Of a stretch of DNA of 64,000 nucleotides, positions 1 to 64,000 are shown piece by piece; within the stretch, counting starts at the first letter, position 1, and each line of letters opens with the position of its first letter. The notes under the pieces were generated by a model, which ran no database searches, was not told where the DNA came from, and saw nothing but the letters and a program-made list of their open reading frames with translations. This DNA comes from Psychroflexus lacisalsi (lineage in GTDB: Bacteria; Bacteroidota; Bacteroidia; Flavobacteriales; Flavobacteriaceae). The stretch is taken from assembly GCF_020164495.1 (NCBI RefSeq), contig NZ_JAIQYZ010000001.1, positions 434,001 through 498,000 on the forward strand, given 5' to 3'. The position numbers and the translations under genes were made by a program.

Positions 1-1
1 G

Positions 2-760
2 GATTATGGAGTTAAAGATCCGTCTTTAGAAAATGAGCTTGATTTGAATAAGTACAATTCCAATTTTTCGTCCGAACACATTTACACAAAAACCTTCTGG
101 CTTGGAACCGATAAATATGGCCGTGATTTACTAAGCAGGATGTTGATAGGCTTGCGAATTTCCTTTTCAGTCGGATTTATTTCGGTATTTATTTCATTAG
201 TGCTAGGATTATTTTTAGGGTCTATTTCCGGGTATTATGGAGGTAAAATAGATGCAGCCGTGATGTGGCTGATTAATGTGACTTGGTCAATTCCGACTTT
301 ACTTTTAGTCATAGCAATTACTTTAGCGCTTGGAAAAGGCTTTTGGCAAGTTTTTATTGCAGTAGGCCTCACCATGTGGGTGGAAGTGGCAAGAGTGGTG
401 AGGGGACAGGTCATGAGTGTTAAATCCTTTCAATTTGTCACAGCTGCCAGAGCTTTAGGGTTTAAAAACCAAAGGATTATTATAAAACACATTTTGCCAA
501 ACGTGCTTGCTCCAGTGATTGTTATTTCTGCAGCCAATTTTGCTGCAGCCATACTTATAGAAAGTGGACTCAGTTTTTTAGGAATTGGAGCTCAGCCACC
601 CACCCCAAGCTGGGGAGCGATGATCAAAGACCATTACAGTTACATCATTTTAGGGAAAGCTTATTTAGCCATTATTCCAGGATTAGGTATCATGAGTTTG
701 GTGATGGCTTTTATGCTTATCGGTAATGCACTCAGAGATGCACTCGATGTGAAAAATTAA
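2..760 (+). CDS. ABC transporter permease, OppC/DppC family (5' end outside window)
   Basis: Inner-membrane permease of a peptide/nickel-type (OppC/DppC) ABC importer. The frame is open from base 2, so the gene begins upstream; the TTG at 44 is internal and should not be taken as the start. The first visible part carries the family motif GTDKYGRDLLSR, followed by about five hydrophobic segments. The EAA loop that contacts the ATPase is seen as AARALGFKNQRIIIKHILPN, and the family signature SGLSFLGIGAQPPTPSWG follows it. The C-terminus (GNALRDALDVKN) is complete. The substrate cannot be told from this subunit; the partner genes should lie upstream. It ends before a strong palindromic terminator that it shares with convergent lepA. 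Confidence 0.93.
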   Translation, partial: DYGVKDPSLENELDLNKYNSNFSSEHIYTKTFWLGTDKYGRDLLSRMLIGLRISFSVGFISVFISLVLGLFLGSISGYYGGKIDAAVMWLINVTWSIPTLLLVIAITLALGKGFWQVFIAVGLTMWVEVARVVRGQVMSVKSFQFVTAARALGFKNQRIIIKHILPNVLAPVIVISAANFAAAILIESGLSFLGIGAQPPTPSWGAMIKDHYSYIILGKAYLAIIPGLGIMSLVMAFMLIGNALRDALDVKN

Positions 761-818
761 AATATATTTTAAAAAAAACATTAGTTAGGACAGATTCCAC
801 ATTATTCCATTATGTGTG

Positions 819-854
819 AAGACCTCACAGGTTTTATAAAACCTGTGAGGTCTT
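819..854. terminator. 36-bp perfect palindrome, bidirectional terminator
   Basis: Two 18-base arms with no unpaired loop; the arm begins AAGACCTCACAGGTTT. T-rich sequence follows on the + side and A-rich sequence precedes it. It lies between the convergent permease gene and lepA, so it can end transcripts from both. Similar CTCACAGGTTTT/AAAACCTGTGAG palindromes are, as I recall, common between genes in flavobacteria, so this may also be a dispersed repeat. Confidence 0.8.
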
Positions 855-946
855 TTAAAGTAGGAAATTTATCTTTTAGCATTAAGCTATCGAACACAAA
901 TTCAACTTATAATTACAAAACTCAGAATAATATTTAAAAATATAAT

Positions 947-2743
947 TTAGTCGTTAAGCTTTAGTACGGCCATGAAGGCTTCCTGTGGAATCTCTACATT
1001 TCCAACCTGACGCATACGTTTTTTACCTTTTTTCTGCTTTTCTAAAAGTTTACGTTTTCTGGAAATATCACCACCGTAACATTTTGCTGTCACATCTTTT
1101 CTAAGTGCTTTTACAGTTTCGCGGGCAATGATTTTGGCTCCAATCGCAGCTTGTATGGGAATGTCAAACTGTTGTCTTGGAATCAATTCCTTCAGCTTTT
1201 CGCAAATTCTCTTACCAATATCATAAGCGTTATCAACGTGAAGTAAGGCTGAAAGCGCATCTACAGTATTGCCATTTAAAAGTACATCTACTTTTACCAA
1301 TTTTGATTTTCTCATACCAATTGGTGAATAATCAAACGAGGCATAACCTTTAGAAACCGTTTTTAATCTGTCGTAAAAATCAAAAACAATTTCAGCTAAT
1401 GGCATATCAAAACTTAGTTCGACACGATCTTGCGTCAGGTAAGTCTGATCGGTAATTTGACCTCGCTTCTCGATGCAAAGAGACATTACAGGGCCTACAA
1501 ATTCAGATTTGGTGATAATACTAGCTTTTATGAAAGGCTCTTCCACACGATCCAAATACGTGGGCTCAGGTAAATCTGAAGGATTACTAACGATTATGGG
1601 TTTATCCTTATCCTTTAAGGTGTAAGCATTGTAAGATACGTTAGGAACCGTAGTAATAACGGTCATATCGAATTCGCGTTCGAGACGTTCTTGTATAATT
1701 TCAAGGTGAAGCATACCTAAGAATCCACATCTAAAGCCGAATCCAAGGGCTGCAGAACTTTCTGGTAAAAACACTAACGATGCATCGTTGAGTTGAAGCT
1801 TTTCCATCGCCGTTCTCAATTCTTCGTACTCATCGGTTTCGACTGGATAAATTCCTGCAAAAACCATGGGTTTTACATCTTCAAAACCAGCAACAGCAGT
1901 TTTAGTTGGGTTATTGGCATCTGTAATGGTATCTCCAACCTTTACTTCTTTTGCATTTTTTATGCCTGTGATGAGGTAACCTACATCACCAGCTTGAATT
2001 TCTTTTTTAGGAAATTGCACCAACTTCAAAGTTCCTACTTCATCTGCAGAATAGTTCTTGTCTGTAGCGACAAATTTTATATTCTGACCTTTTTTGATAC
2101 TGCCATCAAATACTCTAAAGTAAGTTTCAATTCCTCTGAAAGGGTTGTAAACCGAGTCAAATACCAAAGCTCTTAGAGGAGCATCAGGATCACCCTTTGG
2201 TGCTGGAACACGCTCAACTATGGCATTTAGGATTTCTTCAATTCCAATGCCTTCTTTTGCACTTGCACGGATAACATCTTCACGCTTACAACCAATAAGA
2301 TCTACGATGTCATCGGTAACTTCATCTGGATTAGCACTCAAGAGATCGACTTTATTCAATACTGGAATGATTTCTAGATCGTTTTCAAGAGCCAGATACA
2401 AATTCGAAATAGTTTGGGCCTGTATACTTTGAGCAGCATCTACAATCAAAAGCGCCCCTTCGCAGGCAGCGATAGATCTTGAAACTTCATAGGAAAAATC
2501 GACGTGTCCAGGTGTATCGATAAGGTTGAAAACAAAGTCTTCACCTTTATAATTATAAACCATCTGTATAGCGTGGCTTTTTATGGTAATGCCGCGCTCG
2601 CGTTCCAAATCCATATTATCCAAAAGCTGTTCCTTACGTTCGCGTTCGGTTACAGATTTAGTAAAATCCAATAAACGGTCAGCCAGTGTGCTTTTTCCGT
2701 GATCAATATGTGCAATTATGCAAAAATTTCGAATGTTCTTCAT
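947..2743 (-). CDS. lepA: elongation factor 4 (LepA), ribosome back-translocating GTPase
   Basis: Translational GTPase that acts on stalled or mistranslocated ribosomes and in 30S biogenesis. The 598 residues match the family length. The G1 motif AHIDHGKST is at residues 11-19, the switch region [12 protein letters not shown] follows, then DTPGHVDF (G3) and NKVDL (G4). The LepA-specific C-terminal domain is present, including [20 protein letters not shown] and [20 protein letters not shown]. The start ATG gives the canonical [16 protein letters not shown]. It is transcribed alone, divergent from dusB, with a TATATTTG box upstream at 2793-2800. Confidence 0.98.
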
Positions 2744-2792
2744 AGTCCGTTTTCCTAATTTGAAGTCAAAAGCACTCCAGATTTTAATGAAG

Positions 2793-2800
2793 CAAATATA
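2793..2800 (-). promoter_or_regulatory. candidate -7 box (TATATTTG) for lepA
   Basis: It matches the Bacteroidota -7 consensus TAnnTTTG on the minus strand, about 50 bases before the lepA ATG. I see no convincing TTG at the -33 spacing, so only half of the promoter is supported. Confidence 0.45.
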
Positions 2801-2872
2801 CAGGATTTGTTTGGCTTAAAAGATGTATTTCAAGCACTGTTAAAAGCTTTATGTGAATTGTTTATAATTCTG

Positions 2873-2880
2873 TAATTTTG
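2873..2880 (+). promoter_or_regulatory. candidate -7 box (TAATTTTG) for dusB
   Basis: TAnnTTTG match ending 12 bases before the GTG start of dusB. Transcription from it would leave a leader of only a few bases. The -33 element is weak. Confidence 0.5.
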
Positions 2881-2892
2881 CAATAAAAAGTT

Positions 2893-3888
2893 GTGGCTAA
2901 GATAGATAACATAGATTTAGGTGATTTCCCACTTTTATTAGCTCCTATGGAAGATGTAAGTGATCCTCCTTTTAGAGCATTGTGCAAGGAATATGGAGCC
3001 GATATGGTGTATACAGAATTCATCTCTTCCGAGGGACTCATTCGTGATGCTGCCAAAAGTATGATGAAGCTGGATATTTACGAAAAAGAACGGCCAGTAG
3101 GTATTCAGATTTTTGGAGCCAATTTAGAATCGATGTTAAGGTCTGTGGAAATTGTTGAGAAAACCAAACCGGATGTCATCGATATTAATTTTGGTTGTCC
3201 GGTAAAGAAAGTAGTTTCCAAAGGTGCTGGGGCAGGGATATTGAAGGATGTTGATCTTATGGTGAAATTGACAGAGGCTATGGTGAAACATACAAATTTA
3301 CCCATAACAGTAAAGACCAGATTAGGCTGGGATCATGATTCTATTAAAATTTACGAAGTTGCCGAGCGTTTACAAGACGTAGGTTGTAAAGCCATCTCTA
3401 TCCATGGCCGTACAAGAGCTCAGATGTATAAAGGTGAAGCAGACTGGAAGCCCATCGCCGAAGTCAAGAATAATCCAAGAATGCATATTCCTGTTTTCGG
3501 TAATGGTGATGTAGACACACCTGAAAAAGCAGTTCTTATGCGTGATAAATATGGTCTAGACGGAGCTATGATAGGAAGAGCCAGTATTGGTTCGCCGTGG
3601 TTTTTTAAAGCTGTGAAGCATTATTTCGAAACAGGTACTCATTGCGATTCGCCATCTATGGTAGAGCGTGTAGATATTGCCAGACGTCACCTGCAAATGT
3701 CTATAGACTGGAAAGGAGAAAAGCTTGGTGTTTTTGAAACCAGAAGACATTACACCAACTACTTCAAAGGTATTCCGCATTTTAAGGACTATAGAATGAA
3801 AATGGTAACCTCAGATCATGCTGAAGATGTATTTGCTACCTTCGATGAAGTAGAGGAGAAGTTCGCAGATCATCAGTTTGCGGAATAG
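2893..3888 (+). CDS. dusB: tRNA-dihydrouridine synthase, DusB type
   Basis: FMN-dependent reductase that converts uridine to dihydrouridine in the tRNA D-loop. The 331-residue protein has the TIM-barrel FMN motif LLLAPMEDVSDPPFRALC near the start. The catalytic cysteine is C102 in NFGCPVKKVVSKGAG, and later come VKTRLGWDHDS, SIHGRTRAQMYKGEADW and GNGDVDTPEKA. The start is GTG: an in-frame TAA lies 9 bases upstream, and MAKIDNIDLGDFPLLLAPM matches the usual N-terminus, while the next ATG would remove the FMN loop. It is monocistronic and divergent from lepA. Confidence 0.96.
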   Translation: MAKIDNIDLGDFPLLLAPMEDVSDPPFRALCKEYGADMVYTEFISSEGLIRDAAKSMMKLDIYEKERPVGIQIFGANLESMLRSVEIVEKTKPDVIDINFGCPVKKVVSKGAGAGILKDVDLMVKLTEAMVKHTNLPITVKTRLGWDHDSIKIYEVAERLQDVGCKAISIHGRTRAQMYKGEADWKPIAEVKNNPRMHIPVFGNGDVDTPEKAVLMRDKYGLDGAMIGRASIGSPWFFKAVKHYFETGTHCDSPSMVERVDIARRHLQMSIDWKGEKLGVFETRRHYTNYFKGIPHFKDYRMKMVTSDHAEDVFATFDEVEEKFADHQFAE

Positions 3889-3942
3889 GTTGCTACTTTC
3901 TTTTTCTTTTGAATTTAATACCGTTCACTTAATTAATAAAGG

Positions 3943-5007
3943 ATGAAATTTTATGTTTTAGTTGTATTAACGATGATGCTTGATTCCACGACACAAGCTC
4001 AAAGCTTTGATGAAAACACCACTCAAACTTTAAAGAATTATGTGAATGAATTCCCGAATCAAACTCAGTTTTCGGTAGCAATTATTGACGGTGATCAAAC
4101 TCAATTTTATGGTCAGGTAAAGTTTTCAGATACTATTAATGAGTTTGATAATAGCAATTCTGTATTTCAAATAGGTTCAGTCACCAAAGTCTTTACTTCG
4201 ACATTACTTGCACAGCTTGTGATTGAAAAAGAGGTGAAACTTACAGACTCAGTTCAACGTTATTTTAATTTCTCATTAAATGAAAAAGGGACTACTCTGG
4301 AACAACTTTCAAATCACACTTCTGGACTACCAAGATTACCCTCCAATTTGAATTTGGCTGCTCTTGATCTTAAAAACCCATATAAAAGTTATGCAGAAGC
4401 AGATTTAGAGTACTATTTAAAAACAGAGATGGAGATCCCTACAACGGAAGAAAAAACATACCAATATTCCAATATCGGCGCTTCTATTTTGGCTAAAGCA
4501 TTAGAAAATGCAAGCGGTAAAAATTACTCAGAATTACTTTCAGAAAGAATATTTCAGCCTTTAGAAATGAATCAGTCTACTTTAAATGAAGGGGAAGCAA
4601 AAAATAATATGGTCCAGGGTATAGATCAAAATGGAAACCCCACACCAGTTTGGGAAATGGGTGTATTTGAAGGGGCTGGAGCCATCTTATCCTCTACAAA
4701 AGATCTATCCAATTTTTTAAAAGCTCACTTTAAGGAACAAGAAAATGCATTTTCATTGACCTTGATGCCGACGTTTATGGTTAATAAAAATTTACGTTTG
4801 GGTCTTGGCTGGCATATCCTTCAAGATGAAACTGGTAACGATTTGTACTGGCACAATGGAGGCACAGGCGGATATTCTTCATCTGTATTTATGGTTCCTG
4901 CGACACAAAAAGCAGTTATTATTCTTACCAATGTATCTGCTTTCCATGCCAAAGCTTCTACGATAGATGAATTAGGTTTTAAGCTATTGAACTCGATTTC
5001 AAAATAA
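3943..5007 (+). CDS. secreted serine hydrolase, beta-lactamase/PBP-like family
   Basis: Exported penicillin-binding-protein-like serine hydrolase of the Pfam beta-lactamase family (class C fold). The first 19 or so residues look like a signal peptide ending near TQAQS. The active-site SxxK is S79-V-T-K82, the second motif is Y175-S-N, and the HxG equivalent of KTG is in WHNGGTGGYSS near the C-terminus. Many family members are esterases or D-amino-acid peptidases of unknown substrate, so a drug-resistance role should not be inferred. Length is 354 residues. It has its own terminator. A second family member lies at the far right end of the window. Confidence 0.88.
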   Translation: MKFYVLVVLTMMLDSTTQAQSFDENTTQTLKNYVNEFPNQTQFSVAIIDGDQTQFYGQVKFSDTINEFDNSNSVFQIGSVTKVFTSTLLAQLVIEKEVKLTDSVQRYFNFSLNEKGTTLEQLSNHTSGLPRLPSNLNLAALDLKNPYKSYAEADLEYYLKTEMEIPTTEEKTYQYSNIGASILAKALENASGKNYSELLSERIFQPLEMNQSTLNEGEAKNNMVQGIDQNGNPTPVWEMGVFEGAGAILSSTKDLSNFLKAHFKEQENAFSLTLMPTFMVNKNLRLGLGWHILQDETGNDLYWHNGGTGGYSSSVFMVPATQKAVIILTNVSAFHAKASTIDELGFKLLNSISK

Positions 5008-5042
5008 AAAGCGCCTATATTATAAAAATATAGGCGCTTTTT
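5006..5042. terminator. bidirectional terminator hairpin
   Basis: The 16-bp arms AAAAAGCGCCTATATT / AATATAGGCGCTTTTT enclose a 5-base loop. U-runs occur on both strands. It sits between the convergent serine hydrolase and SusD genes and overlaps the last bases of the hydrolase stop codon. Confidence 0.92.
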
Positions 5043-5066
5043 AAAGACGATTGCGGCTAAAACTTA

Positions 5067-6374
5067 TTATCTATTTTCTGCTGCAGGAGTTGGAAATTGA
5101 GTAAAAACATTGTCCTGCGGTCTATCATTTGGAAGTTGATCAAGCCTGTTAAACCTTCTCATGTCTATCCATCTATGACCACCTTCTGCAAAGAGTGAAT
5201 ATCGCCTTTGTAATAAGATTTCATCGACGAGTTCTTCAGGAGAAGTGCCCCCTGTATAATCATCAAGATCAGCCGCATTTCTTACAATATTTATAGCTGC
5301 TACAGCTTCACTGGGATTAGATATATGCAAAGCTTCAGCATAAAGTAGCACAAGCTCTTCATTTCTAATAACATCTACATCATCTACAATAGTTTTATAA
5401 ACAAAGACATTGTAAAGACCGCTTAAATCTGACTGGGTTAAAGCTTCCTCTCTCCTGTCAACTTTGCTAATTCTATTATCACCAGTTAATGTATCTTGAA
5501 TAAATGAAGGATGAACAATTCTTGCATTGGCAACTGTTTGGTTGATACTAAAGAATAATGGATTTGGAAAATCCAATCCAGATTGAGAAAAAGTAAAATA
5601 CACACTTTCGCTAAGATCTCCATTTAAATTCATAAAGGAATCTTCTAAAAGTGTTACAGCAGAATCGTAGTTATTTCTATAAACCTCAACTCTTGCATGT
5701 AAAGCTTTATTAAATTTTTGAAATTCTGCAAGAGTATTTGCAATATTAAAACCTTCAGGAAGGTTGAAAGGAAAATCCGAGCTACCGTTACTCAATTGTG
5801 TAGATGCTTCAGTTAGTAAATTTGATATGAAAGTCAATGCTTCCTCATAACTTACAAATGGACCTAAGTTATCGGGATCAGATACTTCTACACGCATTCC
5901 ATTTTCATATTGCTGGTTAGCTACCATGAGTAATTCATGTGCTTTAATGGTTTTTAAAAAGCCTTCTGCAGCTTCTATTTCATCGGGTTCAAAAACGCCT
6001 AAGCTGTTGCGTATTCCGTCCAGAATTAAATTCACATTTTTAATAACAGTGTATCTAGCACCATAAGGGCCTGTAGTATAAAAAGTATTATCATCTAGGT
6101 TACCTGTCATGACGTCTGAGGCCCATCGAGGGTCTGAACTTTGGAATCTATAATATTCTCTACCAGCCAATGATTGGCCATCGACTTGAGTGTCAATCCT
6201 TAACCTCATATCTGAAAGAACACCTGAAACGGTTTGTTCTAATTCTCCTCGGGAGATGCCGTTTTGGATAGACTCAGCGGTAGGTCCGTTTAAATTTTCT
6301 CCATCTTCTAGTTCGCAGGAAACTGTTATTAAGCAAACTGCTGGTAAGATTAAGAGTTTATGTATTAATTTCAT
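5067..6374 (-). CDS. SusD/RagB-family outer-membrane lipoprotein
   Basis: Surface glycan- or nutrient-binding lipoprotein that closes over a SusC-type TonB-dependent transporter. The N-terminus is a lipoprotein signal with lipobox ITVSC (cysteine near residue 20). The helical TPR-like SusD body follows, and the family C-terminal hallmark is present as RRYSLFAEGGHRWIDMRRFN and FPTPAAENR. At 435 residues it is shorter than classical SusD. It starts 15 bases after the SusC stop, so the two are co-transcribed. No glycoside hydrolase or sigma/anti-sigma pair adjoins it, so the substrate is unknown. If the SusC frameshift is real, this protein has no intact partner here. Confidence 0.93.
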   Translation of the reverse strand: MKLIHKLLILPAVCLITVSCELEDGENLNGPTAESIQNGISRGELEQTVSGVLSDMRLRIDTQVDGQSLAGREYYRFQSSDPRWASDVMTGNLDDNTFYTTGPYGARYTVIKNVNLILDGIRNSLGVFEPDEIEAAEGFLKTIKAHELLMVANQQYENGMRVEVSDPDNLGPFVSYEEALTFISNLLTEASTQLSNGSSDFPFNLPEGFNIANTLAEFQKFNKALHARVEVYRNNYDSAVTLLEDSFMNLNGDLSESVYFTFSQSGLDFPNPLFFSINQTVANARIVHPSFIQDTLTGDNRISKVDRREEALTQSDLSGLYNVFVYKTIVDDVDVIRNEELVLLYAEALHISNPSEAVAAINIVRNAADLDDYTGGTSPEELVDEILLQRRYSLFAEGGHRWIDMRRFNRLDQLPNDRPQDNVFTQFPTPAAENR

Positions 6375-6389
6375 AAGTATATTTTTTAT

Positions 6390-9367
6390 TTAAAAGTCCA
6401 TTGTTACTCTAAAAAGATATTGTTTTGAAGTTGGAAAAGGTGTGACTTCTACTCCTGTTGAAAGTCCATTACCTCCAAAGTTTGATACTTCTGGATCGTA
6501 GCTGTTGTAATCAAAAATGTTGATTAAATTTAATCCAGTTAGACCCATTTTGATATTGGTGACATAGCCTTTGAATAGACTTTGTACAACTTCATTAGGA
6601 ACGCTATAACTAAGGGCGATCTCTCTTAATCTAAGATAAGAGGCGTCCTCTACAAACGGAGCTGCAATACCACTGCTTAAAGAATTGATTCTGAAATCGC
6701 CATTGGTTAATTGTCCACTCGGGTCTAGAGTTATGTCATCATAATCATTTGAGGTTTGGCCAAGGTCCGTAAGTAAAGTGGTTAAATTGATATTATCCCC
6801 ACCTTTTTTCCAATGCCATAGAAAAGACAGGTCAAAGTTTTTATAATTGAAGTTGTTGGTAAATGTCATTTGAAAATCTGGCTCTGCATCTCCAAGCTTT
6901 ACAACATTTCCCTCGGTATTATTTCCAACAATTTGGGTAACACTTCTACCTTCTTGAATTCTGAAAGTTCCTAGGCCTGTTCCAAATCCACCTAAGTCGA
7001 AAGGTTCAACATCCAGACTAGTAACCTCAGATCTGTTTCTAAAAAAGATAACATTAGTAGACCATGTAAAATCTTTGTTTTTAACAACATCAGCGTCTAG
7101 AGTAAGTTCAATTCCTTTATTCCTTAGGCTGCCGGCATTTGAGAAGCGCTGAGTGAAGCCCGAAGAAGGTTCATTTTGAGCTTGTAGAATTAAGTCATCT
7201 ACTTCCTTGATATAGTAAGAAGCCTGTAATCTTATACGGTTATTTAGTAGACCAGCATCAAATCCAAATTCTAATTCTTTTTGGCGTTCAGGATCAATAG
7301 TAGCATCTCCTAGGGTTGCAGGAACTCCAATACCAGGAAGACCTCCAATAGAATTTCCTACAAGGGTAGTAAATAAGGCTCCAAATGGAGCAAAATTTCC
7401 TGCTTCTCCATAAGCTACTCTAGGCTTAAACTCTGAAAGGAAATCACTTTTCCAAAACTCAAAATTATGCAGATTCACAGCCATGGAAGCTTTTGGATAA
7501 TAGAATAGAGTATTTGCATCTCCAAAATTTGAAGATTTATCGGCTCTTACACCTATAGTTCCAATTAACTTATCTTGATAATTAACTTCCTCTTGTACAA
7601 AAAAGCCTGAGTCGTCTTGTTCTCTTCGAAATTGACTAACGTTGATGTTACCAGCCTGATCCAAGTTTGATTCTGATCCGATTAAATCCGAAGCAACATT
7701 ATTAACAGTATTTTGCGAAAAACTTTCTCTAGTCACGCCACCTTGAGAGGTGAATGTGATATTGTCTTCCGTGAAATAAGTATGTACTAAAAATGCGGAG
7801 TAGTTATTATTTCTAGTTTTAGTATTCCCTAGTGCGCTTACTCCATTCACACCCCCATTTGCTGGATCCATGAACTGTAGTTCTTTAGGGAAAAGGGCTC
7901 TTGTCTGTAATTGGTAATAGTCAAGACCAAGCCTCAGTTGAGCTTTTAAACTAGAGTTTTCGTTTTGATAGATGTCATAATCTAAAGTAGTACCAAGAAC
8001 AAACCTGTTGACTTCTTCACTATTAGTAATTAACTGAATGGTCTGCAATGGATTTGAACCCCCGTAAGGATTATCGGGGTAAATACCATTCTCGTTGGGG
8101 AAAAGTTGAGCCCAAGGTGGCAATGACGTTAAGGTAACACCAATAGTACTTCCAGAGTTGTCATTATTGAAGAAGCCTCTATCCGAACTTGAATCTATAT
8201 AATTTGCACCAACTGTCAATTTTAATTTGTCCTCAAAAAAGTCATGAACTAAGTTGATTCTCGCAGACTTTTTATTGTAGCCTGTATTATCAACAATGCC
8301 ATCTTCTTCTCGATTTGAAAAAGATCCGTAAAAAGTCGTTTTATCAGAACCTCCAGATATACTAGCATACGTATTGCTTATAAACCCTTCTTCTCCAAAT
8401 ACTTCCTTTTCATAATCAACCAAATTACCATTTTGTTGAGCTTGTGCAAACAAGTCGCCTTGACCAGCTCCAAAAGAATTTTCAGCAATTTCTCTTGTGA
8501 AATTTCTTTGTCCCCTAAAGTTGATGATACTATTAAAACCTAATTCCTGTTGGACGGAAACTTTTGTATCTCCACGCTTTCCTCTTTTTGTTGTAATTAT
8601 AATTACACCAGCAGCGGCTCTAGCTCCATAAATAGCTCCTGCAGAAGCCCCTTTCAAAACTTCTACGCGTTCTATATCATTTGCTTCTAAATCTGCAATC
8701 CTATTGGAAGGGTTGTCCTGAGTAGAAGTATTTCCACCTGCAGCTGCTCTGGAAACAAAGTTTAATCCTGCTCCTGAAATACTACTGTTATCAATATAAA
8801 CCCCATCAACAATATAAAGCGGTTGGGAATTACCAAAGACAGAGGTTATACCTCTAAGCTTCACAGATACTCCACCGCCAGGTGCGCCAGAATTTCTAGT
8901 GACTAAGGCTCCAGCAAATTTACCTGCTAAAGCTCCATCTAAAGTGGGTTGGGATGTTCTGCCTACTAATTCCTGAGAGCTGATGGAAGACACAGCATTT
9001 GCGGCATTAGACCGTTTGACGGATGTTGCAAGTCCTGTTATAACTACTTCCTCTAAGGCTGCGGAGACTCAATAAATGATATTGTAAAGGGTGAGGTATC
9101 TGTTACTCTAACTTCTTGTGATTCGTAACCAAGGTAGGTGAACAGTAATGTAGTTGGTAATTCATCAACTCTCAAAGAAAACTGACCGTCCATATTACTA
9201 GTTGTGCCGTTGGAGGTTCCTTTTTCAACAACATTTACAAAAGGGATAATGTTTCCAGTGGATTCCTCAATTGTTTTACCTGTAAGGGTCTCTTGTGCTA
9301 AAAGAAAGCCAGGTAGAAAACTGAAAAATATTAGAATGTTTAAAGCCCTAACATTTAATTTGTTCAT
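6390..9367 (-). pseudogene. SusC/RagA TonB-dependent transporter, interrupted by a one-base frameshift
   Basis: Outer-membrane TonB-dependent transporter of the SusC family, in two reading frames. Bases 9367-9053 encode a signal peptide (to about FLLAQ), a carboxypeptidase-regulatory-like domain (GKTIEESTGNIIPFVNVVEK...LGYESQEV) and end ESPQP-stop. The second frame is open from 9068 to 6390 and reads ALEEVVITGLATSVKRSNAA, then the plug (GNSQPLYIVDGV, RVEVLKGASAGAIYGARAA) and a complete barrel ending LFRVTMDF. A single missing base within about 9056-9068 explains the break. The rejoined protein would be about 993 residues, the normal SusC length. There is no slippery heptamer for programmed frameshifting. 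The body is otherwise undamaged, so it is either a very recent mutation or a sequencing error. Confidence 0.9.
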
Positions 9368-9609
9368 AATTTATTTTTTAGATTTGACCCTCAATTTATG
9401 AATTTTATTAATTAAAAGTTAACATTGGAGTTAATTGTTTAATTTTTTAACATTTATTGAGTCGAAATAATTTTCAATGGTGAAGGCAAAATAAAATTTT
9501 AAAATTTCCAGAATTAAATAAATCGATTATATTGCATGTATTAATTACTAATTTATTTTGATTCGGAACACCTTCATCCTACTGAACTAAGTCTCAAAAT
9601 CAAAAACAG

Positions 9610-10158
9610 ATGATTCGTAATTATTACAACGAAGAATGGAAAGATGTCGTCTTTGACGATAAAATTGCAAAATTTGAAAAATATAAAATTTCAAATTACG
9701 GCAGAATGCTTAACTGTAAAGGTCTAAAAGAAGTTTTGGTGAAAGAATCCTTTATAAATGGCTATCAAACCCTTCCTCTCAAGCAAGAAATCAACAAAAA
9801 ATCTACAAGTAGGTATGTCCACAAGTTAGTTGCAGAACACTTCCTGGAACGCGGTGATGGAATCTATGTGATCCATCTCAACTATGACAAACTGAATAAC
9901 AAAGTTGAAAACTTGAAATGGTCTACCAAAAAAGAAAAGGAAACACATCAATTTAGTAATCCTGATTACATCAATAGGCCTAAAAAGCGGACGTATTCCA
10001 AATTGACCGAAGCTAAGGTAAGGTTGATAAAGCGAAAAATTCACGATCCCAACCGACGCACGCGTATGAAAATGATTGCTAAGCAATTTGGTATTTCTGA
10101 GATGCAACTTTATCGCATAAAAAGCGGAGAAAATTGGGGTACAGTAACTGACTATTAA
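9610..10158 (+). CDS. NUMOD4 / HNH-like protein with C-terminal helix-turn-helix
   Basis: A 182-residue protein related to homing-endonuclease modules. Residues 8-32 (EEWKDV...KYKISNYGR) form a NUMOD4 DNA-binding motif. Residues 69-105 resemble HNH_3, with VHKLVAEHFLE (H71), then VIHLNYDKLNNKVENLKW (H89, N96). The usual NHIDG is altered to IHLNYD, so catalytic ability is uncertain. Residues 125-175 (KLTEAKVRLIKRKI...MIAKQFGISEMQLYRIKSG) look like a helix-turn-helix. It stands alone, not inside an intron, intein or phage, which hints at a domesticated DNA-binding role. Its stop lies 2 bases from the stop of the convergent nuclease gene. Confidence 0.8.
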   Translation: MIRNYYNEEWKDVVFDDKIAKFEKYKISNYGRMLNCKGLKEVLVKESFINGYQTLPLKQEINKKSTSRYVHKLVAEHFLERGDGIYVIHLNYDKLNNKVENLKWSTKKEKETHQFSNPDYINRPKKRTYSKLTEAKVRLIKRKIHDPNRRTRMKMIAKQFGISEMQLYRIKSGENWGTVTDY

Positions 10159-10160
10159 TT

Positions 10161-10973
10161 TTATCTGAAGTCAAATTTAACCCAAACGGGAATATGGTCC
10201 GAAATTTTTCTAGCTGATTTTAAATCAGGATATAATTCATGAAAAAGATCGACCCCGCTTTCTTGGATTGAAAATACCTTAGAATCAATAAATAAATTAT
10301 CATATTCTGAAGCTAGACATTCATTTGAAATACATCTCATTTTAAGGCTTGTCTTTTGATTTACTAATGCTGGAAAAAATCCTTTACTTTTTAAGGGGTT
10401 AAATACAGTATGTGATTGAGGTAAATTGAAATCTCCAAGGAAAATTAAATTTTCTTCGGGGTATAGGTCCGGATAGAGCTTTAGATTCTTGAGTTCTCGT
10501 TCTGGTTGTTTTGATTTTGGCACTGCATGGATATTTACGAGCGTGAAGTGTTCATTTTTATACTTGAACTTTATGAAATAGGGCTCACGCTCAAAATCTT
10601 CAATACAATCTACATCTAGCCAGGCTTTTTTGATTAGTTCTACACGGCTTGATTTCCAGAGATAAGCGTACCTCTCCGAGCTATATCTTCCACCCTGTGT
10701 AGGTTGACTCACCGTATAATTCCATTTGAACCCTGTTCGACTCAATTCATCAGCTAGTTTTGCAACAGATTGCGCCCCTCCATTGCCTGCAACCACCTCT
10801 TGAATGGCTACGATGTCGTAGTCGCGTAAAGTTTGCGCCATGAATGCAATTTCCTGTTCAGACTTGGATTTTCCCATATGTCTGATGTTCCAGGAACTCA
10901 ACTTTACCTGAGCAAGGCTAAGGTTAAAGAAGAAGACAGCAGATAGAAAGAATAGGAGTTTTCTAGATTTCAT
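10161..10973 (-). CDS. secreted endonuclease/exonuclease/phosphatase (DNase I-fold) protein
   Basis: Exported metal-dependent phosphodiesterase fold. It has a signal peptide at residues 1-21 (to LSLAQ). The EEP signature residues are in order: SWNIRH (N29), IQEVV (E59), RYAYLWK, NIHAVP (H149), LGDFNLP (D181, N183) and the terminal SDHIPVW (D259, H260). All catalytic positions are kept, so it is probably active, most likely as an extracellular DNase or other phosphodiesterase; the substrate cannot be decided. At 270 residues it is a compact single-domain member. It is monocistronic, with no terminator room at its 3' end. Confidence 0.88.
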   Translation of the reverse strand: MKSRKLLFFLSAVFFFNLSLAQVKLSSWNIRHMGKSKSEQEIAFMAQTLRDYDIVAIQEVVAGNGGAQSVAKLADELSRTGFKWNYTVSQPTQGGRYSSERYAYLWKSSRVELIKKAWLDVDCIEDFEREPYFIKFKYKNEHFTLVNIHAVPKSKQPERELKNLKLYPDLYPEENLIFLGDFNLPQSHTVFNPLKSKGFFPALVNQKTSLKMRCISNECLASEYDNLFIDSKVFSIQESGVDLFHELYPDLKSARKISDHIPVWVKFDFR

Positions 10974-11120
10974 AAGTTTATGATTGGTTACAACTTCAGT
11001 TTTTTTTATTAAATCACAAGATAATTCTGAATATTCATGTGTAACTAGAAATATTTCTTATCTATAGGGTTTTTCGGATATTTTTCAAAAATAATAAATG
11101 TTTCAGCGTAATTTCAGCAA

Positions 11121-11156
11121 CAAAAAAAGCCTTTCAATGGTTACACTGAAAGGCTT
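11121..11156 (-). terminator. terminator after the tRNA gene
   Basis: A 10-bp stem (AAGCCTTTCA / TGAAAGGCTT) with a 10-base loop. On the minus strand it is followed by a run of seven T, just downstream of the tRNA 3' end. Confidence 0.85.
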
Positions 11157-11164
11157 GATTTTAC

Positions 11165-11241
11165 TGGTGGTCCCACTTGGACTCGAACCAAGGGCCACCT
11201 GATTATGAGTCAGGTGCTCTAACCAGCTGAGCTATGGGACC
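11165..11241 (-). tRNA. tRNA with CAT anticodon (elongator Met, or Ile2)
   Basis: A 77-base cloverleaf with encoded CCA. The acceptor stem is GGTCCCA/TGGGACC, the D-arm includes AGCTCAGCTGGTTAGAGC, the anticodon stem CCTGA/TCAGG holds the loop CTCATAA, and the T-arm includes GGTTCGAGTCC. The G1-C72 pair excludes the initiator tRNA, which usually has an unpaired 1-72. A CAT anticodon fits elongator methionine or, if C34 is lysidinylated by TilS, isoleucine AUA. Sequence reading alone does not settle this. Confidence 0.95.
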
Positions 11242-11318
11242 GATACTGGTTATTTAGGACGGCAAAAATAAGTATAAGTTTATTATCAGCCAAAATATTT
11301 TTCAATTTAAAATCAACT

Positions 11319-11717
11319 TTAGTCTTCACATAATTCTACGAGAACCCCATGACTACTTTTTGGGTGCAAAAAGACTATGGATTTTCCATCAGCTCCCGCT
11401 TTTGGCTCTTCGCTAAGCAATTGGAAACCTTCTTTTTGCAGTCTTTTCATTTCAGATTTCAAATCATCTACAAAAAAAGCGATATGATGAATACCTTCTT
11501 TTTGCTTACTCAGATATTTCCCTACGGGACTATCCTCTCGCGTGGCACCAAGCAATTCAACTTTACTTTCGCCACATTCAAAAAAAACAGTTTTTACGCC
11601 CTCCCGTTCAACGATTTCAGTTTTATAAGGAGGTGAGTTTAGCAGCGCTTCATACGTTTTAGTGGCCTCCTCTATATTGTTTACCGCAATTCCTAAATGT
11701 TCGATTTTTTTTATCAT
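11319..11717 (-). CDS. mce: methylmalonyl-CoA epimerase
   Basis: Interconverts (S)- and (R)-methylmalonyl-CoA, linking propionyl-CoA and succinyl-CoA. It is a 132-residue vicinal-oxygen-chelate (glyoxalase fold) protein of full family length. The metal-ligand contexts are IEHLGIAVNNIEEA at the start, GIHHIAFFVDD in the middle and GVLVELCED at the end. No mutase gene is in the window. It is transcribed alone, divergent from rbfA. Confidence 0.94.
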   Translation of the reverse strand: MIKKIEHLGIAVNNIEEATKTYEALLNSPPYKTEIVEREGVKTVFFECGESKVELLGATREDSPVGKYLSKQKEGIHHIAFFVDDLKSEMKRLQKEGFQLLSEEPKAGADGKSIVFLHPKSSHGVLVELCED

Positions 11718-11768
11718 AAGATATTTTCAGAAAGTTATATAACAAAACTAGCATTTATATATTTATCC

Positions 11769-11776
11769 TAACTTTG
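11769..11776 (+). promoter_or_regulatory. candidate -7 box (TAACTTTG) for rbfA
   Basis: Exact TAnnTTTG match that ends only 4 bases before the rbfA ATG, so the transcript would be leaderless or nearly so. No clear -33 TTG is seen at the expected spacing. Confidence 0.55.
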
Positions 11777-11780
11777 CAGC

Positions 11781-12173
11781 ATGGAATCAAATAGACAAAA
11801 GAAAATTGCAGGAATCCTTCAGAAAGATTTGGCGGAAGTCATTCAGCTTGAGCTAAAAGCCGCTGGAACTCAAAATCTAATCATCTCAGTTACTAAGGTA
11901 AGAGTGACCCCAGATTTACTTCAGGCCAAGGCGCATTTGAGTATTTTCCCATCAGAAAAATCAGAACAAATCGTTGAGGAAATTCGAGCTGCTAAGTCTA
12001 AAATCAAGCATGAAGTTGCACAAAGAACAAAAAACCAATTGCGTCGTATGCCGGAACTCTCATTTTTTAATGATGATTCTATAGAGTACATCAATGATTT
12101 GGAACAAGCCTTTAAGGGAAAGAATGACCCTATCAAAAACCCAGATTTATTAGATAAGCGCAAGAAAAATTGA
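11781..12173 (+). CDS. rbfA: 30S ribosome-binding factor A
   Basis: KH-like cold-shock and ribosome-maturation factor that binds the 30S subunit for 16S rRNA 5' end processing. The 130-residue protein has the family N-terminus MESNRQKKIAGILQKDLAEV, a central VTKVRVTPDLLQAKAHLSIF and the tail LRRMPELSFFNDDSIEYIND. Its stop codon overlaps the TTG start of the next gene by 4 bases (TTGA), so the two are translationally coupled. Confidence 0.97.
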   Translation: MESNRQKKIAGILQKDLAEVIQLELKAAGTQNLIISVTKVRVTPDLLQAKAHLSIFPSEKSEQIVEEIRAAKSKIKHEVAQRTKNQLRRMPELSFFNDDSIEYINDLEQAFKGKNDPIKNPDLLDKRKKN

Positions 12174-13366
12174 ATGTACCATTTTACATCGCCAGGCGTT
12201 ATTTCTTTTCTAAAAGTTCCAACACGGCGATAAATATTATCACCTGGATTGCTTCCATTGGCATTATAGCCGGGGCTTTATCTCTTTTTATTGTCTTATC
12301 CGCCTTTGCCGGACTTAAAGAATTTAGTCTATCGTTTACTAATAAGTTTGATCCGGATTTAAAGGTGCTGCCTTCCACAGGAAAGTTTTTTGAAGTGGAT
12401 TCTGCTCAGAATTCTAAAATTCAAAATCACAAAGATATTGTAGCCTATTCAGAAGTGATTGAAGAGCGGGTGTTGTTGAGCTTTAAATCCAAGAATACGC
12501 CGGCGTTTATTAAAGGTGTGGACACTACCTTCCAGTCTATAAGTGATATTAAAAATACGGTGTTTCTCGGTCAATGGCTCGAGGAAAATGCAAGTCAGGT
12601 TGTATTGGGTAACGATCTTTCCCGAAAACTTTCTGCGGGAGTTAGAGATTATTCGGGTCTTTTGAATTTATATGTGCCAAAGCCTGGCAAAGGACAAATT
12701 TTAGATGTAAAGGATGCTTTTAGAACTGGCAGTGCTACAGTAGTAGGGATTTATTCCATCAATGAGGAATTGGACAAAAAATTTGCGTTTACAGACATTG
12801 GCTTTGCAAGAAGCTTGTTGCAACTCAATGAAGATGAGGTCTCAGCTTTAGAAGTAAAATTAGCCCCTTCTGCAGATTTAAACTCAGTTCGAAATGATTT
12901 GAAATCCATATTCAAAGACCAAGTGGAAGTCAAAGATCGAATTCAGTTGAATGATAGCCTGTATAAAATGCTGAACACTGAAAACCTTGCGGTGTACTTG
13001 ATTTTCACCTTAGTGATTATTATTGCCCTGTTCAATGTGATTGGCTCTATCATTATTGCTGTGTTGGAAAAGCGACAAAACTCAAAAACCCTTCTGAATT
13101 TAGGGCTGACTAAAAATGAAATCCAGCGTATCTTTTTCTTTCAAGGAGGCTTGATGAGTGTTGCCGGAGGTATAGTAGGGCTTGTGTTTGGAATCTTACT
13201 GGTGATTTCTCAACTCTATTTTGAGTGGATCATGATCACTCCGAGTTTGGCTTATCCTGTAAAACTAGAATTTGTCAATATTTTAATTGTATTTGTAACC
13301 ATATCCAGTTTAGGTTTACTAGCGTCCTATATTTCTTCTCAAACGGTGAAACGCTCTCTTCAATAA
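12170..13366 (+). CDS. ABC transporter permease, LolC/LolE (FtsX) family
   Basis: Inner-membrane subunit of a lipoprotein-release-type (LolCDE-like) ABC transporter. It has one N-terminal transmembrane helix (about residues 20-50, including LSLFIVLSAFAGL), a large periplasmic domain, and three C-terminal helices forming the FtsX domain (about 265-395). The start is TTG at 12170, giving MNVPFYIARRYFFSKSSN; the nearby ATG at 12174 is out of frame. The TTGA overlap with rbfA implies coupled translation. No ATPase gene adjoins it, so a LolD must be supplied from elsewhere. Confidence 0.9.
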   Translation: MNVPFYIARRYFFSKSSNTAINIITWIASIGIIAGALSLFIVLSAFAGLKEFSLSFTNKFDPDLKVLPSTGKFFEVDSAQNSKIQNHKDIVAYSEVIEERVLLSFKSKNTPAFIKGVDTTFQSISDIKNTVFLGQWLEENASQVVLGNDLSRKLSAGVRDYSGLLNLYVPKPGKGQILDVKDAFRTGSATVVGIYSINEELDKKFAFTDIGFARSLLQLNEDEVSALEVKLAPSADLNSVRNDLKSIFKDQVEVKDRIQLNDSLYKMLNTENLAVYLIFTLVIIIALFNVIGSIIIAVLEKRQNSKTLLNLGLTKNEIQRIFFFQGGLMSVAGGIVGLVFGILLVISQLYFEWIMITPSLAYPVKLEFVNILIVFVTISSLGLLASYISSQTVKRSLQ

Positions 13367-13418
13367 GTTTTGTCCATATTATCTTTAAGTTGCTTTTATA
13401 GAGCCCTTTAAGAGTAAA

Positions 13419-13465
13419 TTTCGAACTAATTCTACAAGAAATTGAGAAACAGGAGTCTATTTTTG
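13419..13465 (+). promoter_or_regulatory. promoter with 18-bp box and TATTTTTG -7 element (copy 1)
   Basis: TTTCGAACTAATTCTACA at 13419-13436, then 21 bases, then TATTTTTG at 13458-13465, a TAnnTTTG match 16 bases before the ATG at 13482. The same arrangement with the same spacing precedes the paralogous gene at 16910, while flanking bases differ. The shared box therefore probably binds a sigma factor or regulator common to both genes. Confidence 0.7.
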
Positions 13466-13481
13466 TTCAAAACATCCTATT

Positions 13482-16400
13482 ATGAACAAAATTACTTTTC
13501 TATTTTTTACATTTCTATTTATTTCAGTGTCACCACTTGTTTTTTCACAAAACTGTCCGCCAAACTTATCGACAGATCCAGCTGAAGGTGACTTTGGTAC
13601 TAATGAATGGCTAGCTTATGTTTATAATCATAACAGTTATAATACCAGTACCTTTAATTTAACTGATTATCGTGGATATTATCGGGATTCTGGATATGGT
13701 GATTCTGGAATTAGTTTCGACTCTTCAGATTTATGGAATATAGACAGTAACCCCAGTACAGCTCCTGCTTACGAAGGCTGCAGTGTGACTTCAGATAACC
13801 ATACTGTTGTCTATAAACGAAAAGGATTTCCTTTGGGAGAATACAGGATTGACATAGCCTCTCAAACAGGAGGTAATGGTCATGACGATGCTGCAATATT
13901 GTATATTGATGGTTTAGAAGTTTGGAATAATACGGATTGCTGTGCTCCACGTCTTAATGTTTGGTCAGGAAGTCTTGATGAAGATTCCGAAATAGAATTT
14001 GTTTGGTCCGAAAGGTCTGGAGAATCTTATGGAAGACTTAGATTAACAGAGGTAACGCTTGATCCTCCATTAGGCAATGAAGGAGATTTTGGTGATGAGG
14101 AGTGGTTTGTTTCAGCATATAATGGAAGTAATTTTGATGCATACAGAGGAGCCTATATTCATGATGCCCTTAGTTTTAATACGAGAGATTTATGGCTGCA
14201 ATCTGAGTCCCCTTCATCTGCTCCTAATTATTCTGGAGATCAAGTGAATAATAATAATCATTCGTTTGTTTATAGACGTAGAGGGTTTTCCTGTGGAATT
14301 TACCAGTTAAACATTCCTTCACATGATGATAATGTTATAGTTACCATTGACGGAGTTGAAATCTTTACTTCAGGTTATGTTGGTGGTAATAGGATTGATG
14401 ACATCTGGCAAGGGTATTTAGGTCCTAATTCTGAAATTGAATACAGTATTGTTGAGTTTAGTGGACGATCCTTTGGAAGTCTCCAATTTGTTAATATTAC
14501 AGAATCAAACCAATTTATTTGGACAGGTGAAGTGAACACTTCAGTTGACGATGTTAGTAATTGGTGTGGGTCATTACCTTTAAATGACGGAACATCAAAT
14601 ATCTACATACCTGCTAACGTTAATAATTTTCCTAACTCTAATTTCAATTCTTTTATAAACGATATTTATATTGAGCCAAATGCCTCTTTGACATTTGACA
14701 GTGAAATACGAATAGCTGGTAATTTAGTTAATGATGGAATGTTAAGTGGAGAAGATGGATCTTTAAATTTCGTTGGACCTCAGAACCATGTTGTTAACGG
14801 AAATGGTTTTAGTATTTCAAATTTAACTATAGATTCAGATTTAACGTTTGATCTTGATCTTGGTGAAATAATTAACTTGTCAGATATTCTTAGTGTTGAT
14901 CAAGGCACCTTAAACACGAATGGCAATCTTTCTTTACGATGTAATTTTGGAACACCAGGAAAAACGGCTCAGGTGGGTCCTGTTGGAGGAACAATTGTGG
15001 GCGATGTCACTGTAGAGCAGTGCTTTCCAGCGCGAAGAGCTTTTAGATTATTAACCTCATCCGTGACAACAACAGGATCTATAAGACAGAACTGGCAAGA
15101 AAATCCCTCTTCCTATACTAATGATCCTAACCCAGGTTATGGGACCCATATTACAGGACTTTCACCTGGTCTTTCAGATGCAGTTATTGGAGATGATGGA
15201 GTTAATGGATTTGACTATAACCCTTCCGGAAATCCGTCTTTATTTAAATTTAGAAATATTGAATTAAGTACTTCAGAGCCAAGAGGATGGTATTCCGTTG
15301 CAAATACAACAGATATTTTAACTGCAGGTGAGCCTTACCGATTAATGATAAGGGGGGATAGAAGCATTGATGTTACACTCAATATTGCAACACCAGAACC
15401 TACTCGGTTAAGATCAACAGGAGCTTTAATAACTGGAAATAGATCACAAAGCAATCTATTAAATGTAAGTGGAGATTTCAATCTTATTGCAAATCCATAT
15501 CACGCTCAAGTGAATATGAACTCAGTCCTTGCAGCTTCAACGAATCTATCTACAACTCAATATTACATTTGGAATCCAGCTATAGGAGGTGCTAATGGTA
15601 GAGGGGCTTATGTGACTTTTGATCTAACAAATAATTCAAGTTCTTTGAGTGATGGGGGCTTAGCAGATGAGCCAAGTTTTACTAATCAATTCTTACAACC
15701 AATGCAGGCCGCCTTTGTAATAACCGGAACAGAAACAACTGCTCCAATAATTAATTTCCAAGAATCTCACAAGGCCGTAAGTCAAGTACAAACGCGAACT
15801 AAATCTTTGTCTCAGTCAGAATACATCAATATTCAGTTATTCGATTCAGATTCTTATAATTCTGGAGAAACACCATCCGACGGTTTGAGAATTAATTTTG
15901 ATAAATCATTTAGTGCGACTTCTGAAGATGATTCACCAAAACTTACTAATTTGGATGAAAACCTAGCAAGAGTCGAAGGCAATAGTTACTCAGCGATCGA
16001 AAGACGACCATTTCCTGAAACAGAAGAGCGTTTGGAATTGTTCATCAATCAATATAGAAGAGAGGCTTACGTGATGAAATTCGACCTGACCGATAACTTG
16101 AATACTAAAGTCTTTATTGAGGACAAGTATTTAAATGAAACTCAGGGAATCACTACCGCTGCTTATACTTATACGTTTACAGTGGACGAGTCGATTTCAG
16201 AATCCACAGCATCAGATCGATTCAGCCTTGTATTTGAACCAATCAGTTTATCAACAGTTGAGGAAGCTCTTGTAGAGGCAAGTTTATATCCAAATCCAAC
16301 CAAAGGTAGTTTTAGAATAAGTGGAGCAAACTTAGGAGAAGATGCGAAGATTGAGATTTATAACATGATAGGTCAGCAGGTTTACAAAACAGATCTTAAA

Positions 16401-16508
16401 AACCAATCTACAACTGAGATTACAAATTTCAATGGAAGTGCCGGCGTATATCTAGTCAAATTAAAAACCAATCAAGGCGAAAGAACCTTCAAATTGATAA
16501 AACAATAG
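13482..16508 (+). CDS. large T9SS-secreted surface protein with two PA14-like repeats
   Basis: A 1008-residue secreted protein. It has a signal peptide (about 1-23, to VFSQ). Two tandem repeats of about 150 residues (about 35-190 and 195-345) share the pattern GDFG..EW, YRG.Y, SPS.AP.Y, YRRRGF..G.Y, IDG.E, W.G.L...SEIE, G.S.G.L and look like a PA14-type fold. A linker beginning FIWTGE follows. From about 495 comes a block shared with the proteins at 16910 and 54891 (TAQVGPVGG, FPARRAFRLL, GYGTHITGL, GNPYHAQVNMNSVL, QPMQAAFV, INQYRREAY). The type A T9SS sorting domain runs from LYPNPTKGSF (about 935) to RTFKLIKQ. Function unknown; adhesin or ligand-binding is plausible. A tiny membrane protein follows 4 bases downstream. 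Confidence 0.88.
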   Translation: MNKITFLFFTFLFISVSPLVFSQNCPPNLSTDPAEGDFGTNEWLAYVYNHNSYNTSTFNLTDYRGYYRDSGYGDSGISFDSSDLWNIDSNPSTAPAYEGCSVTSDNHTVVYKRKGFPLGEYRIDIASQTGGNGHDDAAILYIDGLEVWNNTDCCAPRLNVWSGSLDEDSEIEFVWSERSGESYGRLRLTEVTLDPPLGNEGDFGDEEWFVSAYNGSNFDAYRGAYIHDALSFNTRDLWLQSESPSSAPNYSGDQVNNNNHSFVYRRRGFSCGIYQLNIPSHDDNVIVTIDGVEIFTSGYVGGNRIDDIWQGYLGPNSEIEYSIVEFSGRSFGSLQFVNITESNQFIWTGEVNTSVDDVSNWCGSLPLNDGTSNIYIPANVNNFPNSNFNSFINDIYIEPNASLTFDSEIRIAGNLVNDGMLSGEDGSLNFVGPQNHVVNGNGFSISNLTIDSDLTFDLDLGEIINLSDILSVDQGTLNTNGNLSLRCNFGTPGKTAQVGPVGGTIVGDVTVEQCFPARRAFRLLTSSVTTTGSIRQNWQENPSSYTNDPNPGYGTHITGLSPGLSDAVIGDDGVNGFDYNPSGNPSLFKFRNIELSTSEPRGWYSVANTTDILTAGEPYRLMIRGDRSIDVTLNIATPEPTRLRSTGALITGNRSQSNLLNVSGDFNLIANPYHAQVNMNSVLAASTNLSTTQYYIWNPAIGGANGRGAYVTFDLTNNSSSLSDGGLADEPSFTNQFLQPMQAAFVITGTETTAPIINFQESHKAVSQVQTRTKSLSQSEYINIQLFDSDSYNSGETPSDGLRINFDKSFSATSEDDSPKLTNLDENLARVEGNSYSAIERRPFPETEERLELFINQYRREAYVMKFDLTDNLNTKVFIEDKYLNETQGITTAAYTYTFTVDESISESTASDRFSLVFEPISLSTVEEALVEASLYPNPTKGSFRISGANLGEDAKIEIYNMIGQQVYKTDLKNQSTTEITNFNGSAGVYLVKLKTNQGERTFKLIKQ

Positions 16509-16512
16509 TCTT

Positions 16513-16716
16513 ATGAAACTCAAAAATTCACACTATATAGCATTACTTATCATCGTTGCTCTACTTTTAGTAAGTACAACCAGTTATGGACAAGGACTTG
16601 GTGATATAGGTTTCACAGACGATGTAGATGACGAACCTGTAGCTCCCATTAATGGCTTAATTGCGCTAGGACTTGCTGTAGGCGGTTATCTAGGGATTAA
16701 AAAAGTGAGAAAATAG
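16513..16716 (+). CDS. small membrane protein with PEP/PID-CTERM-like C-terminus
   Basis: A 67-residue protein. It has a signal peptide or N-terminal helix (IALLIIVALLLVSTTSYGQ), an acidic linker (TDDVDDEP), then the tripartite tail APINGLIALGLAVGGYLGIKKVRK: a Pro-Ile-Asn-Gly motif, a transmembrane helix and a basic end. This resembles the short Bacteroidota proteins with a PID-CTERM type sorting domain, thought to be handled like PEP-CTERM/exosortase substrates. It begins 4 bases after the T9SS protein and is followed by a terminator, so the two form a two-gene operon. A role as anchor or partner of the large protein is inference. Confidence 0.75.
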   Translation: MKLKNSHYIALLIIVALLLVSTTSYGQGLGDIGFTDDVDDEPVAPINGLIALGLAVGGYLGIKKVRK

Positions 16717-16741
16717 ATAAACTTTTCTCTCAAATAAACAC

Positions 16742-16773
16742 AAATCCACTTGGTCAGCCAAGTGGATTTTTTA
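16742..16773 (+). terminator. terminator hairpin
   Basis: A 12-bp stem (AAATCCACTTGG / CCAAGTGGATTT) with a TCAG loop followed by T residues. It ends the two-gene operon of the large T9SS protein and the small CTERM-like protein. Confidence 0.9.
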
Positions 16774-16844
16774 GTTAAAATGTGAATCAAAAATTAAACA
16801 AGTAAGTACTATCTGAATTATTAAAAAGATTTCTATCACATTGA

Positions 16845-16891
16845 TTTCGAACTTATTCTACATAAATCGTCAAGCTTAGCCCATATTTTTG
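16845..16891 (+). promoter_or_regulatory. promoter with 18-bp box and TATTTTTG -7 element (copy 2)
   Basis: TTTCGAACTTATTCTACA at 16845-16862 (17 of 18 bases identical to copy 1), then exactly 21 bases, then TATTTTTG at 16884-16891, 18 bases before the TTG start at 16910. The spacer is largely different from copy 1, so the box and -7 element are selectively conserved. Confidence 0.7.
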
Positions 16892-16909
16892 CTCAAATTT
16901 TAAAAATCC

Positions 16910-18964
16910 TTGAGTAAAATAATTTCAATATTTCTTTTTTCAATTTTAGCAAGTGTAAACTTCACATGTTATTCTCAGTCAGGCTTAGATGCATCTAAAA
17001 GTGTACAGGAGTCTGTTTTTATTTCCAGTGGAAGCTGGAGTAACCCTCAAAACTGGAAAAATCATAATTTACCTACTTCCACTTCCAAAGTTATTATAGA
17101 GGCTAATGCAATTTTAGATGTTTCCTTTCAGATAAATTCACTTGAAATTGATCAAAACATTACGTTATCAATAAATCCATCTTTTCAGTTATTTGTCACA
17201 AAAAACATTGAGAATAATGGCCGAATTCTTGGTGAAGGAGAGTTAGTTTTGAACGGGAGTTCCACTCAGTTTATCAAAGAGGAAGGGGTTTATAACAACT
17301 TACGTATTTCAAACTCATCAACAATACATATAAAGGACGAGATTGAAGTTTTCGGTAACTTGTATGTAGACGCAGGTCAGCTTAAAACTAAAGGGAATCT
17401 ATACCTAAGGTGTGATTTTGAAACCAATAGAACAGCTCAGGTTGGTGAGGTCCTTGGAGAAATTTCAGGAAACGTTCAAACTGAACAGTGCTATCCTGCT
17501 AGGAGGGCGAATCGATTAGTTAGTCCTTCAGTCACGACTTCAACTTCCATTCATAAAAACTGGCAGGAAAATGCAGACAGCTACTTTGATGAGGATATAG
17601 ATGAAGGTTATGGAACACATATTACAGGATTAAATCCTGGTAGTGGTCCGGCTTATCTGGAGCAGGATGGTGAAAATGGATTCGATTTTAATCCATCAGG
17701 GAATGCATCCCTGTTTACTTATGATCATCAACAGAGAGATTTCAATCCCATAAATAACACTAATGTCAATCGGCTAAAAGCAGGAAACCCTTACATGTTA
17801 CTCGTAAGAGGTGATAGGACTATTAATATTTACTCAAATTTGGCAGCGCCAACGGCCACAATACTTAGAGCCAAGGGTGAGCTTGTGACCGGGGACTACA
17901 CGACTACCGATTTGTCACAAACCAAAAACGGATTTAGTTTAGTGGGGAATCCCTACCACGCTCAGGTAGATATGAATTCTGTATTAGCAAATTCTATAAA
18001 CATCAGAAAAGATGTTTACTATGTTTGGGATCCAAAATTGGGTGGAATTCAGGATTTGAACCAGCCTGGGGGTAGAGGGGCTTTTGTTGTTGTGGAATTA
18101 CCCTCTGGTAGCAATTCTTCGAATTCTGAAGCTAACCAATACCTTCAACCAATGCAGGCTGTATTTGTTCAAACTATAGATGATAATTCTGTCACTCAAG
18201 TCAACTTTTCGGAAAGCGATAAAGCAGTTACTTTAAACCCTCAGACACAAATTCTTTCTGATTCTGATGAGCAATTTCTAAACATTCAGCTTTTCAATAA
18301 GGTTTCTTATAATGCTGGAAGCACTCCTTCAGATGCTCTTCGAATTAATTTTGGGAGTAGGTTTTCAAACTCTGCTAATGATGATATCACAAAGCTTAAA
18401 AATGTGGACGAAAACCTTACCAGAGCTATAGATCAAAATCTGGTCGCTTTAGAAAGAAGGAATATGCCAGGTGCTGAAGAGATTTTACCGCTTTATATCA
18501 ATCAATATCGAAGGGAAAATTATACTTTGAATTTCGAGTTTTCAGATTCGTTTGATACCGACGTTTATCTAATAGATCATTATCTGGAAATTGAAACCCT
18601 TTTGTCCGAGTCAAACCAAACCTATTCATTTAATGTCAATTCTTCGGTTGCAGGCTCTGTAGATGGAAACAGATTTTCTCTGAAACTAACGCCGGTCAAC
18701 TTATCAACTCCAGAATCGCTTTTTTCTGAAGTCAAAATTTATCCAAATCCGACAAAATCATCTTTTAGTATAAATGGATTAGCTGATATTACTAATGGCG
18801 AAATCAACATTTTTAACATGATTGGGCAACAGATCTATTCTGAAAAATTAGGTACTGTGTCAACGTTCAGCATTGAAGACTTTAATGTTGAGGAAGGGAT
18901 TTATATTGTAAAACTATCCTCAGATCATGAGGAGCAAAGTTTTAAATTGATCAAAGGAAATTAA
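16910..18964 (+). CDS. T9SS-secreted surface protein, paralogue of the protein at 13482
   Basis: A 684-residue exported protein. A signal peptide (to about CYSQ) is followed by a short module (ISSGSWSNPQNWKNHNLP, beta-helix-like, to about 170). From about 174 it carries the block shared with its neighbour: TAQVGEVLG, CYPARRANRLV, NWQENADSY, GYGTHITGL, GNPYHAQVDMNSVL, QPMQAVFVQ, LYINQYRRENY. The type A sorting domain begins IYPNPTKSSF near 609 and ends SFKLIKGN. It lacks the PA14-like repeats. The start is TTG: an in-frame TAA lies 6 bases upstream and the next residues give a good signal peptide. It is followed by a large palindromic element. Confidence 0.87.
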   Translation: MSKIISIFLFSILASVNFTCYSQSGLDASKSVQESVFISSGSWSNPQNWKNHNLPTSTSKVIIEANAILDVSFQINSLEIDQNITLSINPSFQLFVTKNIENNGRILGEGELVLNGSSTQFIKEEGVYNNLRISNSSTIHIKDEIEVFGNLYVDAGQLKTKGNLYLRCDFETNRTAQVGEVLGEISGNVQTEQCYPARRANRLVSPSVTTSTSIHKNWQENADSYFDEDIDEGYGTHITGLNPGSGPAYLEQDGENGFDFNPSGNASLFTYDHQQRDFNPINNTNVNRLKAGNPYMLLVRGDRTINIYSNLAAPTATILRAKGELVTGDYTTTDLSQTKNGFSLVGNPYHAQVDMNSVLANSINIRKDVYYVWDPKLGGIQDLNQPGGRGAFVVVELPSGSNSSNSEANQYLQPMQAVFVQTIDDNSVTQVNFSESDKAVTLNPQTQILSDSDEQFLNIQLFNKVSYNAGSTPSDALRINFGSRFSNSANDDITKLKNVDENLTRAIDQNLVALERRNMPGAEEILPLYINQYRRENYTLNFEFSDSFDTDVYLIDHYLEIETLLSESNQTYSFNVNSSVAGSVDGNRFSLKLTPVNLSTPESLFSEVKIYPNPTKSSFSINGLADITNGEINIFNMIGQQIYSEKLGTVSTFSIEDFNVEEGIYIVKLSSDHEEQSFKLIKGN

Positions 18965-18967
18965 AAA

Positions 18968-19096
18968 AAGCTGTCTCAAAATCTATTTTTTGTCATTCTG
19001 AATTTATTTCAGAATCTCTATTAATCTTGATAATCAAATTAATTTAAGACCTTGAAACAAGTTCGAGGTGACAATTTAGATATTTTGAGACAGCTT
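18968..19096. repeat. 129-bp nested palindromic element, probable bidirectional terminator
   Basis: Outer arms AAGCTGTCTCAAAAT (18968-18982) and ATTTTGAGACAGCTT (19082-19096) are perfect inverted repeats. Inside, TTGTCATTCTGAATTTATTT and the opposite strand of about 19048-19075 (TTGTCACCTCGAACTTGTTT) are imperfect complements, so the whole element can fold into a long hairpin. It lies between two convergent genes. The nested design looks like a non-autonomous mobile or REP-type repeat used as a terminator. Whether other copies exist in the genome cannot be seen here. Confidence 0.75.
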
Positions 19097-19118
19097 CTTT
19101 AGAATCTGGAATTGCTTC

Positions 19119-20945
19119 CTATTCTTCTTCTAAAACCTCAACGTTATTATCGCGATTGACATCTGCCATATATTGTGAAGGATCAATTTCAATTTTTTCA
19201 ATTCCGTATTGTGATGTAGGAATCTCTAAATCATATGTTGGATATGCCCAAGCCCAGTCGTCAACAATTTCACCTGCATTAGGTTTTTCCCATCTCATAA
19301 TGCGAAGTGGAATATAATAGGTCTCTGAATTTCCTCCTTTAAAATCAACTTTCACTTCTAGCGGCATTGGCGTAAGGCCTATGCGCTCTAAAGTTACAAT
19401 TGTTAATTGTTCATCAACACTTACATCTTTGATACCATAGTCAATGGTATTGGTAGTTCTCGTCCAATCGTTAAGATACCAGCTAAGTTCTGCACCGCTT
19501 ACTTTTTCAGCGACACGAATAAAATTATTTGGTGTTGGATGCTTAAATTTCCATTCATCAAAATATCTGTTTAAGACTTCCTGTAAGTTTTCTTTACCAA
19601 TTAAATAACCGAGTTGGCCTAAAAATACAGCTCCTTTAGAATAAGCTGAAGTTCCGTAAGCCTGATTGTATTCATAGCGGTCTGCATGAGTAGATTGAGC
19701 CTGCTCATATCCAGAATTTGCCAAACTCACATAGCCTCTATAACTGCCAGCAGTAGGATTTTCTCTATTTCGATCCATCACTTCGTTCATCGCAAGGCCA
19801 GAAATATATGAGGTGAATCCTTCATCCATCCATTCATGCTGAGCTTCGTCTGTTGCTAAAACATGCTGAAACCAGGCATGTGCCATTTCGTGAGCAGTAA
19901 CTCCTACAAGACTTCCAAATTCCCTTTCACCAGTAATAAGTGTGCACATGGCGTATTCCATACCTCCATCACCACCCTGGATCACAGAATATTGATCGTA
20001 TGGGTAAGGACCTATATACTCATTGAAATAATCCAAAAGCTCAGCTGTTTTGGATTGTAAATTCTTCCAGTTCTCTTTTATGTCTTCATTGTCTTTATAT
20101 AAGAAATGAAGAGTTGTACCATCATTCCCAGTGATTTGGTCATGAATGTAATTTTTGTCTGCAGCCCACGTAAAGTCATGAACATTTGGAGCAACGAAGT
20201 GCCAGGTCAACTTTTTCCCTCTACGTCTTACTTTTACGCCTTCATCTTCATAACCATAGCCAACTTCGTTTGGATTTTGAATATAACCAGATCCTCCTAA
20301 GACAAAATCTTTGTCAATTGTGATTTTTACATCAAAATTACCCCAAACTCCATGGAATTCTCTTGCTATGTAAGGATCTGCATGCCACCCTTCGAAGTCA
20401 TATTCAGCCATTTTAGGGTACCATTGTGTCATAGACAATTCAACCCCTTCAGCGTTGTTCCTTCCAGATCTTCTTATCTGTACAGGAACCTGGCCTAAAA
20501 ATTCCATTTCAAATGTAGTTGATTCTCCAGGTGAAATAGGCTCAGCGAGTTCAACTTCCAAAACTGTTCCTACAAGTTTGTAGTTTAAGTCTTTTCCATC
20601 TTGCTTCAACGATTTTGCTCTCATAAATCCTATTTCTTCATCACTTAGTTTAGAAATACGATCTCTAACTCTACCATCCGGATCTTGTATAGTTCTGGAT
20701 CTTACATCCATTTCACTCCCTGGCTGGAATGCGTTGAAGTACATGTGATAAAAAACTCTATTAAGCGTATCTGGGGAATTGTTGGTATAAACCAGTTCCT
20801 GATCGCCTTCATATTGATAATTTTTATCGTCAAAATCAACCTGCATTTCATAGTCAACATGTTGTTGCCAATAGCCGGTGTTGTTTTGTGCAAAGAGTGT
20901 TGATATTGAAATCAACATCATAAATGTAAAAGTGTTTTTAATCAT
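19119..20945 (-). CDS. M1-family zinc aminopeptidase, secreted
   Basis: Gluzincin aminopeptidase exported through a signal peptide (residues 1-20, to LFAQ). The zinc site is HEMAH at 352-356 plus E375 in EWMDEGF, exactly 18 residues later, as the family requires. The substrate-binding GxMEN motif appears as GGMEY at 327-331. Length is 608 residues, without the large C-terminal ERAP-like domain. It is the last gene of a three-gene operon, starting 2 bases after the subtilase stop, so it probably works with it in extracytoplasmic protein or peptide breakdown. The C-terminus is acidic (NNVEVLEEE). Confidence 0.93.
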   Translation of the reverse strand: MIKNTFTFMMLISISTLFAQNNTGYWQQHVDYEMQVDFDDKNYQYEGDQELVYTNNSPDTLNRVFYHMYFNAFQPGSEMDVRSRTIQDPDGRVRDRISKLSDEEIGFMRAKSLKQDGKDLNYKLVGTVLEVELAEPISPGESTTFEMEFLGQVPVQIRRSGRNNAEGVELSMTQWYPKMAEYDFEGWHADPYIAREFHGVWGNFDVKITIDKDFVLGGSGYIQNPNEVGYGYEDEGVKVRRRGKKLTWHFVAPNVHDFTWAADKNYIHDQITGNDGTTLHFLYKDNEDIKENWKNLQSKTAELLDYFNEYIGPYPYDQYSVIQGGDGGMEYAMCTLITGEREFGSLVGVTAHEMAHAWFQHVLATDEAQHEWMDEGFTSYISGLAMNEVMDRNRENPTAGSYRGYVSLANSGYEQAQSTHADRYEYNQAYGTSAYSKGAVFLGQLGYLIGKENLQEVLNRYFDEWKFKHPTPNNFIRVAEKVSGAELSWYLNDWTRTTNTIDYGIKDVSVDEQLTIVTLERIGLTPMPLEVKVDFKGGNSETYYIPLRIMRWEKPNAGEIVDDWAWAYPTYDLEIPTSQYGIEKIEIDPSQYMADVNRDNNVEVLEEE

Positions 20946-20947
20946 GT

Positions 20948-22627
20948 TTATTTGGTTTTAGAAGCTAATATAATAGCGTTATACATATTTACCATATTTC
21001 CTGAAACTGAAATTTCACTGAAGACTTCAGTATTTTGAGGGTCTCCACCGAGAATCACTTCCTGGTTCGTACTCAATCCGGATTCCATCAGGATTTGTTT
21101 GACTTGTGAAGCGCTAAGTTTTGGGAACAAAGATTTTACCATAGCTGCTACTCCAGCAACATTTGGGGCTGCCATCGAAGTACCTTGCAAGAATTCATAA
21201 GTATTCAAAGGGGTTGTTGCATATATGGACGACCCAGGCGCAAATATATCGACACTGTTTATTCCATAATTAGAAAATCCAGAGACTAAATTCCCTCCAT
21301 ATTGAGAAGTTATCGAACCTACATTGATGAAGTTGTCAACAAAATTTGCTGGATTTTCAGGTGTTTCATCATTGGGGTAAACACGCTTTTCATCTAGATC
21401 TATACCTTCATTACCAGCTGCGTTTACAATGAGAACATTATTTTTTTCAGCGTATTTGATGGCATCCATCACCCATTCAGGATGGCTAGAAAAGTATTTT
21501 CCGAAGGATGTGTTGATGATGCTTGCTCCATTGTCAACAGCATAACGAATTCCAAGTGCGATGTCTTTGTCATACTCATCTCCATCAGGGACCGCTCTGA
21601 TGGGCATAATTAAAACATTATCTGCAACACCTTTTATCCCTTTATCGTTTTTTCTGCTGGCTGCTATGATTCCAGCGACGTGTGTACCGTGCTTTGCTTC
21701 TTTTTTGTCTGCATTTGGTCCACTTACTTTATTATTTCCATAAATTTTGGTCGAAAAATCATTAGCATCATCACCTAGGCTTTCTGCCCTTGCATTTAAG
21801 TCCAGATTTAGATGATATTTCGTTTTATCTCCAAAATACTCCATGGCTTCAGCGAGTTGGTTCTGAATATTTTGAATATCCTCATCAATGTTATTCATTA
21901 CATTCAGCAACAGCATTTTTTGATTTAAAGATGTATCATCCTGTGGTTTGAAAGCCGTTACATTTTCAACTGTAAGTTTATTCACTTCAAGTTCAATTTT
22001 CAGGCTTTCTTCGGCTTCCTGTAATTGATTATTCATCATTACATATCTATTGATACTCTTATCAGTTTTTGCCAGCTCTTCATCGTACTTTGCTTTTGCA
22101 GCTCTATACATTTTGAATTCTTCTAGACGGTCTGTACCTATTTCACTTGCGAGTTTATCTTTAAATTGATCTTTGTAATCTCTTACTATTCTCGTATACT
22201 CTAAATTTTCCTTTGTAACATCGCCAAGAAAATTCCAGCCATGGATGTCATCTACAAATCCATTGTTGTCATCATCAATTCCATTATCGGGGATTTCATT
22301 AATATTGGTCCACACCACTCCTTCCAGGTCTTCATGTTCTATATCGACCCCACTATCCAGCACAGCTACGATAATTGTTTTCCCGTTGTAATCTTTAATA
22401 AGTTCTTGATACGCCCTATCCACACTCATTCCTGGAATGGTGTCATATGACAAGTCTTGACTTCCCCAATACTGAAGTTCATCATCTGTCAGGGCTTCAG
22501 TCTTTTCACTTACGTTTTGTAAATTGGGAATAGGCTTTGAATTGATTTTTGGTCCACTTGCACAACTGAGTAAAAAGCTAGATATCAAAAAGCATAAGCC
22601 CCCAATCTTTAAAAATTTAATATTCAT
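20948..22627 (-). CDS. S8 subtilisin-like serine protease, lipoprotein
   Basis: Lipid-anchored subtilase of 559 residues. The lipobox is FLLSC (Cys 22). The catalytic triad is complete: D91 (VAVLDSGVD), H313 (KHGTHVAG) and S484 (GTSMAAPNVAG), with the oxyanion Asn in NAAGNEG. An Asp-rich loop (IDDDNNGFVDD, about 117-127) follows the Asp motif and may bind calcium. Between Asp and His lies an unusually long, charged, mostly helical insertion (about residues 140-300), far longer than the usual 30-60. It lies between the MBL gene (13 bases upstream) and the M1 peptidase gene (2 bases downstream). Confidence 0.95.
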   Translation of the reverse strand: MNIKFLKIGGLCFLISSFLLSCASGPKINSKPIPNLQNVSEKTEALTDDELQYWGSQDLSYDTIPGMSVDRAYQELIKDYNGKTIIVAVLDSGVDIEHEDLEGVVWTNINEIPDNGIDDDNNGFVDDIHGWNFLGDVTKENLEYTRIVRDYKDQFKDKLASEIGTDRLEEFKMYRAAKAKYDEELAKTDKSINRYVMMNNQLQEAEESLKIELEVNKLTVENVTAFKPQDDTSLNQKMLLLNVMNNIDEDIQNIQNQLAEAMEYFGDKTKYHLNLDLNARAESLGDDANDFSTKIYGNNKVSGPNADKKEAKHGTHVAGIIAASRKNDKGIKGVADNVLIMPIRAVPDGDEYDKDIALGIRYAVDNGASIINTSFGKYFSSHPEWVMDAIKYAEKNNVLIVNAAGNEGIDLDEKRVYPNDETPENPANFVDNFINVGSITSQYGGNLVSGFSNYGINSVDIFAPGSSIYATTPLNTYEFLQGTSMAAPNVAGVAAMVKSLFPKLSASQVKQILMESGLSTNQEVILGGDPQNTEVFSEISVSGNMVNMYNAIILASKTK

Positions 22628-22640
22628 GGTTATATTTAAT

Positions 22641-23501
22641 TTAGTTGGTAAAAAGTTCTGAAAACTTAAATGTTGAATTTAATCTAGCGCCTTTTTCAGT
22701 ATGTTGCAGATTGATCACTTCATTATGAGCATCATGCTCAAGGAAAAGATAGTAGTCGTTTGCAACTGCCTCATCAAGAAAAAGCTTTTTCTCATCTAAA
22801 GTTTTTAAAGGCCTTGTGTCAAAACCCATAACATAAGGCAGCGGAATGTGGCCAGCTGTTGGGAGCAAATCCGCAGCAAAAACGAGTTTTTTTCCTTTGT
22901 AATCAATGATTGGAATCATTTGTTTGTCCGTATGTCCATCTACAAACAGGACTTCAAATCCCATATTCTCGTAAAAGTGTCTATTTTTTGATCTTTTCAA
23001 AAAGTTGAGTTGTCCTGATTCCTGCATGGGAATCAAATTCTCCTTTATGAAAGAAGCCTTTTCTCTATCGTTAGGATTAGTCGCCCAATCCCAATGTTCT
23101 TGGTTAGTCCAGAACTTTGCATTTTTAAAGGCAGGTTCGTAACCTGTTTTATCTTTATTCCATTGAATACTACCTCCACAGTGATCAAAATGCAGGTGAG
23201 TCATAAACACATCGGTGATATCATCTCTATGGAATCCATATTTTTTCAGTGACTTATCCAAAGTGTGTTCCCCCCATCTATAGTAGTAACTAAAGAATTT
23301 ATCACTTTGTTTGTTCCCCAAACCTGTGTCGATTAGAATAAGTTGCTTACCATTTTCAATCAACAAACTGGTTGCGGCAATGTCTATCATGTTATTAGAA
23401 TCTGCTGGATTTGTTCGTTGCCAAAGCGATTTTGGCACAACGCCAAACATGGCACCTCCATCTAGTTTAAAATTTCCAGTTTCTATAGGATATAAGGTCA
23501 T
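22641..23501 (-). CDS. MBL-fold metallo-hydrolase
   Basis: Metallo-beta-lactamase-fold hydrolase of 286 residues. The zinc motif is T-H102-L-H104-F-D106-H107. Further ligands are in FVDGHTDKQMIP, FAADLLPTAGHIP and FLEHDAHNEV. The layout resembles the cytoplasmic lactonase-like branch rather than true beta-lactamases, and there is no signal peptide. The substrate is unknown; acyl-homoserine lactone hydrolysis is one possibility and is not proved by the motifs. It is first in the operon with the subtilase and M1 peptidase genes. Confidence 0.88.
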   Translation of the reverse strand: MTLYPIETGNFKLDGGAMFGVVPKSLWQRTNPADSNNMIDIAATSLLIENGKQLILIDTGLGNKQSDKFFSYYYRWGEHTLDKSLKKYGFHRDDITDVFMTHLHFDHCGGSIQWNKDKTGYEPAFKNAKFWTNQEHWDWATNPNDREKASFIKENLIPMQESGQLNFLKRSKNRHFYENMGFEVLFVDGHTDKQMIPIIDYKGKKLVFAADLLPTAGHIPLPYVMGFDTRPLKTLDEKKLFLDEAVANDYYLFLEHDAHNEVINLQHTEKGARLNSTFKFSELFTN

Positions 23502-23537
23502 AAGCTCTATTTTAGCAGCAAAGTACTAAAAGAGTCT

Positions 23538-23545
23538 TAACTTTG
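23538..23545 (+). promoter_or_regulatory. candidate -7 box (TAACTTTG) for the antiporter gene
   Basis: TAnnTTTG match in the divergent region between the MBL and antiporter genes, about 53 bases before the antiporter ATG. The -33 element is not clear. Confidence 0.45.
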
Positions 23546-23598
23546 GAATCTGAGTCTTCTAGATTATGCTATTTTTAACGACTCAAATCTAATATTTT

Positions 23599-25509
23599 AT
23601 GATTGAACTAGCGAGTATAATTATATTAGGAATTTTAGCGCAATGGTTTGCTTGGCGTTTCAAAATCCCGGCAATTTTACCATTAATTCTAATAGGCCTA
23701 CTGGTAGGTCCTATTGCTTCTTTGTATACTGAGGATGGATCCAAGCTTATAGAACCTATATGGAATGGTGAGACTGGCTTGTTTCCTGGAGAAAGTTTGT
23801 TCTATTTTGTTTCACTTGCTATAGGGATTATTCTTTTTGAAGGTGGCCTTACTTTAAGACGAGGTGAGATTTTGAACGTTGGTCCAGTTATTGTTAAATT
23901 AATTACTGTCGCTGTGGTGATTACCTTTGTTGGAGCAGGAATGGCAGCTCACTGGATACTGGGATTAAGCTGGCAAATTTCTCTTTTATTTTCAGGACTC
24001 ATCATTGTTACCGGACCCACCGTTATTACACCAATTCTAAGAAATATACCTCTTAAGAAAGACGTTTCTACGATTTTAAAATGGGAAGGAATTTTGATTG
24101 ATCCTATTGGAGCCTTGGTTGCTGTATTGGTATTTGAATTTATTTCTGCCGGCGGGGGAGAAGCAGTTACATCTACTGTTTTGATCGAGTTTGGTAAGAT
24201 AGTCTTATTTGGTTTTACGTTCGGTTTTACATTTGCTAAAGCCTTGGCGGTTTCAATCAAATCTAAAATTATTCCTCATTATTTACTAAACGTAGTCACC
24301 CTGGCTGCAGTTTTAGGTGTTTTTGTTTTAGCAGATCATTTTGCGCATGAAAGCGGACTTCTTGCTGTGGTAATTATGGGTATTATCATGGGAAACACCA
24401 ATTTGCCAAATCTGAAGGATTTACTTTACTTCAAAGAATCTTTAAGTGTTTTACTTATCTCTATACTTTTTATTTTACTGTCAGCAAATATCAATTTGGA
24501 TAATTTGCTGTTAGTGATCAATTGGGAAACTTTAATTCTGTTTGCTGTTGTAGTTTTTGTTGTTAGGCCGCTCGGTGTATTTTTAAGCAGTTATAATTCG
24601 ACTTTAGCGACCAATGAAAAACTTTTTATAAGTTGGGTAGGACCTCGTGGTATTGTTGCTGCAGGTGTGGCTTCACTTTTCGGGCTCAAACTTGTAGAGC
24701 AAGAAGTTCCCAATGCTGAATTGATAACGCCATTGGTATTCATCATTGTTTTGGGAACTGTTCTACTGAATGCAACTACTGCGAGACCCTTTGCGAAACT
24801 AGTCGGTGTGTTTTTGAGAGATTCTCAGGGAATTCTAATTGTAGGTTCATCCTCATTTTCAAGACTCATAGCCAAATATTTAATGGATAATGAAAGGCAT
24901 GTGGTAATTGTTGATAATAATAAAAGCAACATAGATAAAGCTAAAGTGATGGGTCTAGATGCCATCAATGCCAATATCTATTCCGACGATTTAATTGATA
25001 ATATCGAGTTGAGTGATGTGGGGTACTTAATGGCCTTAACAGGTAATACGGCCGTTAATAAAAAGGCTATTGAAAACTTTGCGAAACAATTTGGAGAACA
25101 AGGAACCTTTCGCGTGATATCTTCAGAAGAAATGGAAGATCCAGAAAATAATCCAGAAGATGGTTTGTTTTCACAAACCGACGACTATATTAAATTGGTT
25201 AATCTAACGAGAAAATATCCAGAGATCCATGAAATAGATTTAAACTCCAATGATCATTTTCAAGGCTTAATTGAATTGAGCAAAGTGGAGTCTGAAATAA
25301 TCCCTTTGTTTATCAAAAAACCAGATGGGAAACTCGATATATTACCAAATGACTCAAAATCTATTGAAGTAGAACCAGAATCAAAATTGGTGTATCTAGG
25401 AAAATCTTTTGAAAAAGAGCCTTCTAAAAAGATAGTGGAAGAGCAATCTATCAAAGAAGAAAAGAAAAAAAAGTCTACTGAAGAAGACAAGCCAGCAGAC
25501 AATAATTAA
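23599..25509 (+). CDS. cation:proton antiporter, CPA1 family with RCK (TrkA-N) domain
   Basis: Inner-membrane Na+(K+)/H+ exchanger of 636 residues. About 12 hydrophobic helices fill residues 1-400. The ion-binding signatures are GPTVITPILR and WEGILIDPIGALVAV, with the conserved acidic residue in the DP motif. At about 411 a Rossmann RCK_N domain begins (GILIVGSSSFSRLIA...HVVIVDNNKSN), which suggests control by nucleotide or NAD(H). The last 45 or so residues are very rich in Lys and Glu and probably disordered. dprA begins 18 bases after it. It complements the Mrp system further right in ion and pH homeostasis. Confidence 0.92.
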   Translation: MIELASIIILGILAQWFAWRFKIPAILPLILIGLLVGPIASLYTEDGSKLIEPIWNGETGLFPGESLFYFVSLAIGIILFEGGLTLRRGEILNVGPVIVKLITVAVVITFVGAGMAAHWILGLSWQISLLFSGLIIVTGPTVITPILRNIPLKKDVSTILKWEGILIDPIGALVAVLVFEFISAGGGEAVTSTVLIEFGKIVLFGFTFGFTFAKALAVSIKSKIIPHYLLNVVTLAAVLGVFVLADHFAHESGLLAVVIMGIIMGNTNLPNLKDLLYFKESLSVLLISILFILLSANINLDNLLLVINWETLILFAVVVFVVRPLGVFLSSYNSTLATNEKLFISWVGPRGIVAAGVASLFGLKLVEQEVPNAELITPLVFIIVLGTVLLNATTARPFAKLVGVFLRDSQGILIVGSSSFSRLIAKYLMDNERHVVIVDNNKSNIDKAKVMGLDAINANIYSDDLIDNIELSDVGYLMALTGNTAVNKKAIENFAKQFGEQGTFRVISSEEMEDPENNPEDGLFSQTDDYIKLVNLTRKYPEIHEIDLNSNDHFQGLIELSKVESEIIPLFIKKPDGKLDILPNDSKSIEVEPESKLVYLGKSFEKEPSKKIVEEQSIKEEKKKKSTEEDKPADNN

Positions 25510-25527
25510 GGTTTAATAAGCTTAAAG

Positions 25528-26628
25528 ATGCAAGAACAGGAACTTCTTTATTTACTGATGTTGCATAAAATGCCAGGGATTGGTCATATCAATGCGAAAA
25601 AACTTCTTCAGCATTTTGGCAGTGCAACAGCCTTATTTCAAGCCAGTACAAACGACTTAAAAGAACTGGATGGGATTGGAAGTAAGCGAATAAAAACATT
25701 AAGAGATTCTGCTATAACGAAAGAAGCAGAAGATGAGCTCAACTTCATTCAAAGCAATAATATAAAGCTTAGTTATTTTAAGGACGAAGACTATCCTTCG
25801 CGGTTAAAACAATGCATAGATAGTCCTATACTTTTATTTTCTAGAGGGAACATAAATCTTAAGAACAAACCTGTTTTGAGTATAGTAGGCACCCGTCAAG
25901 TCACAACTCATGGGATTGCCTTTTGTGAGCAATTGATAGAAGATTTGGCCCCACTCAATCCAGTAATCGTCTCCGGGTTGGCCTATGGAACCGACATTGT
26001 AGCGCATAGAGCAGCTATCAAGTTCAATCTTCAAACCATAGCATGTGTGGCTCATGGGTTGAATCAAATTTATCCCAAAGTCCATCAGAAATACGTGTCT
26101 TCGATAGAAAATAATGGTGGTTTTTTCACAGACTTTTGCAGCGACGATACCTTCGATCGTAATAATTTCTTGAGTAGAAACCGGATTATTGCAGGGCTTA
26201 GCGAAGCGACTATCGTTATTGAAAGTGCAGAAAAGGGAGGCTCTCTGGTGACGGCAGATATAGCTCATTCTTACGACCGAGAAGTTTTTGCAGTCCCAGG
26301 CCGTCCTCAAGACAAATTCAGTAAGGGCTGTAACATGCTCATCAAACAGCAAAAAGCGCAGATGATTACCTCTGCTGCCGACTTGGTTTATAATCTCAAC
26401 TGGGATATAGACACCAAAAAAAAGAATACCCAAACCCAGTTATTTATATCCCTTACTGATGATGAAAAATTAGTAGTACAAAAACTCACAGAAATTGGTA
26501 AAGCAGAAATTGATGCGTTATCTTTGGTTTGCGGTTTACCAACCCATAAACTCTCTTCAATTCTTCTTAATTTGGAATTGGGAGGTCTTGTAAGGCCATT
26601 GCCTGGTAAGCAATTTGAAATCATTTAA
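25528..26628 (+). CDS. dprA: DNA-processing protein DprA
   Basis: Loads RecA onto incoming single-stranded DNA during natural transformation. The 366-residue protein starts with a helix-hairpin-helix region (MPGIGHINAKKLLQHFG), followed by the Rossmann-like DprA fold with VGTRQVTTHG, VSGLAYGTDIVAHRAA, SRNRIIAGLS, ESAEKGGSLVTADIA and VPGRPQDKFSKGCNMLI. It ends in a winged-helix domain (EIDALSLVCGLPTHKLSSILLNLELGG). Family members are widespread even in bacteria not known to be competent. It lies between the antiporter gene and a small lipoprotein gene on the same strand. Confidence 0.97.
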   Translation: MQEQELLYLLMLHKMPGIGHINAKKLLQHFGSATALFQASTNDLKELDGIGSKRIKTLRDSAITKEAEDELNFIQSNNIKLSYFKDEDYPSRLKQCIDSPILLFSRGNINLKNKPVLSIVGTRQVTTHGIAFCEQLIEDLAPLNPVIVSGLAYGTDIVAHRAAIKFNLQTIACVAHGLNQIYPKVHQKYVSSIENNGGFFTDFCSDDTFDRNNFLSRNRIIAGLSEATIVIESAEKGGSLVTADIAHSYDREVFAVPGRPQDKFSKGCNMLIKQQKAQMITSAADLVYNLNWDIDTKKKNTQTQLFISLTDDEKLVVQKLTEIGKAEIDALSLVCGLPTHKLSSILLNLELGGLVRPLPGKQFEII

Positions 26629-26641
26629 AAAATTTAATAAT

Positions 26642-27112
26642 ATGAAATTTATTTTAAAATCCATTTTAGTAGGTATGGTGTTTATCTCTTTTTCTTGTCA
26701 GCAAAAGGAGGAGTCTACAGAAGCTAAAGCATTTGATGCTCAAATGAAGCAAACTATTCAAATTCATGATGATGTGATGCCTCAAATGAGTAAGATCAAC
26801 AGTTTGATTACTGAGCTTGAAAGTGAAAAAGAAGAACTAGAAAGCGCAGAAGAAGTGAATACTCAGTTGGTAGGAAAGCATGCTGCTGCCATTGTAGATT
26901 TACAAAATGCCCACGATTTGATGATGTCTTGGATGAAAAACTTTAGCTCTTCTTTTTCAAGAACGGAGATTAACACTGGTTTACAGGCTAAAGACAAAGA
27001 TAGCATAAAGGCGAAGGTGGAATTATTGGAGATGCAATACAATTCAGCTGAAGAAATGAAAGCTGCTATTAATTCTTCTATAGAAAATGCTCAAAAGGTT
27101 TTAGCTGAATAG
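26642..27112 (+). CDS. small coiled-coil lipoprotein, function unknown
   Basis: A 156-residue lipoprotein with lipobox ISFSC after the signal MKFILKSILVGMVF. The ATG at 26642 is preferred over an upstream TTG at 26615, which overlaps dprA and would put charged residues before the signal peptide. The mature part is helical, with heptad-like Glu/Lys segments (INSLITELESEKEELESAEEV; LLEMQYNSAEEMKAAI). Similar short proteins are sometimes labelled viral A-type inclusion protein without functional basis. It starts 13 bases after dprA and ends before a strong terminator. Confidence 0.8.
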   Translation: MKFILKSILVGMVFISFSCQQKEESTEAKAFDAQMKQTIQIHDDVMPQMSKINSLITELESEKEELESAEEVNTQLVGKHAAAIVDLQNAHDLMMSWMKNFSSSFSRTEINTGLQAKDKDSIKAKVELLEMQYNSAEEMKAAINSSIENAQKVLAE

Positions 27113-27128
27113 AGCTTATAATTCTCCA

Positions 27129-27164
27129 AAACCAAAAAACCAGCATAAGCTGGTTTTTTGGTTT
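27129..27164. terminator. strong terminator hairpin
   Basis: Perfect 16-bp stem (AAACCAAAAAACCAGC / GCTGGTTTTTTGGTTT) with an ATAA loop, placed after the lipoprotein gene. It separates the dprA transcript from the suf operon. Confidence 0.93.
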
Positions 27165-27237
27165 AAAAAAAAGCCTTAAACTCCTTTAAAATAAGAAAAA
27201 TTGAAGGTGAAAATTGCAAATTATTTCGTTAAATAAC

Positions 27238-27268
27238 TTGTAAAAATAATTCATTAATTATATATTTG
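27238..27268 (+). promoter_or_regulatory. suf operon promoter (TTG - 20 bp - TATATTTG)
   Basis: TTG at 27238-27240 and TATATTTG at 27261-27268 with a 20-base spacer agree with the Bacteroidota consensus (TTG, 19-21 bases, TAnnTTTG). It lies 29 bases before the sufA ATG. It is the only promoter in the window for which I see both elements well spaced. No IscR-like operator can be proved by eye. Confidence 0.75.
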
Positions 27269-27297
27269 TATCTAATTTAGAATTAATCCACTTAAAT

Positions 27298-27627
27298 ATG
27301 ATTAAAGTTAGCGAAGAGGCTAAGCAAAAGATAACTAATCTTATGGGTGAAGAAGGCTATAATGTCAAAAATCACTTTGTAAGAGTTGGAGTAAAAAGCG
27401 GCGGATGCTCTGGGTTATCTTACGATCTGAATTTTGATCAAGCCCAGAACGACGAGGATAAACTTTTTGAAGATAATGAGGTGAAAATCGTTATCAACAA
27501 AAGCAGTTTTTTATACTTAATTGGAACCACTCTAGAATATTCTGGAGGGTTGAATGGAAAAGGATTTGTATTTAATAATCCTAACGCACAGAGAACATGT
27601 GGTTGTGGTGAAAGTTTTTCACTTTAA
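27298..27627 (+). CDS. sufA: A-type iron-sulfur carrier (HesB/IscA family)
   Basis: Accepts Fe-S clusters from the SufBCD scaffold and passes them to apoproteins. The 109-residue protein has the three conserved cysteines: C37 in KSGGCSGLSYDL and C101/C103 in the C-terminal RTCGCGESFSL. It is first in the suf operon, 15 bases before sufB, directly behind the best promoter of the window. Confidence 0.96.
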   Translation: MIKVSEEAKQKITNLMGEEGYNVKNHFVRVGVKSGGCSGLSYDLNFDQAQNDEDKLFEDNEVKIVINKSSFLYLIGTTLEYSGGLNGKGFVFNNPNAQRTCGCGESFSL

Positions 27628-27642
27628 TTAAAACAAGAGATT

Positions 27643-29088
27643 ATGGCTTATACAGAACAAGAATTAGAGAAAGAATTAAAAAATAAAGAATACGAGTACG
27701 GTTTTTATACAGAAATGGAATCGGATACGTTTCCTCCAGGACTGAATGAAGACGTGGTTATTGGTATTTCCAAAAAGAAAGGAGAGCCAGATTGGATGAC
27801 ACAATGGAGACTAGAAGCTTACAGGCACTGGCTGACTATGAAAGAGCCTAATTGGGCAAATATCGGTTACGAAAAGCCCGATTATCAAGCCCTTTCTTAC
27901 TATTCAGCTCCAAGTTCAAAACCTAAGTATGATAGTTTAGATGAGGTCGACCCTGAAATGCTGGAGACTTTTAAAAAGTTAGGTATTTCTATTGATGAGC
28001 AAAAGAAATTAGCTGGTGTGGCTATGGATGTCGTTATGGATTCAGTTTCTGTAACCACAACATTCAAAAAGACCTTAGCAGAGAAAGGAATTATATTTTG
28101 TTCCATTTCTGAAGCAATTAAGGAACACCCTGAATTAGTGAAGAAATATATAGGGAGTATTATACCACATACCGATAATTATTTTGCTGCGTTAAACTCT
28201 GCAGTATTTAGCGATGGCTCTTTTTGTTACATTCCAAAAGGGGTGAGATGTCCAATGGAATTATCAACCTATTTTAGAATTAACCAAGCAAATACTGGTC
28301 AGTTTGAAAGAACACTGGTGATTGCAGAAGATTCTAGTTACGTTAGTTATCTAGAGGGCTGTACAGCTCCTATGCGAGATGAAAATCAATTGCACGCTGC
28401 CGTTGTAGAGTTGGTAGCTTTAGATAATGCAGAAATCAAATATTCAACAGTTCAAAACTGGTATCCTGGAAATAAGGAAGGTAAAGGTGGAGTATATAAT
28501 TTTGTAACCAAGCGTGGCCTTTGTGAGAAAAACGCCAAAATAAGCTGGACACAAGTTGAAACTGGTTCTGCAGTAACTTGGAAATATCCTAGCTGTGTTT
28601 TGAAGGGAGATAATTCTACCGGAGAATTTTATTCAATTGCTGTCACTAATAATTTCCAGCAAGCAGATACAGGTACTAAAATGATTCACCTTGGTAAAAA
28701 CACTAAGAGTACAATTATTTCAAAAGGTATTTCTGCAGGAAAATCTCAAAACAGTTACAGAGGTTTAGTGCAAATCAACAAGCGTGCTGAGAATGCAAGA
28801 AATTTCTCTCAATGTGATTCATTGTTAATGGGTAACAAGTGTGGAGCCCACACATTCCCATACATTGAAGCAAAAAATAAAACCGCTCAAGTTGAGCACG
28901 AAGCAACGACAAGTAAAATTGGTGAAGACCAGATTTTCTACTGTAACCAACGAGGAATTGATACTGAAAAAGCAATTGCTCTAATTGTCAATGGATTTAG
29001 CAAAGAAGTTTTGAACAAATTACCAATGGAATTTGCTGTAGAAGCTCAAAAATTACTTGAAATTTCTTTAGAAGGCTCTGTTGGATAA
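27643..29088 (+). CDS. sufB: Fe-S cluster assembly scaffold SufB
   Basis: Scaffold subunit of the SufBC2D complex, 481 residues. Typical motifs are [63 protein letters not shown] and the C-terminal [22 protein letters not shown] with its conserved Glu, His and Cys. It starts in the operon behind sufA; a small lipoprotein gene separates it from sufC. Confidence 0.98.
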
Positions 29089-29094
29089 AAAATT

Positions 29095-29490
29095 ATGAAA
29101 AAGTGTCTTTTTATAATTTCAATATTTTCTTTGATTTTAGGATCATGTAAATCTGATTCTAAAACGTCAGATTCAGATGAAAAATTGGTTGAAACTGAAT
29201 CTGATTTAGAATTAAACACTGTTTCAGGAGAATTTATTTACAGTGATTCAGTGGCGGTGTTTAAAAATAAAGAAATTATTTACGGTGTGGTCATGAATTC
29301 CAGAGCCAAAGATTTAGTTGCTCAGGTAAAAGAAATCAATTCAGATCCATTTGCTTCCTTTGATGTTACACTCAAAGTTGATATTAAAGAAAATCCACAA
29401 AAAGATGCTTGGCCACAAGTTATAGATATTCAAAATATAATAAACGTGAAGCCTTCATCAAATGATGATGGTTTAAGATTAGATAAATAA
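29095..29490 (+). CDS. small lipoprotein of unknown function inside the suf operon
   Basis: A 131-residue lipoprotein with signal MKKCLFIISIFSLI and lipobox ILGSC. After a Ser/Asp/Glu-rich linker there is one compact domain (FIYSDSVAVFKNKEIIYGVVM...DVTLKVDIKENPQ...VIDIQNIINV), rich in beta strands and possibly OB-like. I do not recognise a named family. It sits 6 bases after sufB and 9 bases before sufC, so it is fully co-transcribed with cytoplasmic Fe-S genes although it is an envelope protein. Confidence 0.82.
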   Translation: MKKCLFIISIFSLILGSCKSDSKTSDSDEKLVETESDLELNTVSGEFIYSDSVAVFKNKEIIYGVVMNSRAKDLVAQVKEINSDPFASFDVTLKVDIKENPQKDAWPQVIDIQNIINVKPSSNDDGLRLDK

Positions 29491-29499
29491 GAATAAGAT

Positions 29500-30261
29500 A
29501 TGTTAAAGATAAAAAATTTACACGCCAGCGTAGAAGGTGAAAAAATACTAAAGGGAATCAACCTTGAAATTAATCCTGGAGAAGTGCATGCTATTATGGG
29601 TCCAAATGGATCTGGTAAAAGTACACTGGCTTCTGTGATCGCAGGAAATGAAGATTTTGAAGTTACAGAAGGGGATATACTTTTTGAAAAAGCTAATATT
29701 TCTGAATTATCTCCGGAAGAAAGAGCACATAAAGGAATCTTTTTATCTTTCCAATATCCGGTTGAAATCCCTGGTGTTTCTGTGACCAATTTTATAAAAA
29801 CTTCGATCAATCAAGTAAGAAAATCGAGAGGTCAAAAGGATATGCCAGCGAATGAAATGCTGAAGAAAATCAGAGAAAAATCTGCTTTACTGGAGATGGA
29901 TAGAAAATTTCTTTCCAGATCTCTTAATGAAGGTTTTTCTGGTGGTGAAAAGAAAAGAAATGAAATTTTCCAGATGGCTATGTTAGAGCCAAAATTGGCA
30001 ATTCTTGACGAGACGGATTCGGGGCTCGATATCGATGCCTTACGTATCGTTTCTGACGGTGTAAACAGACTTAAGACGAAAGATAACGCTACGCTAGTGA
30101 TCACTCACTACCAGCGTTTACTGGATTATGTAATTCCTGATGTTGTACATGTATTGATGGATGGTAAAATAGTAAAATCTGGAGGTAAAGAGCTAGCCAA
30201 AGAGCTTGAAGAAAGAGGTTACGATTGGCTCAAAGAGGAACGTGCAGAAATGTCCTCATAA
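29500..30261 (+). CDS. sufC: Fe-S cluster assembly ATPase SufC
   Basis: Soluble ABC ATPase of the SufBC2D complex, 253 residues. Walker A is GPNGSGKST (about 34-42), the signature is [15 protein letters not shown], Walker B is [16 protein letters not shown], and the H-loop is [12 protein letters not shown]. Every catalytic element is present and the length is normal. It drives conformational change in SufB-SufD for cluster formation. Confidence 0.98.
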
Positions 30262-30293
30262 CACCTTCATAAGAACCAAAACGATTTTAAATT

Positions 30294-31607
30294 ATGGAAC
30301 TTAAAGAAAAATTAATGTCCTCCTATCTTGCTTTTGAAGAGCATGTGGATTTGGAGAATGACATCCATCAAGTACGAAATAAAGCGATAAAATTCTTTGA
30401 GCAAACTGGCTTTCCTACCAAAAAGCTGGAGGCTTGGAAGTATACATCGCTCAATTCTATACTGAAAGAAGATTATAGCATTTTCCCCAAAAAAGAAGAT
30501 GCCATAGATTACAAAGACATTAAAAAATACTTGATTCACGATATAGATACTTATACTATCGTTTTTGTAGATGGTATTTATTCTTCGCATTTGTCGAGAA
30601 CGACTCACGATAAGCTTGATGCTTGTTTGATGTCTTCTGCTTTAGATAAAGAAAAGTACAAGCCAGTTATTGATAAGTATTTTAATAAGATAGTGCCTGA
30701 GGAAAGCATGTCTTCTTTAAATACCGCTTTTGCAAAAGAAGGAGCTTACATCAGAATACCTAAAAATGTTGTAGCTGAAAAACCTATTCAGGTGATGAAT
30801 TTCTTCACCAGTAATGAAGCTGCTTTAATGGTACAGCCAAGAAATTTAATCATTGCTGAAGAAGGTGCCCATGTACAAATTATAGAAAGACATCAAAGTT
30901 TGACTGAGCACCCTGTGCTGACCAACTCTGTAACAGAAGTTTATGTTGGTAAAAATGCTGAGGTGGATTATTATAAAATTCAGAATGATAAAACATCCTC
31001 TTCTTTGATTGATAATACTTTCATCAAACAGGAAAGAGATAGCATTTGCTCCATGCATACGTTTTCTCTGGGAGGTAAAATCACAAGAAATAATCTGAAG
31101 TTTTATCAGCACGGTGAGAATTGTAATTCTATTTTGAAAGGAGTGACCATTCTGGAAGGAAAGCAGCATGTGGATCACAATACTTTGGTTCATCATACAC
31201 AACCCAACTGCGAAAGCCATCAGGATTACAAAGGAATTTTTTCTGAAAAATCTGTAGGCGTTTTCAATGGAAATGTTTTGGTAGACAGAATAGCTCAGAA
31301 AACAAATGCGTTTCAAAGTAACAACAACATCATCATTGATGATACGGCGACATGTAACTCAAAACCACAGCTTGAAATTTTTGCAGATGATGTGAAATGC
31401 AGCCACGGTTGTACGATTGGACAATTGGATAATGAGGCTCTTTACTACATGAGGTCGCGTGGTATTCCGAAAAAAGAAGCCAGAGCATTATTGATGTTTG
31501 CTTTTGCAAATAATGTCTTGGATAGCGTAAAAATTCCAGAAATAAAAAAAAGAATAACTAAACAAATTGCATTGAAGCTAGGCGTTGAACTTGGGTTCAA
31601 TCTTTAA
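30294..31607 (+). CDS. sufD: Fe-S cluster assembly protein SufD
   Basis: SufB homologue that pairs with SufB in the scaffold, 437 residues. Motifs include FPTKKLEAWKYTSL near the N-terminus, HHTQPNCESHQDYKGIFSEKSVGVFNG in the beta-helix and CSHGCTIGQLDNEALYYMRSRGIP near the end. The conserved His in the HGCTIGQLD region is kept. Its start lies 32 bases after sufC, the largest gap in this part of the operon. Confidence 0.97.
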   Translation: MELKEKLMSSYLAFEEHVDLENDIHQVRNKAIKFFEQTGFPTKKLEAWKYTSLNSILKEDYSIFPKKEDAIDYKDIKKYLIHDIDTYTIVFVDGIYSSHLSRTTHDKLDACLMSSALDKEKYKPVIDKYFNKIVPEESMSSLNTAFAKEGAYIRIPKNVVAEKPIQVMNFFTSNEAALMVQPRNLIIAEEGAHVQIIERHQSLTEHPVLTNSVTEVYVGKNAEVDYYKIQNDKTSSSLIDNTFIKQERDSICSMHTFSLGGKITRNNLKFYQHGENCNSILKGVTILEGKQHVDHNTLVHHTQPNCESHQDYKGIFSEKSVGVFNGNVLVDRIAQKTNAFQSNNNIIIDDTATCNSKPQLEIFADDVKCSHGCTIGQLDNEALYYMRSRGIPKKEARALLMFAFANNVLDSVKIPEIKKRITKQIALKLGVELGFNL

Positions 31608-31655
31608 GATTTCAATTCAGTCAACTTGTTTAGAAGTGAAATAAACGAAAAGAAA

Positions 31656-32894
31656 ATGACGAATACTTCTGAACAAATTTTAGATATAAAAAAGATACGC
31701 AAGGATTTTCCAATTTTAAGTAGAGAAATTAATGGAAAACCACTCGTATATTTTGATAATGCGGCGACTTCACAAACGCCTACACAAGTAATCGATTGTA
31801 TTGTTGATTACTATGAAAATAAAAATGCAAACATCCATAGAGGTGTACATTCTTTGTCTCAAATAGCAACAGATGCTTATGAAGGTGCCAGAGAAAAAGT
31901 GAGAGCGCATTTCAATGCTGAATTTGCTCATGAAATTATCTTGACGGCAGGAACTACACATAGTATTAACTTGGTGGCCAATGGATATGCCTCCATTCTA
32001 AAGCCAGAAGATGAAATTCTGGTTTCTGCGATGGAGCACCATTCCAATATTGTGCCTTGGCAAATGCTATGTCAAAAGACCGGTTCAAAGTTAAAGGTTA
32101 TCCCAATGTCTCATAAAGGGGAATTGGAAATGGATACTTATAAAGAACTTTTGAATGAGAATACGAAGTTGGTTTTTGTCAATCACGTGTCCAATGCCTT
32201 AGGAACTATCAATCCTGTGAAGGAAATTATTGATCTAGCACACGCGGTTGGTGCAAAAGTATTGATAGATGGAGCGCAATCCGCTCCACACATCAAAGCA
32301 GATGTACAAGCTCTAGATGTTGATTATTATACGGTTTCTGCTCATAAAATTTGTGGTCCTACAGGTGTAGGGATGTTATATGGTAAAGAAGACCTTCTAA
32401 ATATGCTTCCGCCTTATCAAGGTGGAGGAGAAATGATTTCTGAAGTCACTTTTGAAAAAACTACCTACGCAGGTTTGCCCCATAAATTTGAAGCCGGAAC
32501 TCCGAACATTTCCGGAGGAATTGCTTTTGGGGCAGCTTTAGATTATATGAATACAATTGGTTTTGATGCGATTGCAGCATATGAAATGGAACTATTGAAA
32601 TACGCGACTTCAGAAATTGAAAAGATTGAAGGAGTAGAAATTTATGGAACAACTCCAGATCGCAAAACAGCTGTATTATCCTTTAATATTGAAGGACTCC
32701 ACCCTTATGATATAGGAACGCTTTTAGATAAAATGGGAATCGCTGTAAGAACAGGGCATCATTGTGCGCAACCGATTATGGAATTTTACAAAATTCCTGG
32801 AACTGTTCGTGCTTCTTTTTCATTTTACAACACCAAAGAAGAAATAGACTCTTTTATAACTGCTTTGAAGAAAGCAAAATCAATGTTATTATGA
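31656..32894 (+). CDS. sufS: cysteine desulfurase SufS (group II)
   Basis: PLP enzyme that takes sulfur from cysteine for Fe-S assembly. I chose the ATG at 31656 (MTNTSEQILDIKKIRKDFP, 412 residues) over an upstream TTG at 31626, which only adds an unconserved stretch. The PLP lysine is in VSAHKICGPTGVG (about 230), and the active-site cysteine is in VRTGHHCAQPIMEF (about 370), followed by PGTVRASFSFYNT. It overlaps the next lipoprotein gene by ATGA, so translation is coupled. Confidence 0.97.
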   Translation: MTNTSEQILDIKKIRKDFPILSREINGKPLVYFDNAATSQTPTQVIDCIVDYYENKNANIHRGVHSLSQIATDAYEGAREKVRAHFNAEFAHEIILTAGTTHSINLVANGYASILKPEDEILVSAMEHHSNIVPWQMLCQKTGSKLKVIPMSHKGELEMDTYKELLNENTKLVFVNHVSNALGTINPVKEIIDLAHAVGAKVLIDGAQSAPHIKADVQALDVDYYTVSAHKICGPTGVGMLYGKEDLLNMLPPYQGGGEMISEVTFEKTTYAGLPHKFEAGTPNISGGIAFGAALDYMNTIGFDAIAAYEMELLKYATSEIEKIEGVEIYGTTPDRKTAVLSFNIEGLHPYDIGTLLDKMGIAVRTGHHCAQPIMEFYKIPGTVRASFSFYNTKEEIDSFITALKKAKSMLL

Positions 32895-33322
32895 AACAAT
32901 TTTTAAAGGTCCAAGTGAGTATAATGTTATTGTCGATTGTTTTTTTACTGGGCTCCTGTAAAGCTTTAACACAAGGTAGAATGACATCTGATGAATTGTT
33001 AGCTCAGGATTATGTAATTACTCAACTTGGTGATAAAGATGTTTCAGATGCAGGACTTACTTTAAAAGTGAATCCAGGAAACTCAACAATATCAGGATAT
33101 TCTGGTTGTAATAATTATAATTTCAGTTATGAATTGGATGGAGAAAAGCTAGACTTAGGTTATGCTTCAGCTACTAAGATGTATTGCGAAGATGCTATGG
33201 AGTTTGAAAATTTATTTTTTCAAAAAGCAGCTTCCGTAACCCAATTTGAAAACTCAAAGCAGATACTAAATTTTAAAAATAAAGATAGCGAAATTGTCAT
33301 CATAGCAAAAAAGAAAGATTAA
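32891..33322 (+). CDS. META-domain (HslJ-like) lipoprotein inside the suf operon
   Basis: A 143-residue lipoprotein with lipobox LLGSC. The mature part has META/HslJ features: NPGNSTISGYSGCNNYNFSY, then SATKMYCEDAMEFENLFFQ. Both motif cysteines are present, as in HslJ-type heat-stress lipoproteins. I set the start at the ATG overlapping the sufS stop (ATGA); longer in-frame readings lie within sufS. It lies directly between sufS and sufE, an envelope gene in a cytoplasmic pathway operon, like the lipoprotein between sufB and sufC. Confidence 0.88.
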   Translation: MKQFLKVQVSIMLLSIVFLLGSCKALTQGRMTSDELLAQDYVITQLGDKDVSDAGLTLKVNPGNSTISGYSGCNNYNFSYELDGEKLDLGYASATKMYCEDAMEFENLFFQKAASVTQFENSKQILNFKNKDSEIVIIAKKKD

Positions 33323-33323
33323 C

Positions 33324-33758
33324 GTGAGTAGTATACAGGAAAGACAGGAAGAGATCATTGAAGAATTCAGCATGTTTGAAGACTGGATGCAAAGATATGA
33401 GTACATGATAGAACTTGGTAAATCTTTACCAATTATCGATGAAAAGCATAAGATCGAAGAAAACATTATCAAAGGATGCCAAAGTAAAGTATGGGTTTAT
33501 GCTGAAATGGATGACGATCAAGTAAATTATACCGCAGATAGTGATGCTATTATTACCAAAGGCATTATTGCTATTCTTATAAGAGTATTTTCAGGTCAAA
33601 AACCCGAAGATGTAATGAATGCGGATACTAGTTTTATCGATGAAATTGGACTTAAAGAACACTTGTCGCCAACCAGAGCTAATGGATTGGTGAGTATGAT
33701 CAAACAGATGAAAATGTACGCTATTGCTTACAATAGCCAACAACAAAATAAAGCTTAA
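33324..33758 (+). CDS. sufE: sulfur acceptor protein SufE
   Basis: Accepts persulfide sulfur from SufS and stimulates it. The 144-residue protein has the active cysteine C52 in IIKGCQSKVWVYAE and the family C-terminus SPTRANGLVSMIKQMK. The start is GTG at 33324 (MSSIQERQEEIIEEF), one base after the META gene stop. It follows sufS in function but is separated from it by the META lipoprotein gene. Confidence 0.96.
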   Translation: MSSIQERQEEIIEEFSMFEDWMQRYEYMIELGKSLPIIDEKHKIEENIIKGCQSKVWVYAEMDDDQVNYTADSDAIITKGIIAILIRVFSGQKPEDVMNADTSFIDEIGLKEHLSPTRANGLVSMIKQMKMYAIAYNSQQQNKA

Positions 33759-33762
33759 ACAA

Positions 33763-34086
33763 ATGGCTGAAGAAAGAAACACAGAAGAATTAGGGGAAGA
33801 TATTGTAAGAGTTTTAAAAACGATTTATGATCCGGAAATCCCAGTTGACATTTATGAATTGGGTCTTATTTACGACGTTTTTGTTAATGAGGATAACGAT
33901 GTCAAAATACTCATGACCTTAACATCACCTAACTGTCCTGTAGCTGAATCTTTACCACAAGAGGTTAAAGAGAAATCAGCGTCTTTGGATTGGGTGAATG
34001 AATGTGAAGTAGAATTGACTTTTGATCCGGCCTGGTCACAGGAATTGATGAGCGAGGAAGCAAAGCTGGAATTAGGAATGTTGTAA
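33763..34086 (+). CDS. sufT: DUF59/MIP18 Fe-S assembly protein, SufT-like
   Basis: Member of the DUF59 family, implicated in Fe-S cluster delivery. The 107-residue protein starts at ATG 33763 (MAEERNTEELGED); a TTG-type start further upstream would overlap sufE. Motifs are IYDPEIPVDIYELGLIYDV and TSPNCPVAESLP, the latter with the conserved cysteine. It lies 4 bases after sufE. The symbol follows the common suf-linked DUF59 naming. Confidence 0.88.
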   Translation: MAEERNTEELGEDIVRVLKTIYDPEIPVDIYELGLIYDVFVNEDNDVKILMTLTSPNCPVAESLPQEVKEKSASLDWVNECEVELTFDPAWSQELMSEEAKLELGML

Positions 34087-34089
34087 ATT

Positions 34090-34599
34090 ATGGCAGAAAT
34101 CGTCAACAAAGTAGCTTTAAGTTCGCTCAAAACTTTCAATCTTGAAGATTTTTATCCTCATGGTGAACGAAAGCAAATTGATATCAAAGACTGGTTGTTC
34201 GAAGGCATTATTCTTAAAGAAAAAGACTTTAGAGCAACTTTAAAAAATCAAGACTGGTCTAAATATCAAAACGCCTACGTGGCCTTGTATTGCTCCAGCG
34301 ATGCGATTATTCCTGGCTGGGCTTATTTACTTATTACGTCTTATTTAAATGAGTTTTCTAAAAAAGTAGTCTTTGGGAATTTAGAATTCCTCAATTCTTT
34401 ACTTTATCTGGAAGCCCTTCAAAATGTAGATTTCTCAGAATATCAGGATAAACCTGTAATCATCAAAGGTTGTTCGAATAAGCCAGTGCCAGAAAATGCT
34501 TATTTGCTGGCCTTGCAAAAACTCCAGCCAGTGGCCAAATCTATTATGTATGGGGAAGCATGCTCTGCAGTTCCACTTTATAAAAAGCCTAAAAAATAA
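34090..34599 (+). CDS. DUF2480 family protein
   Basis: A soluble 169-residue protein of the DUF2480 family, found mainly in Bacteroidota. It shows MAEIVNKVALSSLKTFNLEDFYP at the start and CSSDAIIPGWAYLLIT, VIIKGCSNKPVPENAYLLAL in the body, with two cysteines in conserved-looking contexts. It begins 3 bases after sufT, so it is the last gene of the suf transcript. The biochemical role is unknown; a link to Fe-S biology is inferred only from position. Confidence 0.88.
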   Translation: MAEIVNKVALSSLKTFNLEDFYPHGERKQIDIKDWLFEGIILKEKDFRATLKNQDWSKYQNAYVALYCSSDAIIPGWAYLLITSYLNEFSKKVVFGNLEFLNSLLYLEALQNVDFSEYQDKPVIIKGCSNKPVPENAYLLALQKLQPVAKSIMYGEACSAVPLYKKPKK

Positions 34600-34647
34600 G
34601 GTCTCAGATCAGCAGTAATCTGACGAAAGCTTTCTCATTTAATTATT

Positions 34648-34655
34648 TACATTTG
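34648..34655 (+). promoter_or_regulatory. candidate -7 box (TACATTTG) for the DUF3078 gene
   Basis: TAnnTTTG match 20 bases before the ATG at 34676. It suggests the DUF3078 gene has its own promoter although it follows the suf operon. Confidence 0.5.
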
Positions 34656-34675
34656 CAGCTTCAAAAAAGTTAAAA

Positions 34676-35575
34676 ATGAAATATTTCCCCACCTTAGTTA
34701 TGATCTGTTTTGTAAGCTTCTTCACCCAAGCACAAACCGATGACGATACTTCAACTCAAAAAGATTCTACCTGGACTACAGAAGGGAGCTTCCAATTCTT
34801 GATAAACCAAGCGGCTTTCAATAAGGATTGGCAAGGCGGTGGGACTAGTAATTACTCTGCCAATGTGGTAATCAATTACGACATCAACTACAACAAAGAA
34901 AAGTGGACGTGGGATACCAAAATTCTTGGTGACTACGGAATCAACAAAACTAAAGACCAGGATTTCTACAGGAAAACCAGTGATCGATTAGAAATTAACT
35001 CGACTGTAGGTCGACAAATCGATAAATCCAAGTGGTACACTTCGGGCTTTGTGAATTTCAGAACACAGTTTGACAAAGGTTACGATTTTGGTGAAGATGC
35101 AGAAGGTAATCAAATCAGAGACCTAAGGACTCAATTTATGTCACCTGCCTTCACACAACTTGGTATTGGTGCCTTATGGAAGCAAAGTGATGATATAAGA
35201 GTAAATATTTCTCCAGTCACAGGTCGAATTATTACTGCCAATTCGAGATTCACTACAATTCCTGGGTACGTAGACGGAGATTTCTTTGGTTTAGATGAAG
35301 GTAAAACTATACGAACAGAGTTTGGAGCATCAATCAATGCATTTGTCAAATTCAAATTGATGGAGAACATTACGGTTGGTAACGTATTAGGGCTTTATTC
35401 CAATTATCTGGAAGACCCACAAAATGTGGATATCGATTACACACTTAACTTAGTGATGAGTGTAAACGAATACATTTCAGCCAACTTTACCTTCCAGGCC
35501 ATCTACGACGATAATGCTGTAAGAGGCTTCCAGGTAAGAGAAGTATTAGGCGTAGGATTCAACTATAATTTCTAA
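34676..35575 (+). CDS. DUF3078 outer-membrane beta-barrel protein
   Basis: A 299-residue exported protein of the DUF3078 family. The signal peptide ends near FTQAQ. The body holds alternating aromatic/hydrophobic strands typical of a beta-barrel (FLINQAAFNKDWQGGGTSNY; WTWDTKILGDYGINK; ISPVTGRIITANSRF) and ends in an aromatic residue (VGFNYNF), the usual outer-membrane insertion signal. Function is not known. It stands 76 bases after the DUF2480 gene, with its own -7 box. Confidence 0.9.
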   Translation: MKYFPTLVMICFVSFFTQAQTDDDTSTQKDSTWTTEGSFQFLINQAAFNKDWQGGGTSNYSANVVINYDINYNKEKWTWDTKILGDYGINKTKDQDFYRKTSDRLEINSTVGRQIDKSKWYTSGFVNFRTQFDKGYDFGEDAEGNQIRDLRTQFMSPAFTQLGIGALWKQSDDIRVNISPVTGRIITANSRFTTIPGYVDGDFFGLDEGKTIRTEFGASINAFVKFKLMENITVGNVLGLYSNYLEDPQNVDIDYTLNLVMSVNEYISANFTFQAIYDDNAVRGFQVREVLGVGFNYNF

Positions 35576-35580
35576 GGATT

Positions 35581-35730
35581 AGGGCGCTTAACCCTGCTAT
35601 TCGCTGCAACGCCTCTAGCAGTTTCGCAGTATTGTAAACTCTGGAAAGGCTTTTCCGCTGGTCAAGCTTTCCACAGCACAACACTAGAAAAACTGCTTTT
35701 CGGGGTTTCCACTACTATCAGGAGCGCTGG
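35581..35730. repeat. GC-richer non-coding element resembling a flavobacterial intergenic repeat
   Basis: About 150 bases noticeably richer in G+C than their surroundings and without a credible ORF. It begins AGGGCGCTTAACCCTGCTAT and contains TATTCGCTGCAA, GGCTTTTCCGCTGG, GGGGTTTCCACTACTATC and GGAGCGCTGG. Complementary pieces (AGCAGTTT ... AAACTGCT; GGAAAG ... CTTTCC) allow folding. The modules (GGGCG..., TTCGCTGCAA, TTCCGCT, GGGTTTCCACTACTATC, GGAnCGC) match my memory of a repeat seen between genes in many flavobacteria; I cannot verify that here. It lies between two convergent genes. Confidence 0.55.
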
Positions 35731-35749
35731 ACTTTTACCAAAAATTATA

Positions 35750-36679
35750 CTATTTTTTTAAACCGATCAGTACATCAATAAACTCTTGTTGGCGATCTAC
35801 AAAAACGCTGTGTGAGCAATTATCCAGGTATTTTACTTTGTCATCTCCCAGGATTTTTCTCATGGTATTCACTTGCTCTTCGCTATACAATCCATCATCT
35901 TTTCCATAAATACCATGCATCTCAATACCTTCCTGATTTAAAATTTTCAAATTTTCTTTTAAGTCAATACTGGTGTAAGCCTCATTTTCCCAGAATTTCA
36001 TCGGAGCCAGGTAACTGTTTTTTGAAGCATATTTCAAAACTAAAGAATCCGATTTCATTTTTTGATAAAGTTCTTTGGCTCTGGAATTAGGTTGACTAGG
36101 CGAATAGAAACCGTTGGACATAGCATGCATAAAGCTATAAGCAGCATACCCGTAAGCTAAAGTGTCCATTTGCTCCAGCTGAGCAATGTAGCTCAAGTTA
36201 ACTTTATCTTCTTTATCCTGGTATATCTTTTTAGACGATTCAATAATAGTTCTAAAGGTGTTTTGCATTGAGATGGGCACACTTGCCAATACTATAGATT
36301 CAATTTTCTCTGGGAATTCTTCAGCATAAAAAGTAGCAACAATACCTCCAAAGCTATGACCTACAAGAGTGGCCTTTTCAAGATTAAAATCACTATAAAT
36401 CCCATTCAAATCTCTAAACGTTTGTTCAAAGGTAAAGTTAGCTTCCAAATCCTCATTTCTTCCTTCGCCACGTCTATCGTAGGAAATCACAAAAAATCCA
36501 TTCCTAGAAAGTTCCTCTGCCGTCGTTTGTTCGAAAATAACACTATTATAGCCAGGTCCGCCGTGTAAAAAAATGACAGGATGATATTTGGCATCTCCAA
36601 AGGTTTGCAGTTCTAAGTTTTGAGCATTTGAAGCTTGCCGAATTAACAATAGAAGTAGGAGGATTAAGAGGTTTTTCAT
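35750..36679 (-). CDS. alpha/beta hydrolase, proline-iminopeptidase-like
   Basis: A 309-residue exported hydrolase (signal peptide to about NAQN). The oxyanion motif is FLHGGPGYNSV, the nucleophile elbow is LVGHSFGGIVA, the acid is in GIYGKDDGLYS and the histidine in DNCSHSVFVDR. The HGGPG motif is typical of proline iminopeptidases and related secreted peptidases or esterases. The substrate is unknown. It is transcribed alone, divergent from the acetylesterase-like gene. Confidence 0.88.
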   Translation of the reverse strand: MKNLLILLLLLLIRQASNAQNLELQTFGDAKYHPVIFLHGGPGYNSVIFEQTTAEELSRNGFFVISYDRRGEGRNEDLEANFTFEQTFRDLNGIYSDFNLEKATLVGHSFGGIVATFYAEEFPEKIESIVLASVPISMQNTFRTIIESSKKIYQDKEDKVNLSYIAQLEQMDTLAYGYAAYSFMHAMSNGFYSPSQPNSRAKELYQKMKSDSLVLKYASKNSYLAPMKFWENEAYTSIDLKENLKILNQEGIEMHGIYGKDDGLYSEEQVNTMRKILGDDKVKYLDNCSHSVFVDRQQEFIDVLIGLKK

Positions 36680-36836
36680 AGTTAGTTAATTTTCATTCAA
36701 TATTACTAATTCATCTGTAACCCCTATAATTCCACCTTACAAAAAGCTAACATAAATTTTCTTTAGTGAAATTCCTATATCTCAAGGTTAACTTCATTAA
36801 ATTTAAATATTCTATTTGTTAATAAATCAAAAGATC

Positions 36837-37964
36837 ATGAAAACGTATCTGGTATTAATATTACTTTCAATTTTAGTCTTAGGTTGTAGCGATGATGATC
36901 CTGTTTTTGTAGAGGAAGAAAATGAATTAACTCTACAAAAAGTTGCAGCAGACAGCACAAATATTGCCGTTTGGATCCCAAGGGAATCTATGATATCTAG
37001 AAATGCCGAATCCATGGGATACGGAGCTATCCTAAATCCAGATTCTGACAAATTATTTATTTTTTTGGATGGAGGAGGAGCCTGCTTCAATGGACTTACT
37101 TGTAATTTTAACCTCGACCGATTTTCTGAAGAGGATTTTTATGAAAGGCTGGCTTCAGAACAGTCTTTGTTGCTCAATCGGCAATCTGATGTTAATCAAT
37201 TTAAGGAATGGAATTTCATTTTTGTGCCCTACGCCACTGGGGATGTACATGTAGGTATTAATCCATCTGTCGATGTTACTAATAATGGACCGGCCAATCA
37301 AGCCATGGTTGGAGCAACGAATTTCAGTGTCATACTTAGTGATTTGAATGCCTATTTTACTAGCAATGGAGGACTTTCAGAAATTGTTTTCGCTGGATCA
37401 AGTGCTGGTGGATTTGGCGTGATGCCCAATTATTTTCAGCTTAAAACGGTTTTAGGCGAAAATGTTCCAACGACAGCCATCATCGACGCCGGACAAATTT
37501 TTAGAGACGAAACTTTACTGACGTCCTGTTTGGTTGAGCAGTGGGAATCAATTTGGGACATATCAGCGTCTTTGCCTGCAGATTTGAATACAATTGTTCA
37601 GCAAACGTATAGTTACGATATTCAAAAAGTGTATGAATATTCCTCTTTGATGTATCCGGAAGATAATTTTGGTTTTCTGAGTTATTACCAAGATGGTACC
37701 AATACATTTTTCTATAGTTTTGGTCAGGAAAATTGTAGTTACCCACCGCAAAATCTTGTGAGTGGTGCAGAATTCAAAAGTGGCTTGCTGGATTTAAAAT
37801 CTGAGGTCTTAGATGGTCTAGACAATTGGAAAGTCTTTTATAAAACTGGCACATCTCATACCTTTCTTGGAGATGCCAACCTTTCCCAAAGCATAAATGG
37901 AACTTCACTCAATCAGTTTTTGCTTCAATTGAGACAAGGAGAAGCCGAAGATTTATTTGAATAG
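36837..37964 (+). CDS. pectin-acetylesterase-like lipoprotein
   Basis: A 375-residue lipoprotein with lipobox LVLGC followed by an Asp/Glu-rich spacer. The start is the ATG at 36837; a TTG-type start 21 bases upstream only adds residues before the signal. The hydrolase body has FIFLDGGGACFNGLTC (oxyanion region), VFAGSSAGGFGVMPN (nucleophile serine near 187) and, near the end, KTGTSHTFLGD (probable catalytic His). These match the pectinacetylesterase/notum family. No pectin utilisation locus surrounds it, so the true substrate may be another acylated polymer. Confidence 0.85.
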   Translation: MKTYLVLILLSILVLGCSDDDPVFVEEENELTLQKVAADSTNIAVWIPRESMISRNAESMGYGAILNPDSDKLFIFLDGGGACFNGLTCNFNLDRFSEEDFYERLASEQSLLLNRQSDVNQFKEWNFIFVPYATGDVHVGINPSVDVTNNGPANQAMVGATNFSVILSDLNAYFTSNGGLSEIVFAGSSAGGFGVMPNYFQLKTVLGENVPTTAIIDAGQIFRDETLLTSCLVEQWESIWDISASLPADLNTIVQQTYSYDIQKVYEYSSLMYPEDNFGFLSYYQDGTNTFFYSFGQENCSYPPQNLVSGAEFKSGLLDLKSEVLDGLDNWKVFYKTGTSHTFLGDANLSQSINGTSLNQFLLQLRQGEAEDLFE

Positions 37965-38100
37965 GCTCTAAAGTTTATTCATTATTGAATGCGAAGATAA
38001 TTTGGACATTTAATCATATTTAACCGCTTTCATTTGAAATAAGAATTCAGAGTGGTAATCACTCACGATCGGGTTGAATTGATTGGAAACAAAGATGAAA

Positions 38101-38388
38101 TTACTTTTCTATTTCAGATATTTTATAGTTAATAACAATATAGTTTGGTGAATAGTCCAATAACTCTTGTGTTCTTTCATCATTTTCTTTGAGTTTTACA
38201 ACTCCACAAAACCTGTGAAAATTATATTCTTTGTCAAGCCAGGAGGAAGCGAAAATCAAAAGTGGAACTTTTGTATTCAGTTTCCATTGGGTGTTTTCAT
38301 ATTCTCTCCAATTATAAAACTGCCCACTGTTTGTTTTCCCCAAATTTATTTCTTTAGTTGTTTCTAAAGCATAAGTCCGGATATTCAA
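38101..38388 (-). CDS. hypothetical protein (uncertain, 95 residues)
   Basis: An open frame of 95 codons starting at TTG (NIRTYALETTKEINLGKTN...PNYIVINYKISEIEK). The composition looks protein-like and contains aromatic-rich segments (FYNWREYENTQW; LLIFASSWLDKEYNFHRF), but there is no ATG start and no domain I know. It fills a stretch of about 500 bases (37965-38460) that otherwise holds nothing clear. It may be a real orphan gene or the tail of a decayed one. Confidence 0.35.
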   Translation of the reverse strand: MNIRTYALETTKEINLGKTNSGQFYNWREYENTQWKLNTKVPLLIFASSWLDKEYNFHRFCGVVKLKENDERTQELLDYSPNYIVINYKISEIEK

Positions 38389-38460
38389 CTTAATATAATT
38401 CTCTTTTTTTTTGTAACTACTTTATACCCTCAAAAATATAACTTTTTGGTATAAAACACT

Positions 38461-38706
38461 CTATTCACCTGAAGTATACACTTGCCCGCGATGAGGTTTA
38501 AGACGATCGCGGATGGGTTTCATGTCTTTTTCGTCAACAATCATAAAGGCGATGTGCTGGAAATCAACTATCTTTTCTACGCCGGTTTTATAATCAAATT
38601 CTGGGTTCATTTTTATAAAATCCCGTAGATGGATTTCATGATGTTCCGCGGTTTTTTCCGCATTAGGACCTTTGAAGTCCCAAATCAATTTGAGTTGTCT
38701 GTTCAT
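38461..38706 (-). CDS. small conserved-looking protein co-transcribed with otsAB
   Basis: An 81-residue soluble protein: MNRQLKLIWDFKGPNAEKTA, then HHEIHLRDFI, FQHIAFMIVDEKDMKPIRDR and LKPHRGQVYTSGE. It has no signal or membrane segment. Its ATG lies 10 bases after the otsAB stop, so it belongs to that transcript. I do not recognise the family. A His-rich patch (EHHEIHLRDF) is the only notable feature. A role in trehalose control is possible but based on position alone. Confidence 0.75.
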   Translation of the reverse strand: MNRQLKLIWDFKGPNAEKTAEHHEIHLRDFIKMNPEFDYKTGVEKIVDFQHIAFMIVDEKDMKPIRDRLKPHRGQVYTSGE

Positions 38707-38716
38707 AAATTCAGTT

Positions 38717-40924
38717 TTATTCAGCTATAGCTTTTAGGAGTGACCTCACCTCCTCCACAGTGTTCACGTAGTATTTAGCCTTAGTCTTTCTCACCCCAAC
38801 TTTAATAGTGTGTGCCTTCTCCGGGAGTTCTTCAAACATAAATTCATCGGTCCAGTCATCACCTATGGCAAAAATGTGGTCTGAAGGAAAATGGTCTGCC
38901 AGGTTGGAAGATGCTCTACCTTTGTTTACTTTACTGCTTTTAATTTCGATGACCTTGTTGCCCTCAAGCAAAGTCAAGTCGGTGTTGGAAATAAAACTGG
39001 TGAGTACAGTTCGGATTTCCACTAGTCGTTTTTGAGCCAGCTCCACATCGGTTTTCCTGTAATGCCAAGCCAGGGAATATTTTTTCTTTTCTACCAAAGT
39101 CCCAGGCGTTCGGTCGACAAAGGTTTCCAGAACGGGAAGCACATCTTCCATCCACTCGGTTTTGAGGCGTTCCATCATTTTCCACTGCTCGTTTTCAAGT
39201 CGCATCGACACCCCATGATCCGATACCAAAGTGTATGGAGTATGTCCAAACCATTCATTGAGTGTTTTCTTATCACGACCACTTATGATCACAATTTTTA
39301 GCGAGTCAATCGAGTTTAGTTTTTCCAGGATAGCATATAATTCCTGATCTGGTTTAGCATCTTCAGGGTGGTTGGTAAAATTGACCAAAGTCCCATCATA
39401 GTCAAGAAACAAAAGTTTCTTTTCCTTGGATTTGATTTTGGTTTTGAAAGTTTCTATATCTGAATTGTCTACTTTTTTGGCTTCTATGATTTGGTAAACT
39501 TTATGAACCTGATTCAAAGAGTTCATAAACTCATTGGCCCATTTCTTTACGCTATATCTGGAAACACGCTTCTGCAAAGCTTGCATTCTTTGTTTTTGTT
39601 CGGTTTCTGGCATTTCCAGAGCCTGCTTTATGCTGTCAGCGATTTCCTCGTAATTGAAGGGATTAATAAGTGAGGATTCATTTAACTCTTTGGAAGCACC
39701 TGTCATCTCACTTAGGATCAACACCCCGTTTTTGCGGGTTCGTGTAGCGACATATTCTTTGGCGACCAGATTCATACCGTCTCTTACTGGGGTTATCAAA
39801 GCCACATCTGATGAGGTGTAGAGATCAATCAGATTTTCAAAGGGAAGTGCTCTGTAGAAGTACCAAATTGGCGTCCAGCTTACTGTAGAAAATTCGCCAT
39901 TGATCCTGCCAACAAGTTCGTCGGTTTCTTGTTTTAATTTTTGATATTGAGGCACCTGAGACCTTGATGGGACGGCCAGCATGATCAATCGAATCTTCTC
40001 CTGAAATTGAGGATACTTTTTTAAAAAGTATTCAAAGGCTTTGATCCTGTTTGGAATCCCCTTGGTGTAATCCATCCTGTCGATGGACAGAATCATTTTG
40101 ACGCCGTCATCCTTTTGAAGATGTTGGTCGAGACGCTTTTGAATTTCAGATTTTTCATCTTCATTCATTTGGTCATGGTCCAAAGCGGCCTGTTCAAATT
40201 TATCATAGTCAATTCCCATTGGAAAAGAATCCACTTTTATGATGCGATTGTTGTAAGTCACTTTATTGAAATTCACCTCCAGGCTTAGAATCCGTTTAAC
40301 CGAACTTAAAAAGTGTCGTTCATAGTCGTAGGTATGAAAACCAATAAGGTCTGCGCCTAGCATGCCTTCCAGAAGTTCTTTTCGTTTGGGGAAGGTTCTG
40401 AAAATCTCGTAGGACGGAAAAGGAATATGATTGAAAAACCCAATTGAAATATTTGGTTTCTTGGCTTTGACCATAGCCGGAACCAACAATAACTGATAAT
40501 CCTGAATCCAAACCTTGTCACCGTCTTCCGCGTGTTCCAGGACTTTATCAGCAAATTTTTGGTTAACGCTTTTGTAGACTTCCCAGGATTCCGGGTTGTA
40601 TTCGGTATACTCTATAAAGTAGTGAAATAAAGGCCATAAGGCACGATTGCTAAAACCATAATAGTAATGATCCAGATCATTTTGAGTCAAATCTACAGCT
40701 ACACATTGTTCTTTGGTTACAGCTTTATTGACTTTAGCTTCTAGTTCGGGATTAAATTCTTCACTAGTCAGGCCACTCCAGCCTATCCAAATCCCATTCC
40801 CATCTTTATGTACTGTTTTGAGTCCTGTTGCCAGTCCACCTACACTAGGGGTGACTTCAAGCTTATTGTCATTGATGCTTACTTGCAATGGTAGTCGGTT
40901 CGAAACAATTATCGTTTTATTCAT
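38717..40924 (-). CDS. otsAB: bifunctional trehalose-6-phosphate synthase/phosphatase (OtsA-OtsB fusion)
   Basis: Makes trehalose-6-phosphate from UDP-glucose and glucose-6-phosphate and then dephosphorylates it. The 735-residue fusion has a GT20 synthase domain (1 to about 470) with VSNRLPLQVS, WIQDYQLLLVP, GFFNHIPFPSYEIFR, DRMDYTKGIPNRIKAFE and VRDGMNLVAKEYVA. A HAD phosphatase domain (about 490-735) follows with LFLDYDGTLVNF (nucleophile Asp), IISGRDKKT and GDDWTDEFMFE. Both active sites are intact. A small gene follows in the same transcript, and a GH15 gene is divergent from it, forming a trehalose module for osmotic stress. Confidence 0.97.
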   Translation of the reverse strand: MNKTIIVSNRLPLQVSINDNKLEVTPSVGGLATGLKTVHKDGNGIWIGWSGLTSEEFNPELEAKVNKAVTKEQCVAVDLTQNDLDHYYYGFSNRALWPLFHYFIEYTEYNPESWEVYKSVNQKFADKVLEHAEDGDKVWIQDYQLLLVPAMVKAKKPNISIGFFNHIPFPSYEIFRTFPKRKELLEGMLGADLIGFHTYDYERHFLSSVKRILSLEVNFNKVTYNNRIIKVDSFPMGIDYDKFEQAALDHDQMNEDEKSEIQKRLDQHLQKDDGVKMILSIDRMDYTKGIPNRIKAFEYFLKKYPQFQEKIRLIMLAVPSRSQVPQYQKLKQETDELVGRINGEFSTVSWTPIWYFYRALPFENLIDLYTSSDVALITPVRDGMNLVAKEYVATRTRKNGVLILSEMTGASKELNESSLINPFNYEEIADSIKQALEMPETEQKQRMQALQKRVSRYSVKKWANEFMNSLNQVHKVYQIIEAKKVDNSDIETFKTKIKSKEKKLLFLDYDGTLVNFTNHPEDAKPDQELYAILEKLNSIDSLKIVIISGRDKKTLNEWFGHTPYTLVSDHGVSMRLENEQWKMMERLKTEWMEDVLPVLETFVDRTPGTLVEKKKYSLAWHYRKTDVELAQKRLVEIRTVLTSFISNTDLTLLEGNKVIEIKSSKVNKGRASSNLADHFPSDHIFAIGDDWTDEFMFEELPEKAHTIKVGVRKTKAKYYVNTVEEVRSLLKAIAE

Positions 40925-40956
40925 CTCAAAAAAATTCTTTTGGTTGAATTATTTCA

Positions 40957-41065
40957 CTTATTTTTATAAAAATAAGATTTTAATCTCTCATAGAGGGTCT
41001 AATTTTAAGGGGCTTGTACCGAAATTTAGATTTATTATAAAGTCAACCCCCTAATTTTATTAGGG
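40957..41065. promoter_or_regulatory. palindrome-rich divergent control region of otsAB and the GH15 gene
   Basis: It holds a perfect 20-bp palindrome at 40957-40976 (half site CTTATTTTTA), and two CTAATTTTA boxes at 40999-41007 and 41051-41059, spaced 52 bases, about five helical turns. The second box lies in the hairpin CCCTAAT-TTT-ATTAGGG (41049-41065). These are candidate operators for joint control of trehalose synthesis and turnover; no binding protein is known. Confidence 0.4.
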
Positions 41066-41097
41066 AGATCGATAATTTGATTAAATAAACTTTACAT

Positions 41098-42867
41098 ATG
41101 AATAACTTGAATTACGGAATCATAGGAAATTGTAGAACGGCCGCATTAGTTTCTGAAACAGGATCACTAGATTGGTGTTGTTTACCTGAGTTTGACTCAG
41201 CTTCTGTATTTGCAAAATTGCTTGATGATAAGAAAGGAGGACACTTTGCGTTCAATGTTGGAGGTTCCTATACCGTTACCCAAACTTATGTTGAAGATAC
41301 TTGCATTTTAAAAACAGAATTCACTTCAGAAGAAGCCTCATTTGAAGTGTATGATTTTTTGCCTCGTTATAAAAAAAATGATAAGACTTATCATGCTCCT
41401 CCCGAAGTCATAAGATATTTAAAAGTTACTAAGGGAGAACCAAAACTTAAAGTAGACTACTCTCCAAAATTGGAATATGCTTTAGGCAATACAGAGATTT
41501 ATATCAAAAAAGATTTTATTGTTGCTCTTACAGAAGAGGATGAATTTGATACTTTATTCCTGTATACGTCACTTTCAAAAGAAGCAGTGGCAAATTCTGA
41601 AGAAATTAAACTTACTGAAGATGCTTTTTTTCTGATGTCTTATAATGAAAAAATTGAGTTGCCAAGCATGGATTCTATAAATTTGGATTATGAAAATACA
41701 TTAGCCTACTGGATCAATTGGACCGACAACACTCCGCGTTTTGAAAATTATAACAATTTGATTTTGAGGAGTGCAATGACCCTTAAATTATTGAGTTATG
41801 ATAAAACAGGCGCTATCCTTGCTGCGGCGACCACTTCCTTACCAGAAACTATTGGGGAAGTGAGGAATTGGGATTATAGATTCTGCTGGGTCCGGGATGC
41901 CTCTATGGTAGTGAGAGTGATTTCTCAACTCGGTCATACAAGAATGACCAAGCGCTATCTTCAATTTATCATTGATTTGATTCCAGATAAAAATGAGAAG
42001 CTTCAAATCATGTATGGCATTAATAAAGAGAAGGAACTTACAGAGAAGATTTTGACTCATCTTTCCGGATACAAAGATTCAAAGCCGGTGAGAACTGGAA
42101 ATGCGGCTTATGCGCAAAAGCAAAATGACATTTATGGAATCCTGGTAGACGTTATTCATCAGGAATTGGTAAAATTTAAAAATGATACCGATAACAAGGA
42201 AGAATTGTGGACCATTACCAAGGGCATTGCCTGGGTGGTGGGCAAACACTGGCAAGAACCAGATAAGGGGATTTGGGAATTTAGAACAGAAGATCGTCAT
42301 TTTACCTTTTCCAAAGTACTGTGTTGGGTAGCTATTAATAGAGCTATTAAAATTTCAGAATTATTCAATAAAACTTCTAAGCTCGAGAGATGGAAAACTC
42401 TGGAACAAGCCATCAAAAACGATATTTTAGAAAACGCCTGGAATGAAGAAATGCAAGCTTTTACTCAATCTTACGGTTCCAAAGATTTGGACGCCTCCGT
42501 ATTATTAATGGAATCTTATGGTTTTATTGATGCTAAAGACCCCAAATACATTAGTACGGTAAAAGCCATTGGCAAAGATTTGACCAATGACGGACTCTTG
42601 TATCGCTATAAAAATGAGGATGATTTCGGCTTGCCAAGTTCGTCATTCACGATCTGTACCTTCTGGTATATCAACAGTTTAAATAAAATAGGAGAAGTGG
42701 AGGAGGCTAGAAGGCAATTTGAACGATTGATAGGTTTTTCCAATCACTTAGGCTTGATGAGTGAAGATATCGATTTTGAAACCAAACGCCTACTGGGAAA
42801 TTTTCCACAGGCTTATTCTCATTTAGCTTTGATCGAAACGGCAATCAATTTGTCTAAAGCTAACTAA
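41098..42867 (+). CDS. glycoside hydrolase family 15 protein (glucoamylase/trehalase-like)
   Basis: A 589-residue GH15 enzyme, cytoplasmic (no signal peptide). The N-terminal beta-sandwich begins YGIIGNCRTAALVSETGSLDWCCLPEFDS. The (alpha/alpha)6 barrel has RNWDYRFCWVRDAS, the general acid region PDKGIWEFRTEDRHFTFSKVLCW (Glu near 393), and the base region LGLMSEDIDFETKRLLGNFPQAYSHLAL (Glu near 555). The family includes glucoamylases, glucodextranases and trehalases. Divergent pairing with otsAB favours trehalase or a related intracellular alpha-glucosidase, but the sequence alone does not settle it. Confidence 0.9.
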   Translation: MNNLNYGIIGNCRTAALVSETGSLDWCCLPEFDSASVFAKLLDDKKGGHFAFNVGGSYTVTQTYVEDTCILKTEFTSEEASFEVYDFLPRYKKNDKTYHAPPEVIRYLKVTKGEPKLKVDYSPKLEYALGNTEIYIKKDFIVALTEEDEFDTLFLYTSLSKEAVANSEEIKLTEDAFFLMSYNEKIELPSMDSINLDYENTLAYWINWTDNTPRFENYNNLILRSAMTLKLLSYDKTGAILAAATTSLPETIGEVRNWDYRFCWVRDASMVVRVISQLGHTRMTKRYLQFIIDLIPDKNEKLQIMYGINKEKELTEKILTHLSGYKDSKPVRTGNAAYAQKQNDIYGILVDVIHQELVKFKNDTDNKEELWTITKGIAWVVGKHWQEPDKGIWEFRTEDRHFTFSKVLCWVAINRAIKISELFNKTSKLERWKTLEQAIKNDILENAWNEEMQAFTQSYGSKDLDASVLLMESYGFIDAKDPKYISTVKAIGKDLTNDGLLYRYKNEDDFGLPSSSFTICTFWYINSLNKIGEVEEARRQFERLIGFSNHLGLMSEDIDFETKRLLGNFPQAYSHLALIETAINLSKAN

Positions 42868-42983
42868 AATTCAGGAAACAGGCGGTTTATAATAAAGTTA
42901 TCCATTCTTTTTTTGGACTGTGAATTACTAGGTTTCGAATTTGACTCTTAACAAATAGTTTCAATGTTTCAAAATCCTTTAAT

Positions 42984-42991
42984 TAACTTTG
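42984..42991 (+). promoter_or_regulatory. candidate -7 box (TAACTTTG) for thiL
   Basis: TAnnTTTG match 19 bases before the thiL ATG. The -33 element is unclear. Confidence 0.5.
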
Positions 42992-43010
42992 TGTTTTTAA
43001 AATAAAACCC

Positions 43011-44060
43011 ATGTTCCAAAATACTAAAGACAGCAAAACTAAACTATCAGAGCTAGGAGAATTTGGTTTAATAGATCACCTTACTCAGTTTTTTAAAGTG
43101 AAACACACTTCGACTGTAAAAAGCATAGGTGATGATGCTGCAGTATTGAATCACGATAAACATACGGTTGTCACCACAGATCTTTTGGTAGAAGGTGTTC
43201 ATTTCGATCTGGCTTATATGCCACTTAAACATTTAGGTTACAAGGCTGTGATGGTCAATTTGTCCGATGTGTACGCTATGAATGCTGAAGCTCAGCAAAT
43301 CACAGTATCCATTGCCTGTTCCAACAGATTTACAGTAGAAGCTTTGGAAGAGTTATACAGTGGGATTACAGCTGCAGCGGATTTGTATAATGTCGATGTG
43401 GTTGGTGGTGACACGACTTCAGCAATTAAGGGTTTAACCATAAGCATTACTGCAATAGGGCAAGTGAAATCTGAAGATATCACCTATAGAAGTGGAGCCA
43501 AGCCAAATGATTTATTGGTTGTTTCCGGGGATTTGGGTGGTGCATTTTTGGGTCTGAAAGTCTTGCAGAGGGAAAATGAAGTTTTTAAAGTGAATCCTAA
43601 TGCTCAACCCGATCTTGAAAAATACACTTACATCGTAGAACGCCAATTAAAACCAGAAGCCAGAAAAGATATTGTAGAACTGCTGAAGGCTTTGGAAGTA
43701 AAACCAACGTCTATGATCGATATTAGCGATGGATTATCTTCAGAATTGATGCATTTATGCAAGCATTCCAAAGTAGGTGCTAATTTATTTGAAGATAAAT
43801 TACCTTTGGATCCATTGTGTATTTCGACTTGTGAAGAGTTTGAGTTGGATTCTACCACTGTAGTTTTGAATGGAGGAGAAGACTATGAACTTTTATTTAC
43901 AATCGATCAATCTGATTTTGAAAAAATAAAAGCAAACCCCAATCTTACTGTCATTGGACACATGGCAGAACAAAGTGAGGGTATCCACTTAATTTCAAGA
44001 ATGAATACAAAAATTCCTATCAAGGCCAGAGGTTGGAATGGTATGGAAGAAGAGGATTAA
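43011..44060 (+). CDS. thiL: thiamine-monophosphate kinase
   Basis: ATP-dependent phosphorylation of thiamine monophosphate to the cofactor thiamine diphosphate. The 349-residue protein has the PurM-like fold motifs GDDAAVLNHDKHTVVTTDLLVEGVHFD, VNLSDVYAMNAEAQQI, VDVVGGDTTS, MIDISDGLSSELMHL and LNGGEDYELLFT, each with its metal-binding Asp residues. It is probably co-transcribed with the DUF2007 gene 15 bases downstream. No other thiamine gene is in the window. Confidence 0.97.
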   Translation: MFQNTKDSKTKLSELGEFGLIDHLTQFFKVKHTSTVKSIGDDAAVLNHDKHTVVTTDLLVEGVHFDLAYMPLKHLGYKAVMVNLSDVYAMNAEAQQITVSIACSNRFTVEALEELYSGITAAADLYNVDVVGGDTTSAIKGLTISITAIGQVKSEDITYRSGAKPNDLLVVSGDLGGAFLGLKVLQRENEVFKVNPNAQPDLEKYTYIVERQLKPEARKDIVELLKALEVKPTSMIDISDGLSSELMHLCKHSKVGANLFEDKLPLDPLCISTCEEFELDSTTVVLNGGEDYELLFTIDQSDFEKIKANPNLTVIGHMAEQSEGIHLISRMNTKIPIKARGWNGMEEED

Positions 44061-44075
44061 TTAAAACCTATTATT

Positions 44076-44282
44076 ATGAAAACAAAAGTATACACAACAA
44101 AATCTAAAGTTCAACTAATGGGAATTAAAAATCTTCTTGACTCTGAAGGGATTGAATGTTTAGAACTTGATAATTCTGATTCTTCTTATGCTGGTCTATT
44201 TGGACATTATGAACTTTTAGTCAAGGAGAGTGATGAAGAAAAAGCAAAAGAACTTATAAGTCAATTCCAATCTGAGAATTAG
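44076..44282 (+). CDS. DUF2007 small protein
   Basis: A 68-residue soluble protein that fits the DUF2007 family (putative signal-transducing, ferredoxin-like fold): KVYTTKSKVQLMGIKNLLDS, GIECLELDNSDSSYAG, YELLVKESDEEKAKELIS. The biochemical role is unknown. It lies 15 bases after thiL and is probably on the same message. Confidence 0.85.
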   Translation: MKTKVYTTKSKVQLMGIKNLLDSEGIECLELDNSDSSYAGLFGHYELLVKESDEEKAKELISQFQSEN

Positions 44283-44369
44283 CAGGTCTTAGACTGTATA
44301 AATTGGTTAATGTTATTTGAAAACTAAATGCGTGCAGAGAATAATATCTAAATTTAGAAAAAAATAATT

Positions 44370-44780
44370 ATGACTAGACATGCAACGGCAGTTTGGAAAG
44401 GAAATATAAAAGAAGGTGAGGGATCAATTTCATCGCAAAGTGGAATATTGAATCAAACTCCATACTCATTTAAATCTCGGTTTGAAGAAGGGAAAGGAAC
44501 CAACCCAGAAGAGTTGATTGCCGCTGCTCACGCCGGTTGTTTTGCTATGCAATTGTCTGCTTTTTTGACGGAAGAAGAATTTACCCCGGAAAGTTTAGAG
44601 ACTAAAGGAGAAGTCACTTTGAAGGACGGAACTGTTACCAAATCTCACCTCATTTTGAAAGCTAAAATTGATAAAATAGGTCAAAGTAAATTTGATGAAC
44701 TTGTTGAAAAAGCAAAAAAGAATTGCCCTATTTCAAAATTGTTAGACACAAAAATATCTGTAGAGTCTACATTAAACTAA
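44370..44780 (+). CDS. osmC: OsmC-family peroxiredoxin
   Basis: Thiol peroxidase against organic hydroperoxides. The 136-residue protein has both catalytic cysteines, C57 in AAAHAGCFAMQLS and C119 in KKNCPISKLL, and the OsmC N-terminus MTRHATAVWKGNIKEGEGSIS with the conserved Arg in SRFEEGKGTNPEEL. It is more OsmC-like than Ohr-like. It is transcribed alone. Confidence 0.93.
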   Translation: MTRHATAVWKGNIKEGEGSISSQSGILNQTPYSFKSRFEEGKGTNPEELIAAAHAGCFAMQLSAFLTEEEFTPESLETKGEVTLKDGTVTKSHLILKAKIDKIGQSKFDELVEKAKKNCPISKLLDTKISVESTLN

Positions 44781-44905
44781 ATCAAGTTTTAAGATTCATA
44801 AGTAAGCTGTTGTATATTCAATGGCATTTTATTTGTAAACTATCATAAAGGTAATAAGCTTTCGTTCAAAGTATACAAACGACCGCTCTCTTTGTGAAAT
44901 ATCAA

Positions 44906-44913
44906 TATATTTG
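44906..44913 (+). promoter_or_regulatory. candidate -7 box (TATATTTG) for the mrp operon
   Basis: TAnnTTTG match 19 bases before the mrpA ATG at 44933. No TTG is found at the standard -33 spacing. Confidence 0.5.
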
Positions 44914-44932
44914 TAAAAAAATAAATTAAGGC

Positions 44933-47239
44933 ATGCTTGGAGCAGTACTTTTAGGATTTTTATTTTCTTTATTTCTGGTTTTTGCAGGATCTTATTTTAG
45001 GGGTAAACTTGCTGTTCTATCATCTTTAATTCCTCTCAGTCTTTTTATATATTTTCTTACATTTCTACCCGAGATTGCAAACGGTAAGGTCATTTATGAA
45101 AACTATGAATGGATACCAAGTTTTGGTGTCAACTTAAGTTTTACGCTAGATGGTCTAGCACTTCTTTTTGCTTTGATGATCACAGGAGTGGGTTCTCTAG
45201 TTTTTCTTTATACCTCTGCTTACCTAAAAGACCATAAATACCTGGATCGTTTTTACGGCTATTTGAGCATGTTTATGGCCGCTATGTTGGGCTTGGTTCT
45301 TTCAGACAACATCATGTCGCTATTTATCTTCTGGGAGTTAACTAGTATTTCTTCATTTTATTTAATTGGTTTCAACAATGACAAAGCCGATTCTAGAAAA
45401 TCTGCACTTACAGCTCTGGGGATTACTGGTATTGGTGGTTTATTACTTTTAGGTGGTGCTGTTTTGCTGGGCGACGTCGCAGGAACCTACCGCATTTCCG
45501 AAATGGTCATGATGAGAGATGTGATAACCGACAGTTCTCATTATCTTCTTATTCTACTTCTCATATTTGCAGCAGCTTTCACAAAATCGGCTCAGTTTCC
45601 ATTTCATTTTTGGCTGCCAGGAGCTATGAAAGCACCAACACCCGTCTCTACCTATTTGCACTCTGCAACTATGGTAAAGGCTGGAATTTATCTTCTTTTT
45701 AGAATGACTCCTATCTTAAATGGAGACGATATCTGGCATACGATTTTAATAGTTGTTGGCGCCGTTACCATGGTTTATTCTGCTATTCATATCATTTTTA
45801 GAACGGACCTTAAAGGAATCTTGGCATATTCCACGATTTCAGCTTTAGGAATTTTAGTGTTTTTAATAGGAATTGGTACTCAGGCTGCCCTAGTTGCAGC
45901 AGCCGTTTTTATTGTAGTGCATGCCTTATATAAAGCTTCATTATTCCTTATCACCGGAATTATAGATCATGAAACAGGGACTCGAGATGTCACACAGTTA
46001 TCAGGATTGAGAAAGGTTTTGCTCCCTGTAGCTATAGCTGGTTTTATCGCTGCACTTATAAGTGGTGGTGTTCCACCAACTCTTGGTTTCGTAGGAAAGG
46101 ATTTGATCTATGAAGCGACATTGCACTTTAAAGACGCTGCAATATTTCTTACAGTTTTGGCTATACTTACCAAAATTTTATTGTTTTATGGAGGATTTGT
46201 AGCTGGTGTAAAACCGTTTATGGGTAAGCTTCCACAGAAATTTGAAAAACTGCATTTGCCTAGCCCATTGATGTGGATGCCTCCACTCATAATGACCTTT
46301 GCAGGAATTGTGTTTGGTATTTTCCCAGGACTTATTGAAACAGCTTTTGCGAAGCCTATCGCAATGACACAAGTGATAGAATTTGAAGAGTTTCACTTAA
46401 AATTATGGCATGGCTTTAATACAGTTTTAGGCTTAAGTGCCATTACAATTACAATTGGTGTTATTCTTTACTTTACATTGAAACCAAAACATAACCTGGA
46501 AAACGCAATTGCCAGATTGGATGTAATTGCCCCAAAAGACCTGACTTTGAAATTATCTGAAGGTTTTGCAGAATTTTCCAGATTGTGGACGAACTTTTTC
46601 CAAACTGGATATTTAAGGCATTATATTTCTGTTATTGTTGCCTTTTTAATTTTACTTTTAGGCTACCTTATTTTCTCAGATTTCTCCCTAACCCTTGATT
46701 TTTCAACTTTAGCTGATTTAACAATTTATGAAATTTCTATTTTGTTAATGCTCCTGATGGGCGTTCTTTATACCGTTTTTACAAAATCACGTTTAGCTGC
46801 TGTTGCTGCTCTTGGAGTGGTTGGATTATCATTTAGTTTACTGTTTTTATTTTATAGCGCACCAGATTTAGCGATGACCCAGTTTTCAGTAGACACACTT
46901 ACGGTTATTCTATTTGTGTTAGTGCTTTATAAATTGCCCAAATACCTCAATTTCTCTAATAAATGGCTTAGAATAAAACACGGTGTGTTATCCGTTAGTT
47001 TTGGGATACTGATCACTTTACTTATTTTAAGAGTTCTGAAAGAACCTAAAAATGCCGAGATTACAGAATTTTATGCTGAGAATGCTTACAAACTTGCCCA
47101 TGGTAAAAATGTGGTCAATGTTATTTTAGTCGACTTTAGAGGCATTGATACCATGATAGAGATTTCGGTATTGATTGTTGCTGCTTTAGGCGTTTTTGGA
47201 TTGTTAAAATTAAGATTGAAAACAAGAGATAAAAAATAA
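44933..47239 (+). CDS. mrpA: Mrp Na+/H+ antiporter subunit A
   Basis: Largest subunit of the multi-subunit Mrp cation/proton antiporter, homologous to NuoL. The 768 residues are mostly transmembrane. Seen are [58 protein letters not shown] (proton-channel lysines), and the A-specific C-terminal MbhD/MbhE-like part ([29 protein letters not shown]...[17 protein letters not shown]). It starts a seven-gene operon; mrpB begins 1 base after its stop. Confidence 0.97.
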
Positions 47240-47240
47240 A

Positions 47241-47654
47241 ATGAGAACCATTATTTTAAAATCTGCTTCGAGTTACCTCCTTCCAGTACTATTACTGTTT
47301 TCAGTATTTATCTTGTTAAGAGGTCATTATTTGCCTGGTGGAGGCTTTGTTGGAGGTCTTGTGGCCGCCATAGCCTTTGTACTAGATGCTTTTTCAAATG
47401 GATTGGATAAAACAAAAGGCATTCTAAAATTTCACCCTGGCTTTTTGATGCCTGTTGGATTGATGGTAGCTTTTTTAAGTGGAATATCTCCTATGATATT
47501 GGCAGATTTACCGATGATGACAGGGATTTGGGCAGAAAATCCGATACCAGTTATTGGGGCCCTAGGTTCTCCTTTATTTTTTGATATAGGGGTTTATCTG
47601 GTTGTTATAGGATCGGCCTTAACTATCATATTTACAATTTCTGAATCTGTATAA
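47241..47654 (+). CDS. mrpB: Mrp Na+/H+ antiporter subunit B
   Basis: A 137-residue membrane subunit with four hydrophobic helices. The family pattern is clear: [39 protein letters not shown], then [19 protein letters not shown]. It lies 1 base after mrpA, and mrpC starts directly after its stop codon. Confidence 0.96.
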
Positions 47655-48008
47655 ATGGAAATAATATTAGCAATTATAACCGGTGTTCTTTATGCTTCAG
47701 GCATATACATGATCTTACGCAGAAGTATGGTAAAGTTTATTCTTGGTATTATATTATTAGGGAACGGTGTCAACTTATTGATTTTTACACTTGGACGAAT
47801 TACCAAAGGGGAGCCTCCAATTATAGATTCAGCAGAAAAAGTTCTTGAGGGGGTTTATGCAGATCCTATCCCTCAGGCTTTAATTCTTACAGCCATCGTT
47901 ATCAGTTTTGGTTTACAAGCGTTTGCTATTATCCTTGTAAAACGGGCTTATAAAGTATTAAAGACAGACGATCTAGATCAACTTAACACCACAGACGAAG
48001 ATTCATGA
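47655..48008 (+). CDS. mrpC: Mrp Na+/H+ antiporter subunit C
   Basis: A 117-residue NuoK-like membrane subunit with three helices: [38 protein letters not shown] and [20 protein letters not shown], the last with the conserved [11 protein letters not shown] motif. It abuts mrpB and overlaps mrpD by 4 bases (ATGA). Confidence 0.97.
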
Positions 48009-49513
48009 CAAACGATATCATTATATTACCACTTGTAGTTCATCTGTTTTTTAGCATACTATTGATGTTTTTTTGGAACAAAGTCAATTTCCAAAAGGTC
48101 GTAAGTATTGTGGGGAATGCGTTGGCTTTGTGCGTTGCAATTTGGGCATTTATTCATGTGTACAACAATGGGACACAAATTGTAGAATCTGGAAATTGGT
48201 CTGCTCCCTTTGGGATTGTATTTGTCGGAGATATGCTTGCGGTCACTCTCGTTTTGCTAACAGCAATTGCAGGTTTTGCAGTGTCTGTTTTTTCAACAAT
48301 TTCTGTCATCAAGGCAAGATTGCGTTTTGGCTATTTCAGCGTATTTCATTTTCTGCTTTTGGGGCTCAACGGTGCTTTTTTAACAGGCGATATCTTCAAC
48401 CTTTACGTTTGGTTTGAGATCATCATTATCAGTTCTTTTGTGTTGATAAGTATCGGTGGAGAAAAAAATCAGCTGGAAGGCGCTGTAAAATATTTTGCGC
48501 TTAACTTTTTTGCTTCCATGATATTTTTGACGGCTCTGGGAGTTCTTTACGGACTCGTTGGGACGCTTAACATGGCAGATATTTCTCTAAAAATTGCTGA
48601 GGTCGAAAACACAACTCTTATAGACATAAGCGCAGTTCTTTTTTTAGTTGGTTTTGGTATTAAATCAGCGATATTTCCCTTGTATTTTTGGCTTCCAGCT
48701 TCTTATCATACTCCACCATCGGCAGTGTCTGCTATTTTTGCTGGCTTGCTTACCAAAGTTGGAGTCTATGCCTTAATCCGAGTCTTTACTTTGATTTACG
48801 TAGGAAGTTCATTTTTAACCACTTTATTACTTAGCATGGCAATCATGACCATTTTTAGTGGTGGAGTAGGAGCGATAATTCAGAACAACATCAAGAAAGT
48901 ATTTATGTACTTTATCATTTGCCATATTGGATTTATGATTGGAGGATTAGCCTTGTTTACAGAAGTGGCTATGGCTGGTGTGATCTTTTATTTAATACAT
49001 GATATTATCATCAAAACCAATCTATTCCTGATAAGCGGATTGATTTACAGAATCAAGACCACAACCAACATGAAAAAACTCGGAGGTCTCTATGCCAATT
49101 ATCCCAAATTGAGTTTGTTGATGGCAATCCCGCTTTTCTCTTTGGTAGGAATACCACCACTGTCAGGCTATTGGCCTAAAATATCTCTTATCCTGGCCAG
49201 TTTTAATGCTGAAGAATACTGGTTTTTTGGAGCTTTAATTTTTGGAAGTTTAATTACTCTCATCGTCATTGGAAAATTATGGGCTGAAGTGTTTTGGAAA
49301 GATCAACCGAAAATCAATTTTCCAAAGAAATTCATTTATTTTGACCAATTGCGCTTAGGACAAAAGTTCACTTTTGTTTTTCCTGTGGCGTTTCTAACTT
49401 TTGTAACTTTATATATAGGTTTTGGTGCAGAACACATTCAGCAGTTGTCTCAAAGAATTGCAACTGAACTAATGAATAATGAAATGTACATCAACGCAGT
49501 TTTAAAACGATAA
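48005..49513 (+). CDS. mrpD: Mrp Na+/H+ antiporter subunit D
   Basis: A 502-residue NuoN/NuoM-like proton-channel subunit with about 14 helices. Motifs: [22 protein letters not shown] (with the key Glu), [42 protein letters not shown] (conserved lysines) and [15 protein letters not shown]. It overlaps mrpC by 4 bases, and mrpE starts 6 bases after it. Confidence 0.97.
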
Positions 49514-49519
49514 CACCAG

Positions 49520-50002
49520 ATGAAAACTAAATTTCTTTCCAACATATTATTGATGCTTATCTGGGTATTCTTGTCAGGAGAATACAACTTCAACAATTTT
49601 ATATTCGGATTTGGACTTAGTTTTATTATTCTTTGGATCATAAGTGGAAACGAAGAAAAAGCCTCCAAAAAATACTTCAAGATTGTTCCCAAGATAATAA
49701 GTTTCGTTTTATTTTTTTTCTGGGAGTTAACAAAGGCAAATATCCAGGTGGCGTTTGAAGTAAGTACACCCAATTTAAACATGAAGCCTGGTATTGTAGG
49801 CTTACCATTGGATGCAAAAACAGACTTGGAAATTACGCTTTTAGCAAATTTAATTACACTTACCCCGGGAACTCTGGCTTTGGATGTGTCTACAGACCGA
49901 AGTGTTTTGTATATACATGCTATGTATGTGGTAGATAAAAAAGATTTTATAGAAGATATTAAACAAGGCTTCGAAAAACGCTTACTAGAAATATTGAGAT
50001 GA
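49520..50002 (+). CDS. mrpE: Mrp Na+/H+ antiporter subunit E
   Basis: A 160-residue subunit with two to three N-terminal helices (NILLMLIWVFLSGEYNFNNFIFGFGLSFIILWII) and a cytosolic part with the family motif MKPGIVGLPLDAKTDLEITLLANLITLTPGTLALDVS. It overlaps mrpF by 4 bases. Confidence 0.96.
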   Translation: MKTKFLSNILLMLIWVFLSGEYNFNNFIFGFGLSFIILWIISGNEEKASKKYFKIVPKIISFVLFFFWELTKANIQVAFEVSTPNLNMKPGIVGLPLDAKTDLEITLLANLITLTPGTLALDVSTDRSVLYIHAMYVVDKKDFIEDIKQGFEKRLLEILR

Positions 50003-50274
50003 ACGTACACGACTATTTATATTATATCATATTACCCATTTTGTCGATCTCATCGCTATTGGTATTTATAAGATTCTTTAAGGGACCTAGTATCGTAGAT
50101 CGAGTAGTCGCTTTAGATTTATTAATTACTATAGGTATCGGTATAATAGCCATTTATAGTATCTTAAGTAATAAACCAACATTTTTGGACATCTCACTTG
50201 TTCTTGCTCTTATCGCCTTTTTAGGCACCGTTGCCTTTGCTTATTATCTAGAAAAAAGAAATAAAAATGATTGA
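49999..50274 (+). CDS. mrpF: Mrp Na+/H+ antiporter subunit F
   Basis: A 91-residue three-helix membrane subunit with the conserved FFKGPSIVDRVVALDLL loop and ISLVLALIAFLGTVAFAYYLEKR. It overlaps mrpE by 4 bases and mrpG by 8. Confidence 0.95.
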   Translation: MNVHDYLYYIILPILSISSLLVFIRFFKGPSIVDRVVALDLLITIGIGIIAIYSILSNKPTFLDISLVLALIAFLGTVAFAYYLEKRNKND

Positions 50275-50662
50275 TATTTTAGTTTACATTACATCAGGTC
50301 TAGGAGCTCTTTTTGTTCTATTAGCGGCTATAGGAACGTTAAGAATGCCAGACCAGTATTTAAGAATTTCAGTAAATACCAAAGCAGCAACACTTGGTGT
50401 TGGTTTATTACTTGTTGCTGCAGCTTTATTTTTCTTGGAAACGTCGGTTACCACGAGAGTGTTGGCTGTTATAATTTTCATTTTGATCACTGCTCCTGTG
50501 GGGGCTCATCTCATAGGAAGAACCTCTTATTTCATAGGTAATAAACTTTGGGAAAACTCGTATATAGATGATCTTAAGGGTAAATATAACAAGACAACTC
50601 ACGATCTAAAGGGCCTGGATAAAATGGAGAAAAATGATGAAGAAGCCAAATCAAAATCCTAA
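50267..50662 (+). CDS. mrpG: Mrp Na+/H+ antiporter subunit G
   Basis: A 131-residue subunit with three helices and the family pattern LLAAIGTLRMPDQYLRISVNTKAATLGVG, later ITAPVGAHLIGRTSYF. Its 3' end overlaps the start of bioF by 29 bases, joining the antiporter operon to the biotin genes. Confidence 0.95.
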   Translation: MIDILVYITSGLGALFVLLAAIGTLRMPDQYLRISVNTKAATLGVGLLLVAAALFFLETSVTTRVLAVIIFILITAPVGAHLIGRTSYFIGNKLWENSYIDDLKGKYNKTTHDLKGLDKMEKNDEEAKSKS

Positions 50663-51794
50663 ATTTATTTTTCCAGATTCCCTAAAGCAAAAATTAACTC
50701 AGCGTCTTGAGGAAGGAGCTTTAAGATCGCTTAAAAGACCAAGCCCGGAACTTATAGATTTCTCTTCCAATGACTATCTGGGATTTTCAAAAAATAAATT
50801 TGTTTCTGATTTTGCTCTAGAAAAGCTTAATGCGTATTCCAATAAGCTTCATGGCGCGACAGGCTCAAGACTCCTTACTGGTAATTATGACATGATTGAA
50901 GACTTTGAGTCTTTCCTATCACAGTATTACGATTCTGAAGCTTCCACGGTTTTCAACTCAGGCTACGACGCAAATTTAGGGTTGCTTTCTTCTGTAGGGC
51001 AACGCCAGGACTTGATCTTGTATGATGAACTGTGTCATGCTTCTATAAGAGATGGTATTGCCTTGAGTAAAGCTAAATCCTATAAATTTCAACATAACAA
51101 TCTAAAGGATTTAGAAGACAAACTCGCCAAATTTCAAAACCAATTTGATACCATCTATGTCATTACAGAGCATGTCTTCTCAATGGATGGTGATAGTGCG
51201 GATGTAGAGAAGTTTGTAGACTTATGTGATCAATACGCAGCGTATTTCATACTGGACGAAGCGCATTCTATAGGTACAATTTCAAAAAAAGGGCTTGTGT
51301 CTTATAGTCAGGAAATATTCGCTAGGATTATCACTTTCGGAAAATCGTTTGGTTCACACGGTGCAGTAATTTTAGGGTCCAATGATTTGAAAGCGTATCT
51401 CGTTAATTATGCAAAAAGCTTCATTTATACCACCGCACCTAGTGTGGAAACTACAGCCAGAAATTGGGCTGGACATCTTTATTTTGAGTCCAATTTCCAA
51501 GACTTTGATGCTTTAAGGCAAAACATCGATTATTTTCGAGATCAGTTAGGGTTAAATAATCTGACAGGATTTTTTATTGACAGTCAGTCGGCGATTCAAT
51601 CCTGCGTCATAGGAGGAAACGAAAAAGTAAAGTCGATTTCAAAGCAACTTCAGCAGGAGGGGTATGACGTCAGACCTATTTTGTCACCAACAGTGCCTAA
51701 AGGTAAAGAACGGTTGAGGTTTTGTTTGCATAGCTTTAATACAAAACAGGAAATTTCAAAAGCTTTAATTAAATTGTCAGAACTAATCAACTAA
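50634..51794 (+). CDS. bioF: 8-amino-7-oxononanoate synthase
   Basis: PLP enzyme joining pimeloyl thioester and alanine in biotin synthesis. The 386-residue protein has FSSNDYLGFSKN, HGATGSRLLTGNY, the PLP-ring Asp/His in ILDEAHSIGTI, the PLP lysine in ITFGKSFGSHGAVI (about 236) and RPILSPTVPKGKERLRFCLH. Two ATGs (50634 and 50637) lie inside mrpG; either gives an overlap of at least 26 bases, so bioF is probably translated by coupling with mrpG. Confidence 0.95.
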   Translation: MMKKPNQNPKFIFPDSLKQKLTQRLEEGALRSLKRPSPELIDFSSNDYLGFSKNKFVSDFALEKLNAYSNKLHGATGSRLLTGNYDMIEDFESFLSQYYDSEASTVFNSGYDANLGLLSSVGQRQDLILYDELCHASIRDGIALSKAKSYKFQHNNLKDLEDKLAKFQNQFDTIYVITEHVFSMDGDSADVEKFVDLCDQYAAYFILDEAHSIGTISKKGLVSYSQEIFARIITFGKSFGSHGAVILGSNDLKAYLVNYAKSFIYTTAPSVETTARNWAGHLYFESNFQDFDALRQNIDYFRDQLGLNNLTGFFIDSQSAIQSCVIGGNEKVKSISKQLQQEGYDVRPILSPTVPKGKERLRFCLHSFNTKQEISKALIKLSELIN

Positions 51795-51795
51795 T

Positions 51796-52884
51796 ATGAA
51801 ATCAGTTTTATTCCTTCTCGTTTTTATTTTATGTCCAATTCTTATGGCTCAACAGGTCACGGGTGTGATTGTAGATGATAATTTCGAGCCTCTCTCTCAA
51901 GCTACAGTATATTATGATGGTAGTACTGTCGGGACACTTTCTAAAAAAGATGGGAGCTTTAATATTGATTATAATCCGCAATTGAATCTAACACTTGTTG
52001 TAAGGTATCTTGGATATAAAACTTATTATTTAGATAATCCCAAGCCTGGTGAAGATTATAAAATCACTTTAAAACCTGAAGAGAATCGATTGGATGAAGT
52101 GGTCCTGGATGCCTCTCTTTTTTCTAGAGAAGAAATGTTGGAAGCTTTCAAAAGAGACTTTTTAGGAAAAACTAAAGCTGGTAGAAAAGCAATAATTCAA
52201 AACGAGGAAGCGATTAAATTCTTCTACGATAAAAATGAAAAAAGCCTGTACGCATCCTCAAGACAACCTATTCAAATTTTGAATAAAGAATTAGGCTATA
52301 AAGTAGAGTTTGATTTGGTTGATTTTGTTTCAGAATTTTCAAAAGTGACTTTAGACTCGGATTACCAAAAGACGAACTATTTTGGAGGAACGTCTTTTTT
52401 TCAAAATAGTGCAGAGGAAACAAGAAGAACCAAAAGAAGACGCTTAAAAGCTTATTATGGATCATCGATGCACTTTTTCAACAGCTTATGTGACGGAGAT
52501 TTAAAGAGACAACAATATCAGTTGTTTCATAAATCAGAATTAGTAAATGCATCAGATGTTTTTGAAGTTAAGAAGGTGAAGCGTAAAGTAAGAATTTCAG
52601 GATCACTTGAAGTGCAAACCTATGAAGATAGCTATCTGGTGACTTTAGTTGGGAATGATTTAGATGTACTGAATAAAAACAACTCATCAACTGGTGATAA
52701 ATTTCGAAAAAGCATAGCACTCCTTTACAAAGGAGACCGCTCTGATATAATTTTTAAGACTAAAGAATTTTATGTTGATAATTTTGGTAACCATACTAAT
52801 ATTAACGAAATTCTTTTTGATGGAGAAATGAGCATAGGTAGAATGGGAGGAATGCTCCCCGTAAATTATCAGCCAAATGACTAG
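51796..52884 (+). CDS. exported protein with carboxypeptidase-regulatory-like domain, between bioF and bioD
   Basis: A 362-residue exported protein. The signal peptide ends near ILMAQ. It is followed by a CarboxypepD_reg-like beta-sandwich (QVTGVIVDDNFEPLSQATVYYDGSTVGTLSKKDGSF, LGYKTYYL) as found at the start of TonB-dependent receptors, but no plug or barrel follows. The rest (about 110-362) is an uncharacterised region with a basic patch (RRTKRRRLKAYYG). It starts 1 base after bioF and overlaps bioD by 8 bases. A direct role in biotin synthesis is not indicated by the sequence. Confidence 0.88.
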   Translation: MKSVLFLLVFILCPILMAQQVTGVIVDDNFEPLSQATVYYDGSTVGTLSKKDGSFNIDYNPQLNLTLVVRYLGYKTYYLDNPKPGEDYKITLKPEENRLDEVVLDASLFSREEMLEAFKRDFLGKTKAGRKAIIQNEEAIKFFYDKNEKSLYASSRQPIQILNKELGYKVEFDLVDFVSEFSKVTLDSDYQKTNYFGGTSFFQNSAEETRRTKRRRLKAYYGSSMHFFNSLCDGDLKRQQYQLFHKSELVNASDVFEVKKVKRKVRISGSLEVQTYEDSYLVTLVGNDLDVLNKNNSSTGDKFRKSIALLYKGDRSDIIFKTKEFYVDNFGNHTNINEILFDGEMSIGRMGGMLPVNYQPND

Positions 52885-53500
52885 TACTTATTTTATTACA
52901 GGAATAGGAACTGACGTCGGTAAAACTGTGGTTTCCGCTATCGTTACTGAGGCTTTACAAGCAGATTATTTCAAACCGGTTCAAGCTGGCGATTTAGACT
53001 ATTCTGATACGCATAAAGTCAAAGCCTTGGTAGCCAATTCAAAATCTAGATTTTTCAAAAATGCGTACGCGTTGAAAACGCCTATGAGTCCACATGCTGC
53101 TGCAGAAATCGATAATGTTGAAATTAGACTTGAAAATATTAAAAGACCTGAAACAGATAATAATCTGGTTATTGAAGGTGCAGGTGGACTTTTAGTACCG
53201 CTTAATGCTAAGGACTGTATCGTTGACTTGATAGAAAAGACTGATAAGATCATTTTGGTCTCCAGGCATTACTTGGGAAGTATCAACCATACTTTATTAT
53301 CTGTAGAAGTTCTGAAAAGCCGGGGATTTTCAAACATCGGACTTATTTTCAGTGGAGACGAATACCCAAGCACAGAACAGATCATTTTAGAGAAAACTCA
53401 ACTCCCATTCATCGGAAGGATTTCTGAAGAAGCAAGCTTTTCAAAAGATGTAGTTCTTAAGTATGCTGAAAAACTTAAGCTGAATTTAGAAAAGCTTTAA
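52877..53500 (+). CDS. bioD: dethiobiotin synthetase
   Basis: ATP-dependent ring closure of 7,8-diaminononanoate to dethiobiotin. The 207-residue protein has the P-loop GIGTDVGKTVVSA (about 9-21), FKPVQAGDLD, the substrate motif TPMSPHAAAE and VIEGAGGLLVPLN. It overlaps the upstream exported-protein gene by 8 bases. bioA follows after a gap of 72 bases with its own promoter box. Confidence 0.96.
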   Translation: MTSTYFITGIGTDVGKTVVSAIVTEALQADYFKPVQAGDLDYSDTHKVKALVANSKSRFFKNAYALKTPMSPHAAAEIDNVEIRLENIKRPETDNNLVIEGAGGLLVPLNAKDCIVDLIEKTDKIILVSRHYLGSINHTLLSVEVLKSRGFSNIGLIFSGDEYPSTEQIILEKTQLPFIGRISEEASFSKDVVLKYAEKLKLNLEKL

Positions 53501-53548
53501 GTCACCGAGATTAAATTCAGAAGAAATATTTACTAGCTTTAAGAAGCT

Positions 53549-53556
53549 TAACTTTG
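53549..53556 (+). promoter_or_regulatory. candidate -7 box (TAACTTTG) for bioA
   Basis: TAnnTTTG match 16 bases before the bioA ATG, in the gap after bioD. No good -33 TTG is visible. Confidence 0.5.
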
Positions 53557-53572
53557 TAACAAATCCAAGATC

Positions 53573-54901
53573 ATGAAACTTTTTGGCAAACATATCTCTA
53601 TTCCTTTTACAACACCCTCAATTTCCAAACGTGATCAAAAATACATTTGGCATCCGCTTACTCAGCATAAACTTAATTCAGAATTATTAGCTATCAAGTC
53701 TGCAAAAGGAGCCTTGCTGAAGGATGAATCCGGAAAAACATATATTGATGCCATAGCTTCCTGGTACACCAGCATGTATGGTCACTGTCATCCACACATC
53801 GTAAAGAAAGTGAAAGCACAAATGGAAACTTTGGATCAAATAGTTTTCAGTGGATTTACGCATGAACCTGCAGTCGAGTTGTCTGAAAAACTAATGGAGA
53901 TTTTACCTAAAAACCAGGCAAAATTATTCTTCAACGACAATGGTTCAACGGCGACCGAGATCGGTATAAAAATGGCGTTGCAGTATCATCATAATCTTGG
54001 AAATAATAAGAAGGTGATGCTGGCCCTGGAAGATGGTTTTCATGGCGATACCTTTGGAGCTATGTCGGTGTCAGGTTTATCGGTTTACAATGGTGCTTTT
54101 GAGGATCATTTTATTGAAGTGAGGAGAATTCCAAAACCCAATGGTAAAAATAATGCAGAGGTCATCACTCAATTGAAATCCATCCTGAAAGAGCATGCCA
54201 TTGCAGGATTTATCTACGAGCCTTTGGTGCAGGGAGCTGCAGCGATGCAAACTTATGACCTCAATGGTCTCAATGAAGTGCTTAAGTTGTGCAAAGCCAA
54301 CGATGTGATTTGTATCGCCGATGAGGTGATGACTGGATTTGGAAAAACGGGTAAAAACTTTGCGTCAGACTATTTATCGGAAAAGCCAGACGTGATGTGT
54401 TTGAGTAAAGCCTTATCTGCTGGAATGGTTGGTATGGGCATCACGAGTTGTACTAAAAAGATTTACAAAGCGTTTTACGCCGATGAAGTTTCTAAAGGAC
54501 TTTTTCATGGTCATACCTACACAGGAAATCCACTCGCATGTGCAGCTGCTATTGCTGGTTTGGAATTGCTACAATCTCAAGAAATTCAAGAAGCGATCAA
54601 AACTATAATGAGTCTTAACCAGATGTTTGCCGATAAGATGCGCAAGCATGAACTAATACGCGAGGTTCGACAAATAGGAGTAATTCTGGCCTTGGACCTT
54701 AATGTAGAAATGGAACGCTATGGAAATGCGAGAGATGAGATGTTTAGCTATTTTATGAGTAAAGGAATATTCCTAAGACCTCTAGGAAAGACGATTTATA
54801 TTTTACCTCCATATGTGATTACAGAAGCACAACTAACCAAAATTTATGCGGTGATTGAAGATTACCTCAGTATTTTAGAAGAAAGAGCTCTTAAAGTTTG
54901 A
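53573..54901 (+). CDS. bioA: adenosylmethionine-8-amino-7-oxononanoate aminotransferase
   Basis: PLP aminotransferase that makes 7,8-diaminononanoate, the step between bioF and bioD. The 442-residue protein has the family start RDQKYIWHPLTQH after an 18-residue leader, WYTSMYGHCHPHI, FNDNGSTATEIGIKMA, DGFHGDTFGAMSVSG, DEVMTGFGKTG and the PLP lysine in CLSKALSAGMVGMG (about 277). It is separated from bioD by a promoter-bearing gap. Its last 11 bases overlap the end of the convergent T9SS gene. bioB and bioC are not in the window. Confidence 0.96.
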   Translation: MKLFGKHISIPFTTPSISKRDQKYIWHPLTQHKLNSELLAIKSAKGALLKDESGKTYIDAIASWYTSMYGHCHPHIVKKVKAQMETLDQIVFSGFTHEPAVELSEKLMEILPKNQAKLFFNDNGSTATEIGIKMALQYHHNLGNNKKVMLALEDGFHGDTFGAMSVSGLSVYNGAFEDHFIEVRRIPKPNGKNNAEVITQLKSILKEHAIAGFIYEPLVQGAAAMQTYDLNGLNEVLKLCKANDVICIADEVMTGFGKTGKNFASDYLSEKPDVMCLSKALSAGMVGMGITSCTKKIYKAFYADEVSKGLFHGHTYTGNPLACAAAIAGLELLQSQEIQEAIKTIMSLNQMFADKMRKHELIREVRQIGVILALDLNVEMERYGNARDEMFSYFMSKGIFLRPLGKTIYILPPYVITEAQLTKIYAVIEDYLSILEERALKV

Positions 54902-56714
54902 TGAGTTTGAAGGTTTCTTTTTGGTTGTTTTCGCCTATAATAGTCACTAAATAGACCCCTGTAGAGAGTGAATTAGCATCATAACTAAAAGGAGACGTGT
55001 TACTTTTAAATTGACCAGCATCTACTTTTTGTCCTAATAGCGAATAAATACTGAAGCTATAACTTTCGCTCGAGCTAGATAAGACTTGAATATTAAACTT
55101 ATCATTTACAGGATTGGGATAAACCTTAAAGTTTTGAGGGATTGTGTCCTCGTTAGATAACGAGTTCGACTCTATAATGAAACCATATCTAAGGTCTGGT
55201 TCTCCTTCAGCAACCTGGTAATCTACTGTGAATTCACCTTCATTTATCGGATATTCAAGATCCAAATAAAAGTCTTTTAAAACCATATCTGTTTCAGACA
55301 CATTTGAGGGGTTTACTTTAAATTGGTAAGCGCCTTTTCTTTTGTTTTTCAAACTCAGCATTATAGTATCTATTTCTTCTGGGAATCCTCGTTCTTCAAT
55401 ACTCAAATATCTACCCTGTGCATAGATAGATAAACTCTCATCGTAATTCTGAAATTTTTTAGCGTCCTTTAGATCAACTTCTGAATTTGCTCCTGCTTTT
55501 AGCTTAAGACTGGTAGCATCAATGGTTTTATTATTGGACTGCAACAACACATCGATTCTCGATTCTTGGTTGAAACTTGAAGGCTGAAGTTGAGAAATAT
55601 CCTTGTAATTTTCAGTGTAGTTGATAGAAATCGAGGTTGCCCCAGTATTTTTTGCTTCAACGAAAACAGCTTGCCAAGGCTGTATAAATTGATTAGCATC
55701 AGAACCTTGAGCATTAGTCCCCGCAGGTAATTCGACAGTTGCATAACCTCCACGAGTATTTAGTGTAGGGTCGTAAACGTAAATAAAACTTTCATTGAGA
55801 TTGGGATTATTATTCATGATAGAATTAGCATCAATACTACTATGGTAGGGATTACTCAGCAAAATAAAACTATTATCTGTTATCAAATTGACCTGTTTTG
55901 TAAAGCCTAAAATAGCAGGATTTCCTGTTAATCTTAAGGTTGTTTCTGGACCAATTGCTGTGTTGGAATTTAAGGTAGTAGATCTATCTCCTCTTATCAA
56001 TAAAGTAAAACTCTCGCCTTTATCGAATTTTTCGATATCTGTATTAGCAAAAGCAGACCATGACTGTGGGCCTTCATCCCAACTATAAAGAGAGGAGTTT
56101 CCGGAAAGTGTTGCATCGAACCCATTATTTCCAGACTTTGAACCCGTAATGTGCGTTCCGAAACCTGCTATGGTATCTATATTATCTGTAGGATAATTGG
56201 TTCCAGTATTGTGTTGACCTTCTTGGAGATTATCTAAAATTGGACCTGAGGTAGAAACAGGGGAAGAGAAGTACCTAAAGGCTCTGTTGGATTTAGGAAT
56301 AAAATGTTCAATTATAAAGTCTCCAGTTATGCTTCCGCCTGTATTTATTCCCATCTGGGCGGTTAGCGTGTCGTTGCTTTTTAAAGTCAAACGGCCGTTT
56401 GGAGAAAAAGCCCCTCCATGTATTTCAAAGGTTCTAAAGACATCTTGGTTCCCATTTGTTACTTCAACTTGTCCAGAACCTTTATCAATATTGAAATGTT
56501 CGATGAGACCTTCTCCTGAAATCGATTGTGCTTGATCTCCTATTAACTTAAGTTGTCCATTTCCCAAAAAACGTCCTTCATGGCGAAGATCGCCACCAAT
56601 CGATAAATTGACAGAATTCTCTAAAACCACTAAAGTAGATTCACCCACATAAACTTGGCTCATTAAACTTTGTGAGAAGACAATTAAAATAATAATCAAA
56701 AGTGCTTTTTTCAT
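54891..56714 (-). CDS. T9SS-secreted surface protein, third member of the paralogue family
   Basis: A 607-residue exported protein. The signal peptide ends near SLMSQ. An N-terminal beta-helix-like part (LGNGQLKLIGDQAQSISGEG) leads into the block shared with the proteins at 13482 and 16910: TAQMGINTGGSITGD, NRAFRYFSSPVSTSG, GFGTHITGS, SNPYHSSIDANSIM, FIQPWQAVFVEA. The type A sorting domain begins VYPNPVNDKF near 530 and ends ETFKLIKL. It is more divergent than the other two and lacks their promoter box, having instead a TAATTTTG box at its start. The function of the shared block is unknown. Confidence 0.88.
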   Translation of the reverse strand: MKKALLIIILIVFSQSLMSQVYVGESTLVVLENSVNLSIGGDLRHEGRFLGNGQLKLIGDQAQSISGEGLIEHFNIDKGSGQVEVTNGNQDVFRTFEIHGGAFSPNGRLTLKSNDTLTAQMGINTGGSITGDFIIEHFIPKSNRAFRYFSSPVSTSGPILDNLQEGQHNTGTNYPTDNIDTIAGFGTHITGSKSGNNGFDATLSGNSSLYSWDEGPQSWSAFANTDIEKFDKGESFTLLIRGDRSTTLNSNTAIGPETTLRLTGNPAILGFTKQVNLITDNSFILLSNPYHSSIDANSIMNNNPNLNESFIYVYDPTLNTRGGYATVELPAGTNAQGSDANQFIQPWQAVFVEAKNTGATSISINYTENYKDISQLQPSSFNQESRIDVLLQSNNKTIDATSLKLKAGANSEVDLKDAKKFQNYDESLSIYAQGRYLSIEERGFPEEIDTIMLSLKNKRKGAYQFKVNPSNVSETDMVLKDFYLDLEYPINEGEFTVDYQVAEGEPDLRYGFIIESNSLSNEDTIPQNFKVYPNPVNDKFNIQVLSSSSESYSFSIYSLLGQKVDAGQFKSNTSPFSYDANSLSTGVYLVTIIGENNQKETFKLIKL

Positions 56715-56718
56715 TAAG

Positions 56719-56735
56719 CAAAATTACTAAATTTG
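56719..56735. promoter_or_regulatory. back-to-back -7 boxes of two divergent surface-protein genes
   Basis: On the minus strand TAATTTTG (56719-56726) ends 4 bases before the T9SS gene ATG. On the plus strand TAAATTTG (56728-56735) lies 23 bases before the ATG at 56759. The two TAnnTTTG matches are one base apart, so polymerase binding for one gene should exclude the other. Confidence 0.5.
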
Positions 56736-56758
56736 CAACAATAAATTATAATATAATT

Positions 56759-58195
56759 ATGAAAAAAAGCCAAAAGTTATTTTTGATTGCTCTTTTTGTA
56801 TTTCAAATCCATTATGCTCAAGTAGGTATTGGAACAGAAGATCCGCAGACTTCGTCTATTTTGGAAGTAGAATCCACCGAGCAAGGTGTCCTCCTTCCAA
56901 GGATGAGTACCTCACAAAGAACTTCTATAGTTGACCCAGCTAATGGGTTAACTGTTTTTGATACAGATTTACAATCTTATTATTTCTATAATTTGGATGA
57001 TTCGAGTTGGGAAAGTTTAAGCTCATCACGATTGAACCGTGTTAATCTTGTCTTAGTAAAATCCCAAGCTGATTTTCCAGATCCTTCTGGAGGGAAAATA
57101 ACTTTAGACGAGAATACTTATTATGAAATTAATGGAATCGTTTCTCTTAATACACCAATAGAACTCAATGGCGCTTATATTTCTGGATTAGATGCCTCTG
57201 AAGACGTTTTATTAAAATCTTCAGGAAATGTTTTTGAGGGTACTGGTGGTAGTATAAGAAATATAACTATTGCTGGGGGAGGTAATGCCTTTTCCATTAC
57301 AAGTGGTACCTCCTTACTCGTTCAAAATACCATTATTTCGGGTATGGGAAATGTGGGTAGTGTGAGTGATGTAGGATTTGTTTTTTTTAGCAATGTCCAG
57401 TATTTATCCAACTCAAATGGTATTGTTTATACAAATATCACTAACTTATTATTAAATAATCAAGCCTGGCAAGCCAGTAATAGCGGTACTTTTGAGAAAT
57501 TTGTTGGAAACTTTGACTTGATTCAAAAAGGGAGTGGTTTTTCTACAGCGAATGGTACTTCAACGGCGATAGACGTTTCAGCAAATCCAGCAGTTGGAGT
57601 TGGAGTAATTTCTGGGACAGTTTTCTCAGGAAGCTCAGAGTCTATGATAAACAGGTATACAACTGCTCAAACCAATCTTAATTTTGCTAAAGAGTGGTTT
57701 GTTCAAGCTCCAGGAATACAGGACGAGTACGATGATATCGCTACGGGTAATGTTTATTACGATGGAACATTAAATCAAGGTTATGGTATCACATCGCCTA
57801 CTAGCATAACTATTCCATTTAAATTAACTGGAGGAAATGCTGAGAACAACTTTGCCATCAATTTATTAAGATTTTCATCAATTACCGCTAATAATAGACT
57901 GGTATATAATGGAAAAGAGGCCGGAGCTTTTTCAGTTAATGCTTCTTTATCAGTAAGAGGAACAAATTCCCAAGGAGCTTTTTATTCTTTTTTTATAAGA
58001 AGAAATGGGACGGAAACCTTAAACAGAACCAATGCTATTTTCTATGTTGAAAATACAACAAGCGTTTCAAGCGTTTCCCTATCAGGTACAGTTGTACTTG
58101 AACCTGATGATTTCATCGAAATTTGGGGTCAAAAGTTATCTGGAACAGGATCTGGAACTTTGGTTATTTTTTCTCAAAATTTAAATGTCAATTAA
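56759..58195 (+). CDS. surface protein with GIGT-type N-terminus and phage-fibre-like C-terminus
   Basis: A 478-residue exported protein; the ATG at 56759 gives a clean signal peptide (MKKSQKLFLIALFVFQIHYAQ). The N-terminal module VGIGTEDPQTSSILEVEST, GVLLPRMSTSQRTSI, ANGLTVFDTDLQSYYFYNLDDSSWESL is typical of Bacteroidota surface proteins related to tail-fibre or adhesin repeats. The middle is probably a right-handed beta-helix (ISGLDASEDVLLKSSGNVFEG...NITIAGGGNAF). The C-terminus (FSSITANNRLVYNGKEAG...LSGTVVLEPDDFIEIWGQKL) resembles phage or C1q-like structural domains. There is no T9SS sorting tail. Function unknown. Its stop abuts that of the next gene. Confidence 0.8.
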   Translation: MKKSQKLFLIALFVFQIHYAQVGIGTEDPQTSSILEVESTEQGVLLPRMSTSQRTSIVDPANGLTVFDTDLQSYYFYNLDDSSWESLSSSRLNRVNLVLVKSQADFPDPSGGKITLDENTYYEINGIVSLNTPIELNGAYISGLDASEDVLLKSSGNVFEGTGGSIRNITIAGGGNAFSITSGTSLLVQNTIISGMGNVGSVSDVGFVFFSNVQYLSNSNGIVYTNITNLLLNNQAWQASNSGTFEKFVGNFDLIQKGSGFSTANGTSTAIDVSANPAVGVGVISGTVFSGSSESMINRYTTAQTNLNFAKEWFVQAPGIQDEYDDIATGNVYYDGTLNQGYGITSPTSITIPFKLTGGNAENNFAINLLRFSSITANNRLVYNGKEAGAFSVNASLSVRGTNSQGAFYSFFIRRNGTETLNRTNAIFYVENTTSVSSVSLSGTVVLEPDDFIEIWGQKLSGTGSGTLVIFSQNLNVN

Positions 58196-58840
58196 CTAAA
58201 ACAAAAAACCTATAGAAAAGCTCCAAACTTCATTGAACTGGTCACCTGCAAGTTCTTTGTCGATGTCGTTTATGCTTTTTTCGTAGCGGGCTTGTATCAT
58301 AAAATTTTGACTGAGTTTGTAGCGCAGCCCACCTAATAAACCCAGTTCCAATCCCTCGTACCTGCTAGTTTGGTCTATCGTTTTAGTTGCACTATCTAAC
58401 TGGCCAGACTCATTATTTATAGATCTTTCCTCTCTTTCCTCCTCAGCATCTACCAAATAACCAACTTGCACACCACCTTCTATCCAAAGTTGTTCAATAA
58501 GGTTATAACTTACTAAAACAGGTAAATTAATATATTGCATTCTGGTGAGACTTTTAATCTCATCAATATTTACATTTTCAGAATTAAACCTTTCTGAAAA
58601 CCCTTGCTCAGAATAGAGCAGCTCAGCTTGTATACCCAGCTTAGGTAAGATTTTATATAAACCATATCCTCCTATATTCATAGAAGCTTTTGTATCGTAG
58701 TTTGAAACTTTATCCCCATCCCCAGAGATACTGGATAAATTGACACCTCCTTTAAATCCGTATTCAAAATACTCTTGTTGAGCATTTGTAGTCATAGAGA
58801 CAAATAACAAGGATATAATGGCTAACGATGTAAGTTTCAT
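58196..58840 (-). CDS. outer-membrane beta-barrel protein (PorT/OmpA-like fold)
   Basis: A 214-residue protein with signal peptide (to about TTNAQ) and an eight-strand barrel pattern: FEYGFKGGVNLSSISG, IGGYGLYKILPKLGIQAELLYSEQGFSE, MQYINLPVLVSYNLIEQLWIEGGVQVGYLVDA, LELGLLGGLRYKLSQNFMIQARYEKSI, ending in the aromatic FSIGFLF. This fits the outer membrane protein beta-barrel family common in Bacteroidota; a specific role is not known. The stop codons of this gene and its convergent neighbour are directly adjacent. Confidence 0.88.
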   Translation of the reverse strand: MKLTSLAIISLLFVSMTTNAQQEYFEYGFKGGVNLSSISGDGDKVSNYDTKASMNIGGYGLYKILPKLGIQAELLYSEQGFSERFNSENVNIDEIKSLTRMQYINLPVLVSYNLIEQLWIEGGVQVGYLVDAEEEREERSINNESGQLDSATKTIDQTSRYEGLELGLLGGLRYKLSQNFMIQARYEKSINDIDKELAGDQFNEVWSFSIGFLF

Positions 58841-58922
58841 AATAATAAATTTTACATAAAATTAGACTTTTTTAAGGGTTTGTAAATCTTCGTTAATTCA
58901 ATTTTAACCTTGCTGGGTTTTA

Positions 58923-58969
58923 TTGTAAGTTACAAGAACTCGATTTGAATAATGAGTAACCTATGTTAC
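58923..58969. promoter_or_regulatory. two inverted repeats upstream of the YeeE/YedE pair
   Basis: TTGTAAGTTACAA (58923-58935) is a perfect palindrome around one base, and GTAAC-CTAT-GTTAC (58956-58969) is a second. The half sites are similar (GTTACA) and lie 47-93 bases before the transporter start. The form recalls Crp/Fnr-type operators. No regulator gene adjoins them. Confidence 0.4.
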
Positions 58970-59015
58970 AGTAGAACGCCTATTTATAGCTTTAATTTGC
59001 ATAAAATGTTTAATT

Positions 59016-59570
59016 ATGGAATGGATTATGAATCCTTGGCCTTGGTATGTTTCTGGGCCTCTTATTGCTTTAGTTATGTTTGCTTTGCTATTTGTAGGTA
59101 AGCAATTTGGGATGTCTTCCAATTTAAGAACCGCCTGTTCTATAGGAGGAGCTGGTAAAGCATCAGATTTTTTTGATTTTGATTGGAAAAAAGAACGCTG
59201 GAATCTCATTGTGGTTTTAGGGGCTATCATTGGAGGGTTTTTATCAGCTAATTACTTGTCCGATCATACAGTCGATATCAATCCCGATGTCGTTACTACA
59301 CTGGAATCCTATGGAATTAACAGTGCTGGAAAGGCGTACTTGCCCATAGAGATTTTTGGCACTGAGAGTTTGAGCGATCCTAAAATTCTTGCTGTTTTAC
59401 TCATAGGAGGATTTCTAGTCGGTTTTGGATCTCGGTATGCTGGGGGATGTACTTCCGGGCATGCTATTTCCGGTTTAAGCAATTTGCAACTTCCTTCATT
59501 AATTGCAGTAATTGGATTTTTTATAGGAGGATTGATCATGATTAATTTTATTTATCCCTTAATTTTTTAA
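59016..59570 (+). CDS. YeeE/YedE-family sulfur-compound transporter, first half
   Basis: A 184-residue membrane protein with about five helices. The key motif FGSRYAGGCTSGHAISGLSNLQLPS carries the conserved Cys used in thiosulfate transport by YeeE/TsuA proteins, and ACSIGG holds a second Cys. It is a half-size unit, paired with the next gene 4 bases downstream, which together should form the full transporter fold. The likely role is uptake or export of thiosulfate or a related sulfur compound. Confidence 0.9.
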   Translation: MEWIMNPWPWYVSGPLIALVMFALLFVGKQFGMSSNLRTACSIGGAGKASDFFDFDWKKERWNLIVVLGAIIGGFLSANYLSDHTVDINPDVVTTLESYGINSAGKAYLPIEIFGTESLSDPKILAVLLIGGFLVGFGSRYAGGCTSGHAISGLSNLQLPSLIAVIGFFIGGLIMINFIYPLIF

Positions 59571-59574
59571 GCGT

Positions 59575-59988
59575 ATGAAAACCTTAGTTTACTTAATTAT
59601 AGGTACCTTTTTTGGTATCGTCATGTACAAATCTGAAGCAGCGTCTTGGTTTAGAATTTATGAAATGTTCGAATTTGGGTCTTTCCATATGTATGGTATT
59701 ATAGGCTCTGCTTTGGCAATAGGAGTAATTGGGACTCAGATTATAAAACGTAGAAACATTAAAGCTTTAGGAGGGCAAGACATGCAACTAAGCCCTAAAG
59801 CCATGAGTATACCACGTTATTTATTTGGTGGAATCTTATTCGGATTGGGTTGGGCGCTTGCCGGTGCCTGTCCTGGCCCTATGTATGTTCTCGCAGGAGC
59901 GGGTTACGGATCTATTCTGATAGTGATTTTTGGTGCAATTCTAGGTACATTTATCTATGGACTTATCAGAAACAAACTTCCACACTAA
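59575..59988 (+). CDS. YeeE/YedE-family sulfur-compound transporter, second half
   Basis: A 137-residue membrane protein with four helices. The hallmark FGLGWALAGACPGPMYVLAGAG has the conserved Cys of YeeE/YedE proteins (DUF6691-type half). It is co-transcribed with the first half and followed by a strong terminator, so the pair is a compact two-gene operon. Confidence 0.9.
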   Translation: MKTLVYLIIGTFFGIVMYKSEAASWFRIYEMFEFGSFHMYGIIGSALAIGVIGTQIIKRRNIKALGGQDMQLSPKAMSIPRYLFGGILFGLGWALAGACPGPMYVLAGAGYGSILIVIFGAILGTFIYGLIRNKLPH

Positions 59989-60015
59989 TCGTAAAAACTA
60001 TTTACTAAAAAAAAG

Positions 60016-60043
60016 CTTCGTTTCTTAACGAAGTTTTTTTTTT
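60016..60043 (+). terminator. terminator of the YeeE/YedE operon
   Basis: Stem CTTCGTT / AACGAAG with a TCTT loop followed by ten T. A-rich bases precede the stem and could extend it. Confidence 0.9.
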
Positions 60044-60134
60044 GGACAAGGTTTAAACTTTTTCTAATTTAGTAAGTCCTATTAAATAATAAAGCTGAAT
60101 AGTTCAGTTATACTGACTTAATACTAAAGCAACT

Positions 60135-62621
60135 ATGTTCAAAAAATTACTTTACTACACGTGTGTAGCAGGAATGGTAGTTTCGATGTCATCGTGTTCT
60201 ATCCTTCAGGGTAAAAAAGATGATAAATCCGCTGCCCAATCTAAGGAGAAGCCCAAAAATGGTGTAAAACCTTACGGCAAAATTATCACGAAAAAGGCAA
60301 AATCCGACGAAGGATTGTTTACTGTTCACAAGGTAGACCAAGATTACTTTTTTGAAATCCCAGACTCGCTTTTCAATAGAGAGATGTTAATGGTAACTCG
60401 TATTGCTCAAACTGCTCAAGGCATTGGCTTTGGTGGAGGAAAGCAAAACGAACAAGTATTGCGCTGGCAACGTAAAGGAGACAAAGTTAATCTTAGAGTT
60501 GTTTCCTACGATATTGCAGCGGCAGACTCGTTACCTATTTATGAAGCGGTAGTAAATTCCAATTTTGAACCCATTTTATATTCGTTTGATGTAAAAGCTT
60601 ACAAAAAAGATTCTATCCACAATAACACAGTTATAGATGTTACGGATTTATTTCAGAAGGATGTTGAAGCTCTTGGCTTGCAAAGTAGACGAAGAAAACC
60701 TTATAAAATTTCCAGATTAGATGACAATCGGTCTTATATAGACACCATAAGAAGTTATCCTGAAAACATAGAGATCAGACACGTCAAAACTTACAATGCA
60801 GGTGAGCCACCTTCCAATTCTAGTACGGGTTCAGTCTCATTGAAATTTAGTAACTCAATGGTCTTATTGCCAAAAGAACCTATGAGACGACGTTACTTCG
60901 ACCAACGTGTGGGTTGGTTTACAAGTAACCAAACAGATTATGGTTTAGATAATCAAAAGTCTGAAACAGTTGAGTATTTAGACCGTTACCGCCTTGAGGT
61001 GAAAGATGAAGATCTTGAGAAGTTCAAAAATGGCGAGTTAGTGGAACCTAAAGAACAGATCATTTATTACATAGACAGAGCGACTCCAGAAAAATGGAGA
61101 AAATATATTAAACAAGGGATAGAAGATTGGCAAGTAGCCTTTGAAGCTGCTGGTTTTAAAAATGCTATCATTGCTATGGATCCTCCTACAAAAGAAGAAG
61201 ATCCAGATTGGAGTCCTGAAGATGTCAGGTATTCTGTAGTAAGATATCTAGCGTCTCCAATACCAAATGCGAATGGACCTCACGTGAGTGATCCAAGATC
61301 TGGAGAAATCTTGGAGTCTGATATCAATTGGTATCACAATGTGATGACTTTACTTCGCAACTGGTTCTTTGTGCAAACTGCAGCAATTAACCCAGAGGCT
61401 AGAGGTGTTGAGTTTAAAGATGAGGTGATGGGACGTTTAATTCGTTTTGTATCGTCTCACGAAGTTGGACACACGCTTGGACTTCCACACAACATGGGAA
61501 GTAGTGTAGCTTACGGTGTTGAGGACTTAAGAAGTCCAGAATTCACTAAAGAATTTGGTACAGCTCCTTCCATTATGGATTATGCAAGATTCAATTATAT
61601 CGCTCAACCAGGTGATGGAGATGTGTCCTTAATGCCAAACGTTGGACCTTACGATAAGTATTCAATTGCTTGGGGGTACAGACCTATTTTGGACAAAACA
61701 CCAGAAGAGGAAAAAGAAGTTCTCAACCAGTGGATCTTAGAAAAAGCAGGAGATCCTATCTATAGATTTGGAAAACAACAATCTGGAGGTGTGATCGATC
61801 CAAGTTCGCAAACTGAAGATCTTGGGGATGATTCTATGCAAGCCAGCACTTATGGTATTGAAAATCTTAAAAGAATTGTTCCAAACTTAATCGAATGGAC
61901 TGCAGAAGATGGTAAAAACTACGATGACTTAGAAGACCTATACAACCAAGTTTATGGACAGTACAACCGTTATATGGGCCATGTTGCCGCTAATATCGGT
62001 GGTGTTTACGAAATCTATAAAACTTACGATCAAGAGGGGGATGTTTATTCACACGCACCTAGAGATAAGCAAGTAAGAGCTATGGAATTTCTTCAAGCAG
62101 AATTGTTTGAAACTCCAGAATGGTTAATTGATACAGACATCTTCAACAAAATTCAATTTGACGGCTATCTTGAAAAAATCAAAAGCTATCAAGAAAGAGC
62201 TTTAAATGATGTTCTAGACTTCGGCCGTTTCGCAAGAATGATGGAAAATGAAGAGTTAAACGATGATGCGTACAACATTGTTGAAATGATGGAAGATTTG
62301 AGAACTGGTCTTTTCAGTGAATTAAGACGTGGTGAAGACATCAGTAGAATTCGTAGAAACCTTCAGAGAGCTTATATTGGAAGAATGCATGAGCTCATGA
62401 CAGAAGAGCAAACTAGCATTCCTGCACGATTCAGAAGTTTTGTCAGCCGAAGTAATATCGACGTGGAGACTAGTGATATCAGACCACTTGTAAGAGCTGA
62501 GTTAACTACTTTGCAAAGTGACATGAGAAGAGCAATCAGTAGAACTAGAGATACAATGACAAGATATCATCTGCAAGATGGAGTTGAGCGAATTGAGAAA
62601 ATTCTCAATCCAGATGCTTAA
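60135..62621 (+). CDS. zinc-dependent metalloprotease lipoprotein (DUF5117/DUF4953 type)
   Basis: An 828-residue lipoprotein with lipobox SMSSC. N-terminal DUF5118/DUF5117-like regions (FTVHKVDQDYFFEIPDSLFNREML, YFDQRVGWFTSNQTDYG) precede a metzincin-type catalytic site, SSHEVGHTLGLPHNMGSS, where H442, E443, H446 and H452 form HExxHxxGxxH. A Met-turn-like PSIMDYARFNYIAQPGD follows. The C-terminal 250 residues are helical. This secreted family is frequent in Bacteroidota; its substrate is unknown. It is monocistronic with a clear terminator. Confidence 0.92.
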   Translation: MFKKLLYYTCVAGMVVSMSSCSILQGKKDDKSAAQSKEKPKNGVKPYGKIITKKAKSDEGLFTVHKVDQDYFFEIPDSLFNREMLMVTRIAQTAQGIGFGGGKQNEQVLRWQRKGDKVNLRVVSYDIAAADSLPIYEAVVNSNFEPILYSFDVKAYKKDSIHNNTVIDVTDLFQKDVEALGLQSRRRKPYKISRLDDNRSYIDTIRSYPENIEIRHVKTYNAGEPPSNSSTGSVSLKFSNSMVLLPKEPMRRRYFDQRVGWFTSNQTDYGLDNQKSETVEYLDRYRLEVKDEDLEKFKNGELVEPKEQIIYYIDRATPEKWRKYIKQGIEDWQVAFEAAGFKNAIIAMDPPTKEEDPDWSPEDVRYSVVRYLASPIPNANGPHVSDPRSGEILESDINWYHNVMTLLRNWFFVQTAAINPEARGVEFKDEVMGRLIRFVSSHEVGHTLGLPHNMGSSVAYGVEDLRSPEFTKEFGTAPSIMDYARFNYIAQPGDGDVSLMPNVGPYDKYSIAWGYRPILDKTPEEEKEVLNQWILEKAGDPIYRFGKQQSGGVIDPSSQTEDLGDDSMQASTYGIENLKRIVPNLIEWTAEDGKNYDDLEDLYNQVYGQYNRYMGHVAANIGGVYEIYKTYDQEGDVYSHAPRDKQVRAMEFLQAELFETPEWLIDTDIFNKIQFDGYLEKIKSYQERALNDVLDFGRFARMMENEELNDDAYNIVEMMEDLRTGLFSELRRGEDISRIRRNLQRAYIGRMHELMTEEQTSIPARFRSFVSRSNIDVETSDIRPLVRAELTTLQSDMRRAISRTRDTMTRYHLQDGVERIEKILNPDA

Positions 62622-62642
62622 TTAATCTTTAATTCAAGTTTT

Positions 62643-62673
62643 AAAAGCCACTTTTATAAAGTGGCTTTTTTTT
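62643..62673 (+). terminator. terminator of the metalloprotease gene
   Basis: A 12-bp stem (AAAAGCCACTTT / AAAGTGGCTTTT) with a TAT loop, followed by a T-run. Confidence 0.92.
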
Positions 62674-62707
62674 GTTTCATATCTTTAACTCAAAAAAACA
62701 AATCATC

Positions 62708-63340
62708 ATGAAATACTTATTTTTCGTCTTATTGGTAACTGGTATAATCGCTTGTCAAGATTCTTCTGAGCCCAAAGCCAACGACACTAAAACCGAAGTT
62801 TTGGCAGAGGCAAATTCAGAAGAAATTATCAATCAAGAGTTTTGGAACAGGCTTTCTAAATTGAAAGGAAAAGCTTTTCAAGGCAAAGTTCTGGAAGCTC
62901 CAGAGGGAGACGATTTTAGAGAGAAAAACTTAGTGATGCATGTATTGGATGTGGAGGAAAATAAAATCTATATTCCTTTCAATGTAGGAGAAAATCGTTC
63001 AAGAACTTGGATTTTGTCCAAAACTAAAAGTGGAATACAGCTTAAACACGATCACCGTAAAGAAGATGGAAGCGAAGATGAAGTTACTATGTATGGTGGA
63101 GTCACACCAAATAGTGGCTCGGATGATTTAGCTATGTTTCCGGCGGACCAAGAGACCGTAGATTTATTGCCGGGAACGGCCACTAACTTATGGTGGATTA
63201 CCGTCGACGATGAACAATTTACTTATAACTTAAGGCGAATTGGTTCACCAATTAAATTTTCTATAGGTTTTGATTTGGAGTCACCAATTGATCTTCCGAA
63301 GCGATCTTGGGGGTGGGAGAATTATAAAATTGAAAAATAA
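62708..63340 (+). CDS. lipoprotein of unknown function
   Basis: A 210-residue lipoprotein with lipobox GIIAC after MKYLFFVLLVT. The ATG at 62708 is chosen; the reading frame extends 36 bases upstream into the T-run of the preceding terminator. The mature part has a short acidic linker and one domain (NRLSKLKGKAFQGKVLEAPEGDDFREKNLVMHV...GIQLKHDHRKEDGSEDEVTMYGG...ADQETVDLLPGTATNLWWI...GSPIKFSIGFDL). Similar proteins occur as secreted hypotheticals in flavobacteria. I do not recognise a named fold. Confidence 0.82.
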   Translation: MKYLFFVLLVTGIIACQDSSEPKANDTKTEVLAEANSEEIINQEFWNRLSKLKGKAFQGKVLEAPEGDDFREKNLVMHVLDVEENKIYIPFNVGENRSRTWILSKTKSGIQLKHDHRKEDGSEDEVTMYGGVTPNSGSDDLAMFPADQETVDLLPGTATNLWWITVDDEQFTYNLRRIGSPIKFSIGFDLESPIDLPKRSWGWENYKIEK

Positions 63341-63354
63341 GGCAAGGCTAAATT

Positions 63355-64000
63355 TTAAAGGATCAATTCTTTTTGATTATCCTTAACCTCAGTTCGCTGC
63401 TCGGCAGAGTGGATAAAGTCTTTTGCCTTTTTGACTAGATAGTTTTGGAAATAATGTTTTTGTTTATTTTGAGTATGAGTCATCACGATGACCACAAGAT
63501 CATCTTTTGGATGGTATTCTAATCCATTTCTAAATCCATCCCACAATCCATTGTGGAAAATTACCTCTTCACCATTTTTATGTTCAAGCCTAAAGCCCAT
63601 TCCGTAGCGTTTATTTTTTCGGTCATCATCTCTGCCGAACATCAAGTCAACATTTTTCTGTTCCAAAATTTTGCCATTTTTAAGATCACGAAACCAGACA
63701 TGTAAATCTTTTGCAGAAGCATAAATTCCTTTATCTCCTATGGCGTTATTATGAAAACCTGCAGGAAGCTGAATAAAAGAACGTCGATAGGATTGATAAC
63801 CTTTTAGAATACTTTGTTCGTTCAATTCTGTTTTTTCAACAAAGGTTTCGTCGAGACAAAGTGGCAAAAGAAACTCTTCCTGAATAAATTCTCCCAAAGA
63901 AAGTCGACTTACTTGTTCTACAATTGCACCCAAAACCACATACCCTGTATTGCTATAGCTAAAGTATCTGCCCGCTGGAAAGTTAAGTCTCGGAGCATAG
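63355..64000 (-). CDS. serine hydrolase, beta-lactamase/PBP-like family (N-terminus outside window)
   Basis: C-terminal part of a serine hydrolase. The frame is open to the right end of the window, where it reads YAPRLNFPAGRYFSYSNTGY, so the YSN motif is present and the GTG at 63939 is internal. The SxxK motif must lie beyond the window. The HxG-type motif is in VIFHNGLWDGFRNG. Its C-terminus (KVKDNQKELIL-like, charged) is complete. It is a second family member beside the gene at 3943, with a different C-terminal sequence. Its stop lies 14 bases from the stop of the convergent lipoprotein gene. Confidence 0.88.
   Translation of the reverse strand, partial: YAPRLNFPAGRYFSYSNTGYVVLGAIVEQVSRLSLGEFIQEEFLLPLCLDETFVEKTELNEQSILKGYQSYRRSFIQLPAGFHNNAIGDKGIYASAKDLHVWFRDLKNGKILEQKNVDLMFGRDDDRKNKRYGMGFRLEHKNGEEVIFHNGLWDGFRNGLEYHPKDDLVVIVMTHTQNKQKHYFQNYLVKKAKDFIHSAEQRTEVKDNQKELIL

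Follow-up and report, generated by a model that had tools for sequence, protein, structure and literature searches.

Specific transcription-factor sites known in the Flavobacteriia are, to our knowledge, few. Several known systems come close to the one described here. At the lux box, a 20-bp inverted repeat is centred at -42.5, according to the part of the source available to us (PMC3376562). The element reported below resembles it in being an inverted repeat of near length, with the same centre and a candidate regulator carrying a LuxR-type HTH, but it is 18 bp long, has another sequence and is paired with a Bacteroidota housekeeping -7 element, and its candidate regulator, in contrast to the autoinducer receptor of lux, is a response regulator that can be phosphorylated. 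Among regulators of solved structure, NarL (1a04), DesR (4ldz), DevR (3c3w) and VraR (5hev) match the candidate through receiver and GerE domains over nearly its full length (E ∼1e-18 to 1e-15), yet they are distant from it and, as far as tested, have neither operator nor regulon in common with it. The PorXY-SigP pathway of Porphyromonas gingivalis likewise ties a two-component system to the type IX secretion system (T9SS). In the available portions of the reports on it, that pathway acts through an ECF sigma factor on genes of the secretion machine (PMC7712824, PMC4800418, PMC8265659), whereas here the element stands before substrate genes and a housekeeping -7 element. In Flavobacterium psychrophilum, of the Flavobacteriaceae, gliding and T9SS genes also have special promoters, described as motifs SM4 to SM6, which in the sections of that paper at hand are a sigma-54 motif, TAnnTTGY and a CGT-containing motif, respectively (PMC9723704), as against TAnnTTTG with an 18-bp box here. 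An activator with a LuxR-type HTH and a dyad at -42.5 is thus of a known kind, while the operator and the regulon appear to be new within the literature searched: we found no paper with the box or palindrome motif strings, none joining Psychroflexus, type IX secretion and a response regulator, and none on LuxR together with T9SS in flavobacteria, on PID-CTERM, or on a Chryseobacterium LuxR palindrome.

The window, a stretch of 64,000 nucleotides from Psychroflexus lacisalsi, contains two T9SS-type surface-protein genes preceded by this box (Table 1). The original prediction described both boxes, their spacers, the TATTTTTG elements and the distances to the start codons, and each lies where it was described: exactly 21 bases separate box from TATTTTTG at both sites, with 16 bases from there to the ATG at 13482 and 18 to the TTG at 16910. 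Allowing up to three mismatches, the window holds three box matches (the two boxes and a three-mismatch site at 3614) against 0.21 expected, and none of 100 shuffles reached three.

Table 1. Predicted promoter elements and genes at the two boxed sites of the window.
Feature	Coordinates	Strand	Basis or remark
Box 1 TTTCGAACTAATTCTACA, predicted activator operator, -51 to -34	13419..13436	+	sequence match, 21-site alignment
-7 element TATTTTTG of promoter 1; predicted transcription start near 13470	13458..13465	+	position rule (available parts of PMC9723704, PMC6847099)
T9SS type A surface protein, 1008 aa, start ATG	13482..16508	+	sorting domain above cut-off
67-aa PID-CTERM-like peptide, presumably co-transcribed	16513..16716	+	below curated PID-CTERM cut-off
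Box 2 TTTCGAACTTATTCTACA, predicted activator operator, -51 to -34	16845..16862	+	sequence match, 21-site alignment
-7 element TATTTTTG of promoter 2; predicted transcription start near 16896	16884..16891	+	position rule (available parts of PMC9723704, PMC6847099)
T9SS type A surface protein, 684 aa, TTG start	16910..18964	+	sorting domain above cut-off

That the two genes encode related surface proteins was borne out as well. The products score 62 and 47 bits against Por_Secre_tail / TIGR04183 (cut-off 23; only these two were scanned) and are 44% identical across 627 columns. A third paralogue at 54891-56714, 31% identical to the 1008-aa protein, has no box upstream at up to three mismatches in the window scan, again as predicted. 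The family has eight members in the genome at E 1e-5, three of them preceded by the box and the other five without a match at up to three mismatches. The 67-aa peptide gene begins 4 bases behind the stop of the 1008-aa gene, and a peptide of 64-69 aa follows most boxed genes 2-5 bases behind; a further peptide-bearing module of this genome, L033:4221-7383, has no box. We call these peptides PID-CTERM-like by resemblance only, given that the three tested from this genome stay below the 26-bit cut-off of NF046080 (20.7 bits, 19.3 bits and no match).

Scanning the whole genome (3,036,088 bases, 53 contigs) for the exact box gave three matches in 3.04 Mb, every one followed by N21-TATTTTTG and all standing before T9SS-type surface-protein genes. 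The third lies at C34:147322, at the same spacing, upstream of the gene for a further large member of this family. At up to three mismatches there are 19 matches compared with 24 in a reversed control, the 16 inexact ones carrying two or three mismatches each; therefore just the exact sites stand out.

Within the genus we compared 27 Psychroflexus genomes, taken from named records. An orthologue of the 684-aa protein is present in six of them (56-100% identity), while among the matches listed for the other 21 none exceeds 44%, a single short partial match of 47% excepted. The same six genomes carry 20 exact sites and one one-mismatch site before such surface-protein genes, "exact" here allowing C/T and A/T at two positions of the box; no site with fewer than two mismatches was found in the other 21. 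The box is thus seen in P. lacisalsi and five further Psychroflexus species. The six are probably one lineage, and co-occurrence counts among them are therefore not independent. Two syntenic loci account for most of the sites. Locus A is flanked by rbfA, together with a gene for a MacB-like permease, and by an M1 peptidase gene, and locus B adjoins what we read as an amidohydrolase-like gene. One site, in G323, is close to the end of its contig. The start codon is 62-65 bases from the box start in all 21 boxed genes. Twenty of these can be followed to their ends in the sequence covered, and 14 of the twenty carry the peptide; the six without it are those orthologous to the gene of the 684-aa protein. 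The remaining gene, on contig C12 of G323, runs off the contig end.

An ungapped alignment of these 21 sites bears on the possibility that the box has been kept merely through recent copying of promoter and leader among paralogues. Window site 1 and the C34 site do share their spacer, -7 and signal-peptide sequence, and an MNKIT-like protein start is common among the boxed copies, as such copying would leave it. Over all 21 sites, though, the box has 1.90 bits per column at a mean pairwise identity of 95%, as against 0.44 bits and 36% for the spacer, 0.44 bits and 36% for the 40 bases upstream, and 1.59 bits and 84% for the -7 element. A box at 1.90 bits beside a spacer at 0.44 therefore excludes plain duplication. 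The 684-aa protein, moreover, falls to 56% identity between species, and an OmpA-type gene outside the family (see below) has the element at equal spacing, so that copying of the 18 bases alone would have to have happened repeatedly. Judged from the alignment, copying of promoter and leader has happened in part, without explaining the remaining sites; the duplication objection raised with the original prediction holds for window site 1 and the C34 site only, and not for the other copies and orthologues. As a general account we consider copying highly improbable, and that the box is a functional operator seems to us very probable.

The position of the box relative to the promoter suggests what kind of operator it may be. 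TAnnTTTG occupies -12 to -5 in F. psychrophilum (PMC9723704), and in Flavobacterium johnsoniae the motif runs from T-12 to G-5 with a far less evident -33 motif (PMC6847099), as given in the parts of these papers available to us. The box therefore lies at -51 to -34, with its dyad centre at -42.5. All 21 aligned sites keep N21 between box and -7 element. In Psychroflexus the box forms a dyad only imperfectly, with 5 of 7 outer pairs matching (shuffle P 0.016-0.036), and sites in genomes G652 and G512 of other genera are inverted repeats with all 7 pairs.

The original prediction proposed a dedicated factor, an ECF sigma or an activator, for a surface-protein regulon. Conservation of box and distance beside a diverged spacer, and exact sites that all precede T9SS-type genes, speak for the dedicated factor; the ECF sigma factor is the part that found no support. 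If the box were the -35 element of such an alternative sigma factor, its span of the -33 region and its fixed distance to the -7 element would be expected, and an ECF-type sigma gene does adjoin the gene of the candidate regulator. But the usual -35 element is shorter than 18 conserved bases with a dyad, and palindromic operator versions occur in other genera. The housekeeping TAnnTTTG is also retained, at 1.59 bits, with no ECF-type -10 (CGT) in its place, CGT being what the published F. psychrophilum motif of ECF type contains in the available part of that study (PMC9723704). Retention of TAnnTTTG points to the use of the housekeeping sigma factor, and we regard an ECF sigma factor as very unlikely.

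In the family sample, the box followed by N21-TATTTTTG, with three mismatches tolerated, occurs in 3 of 299 genomes, P. lacisalsi included; the other two matches, with three mismatches each and alike to one another, look like chance. An order-wide search gave 21 sites in 16 of 395 genomes, and 12 of the 21 were read in context; among these, the sites in G631, G472 and G555 could be tied neither to surface genes nor to regulators. The same search found a fourth site in P. lacisalsi, TTTCGACTAAGTTCTACA-N21-TATATTTG at C1:305905, weaker than the exact three, before the gene of an OmpA-type beta-barrel protein. Orthologues of this gene exist in 23 of the 27 Psychroflexus genomes, and 20 upstream regions were read (G312, G313, G321 and second copies omitted). 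All six box-bearing genomes have the right half at exact N21, as TTCTACA in five and TTCTATA in one, with dyad scores of 10-11 of 14. Among the 14 other genomes read, all without the box, two have TTTTACA, a weaker version (10 of 14 in G174, 9 of 14 in G300), and the remaining 12 either reach a score of 6 at most or lack TAnnTTTG. The six OmpA-type genes are 79-100% identical to that of P. lacisalsi, so shared ancestry adds to the count of six in six. The gene set behind the boxes thus comprises T9SS surface proteins encoded in tandem, followed in most cases by a PID-CTERM-like peptide, plus the OmpA-type protein.

The order-wide search also returned the palindromes TGTAGAATTAATTCTACA and TGTAGAACATATTCTACA, each N21 before TAnnTTTG, one upstream of an operon of a kinase and a NarL-type regulator and the other upstream of a related regulator, the two regulators being 43% identical. 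Searching for TGTAGAA-N4-TTCTACA-N21-TANNTTTG with at most one mismatch, we found the palindrome in 6 of 148 genomes of the genus of G512 (against 1 in the reversed control), in 14 of 398 of the genus of G652 (reversed control about 8, by our own row count) and in 2 of 397 of the family sample (reversed control about 3), where both sites were judged to lie inside coding sequence. Each of the 22 loci was then read together with longer flanking sequence. A regulator of one NarL/LuxR-type subfamily lies within 3.7 kb at nine of them: the genus of G512 contributes all six of its loci, that of G652 three of its 14, and the family sample neither of its two. Four of the nine sites stand directly before a kinase-regulator operon, two before the regulator, two just behind it and one ∼3 kb off. 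The subfamily profile included seven of the nine regulators, and the two outside it score 3.2e-82 and 7.8e-75. Since some loci are orthologous, the number of independent cases is perhaps five. In those genera the subfamily probably autoregulates its kinase-regulator operon.

The member of this subfamily in P. lacisalsi is encoded at G000:C1:1100753-1101400 and is of NarL/FixJ type, with Response_reg at 71.8 and GerE at 64.5 bits (cut-offs 30.2 and 23.5). PorX of P. gingivalis is of another domain type. The subfamily, at E 1e-41 or better, is present in 12 of the 27 Psychroflexus genomes, the six with the box and six without. One orthologous form occupies one syntenic place in the six boxed genomes and in G322, next to a short kinase-like protein (223-231 aa; in P. 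lacisalsi its HisKA match is below the cut-off), an S41 peptidase and the ECF-type sigma gene. Within 12 kb around the regulator, none of these seven genomes has a palindrome scoring 12 of 14; the sole N21-spaced match there, seen in P. lacisalsi and G304 with a score of 9 of 14, falls within the S41 gene and was put down to chance. G322 lacks the box at up to one mismatch, and none of its four two-mismatch sites has TAnnTTTG at N21. This regulator is therefore the leading candidate for the factor that would bind the box.

Another dimeric transcription factor could instead own the box, with the response-regulator genes of the other genera merely among its targets. The Psychroflexus regulator gene without a nearby site, the six genomes with regulator yet no box, and the 13 of 22 palindrome loci without the subfamily would all fit such a factor; at one of those 13 the palindrome is directly followed by the gene of a different LuxR-type regulator (E 1.5e-32), and at another a perfect palindrome precedes a surface-adhesin-like gene. 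Set against this, one subfamily accounts for 9 of the 22 loci, four of them directly before its own operon, a pattern typical of autoregulation, and loci A and B adjoin no other regulator gene, judged by Pfam or by eye. We consider a different factor rather unlikely.

Our preferred reading is that the box is a class-II-type operator of a NarL/FixJ-type response regulator that activates surface-protein genes, to which we give a probability of roughly 0.6 from the sequence comparisons. The cis element is well supported; the identity of the regulator, together with activation and dimeric binding at the box, we infer. A dimer of the phosphorylated regulator would sit on the box from -51 to -34, covering the position that belongs to the weak -33 element, and would contact or recruit RNA polymerase with the housekeeping sigma factor at TAnnTTTG, so that T9SS surface proteins and the OmpA-type outer-membrane protein would be raised together. 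In a wider form, for which we see about an even chance, a so far undescribed flavobacterial two-component family of a kinase and a NarL-type regulator reads TGTAGAA-N4-TTCTACA 21 bp before TAnnTTTG, autoregulates in some genera, and in one lineage of Psychroflexus has been wired to diversifying tandem T9SS modules and the OmpA-type protein.

The analysis yields a precise operator, a predicted regulator and a small regulon. If the preferred reading is true, a two-component system would be directly linked to T9SS-exported surface proteins with no ECF sigma factor, and tandem surface-gene modules would retain one promoter switch while the other upstream DNA diverges.

The TTG start codon of the gene for the 684-aa T9SS type A surface protein (window position 16910) is found in all six of its orthologues, our own genome and the relatives G301, G304, G306, G310 and G323 included, and in each of them it lies at the conserved distance; the remaining 15 boxed genes start with ATG. 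In G323, a second site, TGTAGACTTAATTCTACA (stretch L074, minus strand), stands 78 bp upstream of the box that precedes the 684-aa orthologue, and with 6 of 7 dyad pairs matching it is more symmetrical than that box.

The kinase adjoining the candidate NarL/FixJ-type response regulator is a mere 227 aa or so in the box-bearing genomes (L157:5396-6076, minus strand); the kinase at the corresponding place in G305, G307, G309 and G317 has 986-1020 aa.

The first box has a NUMOD4/HNH endonuclease-type gene (window 9610-10158) 3.3 kb upstream of it. One paralogue of the surface-protein family in our own genome (L036:1917-4388, at 688 kb of G000:C1) is interrupted by an in-frame TGA. A two-gene module also recurs, in which a large T9SS protein gene is followed, after a few bases, by a small gene for a PID-CTERM-like peptide.

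PID-CTERM-like peptide genes located behind large T9SS protein genes
Feature	Coordinates	Stretch
PID-CTERM-like peptide	16513-16716	window
PID-CTERM-like peptide	7183-7383	L033
PID-CTERM-like peptide	13901-14107	L033
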